Below are positions 1 through 64,000 of a DNA stretch of 64,000 nt, piece after piece (positions within the stretch are counted from its first letter, which is position 1; each line of letters starts with the position of its first letter). This stretch comes from Daphnia pulex (lineage: Eukaryota > Arthropoda > Branchiopoda > Diplostraca > Daphniidae). Below the pieces are notes generated by a model, which worked only from the letters and a program-made list of their open reading frames with translations, did no database searches and was not told the origin of the DNA. Location: the NCBI RefSeq assembly GCF_021134715.1, contig NC_060021.1:6666501-6730500 (forward strand), given 5' to 3'. The position numbers and the translations under genes were made by a program.

Positions 1-3000
1 CATTGACAAGGAGAACACAATCCTCGTAGCTGCCACTACAATCAACGCCCCCCATTGGCCATCAAAAACTGGACTTGGGATTTGTTTTTCTTCCTTACGC
101 CTATCCAGGCGCTGGATGGACGCTCTCTGACCGAGCTCTCCATTTGGTACGGCCATAACGGCAGAGTACCCCATCATCATCATCAGTGGAAATGGGGGAA
201 AACAAAAACAAGCCACCCGACACACACAGAGAAAAAGATGATCTCTTTTTCTTGACTGCTAAGAATAAAAACGGAAAGGCCACAAAAGATTCCCAAAGGC
301 TACGATTCGACCGGCCATTACAGAGCGCGCCTTGGTAGTAGTACTACCCACGCAGCTTCGTTTCATTTGGAACCGAGAAATGTCTTCGTTTTGAGCTGGC
401 CAACTTGATTGCGCAATAAAGAACCAAATCAAAAATCTCTGGTTGGGCTTCTCTCGCAACCGGCCGCCACCTTTTCTTGCCCGGGTCGAAAAGGAACAGA
501 CTCATTCGATTTTCTTTCAGGAGAACTCCCTGACGGCCAAAATGTCGAGAGGAAAGATATAAATGGACACGAGAAATCACTCGCCCGTCCTTCCACGGTC
601 AAGTGGCGCCAGGTAGGACAAGACAAAAAGGCACCCAAATGAGAAACATGTCACAATAGACGTCACTTTCGGCCGCTAAAAACATCCGACCCCACCAACC
701 ACTTGAGAAATAAAAAGTCTTCAAGTCCAGGACAATGTCCAGCCGAAATCAAAGGAGCTGCTGGGGAATGAAAATAGCTGTCCACAAGAGCGGATGTGTC
801 CACCGCCCAAAAAAGGGGGCCTCCGCATTCCATTTGAAATGAAAATAGAAAGAAAGAAAACAAATGAATGAAAAATAGCCAGAATCAGTTTTTCATATCC
901 ATTTCGACATCGTCATCCAAGTTACGTAAAAGTAGCGCGCGCACTACATTGGAAAACAAACAGACGAAGGAAAAACAATGCGCAATCAGCAGCATTCTTG
1001 CGGAATAATAACAACCGAAAAAAGAAAAAGAAAAACAAGGCAACCACTCAAAGAGGTCACGACGGCCACGACGGCCAGAGGGGAAAGACGATTTTTTTTT
1101 AAATAATCAGAGAAAATCATCATCATCATTTCTTTCCTTCTTTTATCTCTTACGCTTCTGGCATTTTTGAATTTCTGAACAATTTTTGTTTTTCTTTATA
1201 AGAAAAGAAAAAAACAAAAAAGAGGACCCAAAAAGCTTGGCAGGTGGCCGGCAACGACGAAAAACAGAAAAATGGAGAAAGACAAGAGGAGGCCGCCCTT
1301 CAGGGTATTTTTTGCTACTACTATGTATATGTATATATATACATACGCTCGTAGGTAAATGTGTCTCATCAATTCAGAGGCTTCAGATCACTAAGAATCA
1401 GTAGGGGGGCCACGGCCTGGACCGAATGGCCAGCAGCACGAATTAGTAAGAAAGAAAGAAAAGAAAAAGTGGCTATTTGTTAAGTCCGGCATCTTGCCAA
1501 ACTTGGCTTCGGCCATTCAAAACGTCAATTTGACATAACACGGAACGTCCAAGTCCAGCGATGCGTCCCAAGGAAACGGCAACAACAACAGGAATAACGT
1601 TGACTCCCGACCAACCCAACCCCATAGACGGTGATGTTTCAATACCTTTTGAATCACCCAATAGTCGAAATATGGCCAGGGAGGAGAGAGAGAGAGAAAA
1701 CAAGCCATCAACGTAGTACAACCCGATTTGCTCAACATGCAAAAAGAAAAATGCGCTGAGAAAGAGAAAAAAAAAAAATGTGCAAACTGACTACAAAACG
1801 GGCACGGGTCGTAGAATTCCCGAACACACCATATTGTATTGTGTTCTCGGCCCTTTCGTAAATCACGCGCACGCCATGACGAATCGATTAATTCTTCCCC
1901 GTTCTTTTTCCCTTTTCTTTTTAAAGGAGGCCCTTTTCTGACTCACAAATTCAGCAGTCGGCGGAGAAAGGTTGAAAACTCCGAAACGGGCAACGCATAA
2001 AGGCATACGATTTGAGATGGATAGCGCAACCTGACGCCAGGCTGGCCCATTGATTGCATGCGATACGGTAGCCCAACGTCATCAAAGCGATACACGGCCA
2101 GCGTTATGTGCGCACCTCTTTTGACCAAAAGAACTTTTACACACACTACACAGTCCAACACAATATCCCACAGACAAAACAACAGCCGGAGCATTCGTGG
2201 GTCACTAATGCTTGCGCGCAGTATAATAATAATAACGTTAACTGGAAAAGACCACCCCGAAAACCTTTTCAGACAAGTACAAACTTCGTCTTATTTTTTC
2301 CAAATTGAAAAAAAGAGATTCCATTTCTGAGAAATGTGTCGGGCTGCTGCTGCTACGAATACGCTTTCTCCCTCTCTCGCTCTGTGTATTATTTTTTGTT
2401 CAAATAAGAGAAGAATTATTAAGCAGGCAGAGACCAACAAGAAAGAGGGGGGGATAGGAGCTTGTGCTGTGCTCTCTCATTCAGTTCCCACCTCTCGGTC
2501 AAGTGAGCGCCGTGAGAGAATGCCACATGAAATAAAACCTCTTTCCTCTTTGTTTTCTCATTCCTTTTTTTCTAAAAAAATAAAAAAAAAAAGGTAAAAA
2601 TAAATACTCTGTGGATACGTACACCGGCGAGTGTATAGGAATTCTGATATCCAGTGACGTGCTCAACTCATTCCTCCGCCCGACCCCCCATCTGAACGAA
2701 ACAACACTGTGAGAGCGAAACAACTACTACAACAACACAGTCATTTTGTTGTCCGAAGAAAATCTTTTCTTTCATTCCTTTTCTCTCTCTCTCTCTTAAA
2801 CCAAAGAGTAACGAATCGGAAAAATCCATTTTGTTGTTGCGTTGTTGGGGGGTTTTTGCCGTCCTCTTCTTTCCAAGATGACAAGACATTCTCGCCAGCG
2901 GGAGACGGAATACCAAGGTACAGGCGTACTGGAGAAAAAAGTTTCTAGTACACTTTCGTTCCCCGGAAAGGTTGTTGGACACAATCGGATTAACGAAAAG

Positions 3001-4895
3001 GAATCGGAAAGTGAACTCGTGCCCTCCTGCGCCACAAATCCGCCTCATATTATCAACTTAACCTTTTCCTTTTTGGTAGGAATTCGATTAAACAAATGAA
3101 TAGCAAGCAGCTTTTCTGCGTTGGGGCTGCGGGTGGAGAAAAACCGAATGACGGGACAACAATAACCGACTATGTTGACGTCAATCGTGAGCAAACAGGA
3201 TGTCTTTTGATGCAAAATAACTGTTGCAAAGCTCGGGGCCATAAGTCCGCTGTGCAACAAGGTTCAGGGCTGATTCCATCACGAACAAAAAACGAGGTGG
3301 AAGAATATTAAATAGCTACTACTACCAGAGGAGGCGGCAGAGAGGGGGGGGGGAGACTGGTTATGAATAATCTAGTGAGAGTATCTAGCCAAGAAAACAA
3401 ACTTGACAGTGGTCAAAGTCAGGTATAAAGATGCCAGAAGAACTAGGAAAAAAGTAATTGGTTTTGTCTGTTTCTGACATTGTTCTGAATCATTTCTAGT
3501 TCTTCTTCCTGGACGTGCGCTCTCTCCGTTCGAGCCTCATTCCAATATGGAAAGTGGGGGGCCGGAGTACAAATGTATGTTTGTATTTCATTAAACATTT
3601 TTTGACCGATCGAGACAGAGACGAACGAGGCCTGGAAAGAACACACACACACACACATCCTTTATCGATTGGATTGCCATCGCGGACTAATGGAGTGAAA
3701 TAAAAGTTTAAAAGGGGGGAAAAAGAAAGTCAGTTTATCCGGTTCATCCATCCGTCTAGGAAGGGGCTCGTTCAATCGGTAACGGAAGTCCAAAATGGTA
3801 ACAAAGAGAAATTCGTTTTTTTTTTCTTTCCTCGAATATTTACAGCCGTTTCGACAATTGTGGGGGAAAAATAGGGCGGCGGCTATCGTGTCGCCAAGTA
3901 GAAATCAAACGAGCCCATGTAGAAAAATAATCAGGTTACGATTACGTTATCCAAGTACTTTTGGGTAATTTGTAGCAGCCAACCTTCAGGGAGAAATTTA
4001 GACGGAAAAACATTCGACGGTATCGCACAACGGGACCCTTTACGAAACCCCTTCGGTAAGAAAAGGAAGCAGAAGCCTAAAAATAGGAGAAGGAAAAAGA
4101 ACAGGCAAAGGGGGGAAAGAGGATTGGACAAGAAAATTCACACGAAACTGTGATTAACTGCCCAACAGCGGAAGTGACAACAATTCCTTTGGTTCTCGGT
4201 GGCATAATACCACATACACACCGTCCACAAAAGTGTTACCGTTAGTGCAACCCTCAAAGAAGAAGAAGAAGAAAAGCTTCTTGTCGATACACACCGACAA
4301 AAACCCCGGGTCGATATGAAAACGACAAGGTGGTCCGTTGTTTTCCTGACGTCGAATTTCATGGACAAATGGCCGGTGGCAGCTGTAGGTAAAAAAGGAA
4401 ATGCTTGACTGCCCTCCTAACGTAAATAATCGGGTATCACTCGACGACCCGTACCGGTATTTACGTAAATAAATATAGCTTCCCATTAAACTGATTTTTC
4501 CACACGGATGGGCACAGGCCCGTTCACATTCCAAGGAGGGTCCAAAGAGTCAACAAGGACTCTCTCTCAAAGTCCATCTTAACTTTGGCTGCCAAGGATT
4601 TGTGGAGTGGCTGATATTTTCATTATTAAGAGTGGAGAGAGCTCTGAGAGCCCAATGACTGTGTGAGTTTGGCAGATTGATATCAACTGGTCTCTAGTGG
4701 CTGTCTAGTGATGTCGTAAACGCTCGTCAGCTTTGGTGGCTACTTTCGTGATAAGCCGAATATTTGAGCAGTTACCTTGGTCCCTTAATAAGATAGTTTA
4801 GCTCACAGAGGCAGATAAGCTCATTCTCAATGACCAGTTACAGAGTCAACGAAAAACAATTGGAAAGCCAGGAGTCTCATACGGTCAAGGATTAT
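1..4895. other. Non-coding stretch, no gene recognised
   Basis: No open frame here shows splice-consistent extension, a recognisable domain or a protein-like composition. The DNA is rich in A/T homopolymers, short GA and CA runs and CAT/ATG triplet runs. It could be intergenic, or an intron or untranslated part of a gene extending off the left edge; the sequence does not decide between these. Confidence 0.6.
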
Positions 4896-5734
4896 TCAAA
4901 GCAATGTCTGACCTGTTTTCTTCTGATTGGAACGTCTGCCCATCTTCTTTCCTTTGGTCACTTCTCTTCCTCCGGGTGCTGACAGTGTGTCTAATTGGGC
5001 ACTTCCGACAGAATCTGCAATGAGACAAGAATTTGGCAGGATTAAAAAATAAATATAAAGAGAAGTTTGAAGTACAAATTACAATAGGACATCTAGTGAG
5101 GGCTTTGCCAAACATAGATAGTGACAACAAAGCTAACTTGGCACACAATAATGTTTCCAATCCAAACCAAAACACACACTCTACTCTGTCTCTTTCAAAT
5201 TAGAATGAATTTAAGATTGAATCAACTGTCTGGCAGAATTAAATGTGTCTCAATCAATATAAAACCTCAACAACATTTGTGTTGGTAAATGCTTGGCACA
5301 AACACACAACTGTTGTCTCTTGGGACTGACAACACAAGCCAAACATTCACTGGAACACAAAGACCAAGTTGAAAACACTCGACTGAAATCGCAGAGCGGA
5401 AGAAGCTGATCTCAATCTTTTCGCCGACATGAAATATTTCTATCAGCTGAGTCGTAAACTCCCACCACCCTCCACATTCAACGAGTTGCCACCCACTTGA
5501 TTTGGAAACACTGTTGGATGACAATAGGGAAACGTCACTGGGGCGATTACTCATCCGTACCATCGCCAAAACGGGACACGACGAAAACAAAATCAACAGA
5601 AATTAATTACCCAAACTTTCGTTCGAAGCTTGAAATGTCATATTCTTGCCGTCCAGCGATTTGGTTTCGATAGAATTGACGCTAGTCGACACAGACGAAA
5701 AAGCGTTCCCCACCTTCTCACTCTCGGCCTCCAT
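4896..5734 (-). CDS. Tentative small three-exon gene, unknown function
   Basis: I do not recognise this protein. Three minus-strand exons join in frame: 5734-5611 (starts MEAESEKVGNAF), 5510-5466, and 5014-4896 (ends in a stop after a basic stretch, GKKMGRRSNQKK). All introns are GT-AG, with gtaatt, gtggga and ttgcag-type signals. The product would be about 95 residues, with an acidic/Ser-rich N-terminus and a basic C-terminus, and no signal peptide or membrane segment. The start lies about 0.8 kb from the CIB2-like gene, which is transcribed away from it, so the two may share a promoter region. The second intron's donor is the weakest point. The last exon might instead splice at a gtcaga donor near 4908 and continue leftwards. 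A longer open frame across the middle exon is probably a shadow. Confidence 0.35.
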
Positions 5735-6525
5735 TTTGAAAACTAAACGACGTTGCCAGATCGTCCTTCAAATCAGCCCAATCCATTGTTGCACTCCGGT
5801 TCGCTCTCTCCTATTTTTATTGCTGCATAGATAGCAAGATACGTAGGTTTAAATAAAAAATAATCATCTCAGGATAAAACAGCTCAATACCAAACAACAG
5901 AAATAGAACTAGAAGCCAGCACATAACAAAAAATTGCTTCTGGTACGGTACCGTCACGGAATGCGTGCAATTCACCCAGATGCTGTCGAGTCGTGCAGCA
6001 CGACGAGGCCGTCTGCACTCAGTTATTGATCTGTCAGTTCTGATAGAAACGTAGACATAATAATGGCACGTGAATAAAGAACAGAGCGAACAAGAGAAGA
6101 AATTTGCTCGATCATCTCGGCTTTGAAACCTAGCAGAGATTTACTCGTCGATTCATTTTCTCGGTTAAAATCTGTCTCGAGTTCCCAGCGTTAAGTCTTT
6201 TGTGTGTGTGTGTGTTTCGAGCAGTCGGGTGAATATTTATCGGCGTCACTGCTATGCACAACAGTAGATAGCATAAGGTGTTTCTCTCCTCGTGCCTTTT
6301 GTGTGTCACTTGGCTTCGCAGGCGTGGTGGTAAGTTTGTCAATAAATGGCGAAACGACGTGAGGGACACACCCATTCAGGATTGGGGCTCGCCGATTTCG
6401 GCCCCATTTTTCCTAGGTTCGTTCACAAAGTTGCGTGAGGGCTGTGCTGCTGGATCGAAGCTCCCCATATCTCACAAGAGGCCGTCTAGCTCAACGCAGA
6501 ACAACAACCGACAGCTCGACTGGTC
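5735..6525. promoter_or_regulatory. Intergenic region between divergent start codons
   Basis: About 790 bp separates the tentative minus-strand gene from the CIB2-like start codon. It contains a GT microsatellite near 6200-6214 and a purine-rich tract. No TATA box is convincing. The 5' untranslated leader of the CIB2-like gene probably begins here. Confidence 0.35.
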
Positions 6526-8226
6526 ATGGGTAACAAAGTGGCCACGTTCACCGAGCAGCAACTCGAGGATTATCAGGTAATTTCTTTTTCCTAAAAAACT
6601 CCCACCCTCTCCAAACAACAATAATCTTGGATTTACACTTGACGCGTCCTACGTACGTTTTCTTTATAATCCAGGATACGACATTTTTCGGCCGGAAAGA
6701 GATTTTGAGGTATGAACCCGGTATATAGACTTAGACTAAACAAGTTTGTGTTTCTCAACTTTTTTTGTTTCTGCTGGATATCAGAGTCCACCGCCGCTTC
6801 CGGGAGTTGCAGCCGGAACTAGTACCGCGAACCATGTCCCTGGAAGCCACCCGGGATCTGCGATTGCCAAAGAGTCTCATCAACACACTACCGGAGTTAA
6901 AGGTTCCAGATGTTTTTTTGTCTCAACTTTTATTTTAGTTGCTTTTTCCTGCACGATCTCTATTTGTTTATATCCAACTCGTTTATTTCTTAACGGCCAA
7001 TCAATCCGGCGGCTTTGCTTACCCCGTTACCAGGCAAAAAGTAAAATCAAATAAAATGGACGTCGACTCTATTGATTTTAAGATAAGTCCTCAGTTGGGT
7101 GCGGTCCTAACCGTCAGGGAAATCACATTTCTCATTACTCTATAGTCTATACTATCTTGTTTGTGGCAATGGGGTAGCTGCGCTCTCTCTCTCTCTTTAT
7201 TCCGGGTTCTTAGTTCCCGTCACGTCAACCATGGTCTTCTGTCTTCATTATTTTTGCGTGGGAGCATATAGAGGATCCTGCCAGCAGGATCCCATGTTAT
7301 ATAGCCCTCCCTTCCTCCCCATATGCTGAGCAATTGAACACGCAAGACATTCGCTATTTGTTCTCATAATCATTTTCTGTATTGAACGACAGGAAAATCC
7401 ATTCCGCGATAGGATCCTCAAAGTCTTCTCCAGCAATGGATCGGGCGACTTGTCCTTCGACGATTTCCTCGACTTGCTCTCTGTTTTTAGCGAGCACGCA
7501 CCCAGGGAGCTCAAACTCCATTACGCCTTTCGAATTTATGGTAAGTAAATCTTCCGGATGATGTCCTGTATAGGCTTAAGTTGCGACGTGTACAAAGAGG
7601 CTTTGAATTTTTGATAAAATAAGACACGATCGACCATCGTCGGCCATCTTTGTCCACATCGAGTGCGCATGTACAACACAAACAACGGCGCCGAAAAAGG
7701 CCATTAAACCAAAATAAAAATAAAAAGGCGGACAAAATAGGAAACGAGAATCTGGCGTGTCTATAACTCGAATCACAAGTGCTTGCAACTAATAATACCT
7801 CTTGTGCCAGCTGGAAAAGACCCCAAAAAGGGGAAAATAAAAGGGATATCGTAAAATGTTTGGTATGTTGTTGATGAGTGAGAGAACCAGTTGAAATGAA
7901 AGCGGAAAATCCACATTCCCCAAGTCCTGATAAGTTAGTCTCTCCCCATTTGAAAATTAACCAGCGAATGAAATTGTTGGCGGCAAATTTGTTCCATGAC
8001 AGATATGGATGGCGACGGTGTGGTCGGGCCGGGAGATCTCAAGGCGGTGATTGGCCGGCTGTGCCAGCACGAACGCGGGCTGACACCCGCCGAAATAGAC
8101 GCCGTCGTCGAACAAATTCTGGATGAGGCGGACGTCGACTGCGATGGCCACCTAACCGCCATGGAATTCAGTCACGTGGTGGCGCGGGCGCCCGACTTCG
8201 TCCAAACATTCCACATTCGAATATAA
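6526..8226 (+). CDS. CIB2: Calcium and integrin-binding protein, CIB2-like
   Basis: Five exons join in frame: 6526-6576, 6675-6709, 6785-6902, 7393-7540 and 8003-8226, giving 191 residues against about 187 for vertebrate CIB2. The protein starts MGNK, so glycine 2 is a candidate N-myristoylation site, and [17 protein letters not shown] and APRELK follow the CIB family pattern. Two canonical EF-hand loops are visible: residues 118-129 (DMDGDG start) and 161-172 (DVDCDG start). The N-terminal EF-hands are degenerate, as is usual for the family. The C-terminus FVQTFHIRI is the CIB2/CIB3 ending. In animals CIB2 binds Ca2+/Mg2+, integrin tails and the mechanotransduction channel complex; Drosophila CIB2 acts in photoreceptors. 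CIB2 versus CIB3 orthology cannot be settled by eye, so the symbol is given at family level. The gene converges on the paracaspase downstream. Confidence 0.93.
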
Positions 8227-9465
8227 TTCGTTGCGTCACCATCATCACTCATCATCACATCCCGGATCGGAGCTGCTGGGAAACGTGACTCCCGATCTCG
8301 TTTTCTGTTGTCGTCTTAACATTTTCTCGTTCAAGTTTGCCAATGTTATGCTTTCCCATTTTTCTTCTTCTATTTTAAATTTTTCTATTAAAAAAAGAAA
8401 CATTTCCCGAGATTTAAGCACCGTTCCTCGTTCAAAAAATTTTACTATTCGATAAATTTTTCTGTAGAGCCAAAATTGAGCCGAAAGGTATTATTCTCTC
8501 ATCGCGCGGTCCCATCTGGAGAATAGACCCAGAAATTTTGGTTATTGTTGAATTCGTCCATTATCGTTTGTCTGATTCTCTCAATTCCCTATCAGGAACG
8601 ACGTCGTAGATTCCAATCTTTTTTCTCCTCTCTGGTTGCAAAAACTGAAATACACTTTTCGGCCTGTCGACTTTTCAAAATTAAACGAGCGAGCAGCGCG
8701 TATACGTTCATTTCATCTTTCTTCGAGTCTCATAAGGAACTTTACCGATTGGCTCTATCCGATCGCCGAGAGATCAAGTCAAAAAGCTTTTGATGTGTAA
8801 TTATCGTGTGCCCTACACGGGGCGACTATAAAACGCAGTCAGTTACGACGCAGTAACGGCGGATAGAGGCCGACGCTATTAAAAAAGATAAAAAGAAAAG
8901 AAGAAAACACGAGGCGGCGGCGGCGGCATCAGTGGCGGTTCCTTTTTTGACGAGATTCCTACCAAATCACAGTGGAGCCGATGAGTTGCAGGCCGCCGCA
9001 ACTTCCTCGAATTACACGACCCCGCGCGTGTAAATAAAGCCGTGGCGCACGCACACCCCTCGTTCCGCTGCCACGATCTCTACCGGGAAATGAGTGGGCT
9101 GTAGAGGCGTCGACCACGCTATGCGTCAAACAACAACAACCATTGGATGCCACTCGATTGACTAATGGCAAATTGTCACGCAAAGAAAAACATAAAAAAA
9201 AAACCATCGCCCTCCCCCGAAAAGAACATCATTTGACGTCAACGCACCACGAATACAAACAATCAAGTCCGCTGGGAAATCCGCGACAAGTTGAAATGAC
9301 TGGGAAAATAAATAAATAATACCTTTGGTAAGTCGGGCAGTAATTTAGGTTAAAGCGTCCCTCCTTTGCGCACAATCTGTATATATATTGGTCCTAGAAA
9401 TAAATCAATTGTGTAAACGAAAAAAGAAACAGAACTATTCTAAATAACAAAAAAGTCTGTAACAA
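8227..9465. other. 3' UTR and intergenic DNA between convergent genes
   Basis: This region holds the 3' untranslated region of the CIB2-like gene and spacer before the stop codon of the convergent paracaspase gene. It has short GCG runs near 8911-8930 and AATAAA hexamers on the plus strand near 9308 and 9399. No further gene is seen. Confidence 0.6.
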
Positions 9466-12087
9466 TTAGAAATAGTTGGCGGATAGACGAGCCACGGCAA
9501 TGAGAGGTTGTCCGAGATGGACTAGAATTCTTTCATTGGGAAACTCTGCAATGCGGAGAACAAGACTGGCATCTTCCATCAGCGCTTGCAGCTTGTGTAA
9601 CGTGATTGTGCACTTTTTCAAATCCATCTGGTGCTTCACTTCCAGCAGTTCGAGAACAGGAGGATGAATGGATGGTTGAAATGTAATTTTGTCGTAGCCT
9701 TCAGTCGTTAGTTCAATTTTTAAACCATTACTGAAGCAGTCATCCATCATGCCGAATTGGATGTAGATGTGGATTACCCAGCCATTTGTTTGAATGGTGG
9801 CGATTTGCTTTTGTGGAAGCTCCTTCCAAGAAATAGCCAACATCTGGCAATCATTCCAAAGGCTACCACCTTTTTTAAATATAAAAAGGGCAATGAAATT
9901 AAGCAATCTAAAAGCTTAAGTAGCTTAATACTAATAAATACTGAAATGTAAAAGAATAAACAAATAGTACCTATGACGCTGCCGTCCACCGGATCGTAAA
10001 GCGACAAGGGTTCGGCTAAACTTGAGGAAGTAATAGGCATTTGATCTTTAGCTTCAATCGGAATTTCTTGTTTAAAATTCTGTTTAAGACGTTCGAGCAT
10101 ATCAGTAACCAATATGTTGCGATTCTCCATAGCTCTTTTCAGGTACGTCATAAATATTCCATTTTCTTCGTAACCCATCTGTCAAATGAAAAACCGTTGC
10201 ATAAACAATGTGAAAGTAGTTCAAATAAAAGGCGGCAGAAAGTTAAAAAAAAAGAGAAAATATGTTTCACCTCGTATGCAAAGCTATTTTCAGCTGTTGC
10301 CCATGCCATCACCAGATTGGAACGCGAATCTCGCGGTACCTGTCGTAACAGCTCGTCGGCAATTCGCGAGTTTATCCCTTGCTGAGGAATGGTGCGACAC
10401 ATGTCCAGGAGGACAACCAGCAATTTCGGATGTCTTTGCTGAATTCGAGCGATTATCTCGTTCCCGTCGACTAAATCTCTTACCGAATACTCGGAATTCA
10501 TCTTCAAGTCGACTGGCATGAGGTAATCGTGGCCAGAGTAATGGATTCCATGGCCAGCGAAGTACACGACAACGTAAGCGCTGTCAAACAAACGAAGTAC
10601 CGATTAATCAAAGTCGAAAAAGAGAAACAGTTGGGTCCGTTTTGGAATTTTACTCGGGTAAAAGTAGTTCGCATAATCGGTCAGCAGCGTGGAGAATTTC
10701 AACTTTGCCGAGATTGCACAGCGAGATAACCTCAAATTCCATTTTGTATAATATGTCGTGTAGGGTTTTCACATCAGCTCTCACTTTTCTCAGGCCGTGA
10801 GCGTCATATGTCCAGTTACCAATCAATAGCGCCTGTTTCATCGAGGCTACATCGTATGAGAAACATAGCGTAGTTATTCAATTTCTAAAAAAGAATAGAG
10901 AAGATATTCTCTTCTTACCACTGTGTTGTGTAGGGACGTCGGAAAACGCTGCCCGTAAACGTTGGGAAGTTGGAGGTAATCTTACTTCCACAAAAGCTTC
11001 CCTTGTTAATGTTTTTCCTTCCGAATTTGTGGCCAGACACCTGTATCGACCGGAATGTTGAGGCACTGCGGAACTAATCTGTCAATATATGCGTTTTTAT
11101 CTTATACGAAATGCATCACACGCACAAACCTAAGAAAGAGTGTGTTACCTTTAAGATGGTGGTCACTTCGTTGGAAATAGGATAGTCGTTCTTGTACCAT
11201 TGAAAGCGAGGAATCGGATTCCCTTCGATCATGCAACTCAATTCGATAACATTTCCTGGGTCTGTACAAAGATCCTGAGGTTCTGTCACCACAAAAGGCG
11301 CACAATTTTCCAAAGTCATTTTTGAAGATCCAGTGGATATTGTTTGAAAACTGCCATCTCTGCACTGCTGAGTAATTTCACATTTGTAGAATCCAGCATC
11401 CGAATTTCTGCAATTAATTTTTTTGTCAAAAAGATTAAACAAATTTGAATGGGTCCAATGCAAACAAAAGGAAAAACCTGAAAGTAGGGATTACTAGAGG
11501 GTTAAATGTTGCACTCTCTGATGCTAATGGGGCATCATTTAAGAACCACTGAAATGTAGGTTTGGGGAATCCATCAGAAGAAACTTCAAAACCAAGTTCA
11601 ACTGTTGTGTTCATTTTCACACGAGTTTCTTCTGGTAAATGGTTTACTATCACAACTGGAACTGAATAGAGAAATTCATAGAGCCACTTTCTTTTTTATT
11701 TTATTAGCATGTCAGATAAAAAAAAGTACCTCTATCTTTGAGCAGGTAAAGTGGTTCATACATTTCACATTTTTCTAGAAAAAATGCAAGAATGCCAATT
11801 TTGCAGTTAAATCTGGAGAGCTTAGAAAACAACTGGGTACTCGTACAGTTTCCTTGCTGTGTAACCAAACTTCCTGGATTTCTAAAAAAGGTAATAGAAA
11901 TTTGATTTGGGATTCACAGTAGTAAAACAAGCTTTATTACATACACTGTTTTCATCACCATGTCCAGCAGTTCACAAGAGCGCCCCTCTCGATCTAACCA
12001 CGAAGAAATCTGCTGATGAATTCCTGGGCTCAATCTTTCAAGAGGCTGTGAAGGATCTGGTATAGGTGACAAAGGGAATCTCAGCAT
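9466..12087 (-). CDS. MALT1: MALT1-type paracaspase
   Basis: Nine minus-strand exons join in frame: 12087-11945, 11881-11730, 11661-11478, 11407-11149, 11078-10919, 10846-10654, 10580-10271, 10178-9971 and 9869-9466. The product is 670 residues; human MALT1 is about 824. Domain order matches MALT1: death-domain-like region about 1-98, two Ig-like domains about 100-290 (with FQWF, AGFYKCEI, PRFQWYKN and SGRYRC signatures), caspase-like protease about 300-470, then a C-terminal Ig3-like region. The catalytic dyad is intact: His374 in YFAGHG and Cys425 in LLDMCR. Paracaspases cleave after arginine and act in CARD-BCL10-MALT1 signalling to NF-kB. The long C-terminal tail with TRAF-binding motifs of the vertebrate protein is not seen. 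The acidic P1-binding pocket is plausible but was not checked. Confidence 0.93.
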
Positions 12088-12170
12088 TCTCTAAATTTTG
12101 TGATGACTATAGATTTATAAAACAAACACTAAATTATTCTATTATTGTGCGATCCAGCTGATTTTTTTTG

Positions 12171-12203
12171 TATATACCATAGACTACGAAGTCTATGTAT
12201 ATA
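12171..12203. repeat. Near-perfect inverted repeat upstream of paracaspase
   Basis: An 8-bp arm (12178-12185) pairs with 12190-12197 around a 4-base loop, and both arms are flanked by alternating TA sequence. It lies about 85-115 bp upstream of the MALT1-like start codon, so it falls in the likely promoter or leader. Confidence 0.6.
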
Positions 12204-12435
12204 CCTTGATGTCACCTGTTATCTAGTCGTTTCCGGCACACGCCGTTTGAGCAATTGCTGTTCTCAACAGGATTAATAATCGTTCATATAAGAAACTGCA
12301 GCAGTCATGGCTCAAATTCTACGTTTTCTAAAGCAGTAATTGTTGTGATGGAACTCTTATTTTTCGTAAATCGTTTACATTTTACAGTTACAGCACAAAT
12401 ACAGCAGACGACATAAGACCTGCTTGATCAAAGGT

Positions 12436-13297
12436 GTGACATCTAGCGAACAAAAATGAACACGAATTCGAATGTAATAATGTTAAAGGAAAATTGTGCA
12501 GGCATCTCCCTATCGGAAACAAAAAAATTAACTAATGAATCGTTTTTCTGCCTATCTGCTGCAATGCAATTTTGTGATGTGAAATGAACAACAAGCATCT
12601 AGTTGTGACGCGCAGTGGATATTTATTTTACTTATGGTTTAATGTGTAACTAAATAGCTTACGAACAGTACTTGGGCATGTATTTAGTCATTCTTGATGA
12701 ATTATCTGGTTAGAATAAGAGAAGGGTTTTTATCTATCATTAATTGGTGGGTACGGCTGATTAACTTCCAGTCTAGCATTGCTATAGAAAGGTCTCGTCG
12801 CCTTAAAATAGTGCTTCTGGATCTGGAAGTTAAGACGAAGGTTTAAGTGAAGTGGAACTTTACGCTTACAGCCGTTACCGCATATCGTTTACTGGACATA
12901 TGTCTAGAATATGAACCATAGTACCTCCTTCACAACCAATGATAAAAATCTTGTACTAATATCATTTGATGTAGAATAAATTCTTGCCCAAATGCCAAGT
13001 ATCTTAGCTAACATTAGTGCTCTATATTACGTGCGTATTGTTCATTATTAAAAATTAAAATCCCATTTTGATATTTATGAATTATATGAGATAACCGAAG
13101 GGATCTAGGGCGAAGCATTTGGGTCAGAGAAAAAGTGGCGACGAATGAAATGTCGCCTGCTCAATATCACGGCAGGTTCTCTCGATGTTTTTTGTGTTTG
13201 TGTGTGTGTGATGTCTGGTGAGAGGTGACATCTAGCGAACAAAATTGAAAAAAGAATTCGAATTTGATGATGTTAAGAGGGGAAATGTGCAAGCATC
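12436..13297 (+). mobile_element. Dispersed repeat copy flanked by ~70-bp direct repeats
   Basis: The internal part (about 12506-13075) is related to the repeats at 16866-18165 and 51754-52777. Shared landmarks include the segment beginning CTGCCTATCTGCTGCAATGC, the GAATAAATTCTTGCC-like segment and the terminal GTTCATTATTAAAAA. It is flanked by direct repeats at 12436-12505 and 13225-13297, which share most bases but have diverged by roughly 15-20%. These flanks have no counterpart at the other copies, so they look like duplicated target DNA. The left end is truncated compared with the other copies. No coding capacity is seen. Confidence 0.6.
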
Positions 13298-15232
13298 GGA
13301 CGTGTTGGTTTTCAAAACAGGATGTTAGGTCAGCCGTAAATCAGTCAAAGGGTTAAGAGGACAAATAAATTGTACATGGAAAACTCTGCAGCGAATGCAT
13401 TTCGTCAAGAGATTACACAGCGATCTTGAATGTCCACGACAGCTGCTGCTCTCATCCCTAGGTTATTTATTTCATAAATTTGTTTTCACTGAAAACAAAA
13501 AAGGATGAAAATGATGATATTTACCAAACAAGGGCCGCTGGCGTCAGTTGGTCGCTCTCAATTTTTAGAGCAAAAGGAAAGACAAAAATTGGCAGCTAAA
13601 AAACTGCCGGTCGTATAATCGCTGAGGCATGGCAGATTACCAAAGACGAGTGGCACACACACACACACGAAAGCTTTCACGATATAGACTATAGCAGTAC
13701 CACCACGTTTCGGGATAGAAATAGCCAGGTCAACTCAACATTTCCTGGAATCCAACTCAAACTTTTTCGGGACTGATTGATTTAGAGGTCTCGGCTATTA
13801 TTCGCGACGAAATGTTTCATAACGCCAAAAATTTCTTTCGAGGCAGCATTCATTTAAATAATGAAGCTAGCAAGCACGTCTGTCAGAGCTCTATCTCTAG
13901 CTTCAAAAAAACATTCCCGAGTTTCCCCAATCTGACGGTTGTCCAATCGTTTGGAATTCATGAAGAATAAAAATGTTTTTTCCAAGTTTCTGGTTGGTCC
14001 GTTCAAACGTACACGAATGTTCGTTGCCAGTCACCACATGGCGATGAGAGGTCGTAAGCGGTTTTGGCGCCGCATTCGAAAGTGCCTTGAATGTTTTTTC
14101 TTCTTTCCTTTTTGTTGAAGCGCAGCTGGCAATTCATCATCTGCGAGTCTCTTCTCCGGGACTCACGTCGCGACGGTCTCTGGTGGTGGACACGCCGTCT
14201 GTGAAACTCGCGTGCCCTGTTTTTATAGTGTTGCCCCGAAAAAGTTTGTTGATTCAGCCGAAATTGGAAGTCACCGACAAACGACATTCTTGTGTGTCAC
14301 ACAACACAACAGCCATCCACCAAGTCGTTTGCAAAAGGACGCAGCAGCACCGTGAGCTGAGCTGGGGAGGACGACCGCAGGACGTGAAAAGAAACTGTAA
14401 TACTCTCCGACCTTGTGAGTTGTGCAGACCTTTTCCTACGTACACATTAAACATATAAGCAGCTATATACACGACACAATAGCCACTGGTGGTGCTGGTG
14501 CTGTGCTTCTGGGATAAATCGTCTCAAACCTGACGAAATTCCATGATATACACGCGACCATAGCAGACACACGGCCATTTTCCTTTTGTCTTCTTCCTGT
14601 TGTATCTCTCTTGAACGCAACCAAACAAGAAAAACAATCGCAGTCGGTTGCCAATAAAGGAAAGCACCTTAATTAGCAGCTACAACAACAACCTTGCGTC
14701 GCGCAGCTCTAAACCATCTTTTTTTGTTTTTCTTTCTCATTCTTTCGCCATCCTGGAGGTCTTAACAAGGACCGCACTGCGCCGTCCATACTTAATGTTT
14801 CGATAGAAAAACCGAAAAACTTTTGTTTTGTTCTTCCGCGGCTTTTTTTTAAAATCTCTGATTCGCAGCGCAGTCCCGATTAAGAAAAAAAGTTTCAATC
14901 CGGCAGCAGCCAGCCAGTCTCACAGTGTTCCGCTTCGTTTCTTTTTGGAACCGAATGGAAGAAAAACGGCAGAGTGAAAGAGCGAGAGAGAAGAGAGAGA
15001 GAGAGGCGATTTGTTCAAAACTCGGCTCTCCTGCCAATAGCTGCTTCACTCTTCAGCCCACCCGGTAGTGATAACAACACCACTCGTTTCTCTGTGTGAA
15101 TTGAGTGATAAACAATTTTAAAGTTTTAAATTTAAAAAAGAAAAAAAAAAGGAGAAAACAGCGCATAGTTTTGGGCCGGCCGGACTGGAACACATTTGAA
15201 CCACTTCACACAGAGTGTAGAAAGCAAAACGA
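13298..15232. promoter_or_regulatory. Upstream region of the p130Cas gene
   Basis: No protein-coding exon is supported here. The stretch contains CA/TG runs, GA runs near 14980-15005 and pyrimidine-rich blocks. It should include the promoter and leader for the upstream first exon at 15233, but no TATA box stands out. Confidence 0.4.
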
Positions 15233-18200
15233 ATGGCTACGATGGACGGAAGTAGTGCTGCTGTCCAGACTACCATCGCCAGAGGCAACCAAACTAGCGT
15301 CTTCAACAATCAGCAGCAACCGGCTTGTTGGAATGGACTGGTAGCTAAAAATTCTATTCTTACGTATTATATTTTTTGAATGTGTTAAATCAGTTGGAAG
15401 AAGATCAGAGATTTTTATATAGGTATTGTAGATATTCAAATATGAGGCATTCCTCACTGTCTTTGGACAGGTTCCCCTTTTTCTCTTTCTACCGTCCGTA
15501 ACGCCCATTCGTTGAATAATTCGGGAAAAAAGATCCCGCATAAAAAAATGGGCGCTTTGCGCGCGGGACTATATAGAAACAAAAAGTAAAGTGAGAAGCT
15601 CCGCGCGGTCCCAAGGTCTATCGTATCATCTAACTTAACCTTTCTTTCTTTTTTATTTGATTTGCTGTTGTACTATAGTGGTGGTGTTGTTTTGTGTTGT
15701 TGTGAATATGATTCACGAGCCAGTTTGAATTACTTTGGGACCGTGGAAATCTAAACAGCAACGCCATCGATTATGCACGGAGCTGTGAGATTCTAATCTT
15801 TTTAAATCAACAAGCGTTTCATAATATTGCGTATAGCCCTTACACATACATGTTTGTGATGGGTGTGTGCAGTGCACTGCACAGGGAACTCGACACTCGG
15901 CGTCCGAGAGAGAGTTTCACATCATATAGAATGCGTTCGGGAGAAATACGCACAGGCACGCAAGTTTAGTCTCGATACACACAATGCGTTATGATTATGG
16001 CTGACATTGCCGTGGACTGGCCGGTCCCTCCTCTCAACGCGTTCTTACGTAATAATAAGGGTCTCCCAGTTCGGCAGCATTGAAAGGGGTTAAACAAAAG
16101 GAAGGAATAAGATGAGACGAAGGAGAGATTTTCTTTTGAAAAAGATGTGGCGATAAGCTTTCAGGTATTATGATGGAACGCGCGTGCGGGAGAAAAAAGA
16201 AGAAAAATCCAGACGGCGCCTCTCGCTCTCGCTAACTCATCTCGTGGTAATTTTGTAGAGAGAAAAAAATAGTTTTCGATAGGCAATAAAGTAAAGATGA
16301 TAAGGACATGGGGCCAACTGTTCAATTTCTACTTCAGAACTTTTTGAACTGCTGGAATCCCTCCATTACACGAGGCGGTGCTTAGTCGAAAGAAATTTAA
16401 ACGGCCGGATGAGTGATTTGCGATATGAGCGGCTATTTTCCATCGTACATCAATTTGATGATTCCCCCCCCCCTCAAAATATATAAAAACGAATGAAGAG
16501 CATCGCGTTAGATTTCCTTTCAGATATACATTTTGAAAACGACGTTTTACACCTTGAAAAGGGCTTTGGCAGGTGGAGCGCAGGAACATTAAGGTGAATC
16601 TTTACTGGGCAGCCGTTCATCAGTCAAGAAGTTAACGATTCCTAGAATAACCTGGACGACCTCCTGTTTTGTTTCTCTAGTTCCTAAATCACGCGATATA
16701 AACAGTCCCGAATGTCTCTCTGCGCATATCTAATATAGTCAAAAGTGATTACATACCAAAGGAGATTAGAACTACAATAGCTGCCCCGATCATTTTCAAG
16801 GCGAAAGTTTGTGTCACGAAAAGAGAGAAAAGAAAAAACACATTCCGCGACGTGAATAAGCGGCACGTTCGAAGCTTATTTCTGCCAACCGGCGCAAAGC
16901 TGAAAAAGTGCATTACATGTGTTATCGCCATTTGGACGCTGTAATAAGATATAAGAGGATGTGAAATTCAAATTCTTATCAAATTTTGAAAAGTTTATGG
17001 GGAATTTAAATTTCGACAAAAACAAAAATATTAATTGGATCGTTTTCTTGCCTCTATCCTGCAAATCAATTTTAAGATGACAAATGAACAGTAACTATAC
17101 AGATGTGACCCGTAAAAACAATTAATTGGACCTATGTTCAAACGTATATCTTAATTGATTACGAACAGTGATAGAGCACATGTTTCATCATCCATGGTTA
17201 TAAATCTAGTTAGTATTAAATCGGTTTCACAATTTTTTTTTGATTAGGCGCGGTTGGTTAATTAAAATACGATGCCTTCAACAATATGTTGATGAGCAAG
17301 TCAGGATTTTAACTAGCCGTCGGATCAATTGATACTGGATTTCCATCCAGAATATAAAAACAAGTACATCCTTACCACCGCTGGTAAAACTCTATGAGGA
17401 AACCACTAATTGTAGAATATATTCCTGCCGAATCGCAAAATTTCTTATATACATTCAGTGTTCTCAATTGCGATCATACAGTTCATTATTAAAAAATTGA
17501 AAAATACTTATGGAGTGAGTCGTTAAGTCTGTTATAAGATAAGATTGTTGTTATAAGAAAATATGATGTGGAAGTAAATGGGACTGCGTAGTGCGTAGTT
17601 TTTGGACGAGAAATTAGAATTTTGACAAAATAAAACAAAAAAAGAACAAAACAAAAGTTCCCTTGCCTCTTTCTAATGCAATCTGATTTGATGTCAAATG
17701 AACAATAAGTAATCAGATGTGACGCGTAATAAAATGTTATTGGAGCTATGGTTTAAAGTTTATCTAACTTGATTACAACCAGTGTTTGGATACACATTTA
17801 ATCATCCTTGCTGTAAGATTTAGTTAGCATAAGTTTTGAATTTATTTCGTTGAAAGAATAGACATGGCTGAGTAATGAAAACCAAACCTATTGATGAAAA
17901 AAACGTTTGCCCAAAATATGCTGACTTTTTCATGGAAATGGGTGTAAATTCATCAGCCGTCTCTTCATGTCTATTCATACTGGAAATTCATCCAGAATAT
18001 AAACATACATACATCCTCGCAACCACTGGTAAAACACTATGGAAAAAAACACTCGATTTGTAAAATTTACCGGCCAATTCGCAAAATTTTTTAAAGTTTC
18101 TGTGTTCTTAATTACGTGTATGTTGTTCATTATTAAAAAATAGAAAAACTCGTATAGGAATGAGTCAATAAGTCGGCTACTGCAGTTTTGCTGAAGACGG

Positions 18201-21200
18201 GGAATATCTACCTTATAAGTTACACCGAAAAAATCCCTGGAGCGATTACGATCGTCATCCGTGTCACACATTATTGCAATATACCCCCAAGTCGAGAAAT
18301 CAAATAGGATTGAGCTGAAAAAGGAGATGATTGAGAGCGCGGGTCGTTCAGCCGAGTCTCTCGTGACAGGGCGACATACGCGGACGTAGAGAAAAAGCGA
18401 CAAACCGGACTTGCATCGATCAACCCGCGAGAAATAAGAAAACACGAATAAACCTCGGTGATGAATGCGAAAAGGGACAAGGTGACGGCCCTCCCGCACG
18501 CTCTCACAGCAGCAGACGACTCGAATGTGTATAAGGAAACAACAACAACAACCTGGAGGAGAGAAGCGTAATCGAGCGGCGGTTCTTTTTGAGTCAGTCA
18601 CACGGGGCGACATCGACCATGTTAGAGTGTGTAGTATACCTGCACCCGGAACTGATGCGCGCATATCCCCCCTCCACAAACCTTCCAGTTCCTTTATAAG
18701 GTGTGAGGCTCTCTCTCTATCCTCGTACGAATAAATTGTAATCCACGTCAGCCGACGATGGTCGCCAAACTGGCCGGCGCTGGCCGGTGTAAGAAAAAAG
18801 AAAAGAAAGTCTGGTGACAAGTGCGCACACTTTTCGACTCTGTGACAAGGACTCTCTATTATAGCATATTATATAGTATAGTATAGAAGTGGAGTTTTTT
18901 AAAAAGTAATGCGGACGGCAACATTGATCACGGAGCCACTGAGGAGCCGGACGGCGGCGTGCTATGACGCATTCCTCTATGTGGAAGGATATAATATTTT
19001 CTACAGAAATATTTTTCAACCTTCTGCTGTCGAGGCTATATGTCGTTATTTTCTCTGTGAAACAAAAAGGGGCAAGACTCTCCGTTTTCACGCTACCTCG
19101 GGACATTCAGCAGTCAGGTGCTTTAATCAAAGTAGACGGCCATATGTGTGAGAATGGTGAGCGATGTCCGAGAGTTGCCCATGGTGGACTCCATCGATTA
19201 CGACTGGTTACACGCACGCACAAAACCAACCAAGGGAAAAATCGAAGAAATTGACAAGCTACGAAACGGAAAAAAATAGAAAAAATCAAAGGCCAAACAG
19301 ACAAAATCAATTGACTACCAAACGGGAACACCTGGTTTTGATAAGAAAATATTCACCTCGGTCTAGACACGTTTGACTGGATTCTCTACACGCAACAACA
19401 ACAACAACATAGAAATCAAAACGAGTGCATCTCTCACGGTGCACACGGCAGAAAAGGAAATAATAAAAGAATAATCAACCTTGTCCGAAACCTTTTAATT
19501 ACGGTTATTTGTAAGGGAGAATAGAGCAATTAAATCCATTTTGTTTGATGCTTCATTGATATACAGAACGAACGGAACCATTAGCACGAAATTTCGGGGA
19601 GAAAAAAGGGCATTTCGATTTTCGACCCTGCGTGCGAGAGCTTATCTCAGTATAGAAACACACATCCTAACTCTGAGACGGAAAAAGTCATGTGAAGGTT
19701 TAAATGATGATGGCTATTTTGAATGGAAAACAGTTTTTAAATAAAACAACTTTGTGTTTGAGAACCGCCGCATTATAAATATGCAAACAATAGTTTAAAT
19801 TATAAGGAAAAAAAGCTGCATCACAAATTTAGACTGCCGTGGGATTTTGAACCCGACAACCTTCCGTTGTTGCGTCCGCAAAAGGCTTGCAGCTGGGCAC
19901 TTAAATGCTTTAAAACAATAGTAATTAACCGAAAATTTTGAAATAAATTCACCAGTCATTAAGAAACTGCATAAAGTAATAAACAGTGAAAAAAATTTAA
20001 TTCTAAGTTGAAAATAAGACTCAAAAAAGATATTGAGCGTTTCGACCGTGGCAGGACTCGAACCTGCAATCCCCAGATCCGAAGTCTGGTGCCTTATCCA
20101 TTAGGCCACACGGTCATATGAGACACTAACAAACGGTAAGCCCAACTAAACTTCACTATACATATTCGTTTTGCAAATACAAAAAGGGGAAAAAAGAAAG
20201 CTCAACAATCGACCGTGGCAGGACTCGAACCTGCAATCCCCAGATCCGAAGTCTGGTGCCTTATCCATTAGGCCACACGGTCATACAATAAACTACACTA
20301 CGAAATTTTATACTGAGATCAGCATATATTTACGTCAAACACATTCGCGTGCAATGGAATATTCTGCCACGGAAGAAACGGGTTTTCATATTTACATAAC
20401 GAAATGCGGGTTTATAAGGTTTCCTATCATTTTCTTTCAACTGAAAAAAAGAAAATCGATTTCCCCCTCTTCGAATGCTTTTAAGGGACTCGGGTTTTTT
20501 TCCCCCCATTTAAACAGAACGTCAGTTCACGATTCAAAAGAGAAAGACGACGGAGAGTATAAAGTCTGAAGAAATCCAACGAGTCACGGCGCCTTGTATT
20601 CCCTAAATCACAAGATAGGGTCCTATCCAACTCACCTTGGGAATTCGCTCGCCTGCACGACGCCACTAAACTGTTAGACACACATTCAAGTACTTTCATG
20701 TAGCCTATACAAAAGACGAAGTCCTCTTTCCATCCGACTGTTGCTCGATTGATACTTCACTGCTGTATTGCCCTTGTGGGCTGCTGCTTGATAGTCTGCT
20801 CATCCCCCATACCAGCACAAAGCACAACTCACGAACGAGGACGGAGAGGAATCCCGAGACAAACCTCCACCATTTCTTTTGATTTGCCTTGTAATAATAT
20901 TTCCATGACATCACGATGAAATGGAAACTGAATCAAATAAAAAGCCCCAAGGATTTTGTGTCAATCAAACGAATAACCGGTGATTTACGGTCGGACCCGA
21001 CAAATTTGCCGTGAAACGAGTCACGGCACGAGACGGTCACGTTCGGAACCAATTGGAAATGGCGGCGGGTGGTCACATATTATCCATCCCGTCAACTTCA
21101 AATGATTTTAAATAATAAAAAAAAAGAGGCCAACTGAAAAAACAAAAAGGAAACTAAAACGATAACCCAAAGTGATACGCCATTTTTCAATCAAGGATAT

Positions 21201-24200
21201 ATTTTACCTTTTGTTTACTCAGACTAATATGGCCGACCTTGATTGAAAGTGATGACTAGTTTGATCGCTTCATCGCAACCGAACAATCTGCTGTTCTCCT
21301 TTTCCAGAGAAAAAATAATAATCTGTTGGGTCAAGACCCAAAACAACCAAAGCGATGGATAATTAGACGTGAAAGAAAAAAATTCGTGTGGGTATATAAT
21401 GTTGTGTGTAGATAAGTAGTGAACACAACCACCGAGCTCTTGGCCTTCGGTCGTTGTTGATGCCTTTCTCTCAGCTCTCGGTTGCTGTTGTTGTTGGTTG
21501 GCTCTATCTGACCACGCACGGCACATGCCCACCTATGGGCAAGTCAAATAAAAACACGACGACGACGACGATGGACGTGTAGAACAATCTAAAGGAAAAC
21601 GGGACCAGCAGTGGCCTAGGCGTTCCCAATGATGGAATATGCATAGATAGATAGAGATACATATTATACATTTCCTCCTCACACATGCAAATCAGACACT
21701 GCTGCTGCTGCTGCTGCTATAAAAGATTTTTTCTTCTTTTCTTTTCTGTTGAAATCTTTTTTTGGGAAAGTTTTTTTGAAAAAAACAAACGGCTGAGAGC
21801 GCGCAAAGTCCTGATAGTTTCTTTGCGTGAGAACCCGAAATGCGGAACCGTCCAGTATTAGTGCAGTTCACATTGGAGAGTAGGGCATCAAGAATGTTAT
21901 GGGGGCCCCCATTTTCTGCTGGGGCTTTTTTATTCGAGTGCTGGGATCCCCTTGAACAAGAATTGAGAGGCGACGTGCTGAAATCCGAGACGGGAAAAAT
22001 AAGAAGAAGAAGAAGAAGAGACTCTTGGCGAACAAAACACTTGACTCGACGTGTGTTCCATCTCTTGGGGCTTCTTTTCAACTGTAGTGACACGATGGCA
22101 TTTCAATTTGGCGGGACATTTTGTGCAAAGTGGTTTCTCCTCTTCTTATCGTATCCCGCTGTGACCGATGGACTTTTGACCGGGGCGGGAGAGACTTTTT
22201 TGAATTTTGCCAGACACCCAAACACCAAGGCAAAAGGCAAGCCAAAAGGTGCAGGATGACAATTGTGGGTATATCCATCACGACAAGAAGAAGAAGAAGA
22301 ACAAGACAATGAACTTTAATGGTGTCATTTGTCTCTTTAGAAGTGGAAGACGAGAGAGAGAAGAGAGACAACCCACTTTTAGGGAGGGCAAAGTCACCAA
22401 AGGTCAACTATTTCGGATGAGGGGTGAAGAAAAACCAATCGGAATAGGCATCCGCACCGGATACGGACCTGGGGGGAAAAACCGTCAAAAATCTAGCTTT
22501 TTTTCCCACTGAAAAATATTTATCGAAAGTACACACACAACTGTTTGTGTATTTCATTTAGAGTTCAAAAGAAAAAAAAAAGGGGGTGATGATGTTGACC
22601 GCACCAAACTGACCGTCTCTCTCCCGCAATCACGCCCCCCTTAACTTTCGTCGTTTTTTTTTCTTTTTTAGTAAGACACACACAATTTTCTCAAGTGCAC
22701 ATTTTTTCCTTCCGGAGCAGAAACTCTTGAAGTTCCCATCCATATTTCAATTCGAACTTTGCTCCTTCTGCCGGGCCGCAACGGCTTTCCAATTAATTTG
22801 ATAACAGAAATTCACCAAATTGTTTTATCGCCGCTTTTACTTTGCTTTGATTCAGACTATCTCTGAGAGAGAGAGGGGGGATATTAAGAAAAAGGACGGG
22901 CCAATGCCAAGCGCTATAGGGACCGGCCTTTTTATAACTGTTCCCCTCTCTTGCCCATCCAGACCAGTCGAGTCGCTGAAGCCGTGCCGTTCACACGTAC
23001 GGTCTTGGCTCTTTACTCTCCGCCATTCAAACAACTTTTTTAAAATTCGTGTCCACTTTTTTTATTCCCTTTGGGTGGTGTAAAAAAACAATTAAAAAGA
23101 AAAAACCCAACGGATGTTTGTCCGTTCACAAAATTTTTTGTTTGAACGTTTAATAAAAAAAGAGAAATTTGCGCGAGTGAAAGAAAATGTTGCGGAAGAA
23201 GAGTGAGCTGGCAAGTAGCTAAAACAGTCGGAACAACTTGCACAATTATCGATTTTTTCTCCAGTGTGTGTGTGTGTGTGTGTGTGCTTCGACATATATA
23301 TATCCATAAGAGATCACCCCCGTGTGTGAGCGTGTTTTTGAGTGGCGTGTGCGCGCGCACGCACGTAGTACGTCCCGGAAGGAAACCCGAAAAAACTTGG
23401 CCGAGAGCACAGATCTCTCTCCGGCGTGTTGGGAAGAAGAAAAAAAAAAGAGCCAAAACGTTGACATCTCTCAACACTCGATCCCATTTCTTATTTAGAG
23501 TGGAGGAAAACAACCAGAAAAATCTATTGGAGAGAGAGACAGCACACACACGGTTGTTTATGAAACACGGCCAGAAAAACGACCAGCAAAATGATGTTTA
23601 CCCATAGACAGGAGCAATTTGCAGGCGTGAGTATTTCTGTGTATATCCTATATACTATACATGCCGTGTATTTATATTTAAGCGCTGTGCTGCTGGACAC
23701 GGGTCACATCTGGTGGCTTGCGCCATTTTGTTTGCACCGCCCGACGTGGTTCTATTTTATAAACGCGTTTTTCACCATTCAACAGCCAGAGATTTTATAG
23801 GGGGGAGACTTTAAAAGTTGTTCAATGTTTTATTTAAACCCTTAGTCAGATCGTGTTACGTCGTGGTACACACACATAACAAAAAAAGAACCCCGAGCTG
23901 GAAGAATTGATTCCATCATGCCATTTTCACGAGGACTCGGTGTTGTTTCGAATGTGGTTGAGAAACTAAGCTTTTAGAGGGTTGTTGTCACACGGTCAAC
24001 AGTGTATGAGTCGGTCATAGTTCCGGTAGGTGGAAAAAGATGGAAAAATTTGCCTTTCTAAAGAAATTGACGTGACGTCACTTCCGCCACTCGGCAGAAT
24101 CCGCCCACTTTGAGTTCTCTGAATTCGTGCCAATGATAACCAGAAAATGCCCAGGACTTCTTTTTTCAATTTAAATTTCTAATTTTAAATTTCCTGAACC

Positions 24201-27200
24201 CAAAGACACCCAGTGAATAACAATGAAGTCCCGGCAGAAAGAAAAAACTAGTTTTCACGGGAGCATCACAACAACAAAGCCGTGTGTTTATCCGAACGAC
24301 CGAAAATCTGCTAGATCGTATAATTCTTTTTTCTAAACTCTTTTATTTTTCCCCCCACCGTCTTTTCTTTTTTAAAAAGAGCCTTTTGTGAGAGTTGGCC
24401 AGATTCCTTTTTTTTTACGGTTTGTTGCGACAGACGCACGCAACGTTGTCCAGGGTGGAAGGAAACGACCTGATAAATACCTGCTGTTTGTGTGTGTGCC
24501 TTATTTTTATTCCACGCCACCTGATCGGCCAACAATGTGTGGCGACCCTCACACACAACTTTTTTTAAGCTTCTTTTTCTTGCCTCTCTAAATGTGTGAA
24601 GCTGCATTTAAGTTGTTTAAAAAAAGGCTATCAAAAGCTATCAAAAGATAAAAAAATTCGTTCGCCTCCAGGGGCGACAAGAGAAATATCCAAAATGTCG
24701 TCTCACATTTTCCCACCGAAAAGAAGAAAAAAACAAATCAAGACAGGCAGAAAAAAGAGTCTATACGACACTGACCTGTCATCTCTGTTGATATCAAAGT
24801 GAAATGGTTGACCGTGGAATATTAAAGTGGAACGGCAGCAGCTTCAAATTCCATTTCGTCGTGACGGGAGCACCTGACTGTTGCACACACGGGAAGTTGC
24901 ACCTGAGAGACGAAAGTCGGTCAAACAACTAACCGACACCTTCTGCAAAAGACCTTGCCTCCAGCTAGGTTATATCTCTACCTATATAGATTTTTTTTCG
25001 AATATAATAATGGGGTCCACACATTCACTTGGTGGCACAGTGGCACCAACAAAAGAAAACAACACGAAATACCCTCAAAGAAAGAAGAAAAAAAAGTCCT
25101 TGTCCATCGGTCACGACGCTGTTTTTATTTTTCTTAAATCGTTTTTCTTTCCCCCCTTATAGTTCCACCACAGCAGAGTTGTCGGATTTCAAAGGGGTCG
25201 GGTGACAAAAGGAAACCTACACACAATAAACTGGGAATTTTTTTTATTTTCTTTTTTTAAAAACGAAGAAAATGTTTTTTGTTGAGGGGGTAAGAAAAAA
25301 TACTTGACCTTTTTTTGAGGGGGTGTCGTCCTTGTCGACACTAATTGATCCTGCGGGGTAATTTATATATTAGTTTCCGACTTGATATGAATTGTTCCAG
25401 CTGGGAGGGGGCGAGGGAGAGATTGGATCCATACGGTGTGTTGATTAAGAACATGTCTAAACTTATATTGAGCCGAGAGAGTGGACATAAACGAAATGCC
25501 GACGACTTTTGATCCCGTGGGAGAAGATGCCGCTGTATATTACCATTTGGGTGTAAATCTTTTCCTTCCTGGAATGTCCTTAACTTTATTTTACCGCGCC
25601 ATGTGTTTGAACAGATTCCGGAATGCTCGGACAAACAAAACGAGTGTGTTGGGTTTTCTTTCCGTGGAGGAAAATTTCAAGGGACCGACGTTCCCAGTTT
25701 GTGTTTTTTCTCACTCCTTAATAATCCGAAGGCGAAACTCATAACAGTCCGTTTTGAGGCCATTAAAGGCCATCGTCCTTGTCTCCCTATCCCCATAGAA
25801 ACGCACCTCTAATTATTCTCAGTCAAAACTGTTTTTTTCTTCTTTTCTTCTTGGCCGTGATCCACACGGACGGCGACATAATGACGTCACATTTGAAGAA
25901 AAATCGGTTAGGACGAAAAGGGGCGAGTTTGTTCCGTCTGGGCAGTTTATCTTTTTCGGATTCTTTGACTGAGATGAATGACCTGGCTGTTCGATTTCGC
26001 CCGTCTCCCCAACACACACATGGACCTCCTCTTTAAGGTGCTGGACTTTTCTTCTTCTTCTTCTTTTCTTCCCAATGGAATCCATTGTCCACTTTCGCCT
26101 ACACACGTCCTATACAAAGTCACAATTTAATGGTGGCGAGGCCAAAAAGTTCTTTTTTTATCTTTTATTTACTTGTTTGCTGTTGCTGGCCGTGTCGGGG
26201 TCGTTCAAATAGTAACCAAATAGCTTATCACAGTGCGTCACCGTTGGCCAGCACAAAAGCTTTTTTTTCTTTTATCTATTGAGATCACATCTGAAAAAAG
26301 AAGAGGAGATAAGATGATGAACGAATTTTTAAATGCGTTTTAGGATGTTTTTATCACCTTTGAGCGATGATTTCAACACGATCACAAAATTCAGTCACCG
26401 TCTATTTTTGTCGAAAATTTGAAAAAAAAATAAAATCCTGCGCTGGATTTCATTTGGTTGTTGGGTGCTGGGAGTGAACACGATGCTCATGGGACGATGT
26501 TTGTGAAAACATTCCCAGTCACACCGAATTTTTCTGGTTTACATCTATACACCCCCGAAAAAATTTTTATAGTCCAAAAAATGAAGGGGGAAAAAGAAAA
26601 AGCCAAGCTCGGCGGTCTTCCTTGACCCCCCATCAGCAGGAAAGATGAGCCTTTCTTGTAGTGTATTCCATACCGGTGTCCTCTTGCACAAAGTCGGGTC
26701 TACAGCACACACACTTGCTGTGTACAACTGTAATAAATGTTTGCCTGCAAGAGAAAAGAAGGGGGAGACTAGAGAAAAAATTACCAAGTATGATCGTACA
26801 AGAGACACTTTTGGTTAACAATCGAGTCCAGTTCACACGGTGATCGATTGACGCGGTTTGGGACACAAGAGATACAAATGAGTCGGAGGAAAAGAAAGAA
26901 AAAAGAGATTTCCTATTCATACCGAAAGGGAACCGCTATCAAGATCAAACTATTGTTTCCTCCTAGCTTTGGCTTGTTGAATATTCATTGCGAGAAATAA
27001 AAACACGAAAGCCTCCCCACCAAAAGAGTTCCATGGGTTTTCTTCTTTCTTTTCCTATATGTCTTTTAACAACAAATATCTATAAAAGCAGATGAGAGAG
27101 ATTGAAATCGCCAGTCTGCGCCGGGGTATATACTACGTGCAGTAGTATAAATCACCAAGGGTGCCGTAGTTATATCTACAACAACACACACAGCGCAGCA

Positions 27201-30200
27201 TATGGAACTAGAATGGAAAATCGAATAGAAGCGCGTGACGTGATTCGATCTTCTCCCTACAACAACAACCAAAATACAACATTTCCTTCCTTCTCTCACG
27301 TCGTGAGATCCTATCCACCATTTTCATGGTCGTGTAATCCAATCATCCGACTCGTAGTATATGATGATTTCCTCTTCTCTCTCAACTTGGGTATATATCC
27401 CTCGCAACATATATCATAAAATGTTGGTTGGTTTTCTTCTTTTTTTCTTTTTCTCTCCCCCAGCTTTCAAAATGCATTCCGTATTCGGTCGAGTGTTATG
27501 CAAAATAGACTTTATATCTTATGGCCATGAAAATTCTCTGGTCGACGAATCCTTACGTGTAGGAAAAAAGGAAATGAAATGGTCAAAAACTACTTGCTGG
27601 TTATAATATCGGGTCAGCAGTCTTGGCATTTCGGCACGTCTAACCCAAACGACGGCGACGACGAGGTTCTCAAGTCAAATCAAGTCTAATTAAGGCGAAA
27701 TAAAGAAAGAAAAGTAGACAAGAAGGGGTTGCTGGCGCCCACATACCCTATTTGGTCCTCGTCTGGAAGAAATAATAATCACGTGGAAATCGTTTCAACG
27801 CCTTTTGGTTTTTCCAACCCTTTTCCATACGTCCTCCTGGCAGGGGTTTCCAAGGGGGTTGGTTGAAAAGAATAAACACTTTGGAAGTTTCTCTTAAAGT
27901 CCTTGTTATTCGTCCCTGGGAAACCTCATCACCTTATACGTGGTAACACACAAAGAGGAAGAAACTATATAATTTAGTAGTAGGAGTAACAAGATATATA
28001 CATACGCATATAAACAGATGATCGACGAGTTATTTCCGATTGGCATCTTTACGACGAGAGCTCTGCTCCATTGTCTTCTTTTGTATTTCTCTTTTTCATA
28101 AAAATATTTTTTTGAAAATTTTTATTTGAATTTCCTCCTGTTGGAAAAATAATCATAAAATATTGATTACATGTTTCTCTCTCTTATTTTGGAATGTTTT
28201 TTGGAATGTACAGAATTGCGTGGCCAGGGCCTTGTACGACAACATTGCCGAGACTCCCGACGAACTGGCCTTCCGCAAAGGAGACGTCTTGACCGTATTG
28301 GAACAGAATACCAGCGGACTGGAAGGCTGGTGGCTGTGCATGCTCAGAGGTCGCCAGGTAAACACAAAACAACATTTTTATCAATAATATTAATATGATT
28401 CATACTACTACTACTACACAATTTGCTGGTTGGACAAAACGGGAATTGTCGATGACAATCAACGGCGGTCTAATATGGTGTCGCATTTGTTTTCATTTAG
28501 GTCATGTTTTGTTCTTTTCAAAAAATCTTACTTCACTTTTTTGGGTTGGGCGGAGGAGGGGAGATCGTTTCTTTGATCGGCACCCAAATAGGATGAGAAA
28601 CTATCAGATGAGGGGAAATCTGTTGCGTCCAAGCGAAAAGATTACAAGGGAAAAAAACAAAACAAAAAACAAAAAGAAGAAGAAGGTAGACGAAAATCTA
28701 CGAAACAAAAACCTGTCTGTAAAAGTCTATCGTGTCCGACCGACAGTCGCCAACTGATTAATCACCCAGCGCTACATATATGAAAGGGGAGACCAGGACC
28801 AGACTTCTATTCTATTTGTTTTTCTTTTTTTAAAAACAAAGCAAAGAAACTTCCATAAGAAGAACCCAGAGGTGATGTCATTCACTCAGTCACTCTTTGT
28901 CTCTATTTTTTGGGGGTCTTTTCCCTTTTTTTCTTCTTTTCCCGAGTTCCAATTAAACGGCAGCTGGATCACGGATCACTCTTGAGCGTGATTCATGTCG
29001 ACTCGACCAAGAATCTGATGGATAGCTATAGCGTCCATCCCCAACCCAAAAAAAGAATAGTCTTTCTCCCTCCGTCACCCATCCTTCATTTGACGCAGGC
29101 CCCGTCCGCCTCGACAAATACAAAAGAATTTTTCTCTTTAAGCTGTTTTTCCCAACATTTCTAAAATTCTAAAAGAGAAAGAAGAAAGCACCTGGTGCGC
29201 CCCAAAAAGAACGTGAATTTCACTCACTACCAGCGTGAACTGAGAGATGAGGTTGTAAACGAGCGGATCGTCAAGCTAAAACGGGAACTGCCTAGCTGCT
29301 GCCCTTACACACACAATTCCGGAATAACAACAACAACAACCAACAACAAAATTTCAGGAAAAAGAAACTAAACGGACTTTTTTTTGGTGGAGGGGGATAG
29401 CAGTTAAATAGCAATTCTCTTCCCAACTCTTTTTTGTGTCGTCTTGCTTATTAGCCACCACACAGCGGATGTTTGTTATAAGACTCTGCTGCTACTAGAC
29501 TATACCGTTAGGAAATAAATTATGTTGGAAATGTCTCTTCTTGTTTCTATATATGCTGTCGCTCTGTAGTAGCCGGGCCAGAGTTTCTCTATTAAGAGAG
29601 GCAGCCACCATAAAAATAGGAAAGAAAAGAGAGAAAAAAGGCGTTGTATAGAGTTGTTGTTTTGCCGATACGTGGAAGCAGGGGTGGAAAAAGAAGAAGA
29701 AAAAAAAAGGCCCATTGAATGACCATCGGGAACAATATGACAAGCCGCTTCCGTTAGCCATCAACAGTTCCCCCCACCGCCCGCCCTAGTGAGTGTGTGT
29801 GTGTGTGTAGATTAGAATTAATGGGCTCGCCCTATACTTAAATGGGCGAACACATCATCGTCGTTCTCGTCACACTGAATTCAAACGGGGAGCCCCTCTA
29901 TTAAGAAACACACGCACATCCGCTCTGAAATTTCATCATCGTAGTACACAGAGAAGCCCCTGGACGAAAACCCACAGAATCTAACTGAAATCATTTGTTT
30001 TCTTTACATTTAAGGGCATTTGTCCAGCCAACCGACTGCGTTTGATCGCCCGGGTCTACGACACTGGAGGCGGAGGTGGTGGTGGATCTGCGGATTTGAG
30101 CAACGTTTCTTACCCGCCCGTCTCGTCGCCTGGACTCAACAGTATCGGCGGCAGCAGTTCCAGTAGTAGCAGTTCCAGTAGTAGCAGCTCGTCAAGTTCG

Positions 30201-33200
30201 AGCAGCTGCAGTAGCTCGTCGAGCATCGGAGTTGGGCGGATCCCTCCGCCGCAACAGCAAGCCAAAACCGGAATGCTCAGCGCTGCCGTCCGGGCCCACC
30301 AACAAAAGCAACTGGACGGAGGAGCAGCCGACGGATTCCGCACTCAAAAGGTTCGCTTCCTCCTATACATAAATTAAATTCAATTATTTGATGGCTCGAC
30401 AAAAGTTCACTGGGTCGATTGCGATGCCTGGGCGTGTGGACAACAGGCCAGACACAACAAGAATAAAATAGGGGGGAGGAGAAAGAGAAAGGATCAATAC
30501 CGTCAGACGGGCCGATGGGAATTTGAACAGCTGCGTCTCTAGCTAGACCAGGGCCAGCTGGGATAATTTCACAGGGCCATGATTGATGAGAGAGCGAGAC
30601 GTCGTGTGTCTGACTGCGCTGAAAATGGCGATAATTGTTATAATTTCTTTTCTTATTGTCTTCTTTTTTCGACAGTCGCCTTTTGTGGCCGCTCGTCCCA
30701 GCGATATCTTCGTCTATCCGCAGCATCCAGCAGCCGAGGCGTCGCAGGATTGTTACGACATGCCGAGATCATTGCACCAAACATTGATCCGCCAGGACTC
30801 GTCCAACTATCAGGCGCCCCGCTCCCATCGCTCGCCTCCTCCGGCCCAGTCTGCCATTCAAAACGTTGCCGCTTTTGCGGATTACGACGTTCCGCGTCCG
30901 CATCACAACCGAATCCAGCCAGTTAGAACGCCATCCGTGGATAGCAGGTACTATAACTTTAATGTTGATTATTCGATTCGCCTTGTCCTTGGTTTTCTCC
31001 ATCCATTACGAGCCATTGTTTAGCATGAATGGTTTTTAATTGACGATGCCGGAATCGAACCAAGGCCGGAATTTGTTGTTTTCTTCTTTTTTTTTTGTAG
31101 TAGATGTTACTTGAAGTGGAAGAAAAAAAGTCTTTTGTCTTATTATTTGTTGTCGGTTTCTTTGTCATTCAATTAGTTGCGAGTACGACGTGCCCCGTCC
31201 GTCTATGGAGACTTACGATACGCCGCGATTGGTGGCCATCAGCGGCAATGGCTCAAGTGGCGACAGTCCTCCACCCATGTCCTTATCGACGACTTCAACA
31301 ACAATGGGAGACGAGTACGATGTCCCGGTCCCGACCGCTCGCTTGCCAAATCAAAGTCACAACGGCTGCGGCAGCAACAATCTGTCGGATCGATCCAGCG
31401 GCGTCTCGCTCTTCTCGTCCGGCAGCAGCAGTTCCGACGGCTCATCGGCCATTTCCAACGCTAATCGATCCGTCAGCTCAGAGTCGCTCTCGCTGTCCAG
31501 CGCCGTGGGTCGCATTTCTGGCCGCTCCAGCCGCTCCAGCATCATCGATCAGCAGCAACAATCGTTCGAACTCTATGACGTCCCAACGTCCAACCATCAG
31601 GTAGTCAAAGAAGCGCTTCCTGCCAGTCAGCCCATTCAGGAAGAGGTTTATGACGTGCCGAAACCGGCGGCCGCTGTCGTGCCAGAAAGCGAAACCGCTT
31701 ACGACGTTCCACCGCCGCCCACCGTCGTCACGGAAGACGCCGGGCAATCCCAGCAGCAGCAGCTTGTCTACGATATTCCACCCTCCTCTCGTCCGATCGT
31801 TGCGTCAGCCAGGCTGCCGGCCGGCAGCAGCCAACAGCAGCAGCAGACAATAAGTCATCCGACTCCCTGTGAACAGCCAGGAGAAGATACTTACGATAGC
31901 CCGAAACCATTATTGGGCGACTGGACGGATAAGGTGTCCAGCAGCAACGCCACTCTGCCGCTGCCATTAGACGCGGCGCTGGAAACGTTGAGTCGGTTGG
32001 ACGCGGAAGTATCCAGTGCTATAAGTAACTTGCTGAGCTTTTGGCGAGCTGCTTCGGGTGGCGACTGGGCTGAGCTCCAGCTGCGTGTGCTCCGGCTGCG
32101 TGCGTCGCTCCAGGAACTCTGCGACTTTGCTCGAGGGGCCATCGGCAACGCTTCGCAACGCCTCAAAAATGGAGTCGGCGATCAAGGTGTCACTATCCGA
32201 TTGATACGTCTCCTCCGGCCGCTTCAAGATGCCAACGCCATCGTTCAAAAGACATCGCAGAGTTGTATGGATCTTTTCGCCACTAGCCGGCGGCGGCCCA
32301 ACAGCGAGAACGATGCAGAGCTAGACCAGCTGTTGGCTTGCTGTCGAAATTTGGGCGATGATATGCGACAGGTAATGACCACCACCACCTACCCCGCCAA
32401 CTCGAGCGTGACTCGGTTCTTTTATAAACCGGCACGGTCGTTTCGTTTTTCCTTTTTTCACAGTCGTATGCATTTTTGGGGGGTCAGCTATATACTGATG
32501 GGGAAACGGAACTCGATCGGGCTCAAAGGAGCAGAACACATTTCCTGTTGGAATAATCAATTTTCTTATTTTAGGTCGTTACGTTCATACAGAGCAATGG
32601 CCATCTTTTGTTCGATACCAACAACAAAAACCAGACGGATAATAATTCGACGAACGACGACTACGATTACGTCAATCTCGAATCCAAAGCCAAATTCGAT
32701 CAGGAAAACGAAGAAGTGAAACGTACCTTACCGCACGAAATGAAGAGGGCATTCGACGTTCTAGTTGCCCAGTCTGAAGATTTACCCGTGTTGCCAACCG
32801 CCGCCAACGACCAGGTTCGTATTTCCTAATGCAGAGAAATTCGACACTTGAATAGGAGAGAATTTTCTAAATTTCTTTATTATCTTTTAGGTCAGCGATA
32901 ATGACCGGAACGTGATGGAATTCTATGGGAGCCAGGCCGAGACTTATGCCGTTTATCTAAGCAACGCCATCGATGCCTTCATCTTGACGCTGGAGCACAA
33001 TCAGCCCCCCAAAGTGTTTGTGGCCTACTCCAAATTTGTCATCCTTAATGCCCATAAGCTGCTCTGCATTGGAGACACCGTTCACCGCAACGTTGTCAAC
33101 GCCAAACTCAAAGCCAGCGTTCTAGAACGGTCCAACCAACTCTGCCAAGTTTGTGCTTTTTTACCAACAGGCTCTTTTTCAAGTGGTTGGGGGGAAAAAT

Positions 33201-33408
33201 GCTAAATTTAACTTTTCTTTTTCTCTCTCTCTCCGATTGGCAGGGATTGCAGACGTGCGTTCAGAGCACCAAAAAGGCTGGCAGGGAGTTCCCAAGTGTC
33301 GTTGCCGTTCAAGGAATGATCGACTCTGTCCTGGCCGTTTCCAAATTGGCGCAAAACCTAAAAACTTGTTTAGTTCAACCGACCATTTCAACACATGGTC
33401 CAAAGTGA
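15233..33408 (+). CDS. BCAR1: p130Cas/BCAR1 family scaffold protein
   Basis: Exons: 15233-15340 (first, 36 codons), 28214-28357, 30015-30350, 30676-30947, 31177-32371, 32575-32814, 32891-33148 and 33244-33408. All join in frame for about 905 residues; human BCAR1 is 870. Order of parts: an SH3 domain (ARALYDN through GWWLCMLRGRQ, then GICPANRL), a Gly- and Ser-rich linker (tracts of TCN/AGY serine codons at 30150-30225), a substrate domain with eleven YxxP motifs (ten of them YDxP), a four-helix serine-rich region, a DDYDYVNL Src-SH2 motif, and the conserved C-terminal FAT-like domain (FVAYSKFVILNAHKL). The family docks FAK, Src and Crk at integrin adhesions and transmits stretch signals. The first exon is less certain than the rest; 23591-23626 is an alternative. 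The Src-SH3 proline motif of vertebrate Cas is not visible. Confidence 0.93.
16866..18165 (+). mobile_element. Dispersed repeat, two tandem ~610-bp units
   Basis: The left boundary is the same as in the copy at 51754: both start CGTTCGAAGCTTATTTCTGCC. A first unit (to about 17600) is followed by a diverged second unit. Matching landmarks are about 610 bp apart, for example TTGCCTCTATC at 17050 and TTGCCTCTTTC at 17663, and GTTCATTATTAAAAA at 17480 and 18126. The units end in a GAGTCGTTAAGTC / GAGTCAATAAGTC segment. No open frame of note and no flanking duplication was found at this locus. It sits in the first intron of the p130Cas gene. Confidence 0.6.
19832..19900 (-). pseudogene. tRNA-like relic (class II-like T arm)
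   Basis: On the minus strand a variable-arm-like hairpin (ACAAC ... GTTGT) precedes GGGTTCAAAATCCCA, which resembles a tRNA T arm and B box. No A box or full cloverleaf can be drawn, so it is at best a degraded tRNA-Ser/Leu-like fragment or a tRNA-derived repeat. It lies about 140 bp from two intact tRNA genes. Confidence 0.3.
20043..20115 (-). tRNA. tRNA-Arg (anticodon TCG), copy 1
   Basis: The minus strand reads as a complete 73-nt cloverleaf. The acceptor stem GACCGTG pairs with CACGGTC, the D arm contains the A box TGGCCTAATGG, the anticodon stem CCAGA/TCTGG encloses loop CTTCGGA with anticodon TCG, and the T arm carries GGTTCGAGTCC. It decodes CGA arginine codons. A run of six T on the minus strand at 20028-20023 is a good RNA polymerase III terminator. 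It is identical to copy 2 and antisense to the host gene. Confidence 0.97.
20210..20282 (-). tRNA. tRNA-Arg (anticodon TCG), copy 2
   Basis: This is identical over all 73 nt to the tRNA at 20043-20115, in the same orientation, with matching ends offset by 167 bp. Its own run of six T lies on the minus strand at 20195-20190. Flanking sequences differ, so the identity is confined to the tRNA body. Confidence 0.97.
23264..23286. repeat. GT microsatellite
   Basis: An uninterrupted GT run of 23 bp. A second alternating purine-pyrimidine stretch (GTGTGCGCGCGCACGCACGT-like) lies at about 23345-23365. Both are upstream of the alternative first exon of the p130Cas gene. Confidence 0.95.
23591..23626 (+). 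CDS. Alternative first coding exon of the p130Cas gene
   Basis: An ATG opens MMFTHRQEQFAG and ends exactly in phase 0 at a strong GTGAGT donor. It can be joined directly to the SH3 exon at 28214, giving an isoform of about 881 residues. Vertebrate BCAR1 also uses alternative first exons with very short distinct N-termini, which supports this reading. Transcript data would be needed to tell which of the two first exons is used. Confidence 0.5.
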
Positions 33409-33858
33409 ACGAAAATGCACAAATAAAAAAAAAAACTTGTTGAAATGTTAGAAAGGGCTTCCACACAAACGCTGGACTGGACCACACACACACACACAAA
33501 ATAACGCAACGTATCATGATTTCTGATTCAATCGACTGACGGAACAACAGTCTCTTTTGTGTTTTGTTTGTTTCGTTTTTTTTATAACATGCTCGTCAGG
33601 CAGCTCAATTCTTTGTATAATTTAGTGACCCCCCTCCGAGTATTTTTTTTTCATTACTGTATCATACTAGTTTCGCCACAGCTGATAATATCTTTCTAGT
33701 CTGTTACCTGTTGGGTGGTCGATCCAGACTGCCGTATATCGCAAATGAAGAGTGATTCGTTTCCAATTTTTTCGATTCGTCATTTCTTAACCAGTTTGGT
33801 GAGAAAAATGAAATATTTTACCTACCCACATGATTGTGTCTTAACCTTGATCAAGATA

Positions 33859-33864
33859 AATAAA
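33859..33864 (+). terminator. Polyadenylation signal of the p130Cas gene
   Basis: An AATAAA hexamer about 450 bp after the stop codon, followed by a GT-rich stretch. It is the best candidate for 3' end formation before the convergent ZC3H15 gene. Confidence 0.5.
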
Positions 33865-34010
33865 GGGTGAGCTTGTCTTCACATGTATTGGAAAAGAAAA
33901 AAAGAAAGAGCAACAATTTTTTACTTCCCAATTCCCGTTGTAAAATTAGAAGATTTCATTTTCCTTGATAATGAGGGTAAATGAAGAGTTGGGGGCGATG
34001 CTACACTTGT

Positions 34011-35778
34011 TTAATCGTTGACGTCCAATTCATCAAGCTCATCTTCAAGGTCGTCAAGATCATCTTCATCGGCAAACAGGTTTTCGTCGATGGGTACGCT
34101 GGCTGCAGCTTCGTCGAGACTTTCAGCATTGCCATTGGTCGGTGCTTCCGTGTCTACTAATTGATATTCTCGAGCGGCAGGTGCAACTGTGCCCGAGCCG
34201 TCAACATCAGTGCCTACGCAGGCTAGATCGTTCAGATCCAACTCACGGTACTGTTGAAGGAAACCAAAATATTAAAATATTGCAAGATTCAAAAACCAAT
34301 GAGACAATTCAGTTACCACGTCAGCTTCTTCCTCCTCAGTGGGAAGGTTGGCCGTATCGAAGGCTTCATCGCCATCCTCCATTTCATCATCTCGTGCCAA
34401 GTCGGGATTGAAGGTAAACATCTCACGACCGGAAATCTATGAATCAAATAAACATGTCAACCAACTTCACATTCAAGAATAAAAAAAGGAAAATAAAATG
34501 TTACATACACCAACAGATCTTCCAGCCTTGAAAGCTGCTTGCTTGCGAGTGTTCTCCTTGGTATTGGATTCTTCTCGTTCACGTAACTTTCGTTTCTTCC
34601 AAGCAAGGAAAGTCTCGAGCGTCACTTTCGTTTGCTTTGGTCCCAAAGCTGCACGTTCCTTTTCAACTAAATCTTCTAAGGAAATTTCTTCCTTCTTATC
34701 CTCCTTTTTCTTGTCCTGAATATTCAAAAGAAATGTCAACAACTGTATAGAAAAAGACAATTAGGTTTACTAACCTTTTTCAAAACAAATCCTGGAGGAA
34801 GTGCATGGCGGTAAATACATGATTCACCTGACGGGCACTGCCAAAACCAACCGTATTTATTCTTCTCTACGGCGTCCAAAAAGTGTTTACAGATCTGTTT
34901 TGAAAAAACGAAATATTAGCTAAAGATGATAAAGTGCACAAATTTATAAGCGGTTACAATATCTGTCTTGGTTTTTTTCTTGTCAGCCTCAGCATGCTTT
35001 TTCTCAATGACTTCTTTAAGCTTCTCTTCATCCCAATCTTCATTGGTTCCCTCCTTTTCATCATCTCGCACATCACAATACAAGCTCCTCTTTTCAGCTT
35101 TGCGTTCAATTTCCAAATCATGGGAAAACTTACAACGGTCACCTTTCCCACAAGTTCCTGATGAGAAATGTACAACACAAGTTATTAGAAATTCAAGATT
35201 TCAATATTTGAAGTGTTGTCACCTTGCTTGAAGAATGCACACAAAATAGATTTAGGGTCGGCTCCTTTTTCTACCTTTTGTACAGTTTGCACAGGCTTGA
35301 AAAGATCTTGCATTTCCTTTTGTGCTTTCAACTCAGCCTCCTTCTTTTCCTTCTGCAACCGTTTTTCATCTTCCAGTTTCTTGGCTGCAGCGCTACCTCC
35401 ATGTTTCACTTGTTGTTGCACTTGGGCGATGAACTTTTGATTTTTGCCCCCTTTTTTGTTTTTCAGACCAAATGTCTTATCCTACAATAAAATGTGATAA
35501 TATATTTAAAAACAGCACAGCAACAAATAAATCTATAAATAGAATTCTGGTCTATGAAAAAAATTACACTTTTCACACATTTGGAATTGGATGCACAAAC
35601 ACTGGAAGTCAATTAGCTTAGGACTGTCAAGGAGTCAAGGAAATGGAAACCATGTCGGCGTATTAACCATGTTGTTACAGCTAAAATCTTAAGATAGGTG
35701 TTTTACCTCTATGATTTTTTCCTTTTTCTTGTTTTCCACTTTGGCTTTGCTAGCGCCAGAATTAGTTTTTGGCCCCAT
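34011..35778 (-). CDS. ZC3H15: Zinc finger CCCH protein 15 (DFRP1)
   Basis: Seven minus-strand exons join in frame: 35778-35707, 35481-35223, 35157-34958, 34894-34775, 34715-34509, 34436-34317 and 34250-34011. The product is 405 residues; human ZC3H15 is 426. A Lys-rich N-terminus ([19 protein letters not shown]) is followed by two CCCH fingers: C105-x7-C113-x5-C119-x3-H123 and C179-x17-C197-x5-C203-x3-H207. A conserved helical DFRP region ([20 protein letters not shown]) and an acidic C-terminal tail follow. ZC3H15/DFRP1 binds and stabilises the translational GTPase DRG1 and associates with ribosomes. It is convergent with the p130Cas gene. Confidence 0.95.
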
Positions 35779-36648
35779 GATGAGTTAAATCTTATGACAC
35801 TATTCGAAATGCAATAAATAGTGTAGTAAAGATGAAATTCCACGAGAAATCGGCCACACGGCACACGGCGGAAAAGCAGACAATGTCGAGAACTCGAGAA
35901 AAAATCACAGATAGGGGACCAAAATGCCATCTAGCGATTGCTTTAAAAAGTTGATTACTTTTAAAAGGGTTAAAAGCCTAAAATCAGTTCAAAAAGACGA
36001 CAAGTCAATTTTTTTCCTAGAATTGAAATTAATATAATAAAAAAGAAACACTACACGATACAGAATTTTCTCTTCCCATTAGATCAGCGTATTATTTACT
36101 ATATCAATATATTTAAAGCGAAGCACTAGATTACGTTGTGTAACATTAGCGCAGTCACGTAGACTTTTACGTAAACGAAGCGTCATCACCTGATATTTTT
36201 TAAATGGAAACCCTTCATTAGATGACTTTAGCACAAAACAAAATAATTGATAAGATCCATTTTCTTATGTAATCTAGAAAAGTTATTATTTTTACATAAG
36301 TTATTTTAACATTTTACGTTTTGGTTTAACGAAGAAAACTAACCATAAAGTCCAAATGGGACAAACATATTATATTAAATAAATTTGGATTCACAAAACA
36401 TATATTTTTTAAAATTAGAATTTAGTCAAGCTTATGTAAGTTTTTTTATCACAAATTAGTATACTGATTGGCGGATGGCAAGATAAGGGAGTTGGGCATG
36501 TTGGTCAACGTGATGCTTTTTATATGCATGTTACTCAACGTGACTAGTTCAATCGAGTGTCTGGTCTTCTCGGACTCGGACAAAGGAGCGTCTTTTTGAA
36601 TCTAAACTCTCTGTAACAAACATTCTTAATAAATTGAAGGAACGAAAA
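35779..36648. promoter_or_regulatory. Divergent intergenic region, ZC3H15 and ABCG copy 1
   Basis: An AT-rich spacer between oppositely transcribed genes. Near 36460-36565 it contains segments shared with the region upstream of the second ABCG gene (ATACTGATTGG and CAATCGAGTGT). No further gene is seen. Confidence 0.5.
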
Positions 36649-39459
36649 ATGCCTAAGAATTACGTGACATCCGACGAAAAGGAATTCAAAATTCCTCACA
36701 TTAACTTGGCCTACAATCACGAAATGGTACGTAGCGCAGTAATTTTTTTGAAACGAATATTCCTGCTTGATGCTTTATTACAGCTTATCTACTAATTTTA
36801 ACTTACGTAAGTTTTAACCACCCAGCCCCTTTTACACATACTAACTCCTTTTCGCGGCCTTGGGCATGTCCTAGTCTTGTCCATCAATATATTATCATTG
36901 TTTGGTTAATCTTTTTGGGTTTCAAATAGGACGAGAAGCAAGGTTTAGGGGGAAATAGTCTACAAACAACCGTGGAACTTGCATCACATAATCCAATGGG
37001 AAACTTGACCAATCAACCAGTGACCTACACTTGGGAAAACATTGAAGCAGAAGTCGATGTTGTAGAAGGTAGTTGTCGAAAGAAGACGACCACGCGAAAA
37101 CGCATCCTCGATCATGGTAGAAAATTATCAATGAAAAATGGTTTTGATTAGACGTTACATAACCCCATTCTTCTTCTCTTAAAGTTACGGGGGCTGTACA
37201 GCCGGGAGAGTTCCTGGCCATCATGGGGGCAAGCGGGGCAGGAAAGACGACACTACTAAATTGTCTGACGTTCCGCAACACGGGAAAACTAAAGATCACC
37301 GGGACGAGGTACCTGAACGGCGCACCAGTCAACACGGATAAGTTAGCGCGAATTTCAGGATACGTTCAGCAAGAAGATCTTTTCATCGGCACCTTAAAAG
37401 TGGGAGAGGTCCTTCGTTTTCAAGCTTTATTACGAATGGATAAACATTTTACCTACGAAGAAAGAATGCAAAGAGTCGAAGAAGTTATTTTAGAATTAGG
37501 ACTAACCAAATGTCGTAACACACTCATTGGAAATCCTGAAAAGGGAATTAAAGGCATCTCGGGCGGAGAAAGGAAACGTCTAGCATTCGCTTGTGAGGTT
37601 AGTTAACTTTATAAAAGGCAATAATAGTTTAAATTAATTGAGATTAATTTTCTTCTCTAAATGTCAACCTCAACAGGTACTTACCAATCCATCGTTGATG
37701 TTCTGCGATGAGCCCACTTCAGGTTTGGACTCTTTTATGGCTCAGAATATCGTACAGGTATTTCGTTTTTAATTAATGTCAAACAAATAAAGCTTAACTA
37801 TTGTCACGTGATGTTTGAAGGCATTGAAAAATTTAGCATCAGCAGGAAAGACTGTTATTTGCACGATCCATCAGCCGTCTTCCGAAGTCTTTGCCATGTT
37901 TGATCGTATCTTGTTGATGGCTGAAGGAAGGACAGCTTTCCTAGGGCCAATTGATGATTGTCTTCATTTCTTTTCTACTCAAGGAATGCCATGCCCGGCC
38001 AATTATAATCCAGCTGACTTTTACATATTTAGCTTGGCTACTGTGCCGGGCAAGGAGACCGAGTCCCGCCAGAAAATTAAATACGTATGCGATGCTTACG
38101 AATCTTCTATATCTGCGAAACACGTTAAAGAAGTCGTTCAAAGAGAACATCAAGAGATCAACCGGAAAGATCAGGCACAGGGTTCAGCAACAATGAAAAA
38201 ATCACCTTACAAGGCCAATTTCTTCCAGCAGTTCTCAGCCGTCCTTTGGCGCTCCTTCCTGTCGGTCGTCCGTGATCCTCAGATTTTGTTAGTGAAGGCA
38301 TCTTCTTCTGTCGTAAGTCGATAAAGAGCATTAATTGTTTGACACATGGAACTAGCAGTTAATTGGTTGACACTTGACAGTTCATCGCTCTTTTGATTGC
38401 CCTCATCTATCAAGGACAAACTATGGATGCCAGTAGCTCCTTAAATATTCAGGGCGTTCTGTTTCTGTTCCTCACCAACGCAACTTTCGAAAATGTCTTC
38501 GCAGTTATAAATGTATAGTTTGAAACCTTTTCATCAAATCAGTCAAATATTTTTGCGCATGAACTAAATGGGTTTTTACTTACTTGCAGACTTTTTCATT
38601 CGAACTGCCAATATTCTTACGGGAGCACTTTAACGGCATGTACCGGACGGACGTCTACTTTTTGTCCAAAACTATTGCTGAGTTGGGAGTTTACATCCTC
38701 TTCCCGTTCATCGCCTTCGCAATTCCATATTACATCATTGGCTTGAATCCGGCAGTGGAAAGATTCTTTATCGGGGCTGGTATCGTCATTCTTGTGACAA
38801 ACGTCGCCACCTCTTTCGGTGAGTTATCCAGACTTATTCTTCATGAAAAGGGAATACCTTCTTAGATCACATTGTCAATTCTTGGAACATATTTTGATTT
38901 CAGGCTATTTCGTTTCGTGTGTTGCGTCGACGCCCCAGGTTGCTCTTGCTATTTCAGCACCCATGATTATTCCTGTACTGCTTTTCGGTGGTTTTTTCCT
39001 GCAAAACGGTTCGGTTCCTGTTTACCTGGACTGGTTGCGTTACCTGTCCTGGTTTATGTACGGCAATGAAGCCCTATCCATTAACCAGTGGTACGGCGTC
39101 GAGTTCAACAACACAGATTGTCAATACGTTGGCTATAACGTCTCTGCCATCGCTGACCTTCTTCCTGAGGACGCGAGTGGGCCCATTGTACAACTTGTTG
39201 ATATTATTACCGGTCTTTACGCAGCTTACGAGAAAAACGTCGCTTGTAGCGGAGAAGATATTCTGGCAATTTACAACTTCAAACCAGTACTTACGCACGA
39301 TTTCAACCTTTAAAAAAAAAATTCTTGATAAAAATATTTAAATCCATTTTTACCTTATAGGAGTATTTTTACCGTGATATAGCCTGCCTAGGAGGCCTCA
39401 TTATCCTATTCCGCATGTGTGCATTTCTTTCACTACTCGGAAAAACCTACAGAAAATAA
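36649..39459 (+). CDS. White-like ABCG half-transporter, copy 1
   Basis: Nine exons join in frame: 36649-36726, 36930-37116, 37185-37597, 37677-37757, 37821-38312, 38381-38512, 38590-38818, 38904-39286 and 39361-39459, for 697 residues. The ATPase domain comes first: Walker [10 protein letters not shown] at 103-111, signature ISGGERKR at 213-220, Walker [13 protein letters not shown] at 233-244 and H-loop His270 in TIHQPS. Six membrane segments follow, with [19 protein letters not shown] and WFMYGNEAL matching Drosophila White closely. White works as a heterodimer with Scarlet or Brown to move pigment precursors into eye granules. Crustacean paralogues may have other substrates, so the symbol is left blank. 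The neighbour downstream is its tandem duplicate with the same exon plan. Confidence 0.93.
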
Positions 39460-39880
39460 TAGATTGTATAATTGCCACAATAACAAAACTGTTGAATTGC
39501 TTCACGATATTGTATCAGTAAAATATTAATTACATTTTCAGCTTCATTAACTTTAAAAAAATTTGTTTCCTATTGAACCAAATCATTAAAACTTAACTTT
39601 AACTAGCCCAAAATGGAAACATGCAAATTCGAATTAATTTAGATTTTAAAATATATATTATTAATTTATTATCAGTTCTAATTTAGGCCAGCTGATGTTA
39701 AGTTTTTATCATCATGCGACTGAGTAAAGATCTATACTGATTGGTGGTTGCCACGATAACAGAGTGTTGCACGCTTAGACAACGTTATTCTAGTCGCATC
39801 GACAATCGAGTGTACTGGGCATCCCGTAAAAAACACTCTGCCAAACAGCCTTCACAAATTGTAGTCTTCTGTCACGAAAA
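39460..39880. promoter_or_regulatory. Spacer and upstream region of ABCG copy 2
   Basis: A spacer of 421 bp between the tandem genes. Its last 150 bp share short blocks with the upstream region of copy 1 (ATACTGATTGGTGG near 39735, CAATCGAGTGT near 39804), indicating that the duplicated unit carried promoter sequence with it. Confidence 0.5.
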
Positions 39881-42636
39881 ATGCCTAAGAATTATAGTGT
39901 GACAACCGACGAAAAAGAATTCAAAATTCCTCATGTTAACTTGGCCTACGATCATGGAATGGTAAGTAATGTCAGGCTTCTTTTAAGGTTTTTTTTTTTC
40001 TATTTGATGTTTTACAGCTTATCTAGTCATTTTAACATGTACATTTTGAACTCTCACTTCTTTAACGCTACCTTTAAGAGGCCTTAGACATATCATAGTC
40101 TTGTCGACGATTATATTATCGTAGTGGGTAAAATATTGCTTGACTCTCAAATAGGACAGCAGGAAAAGTTTTGGGGAAAATAGTCAACAAGCAACCGTAG
40201 AACTTACACCACAGGATCCGAGGGGATATTTGACAAGTCAACCAGTGACCTACACTTGGGAAAACATTGAAGCAGAAGTTAATGTTGCCGAAGGTAGTTG
40301 TCGAAAGAAAACGGCCACGCGAAAACGTATCCTCGATCATGGTAGAAAATTATCAGTGAAACATGTTTTAGATTAGACCTTACATAATTACCAATTCGTC
40401 CTAATTCACAGTTACCGGAGCTGTACAGCCGGGAGAGTTCCTGGCCATCATGGGGGCAAGTGGAGCAGGAAAGACGACACTACTGAATTGTCTGACGTTC
40501 CGCAACACGGGAAAACTAAAGATCACCGGGACGAGGTACCTGAACGGCGCACCAGTCAACACGGATAAGTTAGCGCGAATTTCAGGATACGTTCAGCAAG
40601 ATGATCTCTTCATCGGTACCTTAAAAGTGGGAGAGGTCCTTCGTTTTCAGGCTCTATTACGAATGGATAAACATTTTACCTACAAAGAAAGAATGCAAAG
40701 AGTTGAAGAAGTTATTGTAGAATTAGGACTAACCAAATGTCGTGACACACTCATTGGAAATCCTGAAAAGGGAATTAAAGGCATCTCGGGCGGAGAAAAG
40801 AAACGTCTAGCGTTCGCCTGTGAGGTACGTTAACCTAAAAAAGCACAATAAGAATTTAAATTCATTGTAATGATAATTTTCTTACTATGTCAACAGGTAC
40901 TTACCAATCCATCGTTGATGTTCTGCGATGAGCCCACCTCAGGTTTGGACTCTTTTATGGCTCAGAATATCGTACAGGTATTTCATTTTAAATTAAATGC
41001 ATTCAAACGAATGTTAACCATTGTCAATTGATATAAAAGGCCTTGAAGAGCTTAGCATCCGCCGGAAAAACTGTGATTTGCACGATCCATCAGCCGTCTT
41101 CCGAAGTCTTTGCCATGTTTGATCGTATCTTGTTGATGGCTGAGGGGAAGACAGCTTTTCTAGGGCCTATTGACGATTGCCTACGATTCTTTTCTACGCA
41201 AGGGATGCCGTGTCCATCCAATTATAATCCAGCGGATTTTTACATTTTCAGCTTGGCTACTGTGCCGGGCAGAGAAACCGAGTCCCGTCAAAAAATTAAA
41301 TATGTATGCGATGCTTACGAATCTTCTATGACAGCGAAACACGTTAAAGCAGTCGTTCACAGAGAACACCACGAAACAAACAGGAGAGATAAAGCCCAGG
41401 ATTCGGAAAAAATTAAAAAATCCCCTTACAAAGCTAATTTTTTCCAACAATTCTCAGCCGTCCTATGGCGTTCTTTCGTGTCAATCATTCGTGATCCAGA
41501 TATTCTAATGATCAAAGGAGCTTCTTCTACGGTAAATCGGTAAAAACTTTGCTGCGGACTAATGTGAAACAAACGTCCGGTTTTGTTAACAGTTCATCGC
41601 TCTTTTGATTGCCGTCATCTATCAAGGCCAAACTCTGGATGCCAGCAGTTCTTTTAATATTCAAGGCGTTCTATTTGTGTTGCTGACTAACGCTACTTTC
41701 GAAAATGTCTTCACAGTTATTCAGGTAAGCTTTAAATAATTCTATCAATTTAAAGCTAAATATGGCTGCACATAAACAAAATGGATTTACTTACACTCAG
41801 ACCTTTTCATTCGAATTGCCAATATTCTTGCGTGAGCATTTTAATGGCATGTACCGGACGGACGTCTACTTTTTGTCCAAAACATTTGCTGAATTGGCGG
41901 TTTACATCGTTTTCCCGTTCATCGGCTTTGCAATTCCATATTACATCATTGGCTTAAATCCGGCAGTGGAAAGATTTTTTATCGGGGCAGGGATCATTAT
42001 CCTTGTGACAAACGTCGCCACCTCTTTCGGTGAGTTATGGAATTTAAAAAAAAAGCATAGATTAATTGATTATTTTTTAAATATAGGGTATTTTGTTTCG
42101 TGTATCGCTTCGACGCCTCAAGTTGCTCTTGCTATTTCAGCACCCATGATTATTCCTGTACTGCTTTTCGGTGGTTTTTTCCTGCAAAACGGTTCGGTTC
42201 CTGTTTACCTGGACTGGATAAGCTACCTGTCCTGGTTTATGTACGGCAATGAAGCCCTATCCATTAACCAGTGGTACGGCGTCGAGTTCAACAACACAGA
42301 TTGTCAATATGTCGGCTACAACATCACTAAATTCACTGATTTTCTTCCTGAAAACGCGGATGGACCCATTGCAAATTTTATAGAAGTTCTTACCGGTATT
42401 TACGCAGCTTATGAAAAAAACGTCGCTTGTAGCGGAAACGACATTCTTGAAAATTACAACTTCAATCCAGTATCTATGCACTTTTTTCTAAAATCTTTCA
42501 AACTTATTTATAAAAATAATTTCACTTTTTTCAGGGGTATTTTTACCGTGATATAGCCTGCCTAGGAGGCCTAATTATTCTATTCCGTATTTGTGCACTA
42601 CTTGCACTACTTGGAAAAACCTATTGGAAAAAGTAA
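39881..42636 (+). CDS. White-like ABCG half-transporter, copy 2
   Basis: Nine exons match copy 1 one for one: 39881-39961, 40155-40341, 40412-40824, 40897-40977, 41040-41531, 41593-41724, 41801-42029, 42087-42469 and 42535-42636, giving 699 residues. Exons 2 to 8 have the same lengths as in copy 1; exons 1 and 9 are each one codon longer. Walker A, signature (ISGGEKKR), Walker B and H-loop are intact, so the protein should be active. Exons 3 and 4 and the middle of exon 8 are nearly identical to copy 1, whereas exon 2 and the extracellular loop near the end of exon 8 have diverged. It is probably a partner-dependent ABCG transporter of the White group with unknown substrate. Confidence 0.93.
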
Positions 42637-42668
42637 ATTTTAGGATTGCCATAATTACTTTGATGATA

Positions 42669-42674
42669 AATAAA
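42669..42674 (+). terminator. Polyadenylation signal of ABCG copy 2
   Basis: An AATAAA hexamer 33 bp after the stop codon; another lies at 42751-42756. Either could serve. Confidence 0.5.
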
Positions 42675-43011
42675 AATGAAATGTAACTTACATGTCCAGT
42701 GATTTTAAGTGTATATGGTGTTGTAGTCTGTACCTAATCAGTAAATATTCAATAAACCGCAGTCTTGAATTTCCTATAAATATTTCCTATTGTTATTGCG
42801 AAGAATGAAAAATAAGCGAACAAAAAAGATTACGTAAAAACGTTATCTAACAGGCTAACACCAATTGCAACCTAAATACTCCGTATGCGATTTTCTTGGA
42901 GATTTTTTTATTTACATTAGCGTGGGTCATCAGTGTAACGATATGGATTTCATTAAATTCAAGGGAAGCGATGACTAACATTGATGAATTAGGTAATTAC
43001 TATGAATGAAG

Positions 43012-44274
43012 TTATTCTGTAGAAGTGACATTCGCTAACATTTGCACAATGTTTTCAGTGACATCGTATAGATTTTTGGTCAAATCCGAATTTGAATATT
43101 CCTTCATGAAATACTGGACCAAATCTGTCAGCAAGTTGCCTCAAATTAATTAATTTTTAATATAAATTTGATAGCAACACTTACCCGCAGGATTTCCGGC
43201 TGTAAATTTCATCGCAAAACCCGTTTTAGAAACACTTTTATCTGTGATAAAGCGAATCAAGGCGACATTAGATGTAGATGTTGTTAAAATAACTTCATCT
43301 CTGTGATCTCCACTAATTCGGTTTAGAAATGGAGCAAGATCGCTATCACCATCGTAAATCTAGCAAAACAATTAATTAAACAACGTGCGATATTAGTGTC
43401 TGCAAACCTATACCTGTATAACGTCATAATCTTCTTCGGTATTAACGTCTAAAAATTCCATTAAAATTTTCTCCGACTGTCCTACACTGATAAGCCAATC
43501 ACAGCGCATATTACAATCATAGCTAGACGGGTAGTTGGAAGACGTGATGAGGCCCGACGAAGAATAAACGGAATTGAAACAATGCGGAACCTGTAAAATC
43601 AATAAACGATTATAAATTCTGAAACTTAAAGCTGTAAAAGAGTTGAAGTTATACAGAAAAATAATTAGCCTGGAATCCTCGACTGGTGACTTTGTTGTTT
43701 GTGACGAAACGGATAAGCAATTCATGACCAGTGGATCTGATGGGGGGTGGTATGGAATTTCCACTGTGCACTAAAATAACTGGATGTTCGGTACTAGGTC
43801 CGTCGTGAACCTGTATCAGTTTTAAATTATAAATGAAACTGTTGAAGCACTGTAAAATGATTAATTATTTACTCACAAGAAAAAAGTCGGAACCCATTTC
43901 AGTGTCGAATTCAACCAAAACAAGCCGGATGTTTTTTGTTTTATCAACTTGAATGAGCCATACGCAATCCAGTTTATGGTCAGTTGTGGGGAAGTCGGGT
44001 GATTCAAACGAACCCGAATCTCCAGTTAACAGCTGACCCAACATTAAATTTTCCAATCCAGTACCAGTCGACGGGCTAGTCGCTTGCGATTTGGCAATTT
44101 AAACAGAGCAAATTAAGTTGTACTTACCAAAATTGTAATTACAATTGATCTCATAAACTTACCCGATTCCTCGAAGTAAGTTTCTTCTTCATTTTCATCC
44201 TCAACTATATCCGAATAAATAATCGCCACCACTAGCAATGAGAGAGCAATGATCACGGCCTTAAGAGCGGCCAT
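43012..44274 (-). CDS. Two-CUB-domain secreted or membrane-anchored protein
   Basis: I do not recognise a named orthologue. Six minus-strand exons join in frame: 44274-44163, 44082-43877, 43810-43655, 43590-43414, 43359-43185 and 43139-43012, giving 317 residues. A hydrophobic segment near the start (LKAVIIALSLLVVAIIY) acts as signal peptide or signal anchor and is followed by an acidic stretch. Two CUB-like domains follow, about residues 45-160 and 160-275. Typical CUB features are DCVWLIQV, GSDFFLVHDG and RGFQANYF in the first, and CDWLI, DYDVIQIYDG and KTGFAMKF in the second. A short helical tail ends the protein. CUB domains bind proteins or sugars outside the cell. The acceptor of exon 2 is the weakest splice call. 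Confidence 0.75.
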
Positions 44275-44706
44275 GTGCAATTTTTGAGTACCGTTAGTTG
44301 ATGATTTAGATTTCACTGATCGTTACAATGGTCACTCCATGGTTTGGATTTGAGATAAGTGTTATGTTTAGATAAGAAAAATAATACCTGATAGGCTGCT
44401 GAAAAAAAAATGAAACTTCTCTGTTTCTTAGGTGACTCAAACAGACAATTTCTCTTAATGCTTTAGATGAATAGATTTCCATCAAGGAAATACGAAATTT
44501 TTCGTCGATACCTCTTTTGACAGAACATTCAGAATTTAACACCAACGTAACTGTGTATCGGCATTCATCGATGTCTTAAAAGCGAAGCACGATGTTATCA
44601 AAAGTCGTCTAAAGCAAACTATTAATTGAACCAGGGAAATTTGAACTGGATAAAATTTTGGCACAGGGTCAGGTCAGAAAATAAAATAGTAAAGAATTTT
44701 GGCTGA

Positions 44707-46832
44707 TTATACCAGAGTAAATAAGGACGATGAGGTTCGCAGTTTAGGATGAGGAATTGGGAAATCTTCTGCACAAGAACAGCAATGTTTAACAGCTTGA
44801 TGACTGGATGAGCCACAACATTTTAAGGGACAACAGTTCCAGCGCATGGAAGGGGAAACCGGTGGGGGTTGCTCGTTTTGAAGACGAGCCTTACAGCTTT
44901 GAACTTGAGTTTTTACTTCTAGGACATCTAACTCCATTTGTCGAACACAATGATCCAGCTGAAGTCTCTGCTGCCGCTCTTCGGTGATGGTGTTCCAGAA
45001 GCCTGTCAGGTCATCTGTGCGAATGTTAGTCGCGGGCGTGTCACGACTAGTTTTTCGTTCGCCGGTTGATTGTAACAGCTTCTGTATTTGCCGAACTTCA
45101 GATAGGAGGTCCTGGAACTGCATCATTAAAAAAACCCGTTTTTTGAGACAGTTTAGGAAAGCAATTTTGGTGCAAATTACCTGCGACCATGGGAACTGCT
45201 GAGTATCAGATCTTGATTCGTTCAATGGTCTTTGCTGGGTAGGAGATGATTTAACTTGACCATGAATATCGCGAGTAAGTTGTGGAGAGCAGCTTTCATC
45301 GCGTCTATCCCCCGTTTCTCCGTGAAATGGTCTAACCACAGACAAATAGAAACAATAATAATTCAATTTTAAAAATTTTTAAAAAATTTAAAGAGCATAC
45401 CCTGCCGAATAATGAATATTCGTAACGCGGTCCCGATGGTAATATGATGGTGGAGAATTGAATGGAGGTGCAGGGGAGGTTTTTAAAGAGCCAGAGGTTT
45501 GTCGGCTATTATTTTCAGACAATCGTTGAGGACTTTCGGTCTGAGTGGAGACTGTCTGACCAGTTTTGCGTAACTTCTTTTCTAATTGGGCAACCTTCTC
45601 AACAAGCGCGGCGTCGTCGTCTCGAATCTCCGAAAGAACGCGATTTTGATTCATTAACTTCACAAAGAAATAAAACTCAATCATATACATAAATTTTAAC
45701 AAATAAAAAAGCTACCTGTTGAAGGCAATTGGCGTACTGTTGTTGGCAATCAATTAAATCCGTTTGCAGTATGTCAATTGTTTCATTCTTGCAGGTTATC
45801 TGGGAGTATAAGCAGCCATGTAGCTTTACCATACTGCTTTTGTATATTTGATTTGAAAATAGTACCTCAGGGGAACAAGCACACATCTGTTTTGCATGCT
45901 CCATCCAACAGCTAGCTAGGCCTTAAAAGCCACATCAAACAGCACTAACATTTCAATCAAAGGGTTAGTTAATAAAACATTGATGCAGGGAATAACATAT
46001 TATGAGTTAGCTTCCATTTAAACCATTCATATGTTAGAGAGCAGCTGGTCCCACAACTCAAAATATCACATAGTATTCTTTAAAAACAAGTGACTGGATA
46101 GTATTATTATGTAAATCAACTCAACCATTCTCAAATCCATTATTTTTAGAAATTTTTTTTTATGGGAAACATCAGGCTTATTCATGCTAGCAAGCAAATT
46201 AATAAAAGAACACTTAATGAAGTTACAATTTTTAGAAAGATTATCTTTAAATCCCAATAGGGTAATGGGTAGTTATCTGAAAATGTTTGCCTTTACAAGA
46301 AATTCTATCACATCATGTTTTGTGTTTTCCGTTACCCAACAGTAGTCATGCATTAAGGATTAGGTCATGCAACATACCTCCATTTCTGCTGCTTTTCTTA
46401 AATCTGTTAGTTCTTTTTGTGTTGTGTTAAGAGCATCTTGAAGCTGTTTGATAGTAACTTGTTGTGTTGATATCTATAAGAAGAAAGTTTAAAGTAAATT
46501 AGTTTAGCAAAACTTTGTGAAAGATCTCTTACAAGTCTGTTCTTCTCAGTTAATTGAGAACGAAGCATATCTAGTTCATATTGCAACACAGACGCATGGT
46601 CAATATGAGTGCTAAGATGTTGATGAAGGTTATCCGAAAGCTCTTCCAGACTTCCCATGCTTTCATCAATGGCCATCATCTAGATAACAGAAAATACTTA
46701 TAGAATTTGAGTTTGTTGATGACAAACATACAACACACATACAGTACTACATAATCCACTTTCTTGTGAAGACGATTTTGATTCGCCACCTTCAAATAAA
46801 TCATTTTCGTTCATACCAGCTGAATCACTCAT
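44707..46832 (-). CDS. Coiled-coil protein, function unknown
   Basis: No family is recognised. Minus-strand exons: 46832-46743, 46679-46533, 46473-46378, a small exon ending at 45866, 45799-45716, 45657-45401, 45331-45181 and 45117-44707, for roughly 420 residues. The first half (LQYELDMLRSQLTEKNRL, QQVTIKQLQDALNTTQKEL) has the heptad pattern of a coiled coil. A Ser/Pro-rich linker follows, then another helix and a Cys-rich tail (CCPLKCCGSS, HCCSCAED) that could bind metal or be lipid-modified. The small fourth exon may begin after ...ATGGAG (11 codons) or after ...AAACAG (7 codons); both keep the frame. It lacks membrane segments and a signal peptide, so a cytoskeletal or centrosomal role is possible but is only a guess. 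Confidence 0.7.
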
Positions 46833-47882
46833 AATTTTCTAAAGTTCAAGATAACTTTGGTTCTCTATCGACAGGACTATCATGGATTATTAACAAATTT
46901 GCTGTGCGGCTGAGGATTATTTTATTTACGACAGCAAGAGACCAAGAGAGCACAAACACAGAGCAGCCATGTTTTACTGCATCCTGTAATCCTGCCGCTA
47001 GGCGATACAAAAATAGCGGGAAAGCGAAAGAATTCAAGTTGTGAATAAACTCTTTGTTGTGAGGTGATAAAACGTGTATGCTGTCAAATGCTAAAACAAG
47101 AAAACTATATATTGGCGGATCGAGACCCAGTGGCCTTTTATTACATCCTGTAGTTTGATCTTTTATCTTCTTCCTCTGTCAGCTGATCGCTGGTAATTTT
47201 CTGTTTCTGACGGTAGCATTAAATGCGCATTAGAGCGTTATAGGCCTATTAACTGTTAATACAGGTATCGCCATCGTACCGAAGTCTTATAAAGGGTAAA
47301 TAGACGTAGAGATGTGATAAGACAAAATGCACCTATATCTTTTGGCCTCTTTTACTTGTTCGAGAACAAATAACGCTTCAAAATTTTTGCGTTCTAAGTT
47401 TATTGTACATACAATTTTAAATTTTTGAGCACGTAAAAAACAGAAAACGTTTCCTATCACTTCTCCTTTAACGTGAATGTAAGTCACGTTTGCAGGGTAA
47501 ACAAGCCCATCAGTTGATAAATACAGATTAAGAAGCTGGATCAAAAATTCAAAATGATTTATCTTATACAAAAACAAACACCATGTCACATGACGCCATG
47601 TAACAACGTCGTACAGGCATTTTTCCCTGTCCTATAAATTGAAGCCCTTCGTACTGAAAACAGACAGACGACCGCAATCGAAATTTGACATTCACAATAC
47701 CGAGAAGTGATCTCCTTCGAATGTAAGGTTTCTTATTTATTTATTTACTGTTGTTTTTTTTTCCAATTATTTTTTTCGATTTTACTTATAAATCTAACTT
47801 ATAAAGACATTTAATTTGTGCGTTGTTATTCTGCTTGAAACTGAATTTTTTCATAATTTTTTTAAAAATAGAGTTCATCGAC
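46833..47882. promoter_or_regulatory. Divergent intergenic region with TATA promoter
   Basis: A TATAAAT box at 47633-47639 lies in a good position for the small secreted-protein gene downstream, with a non-coding first exon probably ending at a GTAAGG donor at 47723 and an acceptor just before 47872. A TCACATGA palindrome, the core bound by MITF/TFEB-type bHLH factors, is at 47586-47593. Little else is recognisable. A 100-codon minus-strand open frame at 47287-47589 shows no sign of being a gene. Confidence 0.55.
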
Positions 47883-48363
47883 ATGGCGAAGTTTTTAATG
47901 CTACTTTTCTTGGCCGCTACACTTAAGAGTAGCTTTGGAGCTATTTGCCCCAATCCGCAAGCATACTCTGGCCAATCTCTGTGTGATCCATGGGGTACAT
48001 ACTGTGGTGAATGCGTTTCCTTCTACAAGGTTTTCCATTTTATTTTCAACATTTATTCCTACCACAGCGGATTCATTATTACAATTTTTTTGAATCCAGG
48101 TTTGCTCAGATGATACACGAACAACTAGTTCCTGGGTACAAGGGCAAAAAGTCAGAGGAGCCAGCTTGGCATTCGGCACGGGCATTGCAACTTTTACTAA
48201 CGGCAAGTACGACAGTGGACACACGGCAATTTACGTTGGCCAGTCCTCGACTGGAATTGATGTCTGGGACCAATGGGTTGGCCAACCTGTTCACCAGCGC
48301 ACTCTTCGATTTGACAGCACCAGTTATCAGAATGACGGGGATAACTTTTACGTTATTCAGTGA
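47883..48363 (+). CDS. Secreted BPSL0067/NlpC-P60-like protein
   Basis: Two exons, 47883-48029 and 48100-48363, give 136 residues. A signal peptide (MAKFLMLLFLAATLKSSFGA) is followed by a compact domain whose landmarks match the BPSL0067 family: CGECVSFYK with a candidate catalytic Cys, GTGIATF and NGKYDSGHTAIYVGQ with a candidate catalytic His, then GIDVWDQWVGQPVHQR. Known BPSL0067 proteins are mostly bacterial and belong to the papain-like NlpC/P60 clan, many of whose members cut peptidoglycan peptides. The signal peptide, intron and TATA promoter show a eukaryotic gene, so ancestral transfer from bacteria is the likely history. A role in antibacterial defence or digestion is inferred. Family assignment is from motif recall and should be confirmed by profile search. 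Confidence 0.78.
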
Positions 48364-48841
48364 ACTATACACGTTTCCTATTGCCATTATAACAATTCAA
48401 AAGAACCCCTATTCAATGGCTTTGTCATCCTATTACACAGATATTATAATACAGTTACAATTAAAAGCTACTATGACTGTGGGATTCGATGGATTTTAAA
48501 AATTATTGAAAAAGCATAATCATTCAGCGCTATTAAAAATAATTTTATTCATTAGATTTGAAAGATTACGAAAAATATAAAAGACTAGGCCTACATACGT
48601 ATCTATAGATTTTATCAGTGGTGTGACTGAATAAAAAACGGTAAACAAGATAACAGCGAGAAATAAAAACACAAAAAATAAATACAACTTGTAAACAACT
48701 CTTTGCTGTGAGATGATAAAACGTGTATTGTGGTAATTTGAAGAAAAATGAATAACAGCCTAGAGTGAATAAATAAAATCGAAAGACTCTCTTGATATGG
48801 AATCAATATACAATTACTACTACTATTAGATATTACGCTAA
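48364..48841. other. Spacer between convergent genes
   Basis: A 478-bp AT-rich spacer between the stop codons of the secreted protein (+) and the cyclin (-). An AATAAA at 48630-48635 could end the plus-strand transcript. No gene is seen. Confidence 0.6.
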
Positions 48842-50502
48842 TCAACAAATAGAACTCGGACGCACTTCAATCAATTTGCTTAAATTTACAGAACTGAACT
48901 TCTGGCTTTCACTCAGACCGTAAAATCGCTTTCGGCTCGCGTACTTCTTGTAAGCTCCAGTATATGTAGACTTTCCTTCGCTGGCCTGCAATTGTTTCAA
49001 ATCAGTCAATCAGAAAATAAAAAAAAAAAATAAATAAAAGAAACGTGAGTCAAGGTTATGTACCACATACAAAGCTAAATGAAATAATTATACCTCAAGA
49101 ATAGCACGAATCATTTTCTGTGCCAAGGGTTCGAGCTTCTTGGGTGATGGCCAGTGCTCTGTAGCGTACCCGATGGGGTAAGGCCATTCCAAGTGCCCAT
49201 CAATCATTCTTCCAGCTAGAAGGGCAGCACTTGCCAACTCGGATGCCGGGATATCCACTGTAGTTATATCGTGCAGAACGGAATCCATGCAATAATTGCA
49301 GGTATTGTAGAACTAAGCGAAAAGATTTATACAAATGATTAATGACGATAGAAAAAATATGATGTACGTGTCGACTGACCTCTTCACTTTGACCGTTCTC
49401 GTCGTAAAGCATCAGCCGGTTAAGAAAGAATATGGGATCAGCCACCTGCAGCTGAAAGTTGAGCAACTTCAATACTGTTTGTTCCATGCGAACGAGAATC
49501 AAAACGTCGCCTTTGTAACACATCAGGTACAACAAGTCCTGAGCCTGTAAAATAAAAGAGTCCATAAATTAGCCCATTTAAAATTTTAGTTAATGGTAAA
49601 TATCAACTTACACTAAGTGCTCTAGACTCCAGTTTAGTGGCCAACCAGAAGACTGCCAGACCACACAATTGCAAACGATTCACGCCAACTTTAAAATGTT
49701 GCAAAGTTGCGTCCAGCAATCTGACAGCTGTGTGCAATGTCTCCGGCTCCAACTTCAGGTGACCCTATTACGTCAGATTAAATTTTCTAGTTAACTGCGA
49801 TTCTTTCATAACTCAAATGGCACCGTGAACTCACGTGAATTTCAACTAGCCAATTGACCAATGTGGCTCGCATCTCGTTACTAACCCGAGAGCCAACGGT
49901 AGATAAATAATTTGGCGAAAAGCAATGTCGACTCTCGAGGCTCTTGGCGTGTAAATACATGTCCTAAAATTCAACCACAATCAATCGCCAACTCGAAAAA
50001 TATTTAGGGGGAGTATATAATAGAAGAGCAAAAATTACGTGAGCCACTGAGGGCTGGCATAGCCACAAATCTTCTGGCTTGACACCGACCAGAGGTGGGA
50101 CTGTTACTGATGAGGTAGATGGCGGTGCATCGTCGATATCTATCACGACACAATCTGACTTTGTCCGCCTAACAACCGTTTGACGTTTGCAATTGGCTGC
50201 GTTCGAAAAGTTGGCACCTGCTGTCACTTTGTGACGACGACGTTGACTAGGCTTTTTGCTGCTGATGACTTTGACATTCTTCTGGTTTAGAGGAGCCAGA
50301 ATAGTATTGTGACATAAGCAAAGAATGAAACACTTTGTCAGATGCGAGAGAAAAACGAGCTGCCAAATAATCGTTATCGTACCTTGGTTTGCGGCGGCAT
50401 GGAGCTGGTGGAAGTATTCAGCTGCTTTGAGACGCCATTAAGTCGATGTGATCGCCTCAGTGTATCGGAAATTTCCTTCAGGGGCACTCTATTATTAGAC
50501 AT
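48842..50502 (-). CDS. Divergent mitotic (B-type-like) cyclin
   Basis: Seven minus-strand exons join in frame: 50502-50383, 50281-50039, 49963-49835, 49764-49612, 49544-49380, 49312-49094 and 48985-48842, for 390 residues. The N-terminal third is basic and Ser/Pro-rich and carries RVPLKEISD at 5-13, a plausible destruction box. The cyclin box starts near residue 125 with MRATLVNWLVEIH, the hallmark of A/B cyclins, and continues through LQLCGLAVFWLATKLE and MEQTVLKLLNFQLQ. A second cyclin fold with CMDSVLHD and KMIRAILE follows. Such cyclins activate CDK1 to drive mitosis. The sequence departs from textbook cyclins A, B and B3 at many sites, so the subtype is left open. Confidence 0.85.
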
Positions 50503-53500
50503 CTGCACGAGGAAACAACGAAACATTAAAATCGAAACACGTTGTCATCATATGTCAAAATCAGGTGGGAAATCATAAAGAAATGGGAAAGAGAACTGTC
50601 ACTTTACCTTTGTAAATGTTGTTTTTGTTTCTTACTTTTCAAGAAGAGCGAGCTCGCCAATCGAATTAAAATGAATGTTTAAACAATTAAAAAAAACATG
50701 AAGGCACACTCTGGTACATCAATCGTTTCCAACTTTCTCGTTTTCTTTTTTTTTTTATTAGAGCGGCCTAAGATTGTACCCTTGGCGTCTGACGGAACGA
50801 CTAGAACTGTCACTTTCGGCCACATGGCGTAACTTTTATACCTGCAATTTTCTCATTTGTTACCCTTCAACACAGGGTTAAGGTGGGGAGATGACCAGAG
50901 GCATCTTTTTTTGTCACTAACCGAGTTTTCTTTCCTGATCCAATTGTGTCAACCTTGCAGTTGCGTAAACCCATTTCAGGATTGTTTCGCATTTCATCCG
51001 CTCCACATCACCTGCCGACACTCGACGACGTAAGGAAAAAATAAAAAACTTCGCGGGAAATTTACGAACTGTTGTTGGACCACCACGAAAGGTAAAATAT
51101 CGTAACAGAAATTGTAAAGGTTTTGTGGACTTATTCCCATTTGTTGTTGTTTTTTTGTCACGTTAAATGGATCACGTTCACCAAGTGAAACTCGTCACAA
51201 CTTCCAAGGAAAGGAAAAGCTTTGCTGAAATTCGAAACATTTTCCAGTTTAGTAGTTTATTGACTTTAGATTTTAGAATATTATCTCAAATATGGGCGTC
51301 AAATTGTACAAACTCGTTGTCGTTGACAAACCAGCGGCCAAAAAATGTTAGAACCCAAAGTTTATGAGAAAAAAGCGCATTTATTTCGCCATATCAGTTT
51401 GATAAACGAAAGTAGGATTTTAGTGGTCTAAACCTGACTGATGGAGAAACAATTGTTTTTACTCTGCAGTAAAACAAGGTTTGAGCGAAATTTCAAGAGT
51501 AATGTGTTGACTGACTGTTTCCTGCGTATCGTGTAGCAGTGTTGATCATTAAGAACGATACAAGCGACTCGTAAAATCACTTTGATATTGTTTTTGTTTG
51601 TTGCTGTCATCAATTGACAACCTGTTTTCGAAAAATTGGGTTTTTTTTTTATTGGAAACCCGCCAAATAAACAAAACAGATTGGGTTTTTTATTTTCTTC
51701 ATCGACCGTCATCGACTGTGTAGTTTCCCTGCTAGGTGAAGGGCAGTGTGTTACGTTCGAAGCTTATTTCTGCCAACCGCAAAGCTGAGAAAGTGCATTC
51801 ATGCTCGTGATGTAGCTAATAATATAATAATGATAGAACGTGAAAGAGTCGCTTAATATCCGATCTTAATTAATTAATTAATACCACTCTCGAAACTCAA
51901 TCCAAGCAAACGTAATTGGTTCAGCGGAGCCGCATATATTATTAATTTATTATTAAAAGAAATATAACACATGTGTTATCGCCATTTGGACGCTGTAATA
52001 AGATATAAGAGAATGTGAAATTCAAATTCTTAACAAATTTTGAAAAGTTTTTGGGAAATTAAAATATTGACATAATAAAACAAAATATTAATTGGATCGT
52101 TGTCTTGCCTCTATCTGCTGCAATGCAATTTTATTATGTCAAATGAACAGTAACCATACAGATGTGATCCGTTAAAAAATGTATTGGACTTTTGGTTTAA
52201 CGTATACCTAAGTTGATTACGTACAGTAATAGAAAATACATTTCATCATCCTTGGTATGAGATCTGATTATCATTTAAATGGTTTTATTTTCTTCTCTAG
52301 ATCAGGCAAGGCTGGTTGATCATCCGAAAATGGCTTGTCTTAAATTTGAAAAACTAAATGTATTTCATTGTGTTCAATTTCCCATCAACAGAAAAAGATA
52401 GCCAGCCTATACCGTACTACACTCTTCACTAGATTGCAATCTAGAATATAAAAGAACGTACATCCATACCCCTACTGGTAAAACTCTTATAATATAACCA
52501 ATAATTGTGGGATGTATTCCTGCCGAATTTCACAATTTCTCACCTACATCCAGTGCTCTAAATTGCGTGAATATTGTTCATTAATAAAAAATATAAGAAT
52601 ATTTACAGGAATGAGTCATTAAGTCTGTTGTAAAATAATTTTGCTGTTATTAGAAAATATGTTGTAAAAGTTAATGGGATTGCGTAAAGTTTTTGGGACG
52701 AGAAATTAAAATTTTGACAAGATAAACAAAAAAATAAGTGAAACGCCTCTATCTGATGCAATATAATTTTATGATGACAGATTGGGGTTGTTATTTTCTT
52801 CATCGACCGTCATCGACTGTGTAGTTTCCCTACTAGGTGAAGGGCAGTGTGTTAAGCAACTATTTCGCAGCAATATCAATCCAAACTGTTGAAGTAGTCA
52901 CGAATGGTAACAGCGTAACACTTTAGAGATCGGGATAAAAACAGCACAACGCGCAGTCTGTATCCTTGAAGTGCATGGCTTGGCTGGATTGCGAAAGCTT
53001 TTGAAAGCAAAGAGAAAAACCAACCTACCGATCGTCCGCTGCCGTATAAGTTTGAGTCTTGTACCATGTTGGTCATCTTTTCTTGTTCGTTATTTCAACT
53101 CTTCCCGGGGAATTTCCCGGAGAATTTTCAAGCGTGCTAGTCGCTTTCGCAAGTAAACATTACCCGTAAACTTTTGCACGTAGGACAAGATTAATTATCA
53201 TCTCACAACTAATTCATCACTTGCCAACATATACCGTTTATATTAATGCGCTGAAAGAGAAATCTGAAACTTGTTCACATTTTTATTCAAGGACAATACC
53301 AGAGGAACTAGATCGAAAATAGATATGCAGAAATTATTAAATTGAAAAAGAGTGTGATTGCTGGATCTCTTTCGGTCACGCTAAGACCAGTTACCAAGCA
53401 GGATGGTCAACATACAAGCAGTATGCAACTTGCTGACCTACATTGACACCAAGACACACACTCTCCCCGCAGTCTCCTGTTCTCCAGTATGAGAGCCCTC

Positions 53501-53626
53501 CGGCCGTCTTATTGGCCTGCGACTTTTTCTACCTTTTCCAGGTGAAGTGAAACTGAAAAACTAAAAGCAATCCGACGAGTCGCAGTTGAGTGCGCCAGCA
53601 GGACGGTTCATTACCACAGGAGTAGC
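50503..53626. other. Intergenic region with repeat
   Basis: No gene is supported. The main content is the dispersed repeat and its flanking duplications at 51677-52854. The last few hundred bases before 53627 must include the promoter and leader of the first SLC15 gene; no TATA box is clear. Confidence 0.6.
51677..52854 (+). mobile_element. Dispersed repeat flanked by 77-bp direct repeats
   Basis: Direct repeats of 77 bp at 51677-51753 and 52778-52854 differ at only a few positions. They enclose a 1,024-bp element (51754-52777) that begins CGTTCGAAGCTTATTTCTGCC, exactly as the copy at 16866. The element contains one full unit, about 185 bp near 51800-51965 that the 16.9-kb copy lacks, and the start of a second unit (52690-52777). 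The flanking repeats do not occur at the other loci, which is what a very long target-site duplication would look like. No coding capacity is seen. Confidence 0.7.
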
Positions 53627-56600
53627 ATGATGACCGAAATTGATCTAAATGATGCTGATGCCAAAAAGGTACACACAACTCATCCGCATTATTGTTTTAA
53701 AAGATTTCAAGTGTATTAGCCAACCGATTTGATCTCGCACAGAAATTCAAGTATCCCGTGTCGGTGTTTTTCATCATCGTCAACGAGTTTTGCGAGCGAT
53801 TCAGTTACTATGGCATGAAAAGTGAGTATTCTTTCAAATTGTTCAAGTCAATTATACATCTGAATTTAACGAATAATCGTGTTTCTTGCTGCGCAGCTGT
53901 GCTTGGCCTATATTTTCGTGATATCTTGTTGTACGATGAAAGCGAGTCAACTGTCTACTATCATCTTTTCTCTATGCTCTGCTATTTCACACCCGTTTTT
54001 GGAGCTATTCTGGCAGACACATACCTCGGGAAATTCAAGTAAAAAAGACAATTTTGAAATTGGCGCTAAAATAATCCTAATCCGGAAATTTCTTTTTGGT
54101 TTCACAAAAATTTAGGACGATTCTCTATCTTTCAAGTAAGTGTTCCTGGTTTCTATTTATTTTATTTTTTCTTATCAGTAAAAGATTTGTAAACGTTTAA
54201 ACAGTTCTCTATGCCTGCGGTAACATCATGCTAAGCGTGGCCTCCATACCAAACACGCTGCCACAAAAGTAAGTGTTGTTATTTAAAATAAATTGTGTAG
54301 CCTCCAGGACACATAGACAGCACATGCTGACTCACCATCTATCAATTTTTTAAAAAATTTCCGTATTAAATTCTCCTTTTGTGAATTCTTTACGCAGAGA
54401 ATTTTCTCTTTTGGGATTGTTCATCATCGGTGTGGGCACGGGCGGCATCAAGCCCTGCGTGTCGGCCTTTGGTGGCGAGCAATTCGTCCGGCCTCAGCAA
54501 GACAAGCAGCTCGAGCAATTCTTTTCGTATTTCTACATTTCAATCAATGCCGGATCACTTCTCTCCACTTTACTGACACCCATTCTCCGAGAGGATATCC
54601 AATGCTTCGGACAGAGTTCTTGCTTCCCTTTGGCATTTGGCGTTCCGGCCATCTTGATGATCGTCGCAATCGGTAAACATTACATCAAATCCCATCCATT
54701 TTGCATGCCCGTCAAAATAATTTTTCAAATTGGTATTTTTGCGATTTCTCAATGCACTTTCCCTTCGACCAAACAAAAGTTGTTTTCTTTTTCGGCAAGT
54801 GGAACTACAAGATGCGCCCTACGGAAGGAAATATCATGGTCGACGTATCAAAATGCATTGCCGTAATAATTCCTACCTCAAATAATTATCTGCTAATTAA
54901 TTATGTGATTAAAACAATTCAATTTCTTTTGAAAACAGCACGCAATCGGGAGAAAGTTCAGGAGCACGGACGAAAAACATGACCACTGGCTGTATTTCGC
55001 TTCCGATAAATTCGATATGGAATTAATTAAGGACATCAAACAAGTTCTGCACGTTTTAGTCCTCTATCTACCCATTCCCGTTTTCTGGGCTCTCTACGAC
55101 CAGCAGGTATTTTTATTCAAATGGTTGGCATCGATCCCGACTCTTGACATTGTATGACGCGTATGTCGTAGGGATCTCGATGGCTGTTTCAAGCGACCAG
55201 AATGGATGGCAGTTTAGGCTTCATGTCCGTCAAACCTGATCAAATCGGAATCGTCAATCCTTTGCTGATCATAGCCATTACGCCTCTGTTCAACAGTTTG
55301 ATTTATCCCTGCTTCAAGAAATGCGGATTGTTGACTCCGCTCCAACGAATCGGAACAGGTGGTCTGCTCATTGGAATATCTTTCGTTATCTCCGGAATTG
55401 TCGAGCTCAACTTGGAGGTATAGCTAGATTTTGTCATAGTTTTGAATTTCCCTATCTCCCTATAATCTTGTTTGAACATAGACAACGTATCCTCGTATTC
55501 CAGCACCAGGGTTGACCCAGCTGAACTTTATCAACACTTTGCCGTGCCCGGTAAACATTTCCTACGCTCACGGAAACCATCCGGACAAATGGCTGGATGT
55601 GGGTGCCAAGAGTTTTTCTTTTGAGCGAGATCTCATGGATGGACCTATCCGAGTCAAAGCCAATTTGTTGAGTCCTCGTTGTCAAGATGTTACCTTCTCG
55701 AATGCGGAATGGACTGGAACGATTGAAGGTGTTAGCACAAAGGTAACAACAAAAATGGACGGAATATTTTCAATGTTGCAATCTGATTCTTGTTTCTCTG
55801 CTTTGGGGGATTCAGGCCTTTTCTGTCGTTGTTACCGTTCGAAATGGCAAACTGGAAGTCGCTCGGATGAAGACGGAAGAGCCTTTGGACAAGGCCAATT
55901 CCGGCCATCCTCGTGTTGGGTACTTGTGCAAATTAATTTGTGTTTCAAAAGTCAATACTTTAATTTAAATCGATTATAGGTTTATCTTCAATTTGAACAA
56001 CGACTCGTACGATCAAGGCAACATCACATTAAAGTCGAGTTCTAAGATATTCCATTTGCCGTTTATTGCCTCCAATTTTTCTTCGACCCTTGATCGACTG
56101 GTGAGCACGGACACCATAGAAGTAGACGTTGGCACGTAAGCACACAATGATTTTTAAACGAAATGCACTTTCAATTATCTCAAGGCTCTTTTCGATGATA
56201 GATATAAAGTGTTTATACCACGCAAGGACGGCGGAGTCAACACCGACGATGAAGCTGGATCCATTACCGTTCTACAAGGAGGCTGTTACACCATTGTCGT
56301 CCAGCGCTCGCTGAATCCGTTGTCAGGCGAAAATGAAGACGGCGTAATAAGATTCACTTTTTTAAAATTTGAAAACCGCGGGATAGTATAATTGAATATT
56401 GAAAAACCCAACAGCTCGTGATGCCGATTGAAGTGACTCCGTACAACTCTATCCACATGATGTGGCTCTTACCTCAGTATTTCATCATCACTGCTGGAGA
56501 GGTCATGTTCTCAGTCACGGGTTTGCAGTTTTCTTTCACTCAGGTACAGCGGCCAATTTGAGATGCAATCAACTCCCAAAAATAAACAATTAAACTTCCA

Positions 56601-56973
56601 GGCTCCCGAGAGAATGCAGTCAGTGATGCAAGCCGCTTGGCTGTTGAATGTCGCATTTGGTAATCTCATTGTGACGGTTGTAGCCAAAGCCAAATTAATT
56701 CCCAGACAGGTATAATTAATAAGAACCCGCACCAGAAAATGTGACTTATCACATCAGATGAATTAATCCGCTTCAACTTTTTCGCAGTCAATGGAATTCT
56801 TCCTTTTCGCCGGTCTTATCGCGCTGGATATCATCCTGTTTGTGATCCTCGCTCTCCGTTACACGTACGTCGAAGATGAAAAAGAAAAATCCGAAAGCAT
56901 GAAAAGGCTGCGCTCTTCTACGGTGAAAGAAGGAACCGATAATAAGGCATTTACTTCCGAGACGGCGATATAG
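53627..56973 (+). CDS. SLC15/POT proton-coupled peptide transporter, copy 1
   Basis: Sixteen exons join in frame: 53627-53668, 53743-53821, 53897-54038, 54116-54135, 54205-54268, 54398-54672, 54780-54862, 54939-55106, 55172-55417, 55482-55742, 55816-55919, 55980-56135, 56202-56343, 56415-56543, 56602-56709 and 56788-56973, for 734 residues. The POT signature is clear: NEFCERFSYYGMK (ExxER motif of helix 1), FGAILADTYLGKF and FYISINAGSL. A large extracellular region lies in the second half, as in PEPT1/PEPT2. The protein should import di- and tripeptides with protons across the plasma membrane, for example in gut. It shares its exon plan with copy 2 except for an intron at 54136-54204, which leaves a 20-nt fourth exon. 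Confidence 0.93.
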
Positions 56974-59040
56974 GAGTTATCAATTGTTACGACACGTTCG
57001 TGCATTGAACGAAGAGAATATTATCAACAATCTCGACTTCGTTTTACCTTTTTTGGTGGCTATTACTACGTCAAATCAAATATTCCAATTTGGCTGGAAA
57101 TTGTATTTTCAAAACTTGTGATCCATCGTCATGCAGTATAGTTTTATATGTACACTGTAAGATTACGATATTCACTTATTTAGTCGGGAAAGAAGTATAG
57201 CAATAAGCTGAATGAACAAATTTACATACAATAAATCTTTAAAAAGAACAAAGCACAATCACGATTGATTTTCTTTCTCGTTGGAATCAAGAAGAAATAT
57301 TTCCTTTAAATTAATGGCGGCTAGTAGGGTATATTACTATATTCAATAAAAATAATGTTAAAAGTAATTTTAAGTGATAACGATGCATTACTTATTAATA
57401 AGGGAAAGAGAAAAAGAAGAGAAGAGAAAAATATATCTGGTGTAGTTTCGGTAGTAGGGGAGAACGGGGGGTTAGGGCGCCCAATTCAACATTTGTTATA
57501 TAATTGTTATACATTTGTTATCATACAACTCTTTATTATACAAAGTATAGCTACAATTACGATTGATTAATTTATAATTTCTTTCTCATTTATATCAACA
57601 AGTTAATTATTTCTTTAAATGGATTATGACATTTCTAATGGGTTGTAGAGTAGAGTGCTGGATCGTTATCCGGCGGACGCTGGTTAACCGCTTTTTATCA
57701 TCCCTATCACTCATTTCCAAGTTGTGCAGTTTCTGTTTAATCGAAACCATTTTTCCTTCATCACTCTATACTTTTCTCGCCATACTGCACACGTGTCAAA
57801 ACAGCTGTTAGTCCATCGTTACCTTGGGACTGGTAACCTGAAAAACAGGCAGCGAAAGGGGAAGTGCGTGAATGCAATTGACGACACAAGTACCGGAAAA
57901 TTACGCGCAGTTCTCTTACCAGGACGTGATTTGTACATTCCTGCTGATCGCCACGATAAAGAAGTTGATCCTTTTTCGGTATCCTCAAGGCACAGCACAG
58001 TGAACTCGATAGTGGGTTATATTCTCCGTAAAGCAAGTGCAAAAAGTTTGTCGCTATCTCATTTTCCCATGTGGAATGGATGTGCCGCCAGCTAATTCGG
58101 AAAGTAGGTTAATCATTTCCTACATCCCCGTTTCCTGTAAATATCAAAGCTGTTACATATTTGTGCTGCCCCACTTCATTCCATTTTTATATATGTACTT
58201 AACGAAGTCGATATGAGTTCGAAGTTTTGATTTTCAAACCCAGTACCGTATAATACTTAATTTGGATTTAATTATTGTTTTTTAGCCGTCGCCTTAATTG
58301 GCAGCTGCCAAGGTGTTGCTCCAGGGACTGACGATAAGGTGAGGGCGAGTTCGTATAGTTTTTCCGAATTTTGCAATGTGAGTGGCAAGTCAGGTGATTC
58401 GTATAATTATTGTAATGCTGCATTCCGCGATAGCAAAAAATCCTTGTACACTTTCTCACTGGAAATTCCGTTGGTTTTTTTTCTACTTGACGTCAATGTA
58501 CGCGGAACTGTGCAGGCAGGAAAACCCATTTAGAAAGATTTCTCAGTTGGGAAAAGAAGGAAGCACCCTCCTAGCTCTTTTGAAAACAAACAAACAAGCA
58601 ATTTTATTAATCTTATTCTGAGACTGTAGCCAAACACATACTTGTTTACCATTATTCTTGGAACGTCGCTCTCTGCTCTATACCTGTCGCAGTGCACCTG
58701 TGTGTTTGTGCCTGTTTACATGTGAGCTAGCTATAGCCCTCGGGGCTTTCGCTACAGCTATTATAGAGGCTACCTATTTGGCTTTGGTAAAGGAGAGACT
58801 AGAGGTATAGCCAACGCCAACCACAGGTAGTAGTACTTTCCGTTCATTTCCAGTCTGAAGACTCCCATTTGACCGACACGACCCATTTTCAAGGTTTTGT
58901 AGTTCACAGTCTATTTTCAACGGTCGAGCAGAAGAGTACTCTCAGACAGTCTCCACTAGATCACAGTGCGCCCGTGTTATTACAAGTCGATTAATAAAAG
59001 GTGTCGTGAGAGTCTGACGTGTCAACAAGAGTGTTTAAAC
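56974..59040. other. Spacer between tandem SLC15 genes
   Basis: About 2.1 kb. An AATAAA hexamer is at 57230-57235. A diverged short duplication covers about 57246-57325 and 57541-57625 (shared ACGATTGATT, TTTCTTTCTC and TTTCTTTAAAT blocks). Open frames of up to 123 codons near 57.7-58.1 kb have no splice support or recognisable domain. The promoter and leader of copy 2 lie toward the right end. Confidence 0.5.
57230..57235 (+). terminator. Polyadenylation signal of SLC15 copy 1
   Basis: An AATAAA hexamer 257 bp after the stop codon and the best candidate 3' end signal before the spacer. Confidence 0.5.
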
Positions 59041-62000
59041 ATGACCGCCAACAAGGATGTGGAAACATGTCACGCACAGGTAACCGCAAACGAAGTGTCA
59101 AAAACAAACCAAACGAAGAACATTTGTGTTTCGTCTCTTCATGCATTTGTATTCATTTCGACGTCGAATCGCTTCATTTTTAATATTGCATTAATGAAAT
59201 TAAACAAACCACAGCCATAGTTGACATTTTCAGAGCTGTGGGAATGCAGCTCCGTTTTTCTATGAAATTCCACGGTCGAGCAAAGGCGTCACGAATCACG
59301 CCAGCGGCCAGTTCGAGAGGTTATTACGTACTCACGTGGGTCGCTGCACTCGCTCCAACAGTCAATGTTGATCAACATATCGCTGTTGGCGCCACATCAT
59401 TTTTTCTTTTTTCAAATTTTTTTTCTACAAGGCTGAATTGTTGTTGAAATTTGGATTCGACACGTCCCTGATTTGCTTCGAATGTGATTGAAATAACAAA
59501 TGTAAAATCACATGGTTTTGTTTGAATCAATTGTTGTAGAAAACCAAGTATCCGGTGGCAGTGTTTTTCATCGTCGTCAACGAGTTTTGTGAGCGGTTCA
59601 GTTATTATGGCATGAAAAGTCAGTATGCATTGATTATTATTATTATGTCATCCATCCGTTCTCAGTTGACAAATCTTTTTTTGATTCATTTAGCGGTGCT
59701 CACGCTCTATTTGCGAGACGTATTGTTGTACGATGAAAATGAATCGACAGTTTGGTACCATCTCTTTTCAATGCTCTGCTACTTCACTCCCGTTTTCGGA
59801 GCCATTCTGGCCGATACGTATCTCGGGAAATTCAGGTATACAATCATTCAAATTTGGCGCTCTAGAAAATGGCGCGCGGGGTAATTCAATTTTGAATTTG
59901 ATGTACAGGACAATTCTCTATCTCTCCTGTCTTTACGCTTGCGGTAACGTTCTGCTGAGTGTGGCATCCATACCCAACACTCTGCCACAAAAGTACTTTA
60001 TTTTTTCATGACCGCCTCTGGCTTTCACCGTCTGTTATTTATGCAAATATTACAAAACACATTTTTTACAATTAGGGAGTTTTCACTTTTGGGACTCTTT
60101 ATTATCGCCTTGGGCACGGGTGGAATTAAACCTTGCGTCTCAGCTTTTGGCGGTGAACAGTTTGTCCGTCCGCAGCAAGATAAACAGCTGGAGCAGTTCT
60201 TCTCCGTATTCTATTTCGCCATCAACGCCGGATCGCTTATTTCCACTTTTGTCACGCCCATTCTCCGCGAAGATGTCCACTGTTTCGGCTCGAATTCCTG
60301 CTTTCCATTAGCCTTCGGCGTTCCGGCTTTGCTCATGATCGTCGCAGTAGGTAAGTGCGCAGTTGTCTGTTTAACGGTGAATTTTGTTTGTTTGTTTATT
60401 CTTTTCTCCGCAATATAATTCATTCCGAAATTCCAAAGAAAATAACTGTCGCCGAGATATGAACGTGTTTTCGATTGTCTTGATTAGCTATTTTCTTCGC
60501 GGGAAAATGGAATTACAAGATTCGCCCAGCTGAAGGCAATGTCATGGTTGACGTCGCAAAGTGTGTAGCTGTAAGTTGACGGCAGACAAATGTTTCACTC
60601 CTTTAATGCAAACTATTTCTTTGCATCCAAAAATGGGCCGGTTATGTGTGCAAACTTGGGAATGGTTAACAAATGCATGCTACTCTGTATACTTTTTAAT
60701 GTTTCAAACTTAATTCTTGATATGCTGACCTCTCCGTTCTTATGGCTCCTTAATTCGAATTGATTTCACATATTCTCGTGTCTTATCCAGTGGTCTTCTT
60801 CAGTGGCAGAGGTTGTTACAAAATGAGAGAGGCTGCGGGTAACATTATGGTACAGGTCGTCAAGTGTATGGCGGTACTTATGACTTTTTCATGGTTTTCT
60901 TCCGGCTTCATTTTTAAAAACGACCAATTAAACGCAATTAACACCGTCACTTTTTGACTATGACCGATATTGAACTATTATTTTGACTAATTCCACAGCA
61001 CGCCGTCGGACGGAAGTTCAGGAACAAGGAAGAAAAACACGAACACTGGATCGATTTCGCTGGCGACAAATTCGATCGGCAACTGATTCAAGATATTAAG
61101 CAGGTTCTAAGAGTCCTACTTCTCTACGTTCCTATTCCCGTCTTCTGGGCTTTGTTTGATCAACAGGTATGAATCGCATTTCTTTACAATTCTAAGGTGT
61201 TATTGATTCAAACGTTATATCCTTTTTCCAGGGTTCACGTTGGACATTTCAAGCTACTCGAATGGACGGTACTCTCGGTGCAACCACCATCAAACCAGAT
61301 CAGCTACAAATTGTGAATCCCTTGCTCATTTTGGCGCTGGTGCCCGTGTTTGAAAGCGTCATCTACCCTTGTTTCAAAAAGTGCGGACTACTTACTCCGC
61401 TTCAACGAATCGGCGCTGGCGGATTACTTGCCGGATTGGCTTTCGTCGTTTCGGGCATAGTTGAACTTCAGTTGGAGGTGAAATAATGAAACAAAAAATT
61501 CAATTCTTAAATTTTAATTCTTTTAAATTAAACATTGGTATACAGCCTACCTACCCTCGGATTCCCGACGCTGGATTGACGCAACTGAACTTTATCAACA
61601 CGCTTCCGTGTCCAATCAACATTAGCTACACTGGCGGTGTCGATCAGGTCAAGTGGATTGAAGTCAACGCCACAAGTTATTCGTTTGAAAGGAATCTGAA
61701 AGATCAACCTATCGAAGTCACGGCTCAGTTAATCAATCCCGTCTGTGGACAAGTGAACTTCTCTACTCCGACTTGGACTGGAACGATCAAAGGTGCCAGC
61801 ACAAAGGTGAATATCAATTTAATCTAGACTTGTCATTATTGGGTATCACGTTCACCAACAAATCAATCGATCCGATATCAAACTACAGGCATTTTCCGTT
61901 GTCGCTACTGGACACAATGGCACTCTCGATCTGGTACGAATGGATAAAGAAGAACCACTGGATAAATCCAGTACGGGGCAGCCGCGTGTTGGGTAATCGA

Positions 62001-63123
62001 AAACATTTATTTTTTCTTGCTGACCCACTTAAAATTACTAATTGAAAAATAAAAACCAATACGACAGGTTTATTTTACACATGGACGATCAGTCTCTTGT
62101 TCAAGTCAACATCACCATTAAATCTGGAGAGCGATTAATTCAATTCAATACCAAAACATTTTCTACTTCGTCTTCAGCGCGTTTTATCCAAACTGAAGTG
62201 CGGGATGTCGACGCTGGAACGTGAGTTGCTTCTTTTTCAACTTAAGCCAAAACAAAGTCTTATAGATAATTATTCACAAATAAGGTACGACATCTTCATT
62301 CCTCGTCAAAATGGTGATGTGATCATGGAAAATCCGGATGGACAAATCACAGTTTTACAAGGCGGTTCCTACACGTTCGTCGCTCAACAGACTCACTCAA
62401 ATCCTCAACTTATCGATCTCAAAAGCAATGTACGAACAATCCTACTAAATTATTTTATTGAAGTTGATTCTATTTAATTTGATAATTTTTTTATATTTAA
62501 TTAAGCAGCTCTTAATGCCGGTGCAAGTGACTCCGGCTAGTTCCGTACACATGCTGTGGTTGGTGCCGCAATATTTTATCATGACAATTGCTGAAGTCAT
62601 GTTCTCCGTCACGGGATTACAATTCTCCTTCACACAAGTAAATCATTTAAATGCTGAGAAAAAAAATCCGGCCCTGTAAATAACAATTATAACGTAAATT
62701 GAATTTTGATTCAGGCCCCGGCTAGTATGCAATCTGTCATGCAAGCCGCTTGGCTCTTAACGATCGCGTTTGGTAACCTGATTGTTATCATCGTCGCTGA
62801 AGCAAAGGGAATACCCAGACAGGTGCAGTCTAATTAATACGGCGATAATTGCAGTCACGTAATCGACTTTCTATTAATTCAATTGTTTTCTCTAGTCAAT
62901 GGAGTTCTTCCTATTCGCCGGACTGATGGCAGTCGACATGCTCTTCTTTTTCTATTTGGCCAGCAATTACACTTATGTCGAGTCTGAGAAAGGCGAGAAA
63001 GGTGGCGACGACGCTAAGAAAGTACCTGATCGTTTTCCTTCATCCGTCAAACTTGGCACTGACAATTCAGAGAAGCCAGTAGGGACGGAGAACAAGGGAT
63101 TCTCCGATGACACACCCATGTAA
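59041..63123 (+). CDS. SLC15/POT proton-coupled peptide transporter, copy 2
   Basis: Exons: 59041-59079, 59540-59618, 59694-59835, 59909-59992, 60076-60350, one of 60488-60570 or 60791-60873, 60999-61166, 61232-61477, 61546-61806, 61889-61992, 62068-62220, 62285-62429, 62509-62637, 62715-62822 and 62896-63123. Either choice of the alternative exon gives 747 residues. NEFCERFSYYGMK, FGAILADTYLGKF and FYFAINAGSL mark a proton-coupled oligopeptide transporter with a large extracellular domain in the second half. It is clearly paralogous to copy 1. Exon 4 here corresponds to two exons of copy 1. The C-terminal tail is longer and more charged than in copy 1. Confidence 0.93.
60488..60570 (+). CDS. 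Alternative exon 6a of SLC15 copy 2
   Basis: An 83-nt exon with TGATTAG acceptor and GTAAGT donor, encoding a segment with FFAGKWNYKIRPAEGNVMVD. It enters in phase 1 and leaves in phase 0, exactly as exon 6b and as the single equivalent exon of copy 1 (54780-54862). It resembles copy 1 more closely (FFGKWNYKMRPTEGNIMVD). Confidence 0.85.
60791..60873 (+). CDS. Alternative exon 6b of SLC15 copy 2
   Basis: A second 83-nt exon, 220 bp further on, with a CTTATCCAG acceptor and a weaker GTACTT donor. It encodes FFSGRGCYKMREAAGNIMVQ and leads to the same next exon (60999). Including both 6a and 6b would add 166 nt and break the frame, so the two should be mutually exclusive. Confidence 0.85.
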
Positions 63124-63838
63124 AGGATTTTTTTTTTTGTTAGATGTGGACGGTAATGAAATATGAGACTTTTTACTTTTTAAAACATACTATCTCTGTT
63201 TATACAGTGCCCATGTAGAAATTATGTCTAGTTCTTTCACACTATGCACTTAATTATACACGACGAATCTCCTTTATTATTATCAAACTAATTATTTGTA
63301 TTGGTGGAGAAATTCTTAATTCGAACGTTTTCGGAATCTTGAAACCAGAACTTGAACAATGGTCGCTGTACAAACATTCTGGATTCTGTGTAAATTTTTC
63401 AACGTATTCTGCTTTGCTAGTCACGTAGTACAATAATTCCCATAACAGGAAAACAAGTCTAGACAAAGGAGAGAAAAATAACGAAAACTTGAAACTTAGT
63501 GCTGAGACCAATTATATGTTATCTAGGCTACCGTACTGTGCGCTTGCATGATTTTTAATTTATTGCGTGACATCGGGTTCACACATTTCACTGGTCTTGA
63601 TCTATCTTAGCATTTATTTCTTACCTTATAGCACGCGGTGTCTGATATCTGTCTGACATCTATTGACAATTGACAGGAGAAATTGATCGTTATCTCATGT
63701 CTAATCAGCATGTGCGCAATAATTAAACTCGGCTTTTTCACTTCAACATCATGGTGTCAATCTTGTTGGTTTTATTGAAAACGAACTTGAATCTGCTGTC
63801 CAGGAGCCAGTAGGATTGAGGCACTTGGCGGAATCAAA
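63124..63838. other. 3' flank of SLC15 copy 2
   Basis: This holds the 3' untranslated region of copy 2 and spacer. No coding exon, RNA gene or clear polyadenylation hexamer is seen. Confidence 0.5.
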
Positions 63839-63938
63839 ATGAGCCGTAAATCGTCCTCTTCTTCGTCTGACAGTGAAGTGTCGGTTGAGAAAGTTGTTCC
63901 TCCACTCCATGATGAATCAACAACGTCTCACCCTACTC
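63839..63938 (+). CDS. Possible first coding exon of a further gene (partial)
   Basis: An ATG opens a Ser-rich then acidic segment (MSRKSSSSSSDSEVSVEKV) that runs 100 nt to a GTAATT donor. If unspliced it reaches a stop three codons later. A possible acceptor follows near 63981. The window ends too soon to identify the gene. A third SLC15 copy is possible, because the first two begin with short N-terminal exons, but nothing here proves it. Confidence 0.3.
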
Positions 63939-64000
63939 GTAATTAAATAGTTGAATTTCTAATTAATAGTGAATTTATTTCAGTTCAAAAATGTTAATTA

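Follow-up and report, generated by a model that had tools for sequence, protein, structure and literature searches.

The window, a stretch of 64,000 nt of Daphnia pulex DNA, contains the first part of a row of four tandem peptide-transporter genes, all on the forward strand. The second gene of the row, gene 2 (59041..63123), encodes an SLC15A1/2-type peptide transporter and is the gene that carries the exon pair described below. Rebuilt from its splice sites, it has 15 coding positions, of which position 6 is doubled (coding exons 1-5, 6a/6b and 7-15), with GT-AG junctions throughout. Gene 1 (53627..56973, forward strand) is a paralogue with a lone exon 6 of the 6a kind at 54780-54862. The fifth exon of gene 1 starts at 54205, after an additional 69-nt intron (54136-54204) that leaves a 20-nt exon at 54116-54135; genes 2, 3 and 4 have one unbroken exon of 84 nt at this place, and gene 1 has probably gained the intron.

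Genes 3 and 4 lie downstream of gene 2 and mostly past the end of the window, with exon 1 of gene 3 starting at 63839, and were modelled partially (8 and 7 exons, respectively). The 3' ends of these two genes, introns included, were near-identical by eye and other parts had diverged, as if the 3' ends had been homogenised by gene conversion. Their neutral branch lengths over the core exons were unequal, at 0.443 (gene 3) and 0.090 (gene 4) substitutions per site, which can be explained by a fast gene 3 or by conversion.

The product of gene 2 matched the POT family and solved SLC15A1/2 over both helical bundles. The PTR2 profile matched residues 1-372 (E 5.1e-94) and the solved SLC15A1 (7pmw) matched query residues 16-404 and 571-714 (E 5.1e-159). 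The best hit was TIGR00926 (2A1704, oligopeptide:H+ symporter), which was matched over its full profile length with 742.1 bits for the protein containing 6b and 740.6 bits for that containing 6a, neither reaching the curated cut-off of 821.6. With PTR2, the scores were 315.8 bits with 6b, 312.4 bits with 6a and 272.6 bits without exon 6, corresponding to a loss of about 40 bits. Elsewhere in the genome, a PTR2-family match was seen on the reverse strand at C11:895735-896259, which is perhaps SLC15A4-like.

A domain scan covering 10 of the 43 open stretches in the window revealed two further features, both on the forward strand. Tandem ABC transporter pieces at 37812-42556 matched ABC2_membrane and ABC2_membrane_7 twice each, and are presumably two adjoining ABCG-like genes. 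A 534-aa open stretch at 31115-32719 matched the Serine_rich protein-interaction domain (PF08824, E 1.3e-26).

The two copies of exon 6 in gene 2

The alternative exons 6a (60488..60570) and 6b (60791..60873) lie between the constitutive exons 5 (60076..60350) and 7 (60999..61166) and encode AIFFAGKWNYKIRPAEGNVMVDVAKCVA and VVFFSGRGCYKMREAAGNIMVQVVKCMA, respectively, the first codon being split with exon 5 in each case. Intron 5 (60351..60487, 137 nt) precedes 6a, the two copies are separated by 220 nt (60571..60790), and the intron 3' of 6b (60874..60998) is 125 nt long. Exon 5 supplies one base of the split codon, and either copy of exon 6 completes 28 codons in frame with exon 7. The mRNAs containing 6a only or 6b only are both 2244 nt in length and open to the usual stop, giving 747 aa each. 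If both copies are included (2327 nt), a stop is found within 6b at CDS nt 736, with the last exon junction 1.36 kb further on at nt 2099; if both are skipped (2161 nt), the stop falls in exon 7 at nt 718, with the last junction at nt 1933. Nonsense-mediated decay acts on mRNAs with an early stop well before the last junction; the stops in these two mRNAs precede it by 1.2-1.4 kb, and such decay is expected for both. The sequence-only reading of this DNA had reported two tandem 83-nt exons of equal phase with alignable peptides, either of which joins exons 5 and 7 in frame and which together shift the frame, as well as a single such exon in the paralogue about 6 kb upstream. The coordinates, lengths, phases, GT-AG sites and both quoted peptides were found to be correct, as was the lone exon in gene 1.

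Sequence criteria for mutually exclusive exons, as laid out in the available part of PMC3228551, are the same length, compatible splice sites and reading frame, and homology. The neighbouring exons 6a and 6b are 83 and 83 nt in length, have GT-AG sites and leave both open reading frames intact, and are identical at 15/28 residues with a match score of 86, where no shuffle exceeded 27. This score was obtained for the best 27-residue ungapped match to 6a in the region 60571-60998 (428 nt), and the shuffle value is the highest among 500 dinucleotide shuffles. The same region scored 83 with the gene 1 query (maximum 33), 62 with the solved SLC15A1 (maximum 27) and 64 with gene 4 (maximum 23), each compared to 500 shuffles. 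The resemblance of 6b to 6a is not due to chance.

Gene 2 is the only one of the four tandem SLC15 genes with two copies of exon 6, genes 1, 3 and 4 having one each. The introns flanking exon 6 are 107 and 76 nt in gene 1, 80 and 67 nt in gene 3, and 75 and 78 nt in gene 4, lengths at which another 83-nt exon and its introns could not be accommodated. The genome (133,188,837 bases in 13 contigs) was searched with 6b plus its flanks as the query, and all nine candidates were scored. Exon 6 of gene 1, both copies in gene 2 and exon 6 of gene 4 were recovered; no additional copy was found in this search, which is not exhaustive since exon 6 of gene 3, found by reading, escaped it. In a search for orthologues, 30 loci came from a prokaryote collection, each under a bacterial title and with 31-52% identity over part or most of 91 aa, and no match was present in viral contigs.

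Exon 6 corresponds to residues 207-234 of the predicted protein and aligns to residues 214-241 of SLC15A1 (7pmw). According to the available text of PMC8565842, the TM5-TM6 loop (residues 189-194) is unmodelled in the solved structures, and a long amphipathic cytoplasmic linker containing two helices connects the two six-helix bundles. This linker is named the 'bundle bridge', and the authors describe its role as 'currently unclear'. On this alignment, exon 6 would run from the last turns of TM6 into the first part of the bundle bridge, so that its earlier assignment to a segment just after helix 5-6 and reaching the cytoplasmic linker was roughly right. Within the segment, the charged Asp in NVMVDVAKC of 6a is replaced by Gln in 6b, and the loop KWNYKIRPAEG of 6a by RGCYKMREAAG. 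A gating role of the swapped segment is a conjecture, and since the swap sits at the cytoplasmic end, substrate choice is less likely to be affected.

Splice sites and possible intron pairing

To score the splice sites, position matrices were derived from 41 donors and acceptors of the four genes, leaving out the sites of 6a and 6b and including the exon 5 donor and the exon 7 acceptor. The donors of 6a and 6b scored 3.14 and 3.06, each at rank 41/42, a weakness that is suggestive only since it is partly set by the codon at the exon end. Their acceptors ranked 33/42 and 36/42, respectively. The exon 5 donor (TAG/GTAAGT) and the exon 7 acceptor were both strong, at ranks 4/42 and 10/42. The three introns around the pair (137, 220 and 125 nt) are longer than is usual here, the median of 40 local introns being 73 nt. 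Two possible causes of exclusive splicing were tried and rejected. Steric hindrance was discarded given the 220 nt between 6a and 6b, as against 57 nt for the shortest of the 40 local introns, and incompatibility with the minor spliceosome was discarded given that the four sites of 6a and 6b are all GT-AG with no U12-like donor by eye.

Competing RNA pairing governs exclusive exons in Dscam and other insect genes, and pairing between the introns flanking 6a and 6b had been suggested from the sequence. This suggestion was not borne out, as no duplex between these introns was stronger than in shuffles. For the cross-intron duplexes among the three introns, 31, 177 and 88 of 200 shuffles folded at least as well. 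The single-intron folds gave z values of -1.36, 1.75 and -0.28, none being unusually stable, and the minimum free energy of the whole region was weaker than the average of 40 shuffles (z 1.0). Same-intron duplexes (i5-i5, im-im and i7-i7; 121, 9 and 0 of 200, respectively) were disregarded, the comparison of a self pair to independently shuffled pairs being an unfair control. In this single-genome comparison, pairing of the docking-site/selector type is unsupported in the introns of gene 2, and short selector elements may remain.

Constraint on exon 6b under a clock, and its probable age

Of its 28 residues, 6b shares 18 with gene 1, 15 with 6a, 13 with the solved SLC15A1, 12 with gene 4 and 10 with gene 3. 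The nucleotide differences at the first, second and third codon positions were 8/6/23 relative to exon 6 of gene 1 and 9/7/18 relative to 6a; they are mostly at third positions, which are near saturation, and second positions are little changed. In the conserved core of genes 1 and 2, third positions differ at 176/331. Between exon 6 of gene 1 and 6a they differ at 15/28, which is like the core, so that there is no sign of local gene conversion rejuvenating exon 6 of gene 1 and this candidate was rejected.

A codon model was fitted to the conserved core after one extra codon of gene 4 had been removed, and its branch lengths were then fixed for exon 6, where the tests comprise 28 codons from five sequences only. 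Under a clock, the grid optimum placed 6b on the stem before the split of genes 1 and 2 with a dN/dS of 0.2 (lnL -395.13). The lnL fell to -403.60 for the best neutral placement, and to -402.09 for the best of those that put 6b on gene 2's own branch. The difference of 8.47 relative to the neutral null was reached in 0/200 simulations (maximum 4.94), and that of 6.95 relative to the recent-copy null (gene 2 branch) also in 0/200 (maximum 4.24). The clock is approximate, as the neutral branches of gene 1 (0.90 substitutions per site) and gene 2 (0.52) are unequal by a factor of 1.7.

Exon 6 was also analysed with the clock removed. For exon 6 alone, three topologies were near-equal (lnL -387.8, -388.4 and -389.0), and setting dN/dS to 1 on 6b gave a non-significant 2dL of 0.30 on the best topology, and 7.36 and 5.27 on the others. 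When the core branch lengths were kept and the clock was dropped, attaching 6b to the stem by a short neutral branch was worse by a 2dL of only 1.73. Neutrality was rejected for unclocked placement on gene 1 or gene 2 (2dL 15.84 and 13.13), and placement on genes 3 and 4 gave a poor fit with neutrality not clearly rejected (2dL 3.03 and 3.07). The conclusions on constraint and age lean on the clock because the unclocked exon 6 tests allow a short neutral branch. In the same way, a recent duplication of 6b was rejected under the clock only (0/200), with exon 6 giving an unclocked lnL of -387.8 to -389.0. With this dependence, the codon data argue for coding constraint on 6b (dN/dS about 0.2 under the clock) and for a pair that is probably older than the separation of genes 1 and 2, gene 1 having lost 6b afterwards. 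No homology was found when the introns flanking 6a and 6b were compared, as expected if the exon duplication is old.

The same results bear on where 6b came from. Rather than by duplication of 6a in place, it could have been copied from another SLC15 gene, now lost or diverged, an alternative that concerns the origin only. The position that the clock gives 6b, outside genes 1 and 2, the lack of flanking intron homology and the 3' ends of genes 3 and 4, which by eye look partly homogenised by conversion, are consistent with such an event. However, duplication in place followed by loss from gene 1 gives the same tree, and no donor gene was recovered in the genome search, itself non-exhaustive in that it missed exon 6 of gene 3. 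A copied-in 6b was considered unlikely.

Still less probable is that 6b serves mainly as a poison exon, its inclusion after 6a introducing a stop and lowering expression through nonsense-mediated decay. The mRNA with both copies does stop in 6b, 1.36 kb before the last junction, but this is a general consequence of a copy length that is not a multiple of three. A poison exon also need not retain its peptide, whereas 6b retains conserved residues, with a dN/dS of about 0.2 under the clock. Marginally behind this comes the proposal that 6b is a relic or pseudo-exon absent from mRNA, with 6a alone making the protein. Its weak donor (3.06, below 40 of the 41 donors compared) would be in keeping with a relic, although the donor of 6a is about equally weak, as would the short neutral branch allowed by the unclocked codon models. 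Against this, the frame, phase and splice sites of 6b are intact, its differences are biased to third positions, its fit to the family profile is as good as that of 6a, and under the clock the observed statistic was reached in 0/200 neutral simulations. The least probable alternative, that both exons are real and no exclusive switch exists, 6a being used nearly always and 6b being rare or noisy and of no consequence, agrees with the search for a cis signal of exclusivity (intron pairing) finding none, but leaves the long constraint on 6b hard to explain without regular use.

Probable exclusive use of 6a and 6b and its known parallels

Exons 6a and 6b are best explained as an old tandem exon duplication that is used as a mutually exclusive pair, to which we assign a probability of roughly 0.8 from the sequence evidence. 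The mutually exclusive arrangement proposed in the sequence-only reading is thereby supported, both by an anatomy that corresponds to the criteria in the available part of PMC3228551 and by the constraint on 6b under the clock. In the proposed mechanism, the exon 5 donor and the exon 7 acceptor would each join one alternative exon, trans-acting splicing factors would choose between two weak exons, and mRNAs with both copies or with neither would be cleared by nonsense-mediated decay. The resulting 28-residue swap would alter TM6 at its cytoplasmic end, together with the beginning of the bundle bridge, and leave the segments from other exons unchanged. What sets the 6a and 6b isoforms apart would most likely be their turnover rate, their membrane or partner interaction or their regulation, and not the choice of peptides bound. 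The pair would be older than the split of genes 1 and 2, with 6b subsequently lost from gene 1. More tentatively, and at slightly less than even odds, the one gene may produce two versions of a proton-coupled peptide transporter, identical except at the TM6 end and in the bundle bridge. The exon pair would then predate the separation of genes 1 and 2 and would have been retained as a means of tuning transport kinetics or membrane or partner interaction by tissue, stage or diet.

The earlier reading knew of no such switching in SLC15. In agreement with this, no mutually exclusive exon pair in SLC15 was described in the titles and abstract starts of the open PMC literature, among the matches listed; a RefSeq model may already list both isoforms. 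SLC15 and Daphnia are absent from the main text of a survey of arthropod solute carriers (PMC7487162), and 'splice' and 'splicing' do not occur in a review of mammalian PepT2 (PMC9497230). In a splicing study of D. pulex, about 2% of events were mutually exclusive exons and SLC15 is not mentioned in the main text, as far as the available portion extends (PMC7318467). The abstract start of PMC3546484 refers to hPEPT1-RF, which could not be detected there, and to a non-translated hPEPT1 variant. These are transcript variants of an SLC15 gene, as those of gene 2 would be, and no exon pair is described in that abstract start.

A close parallel from the same genus is the muscle myosin heavy chain of Daphnia, for which the available part of PMC3228551 reports clusters of mutually exclusive exons. 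These are tandem homologous exons of which each mRNA takes one, and they were identified with the same criteria of length, splice sites and frame. Unlike gene 2, the myosin gene encodes a motor protein and has several such clusters. In gene 2, the use of one exon per mRNA is predicted from the logic of the reading frame. Among carriers, mutually exclusive exons are reported for SLC25A3 and SLC39A14 in the accessible passages of PMC5740500, where the SLC25A3 exons exemplify an expression switch. As in gene 2, an exon is swapped within a carrier, but these carriers are human and of other families. Tandem duplicated exon substitutions in ion transporters of many animals, some of them convergent between vertebrates, arthropods and nematodes, are described in PMC9741552. 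Like the swap in gene 2 these are old, homologous and mostly conservative; unlike it they occur largely in ion channels, and SLC15 is absent from the best 12 of 20 passages of that source. Given these examples in Daphnia myosin, in SLC25A3 and SLC39A14 and in ion transporters, the gene 2 pair is of a known kind and the SLC15 case newly found, so that a known kind of splicing is apparently new in SLC15.

If the reading of 6a and 6b as exclusive partners is true, the pair in gene 2 would be, to the extent searched, the first of the mutually exclusive type to be reported in SLC15, and would offer a natural probe of the bundle bridge in two states. What makes the pair interesting is not a new mechanism but an apparently old swap within a part of the structure whose role is unclear. 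Through the natural 28-residue swap, two native versions of the bundle bridge would be comparable in an otherwise identical protein. The locus itself diversifies in two ways, by tandem gene copies and by a tandem exon copy, the latter being apparently older than one of the duplications that gave rise to the genes.
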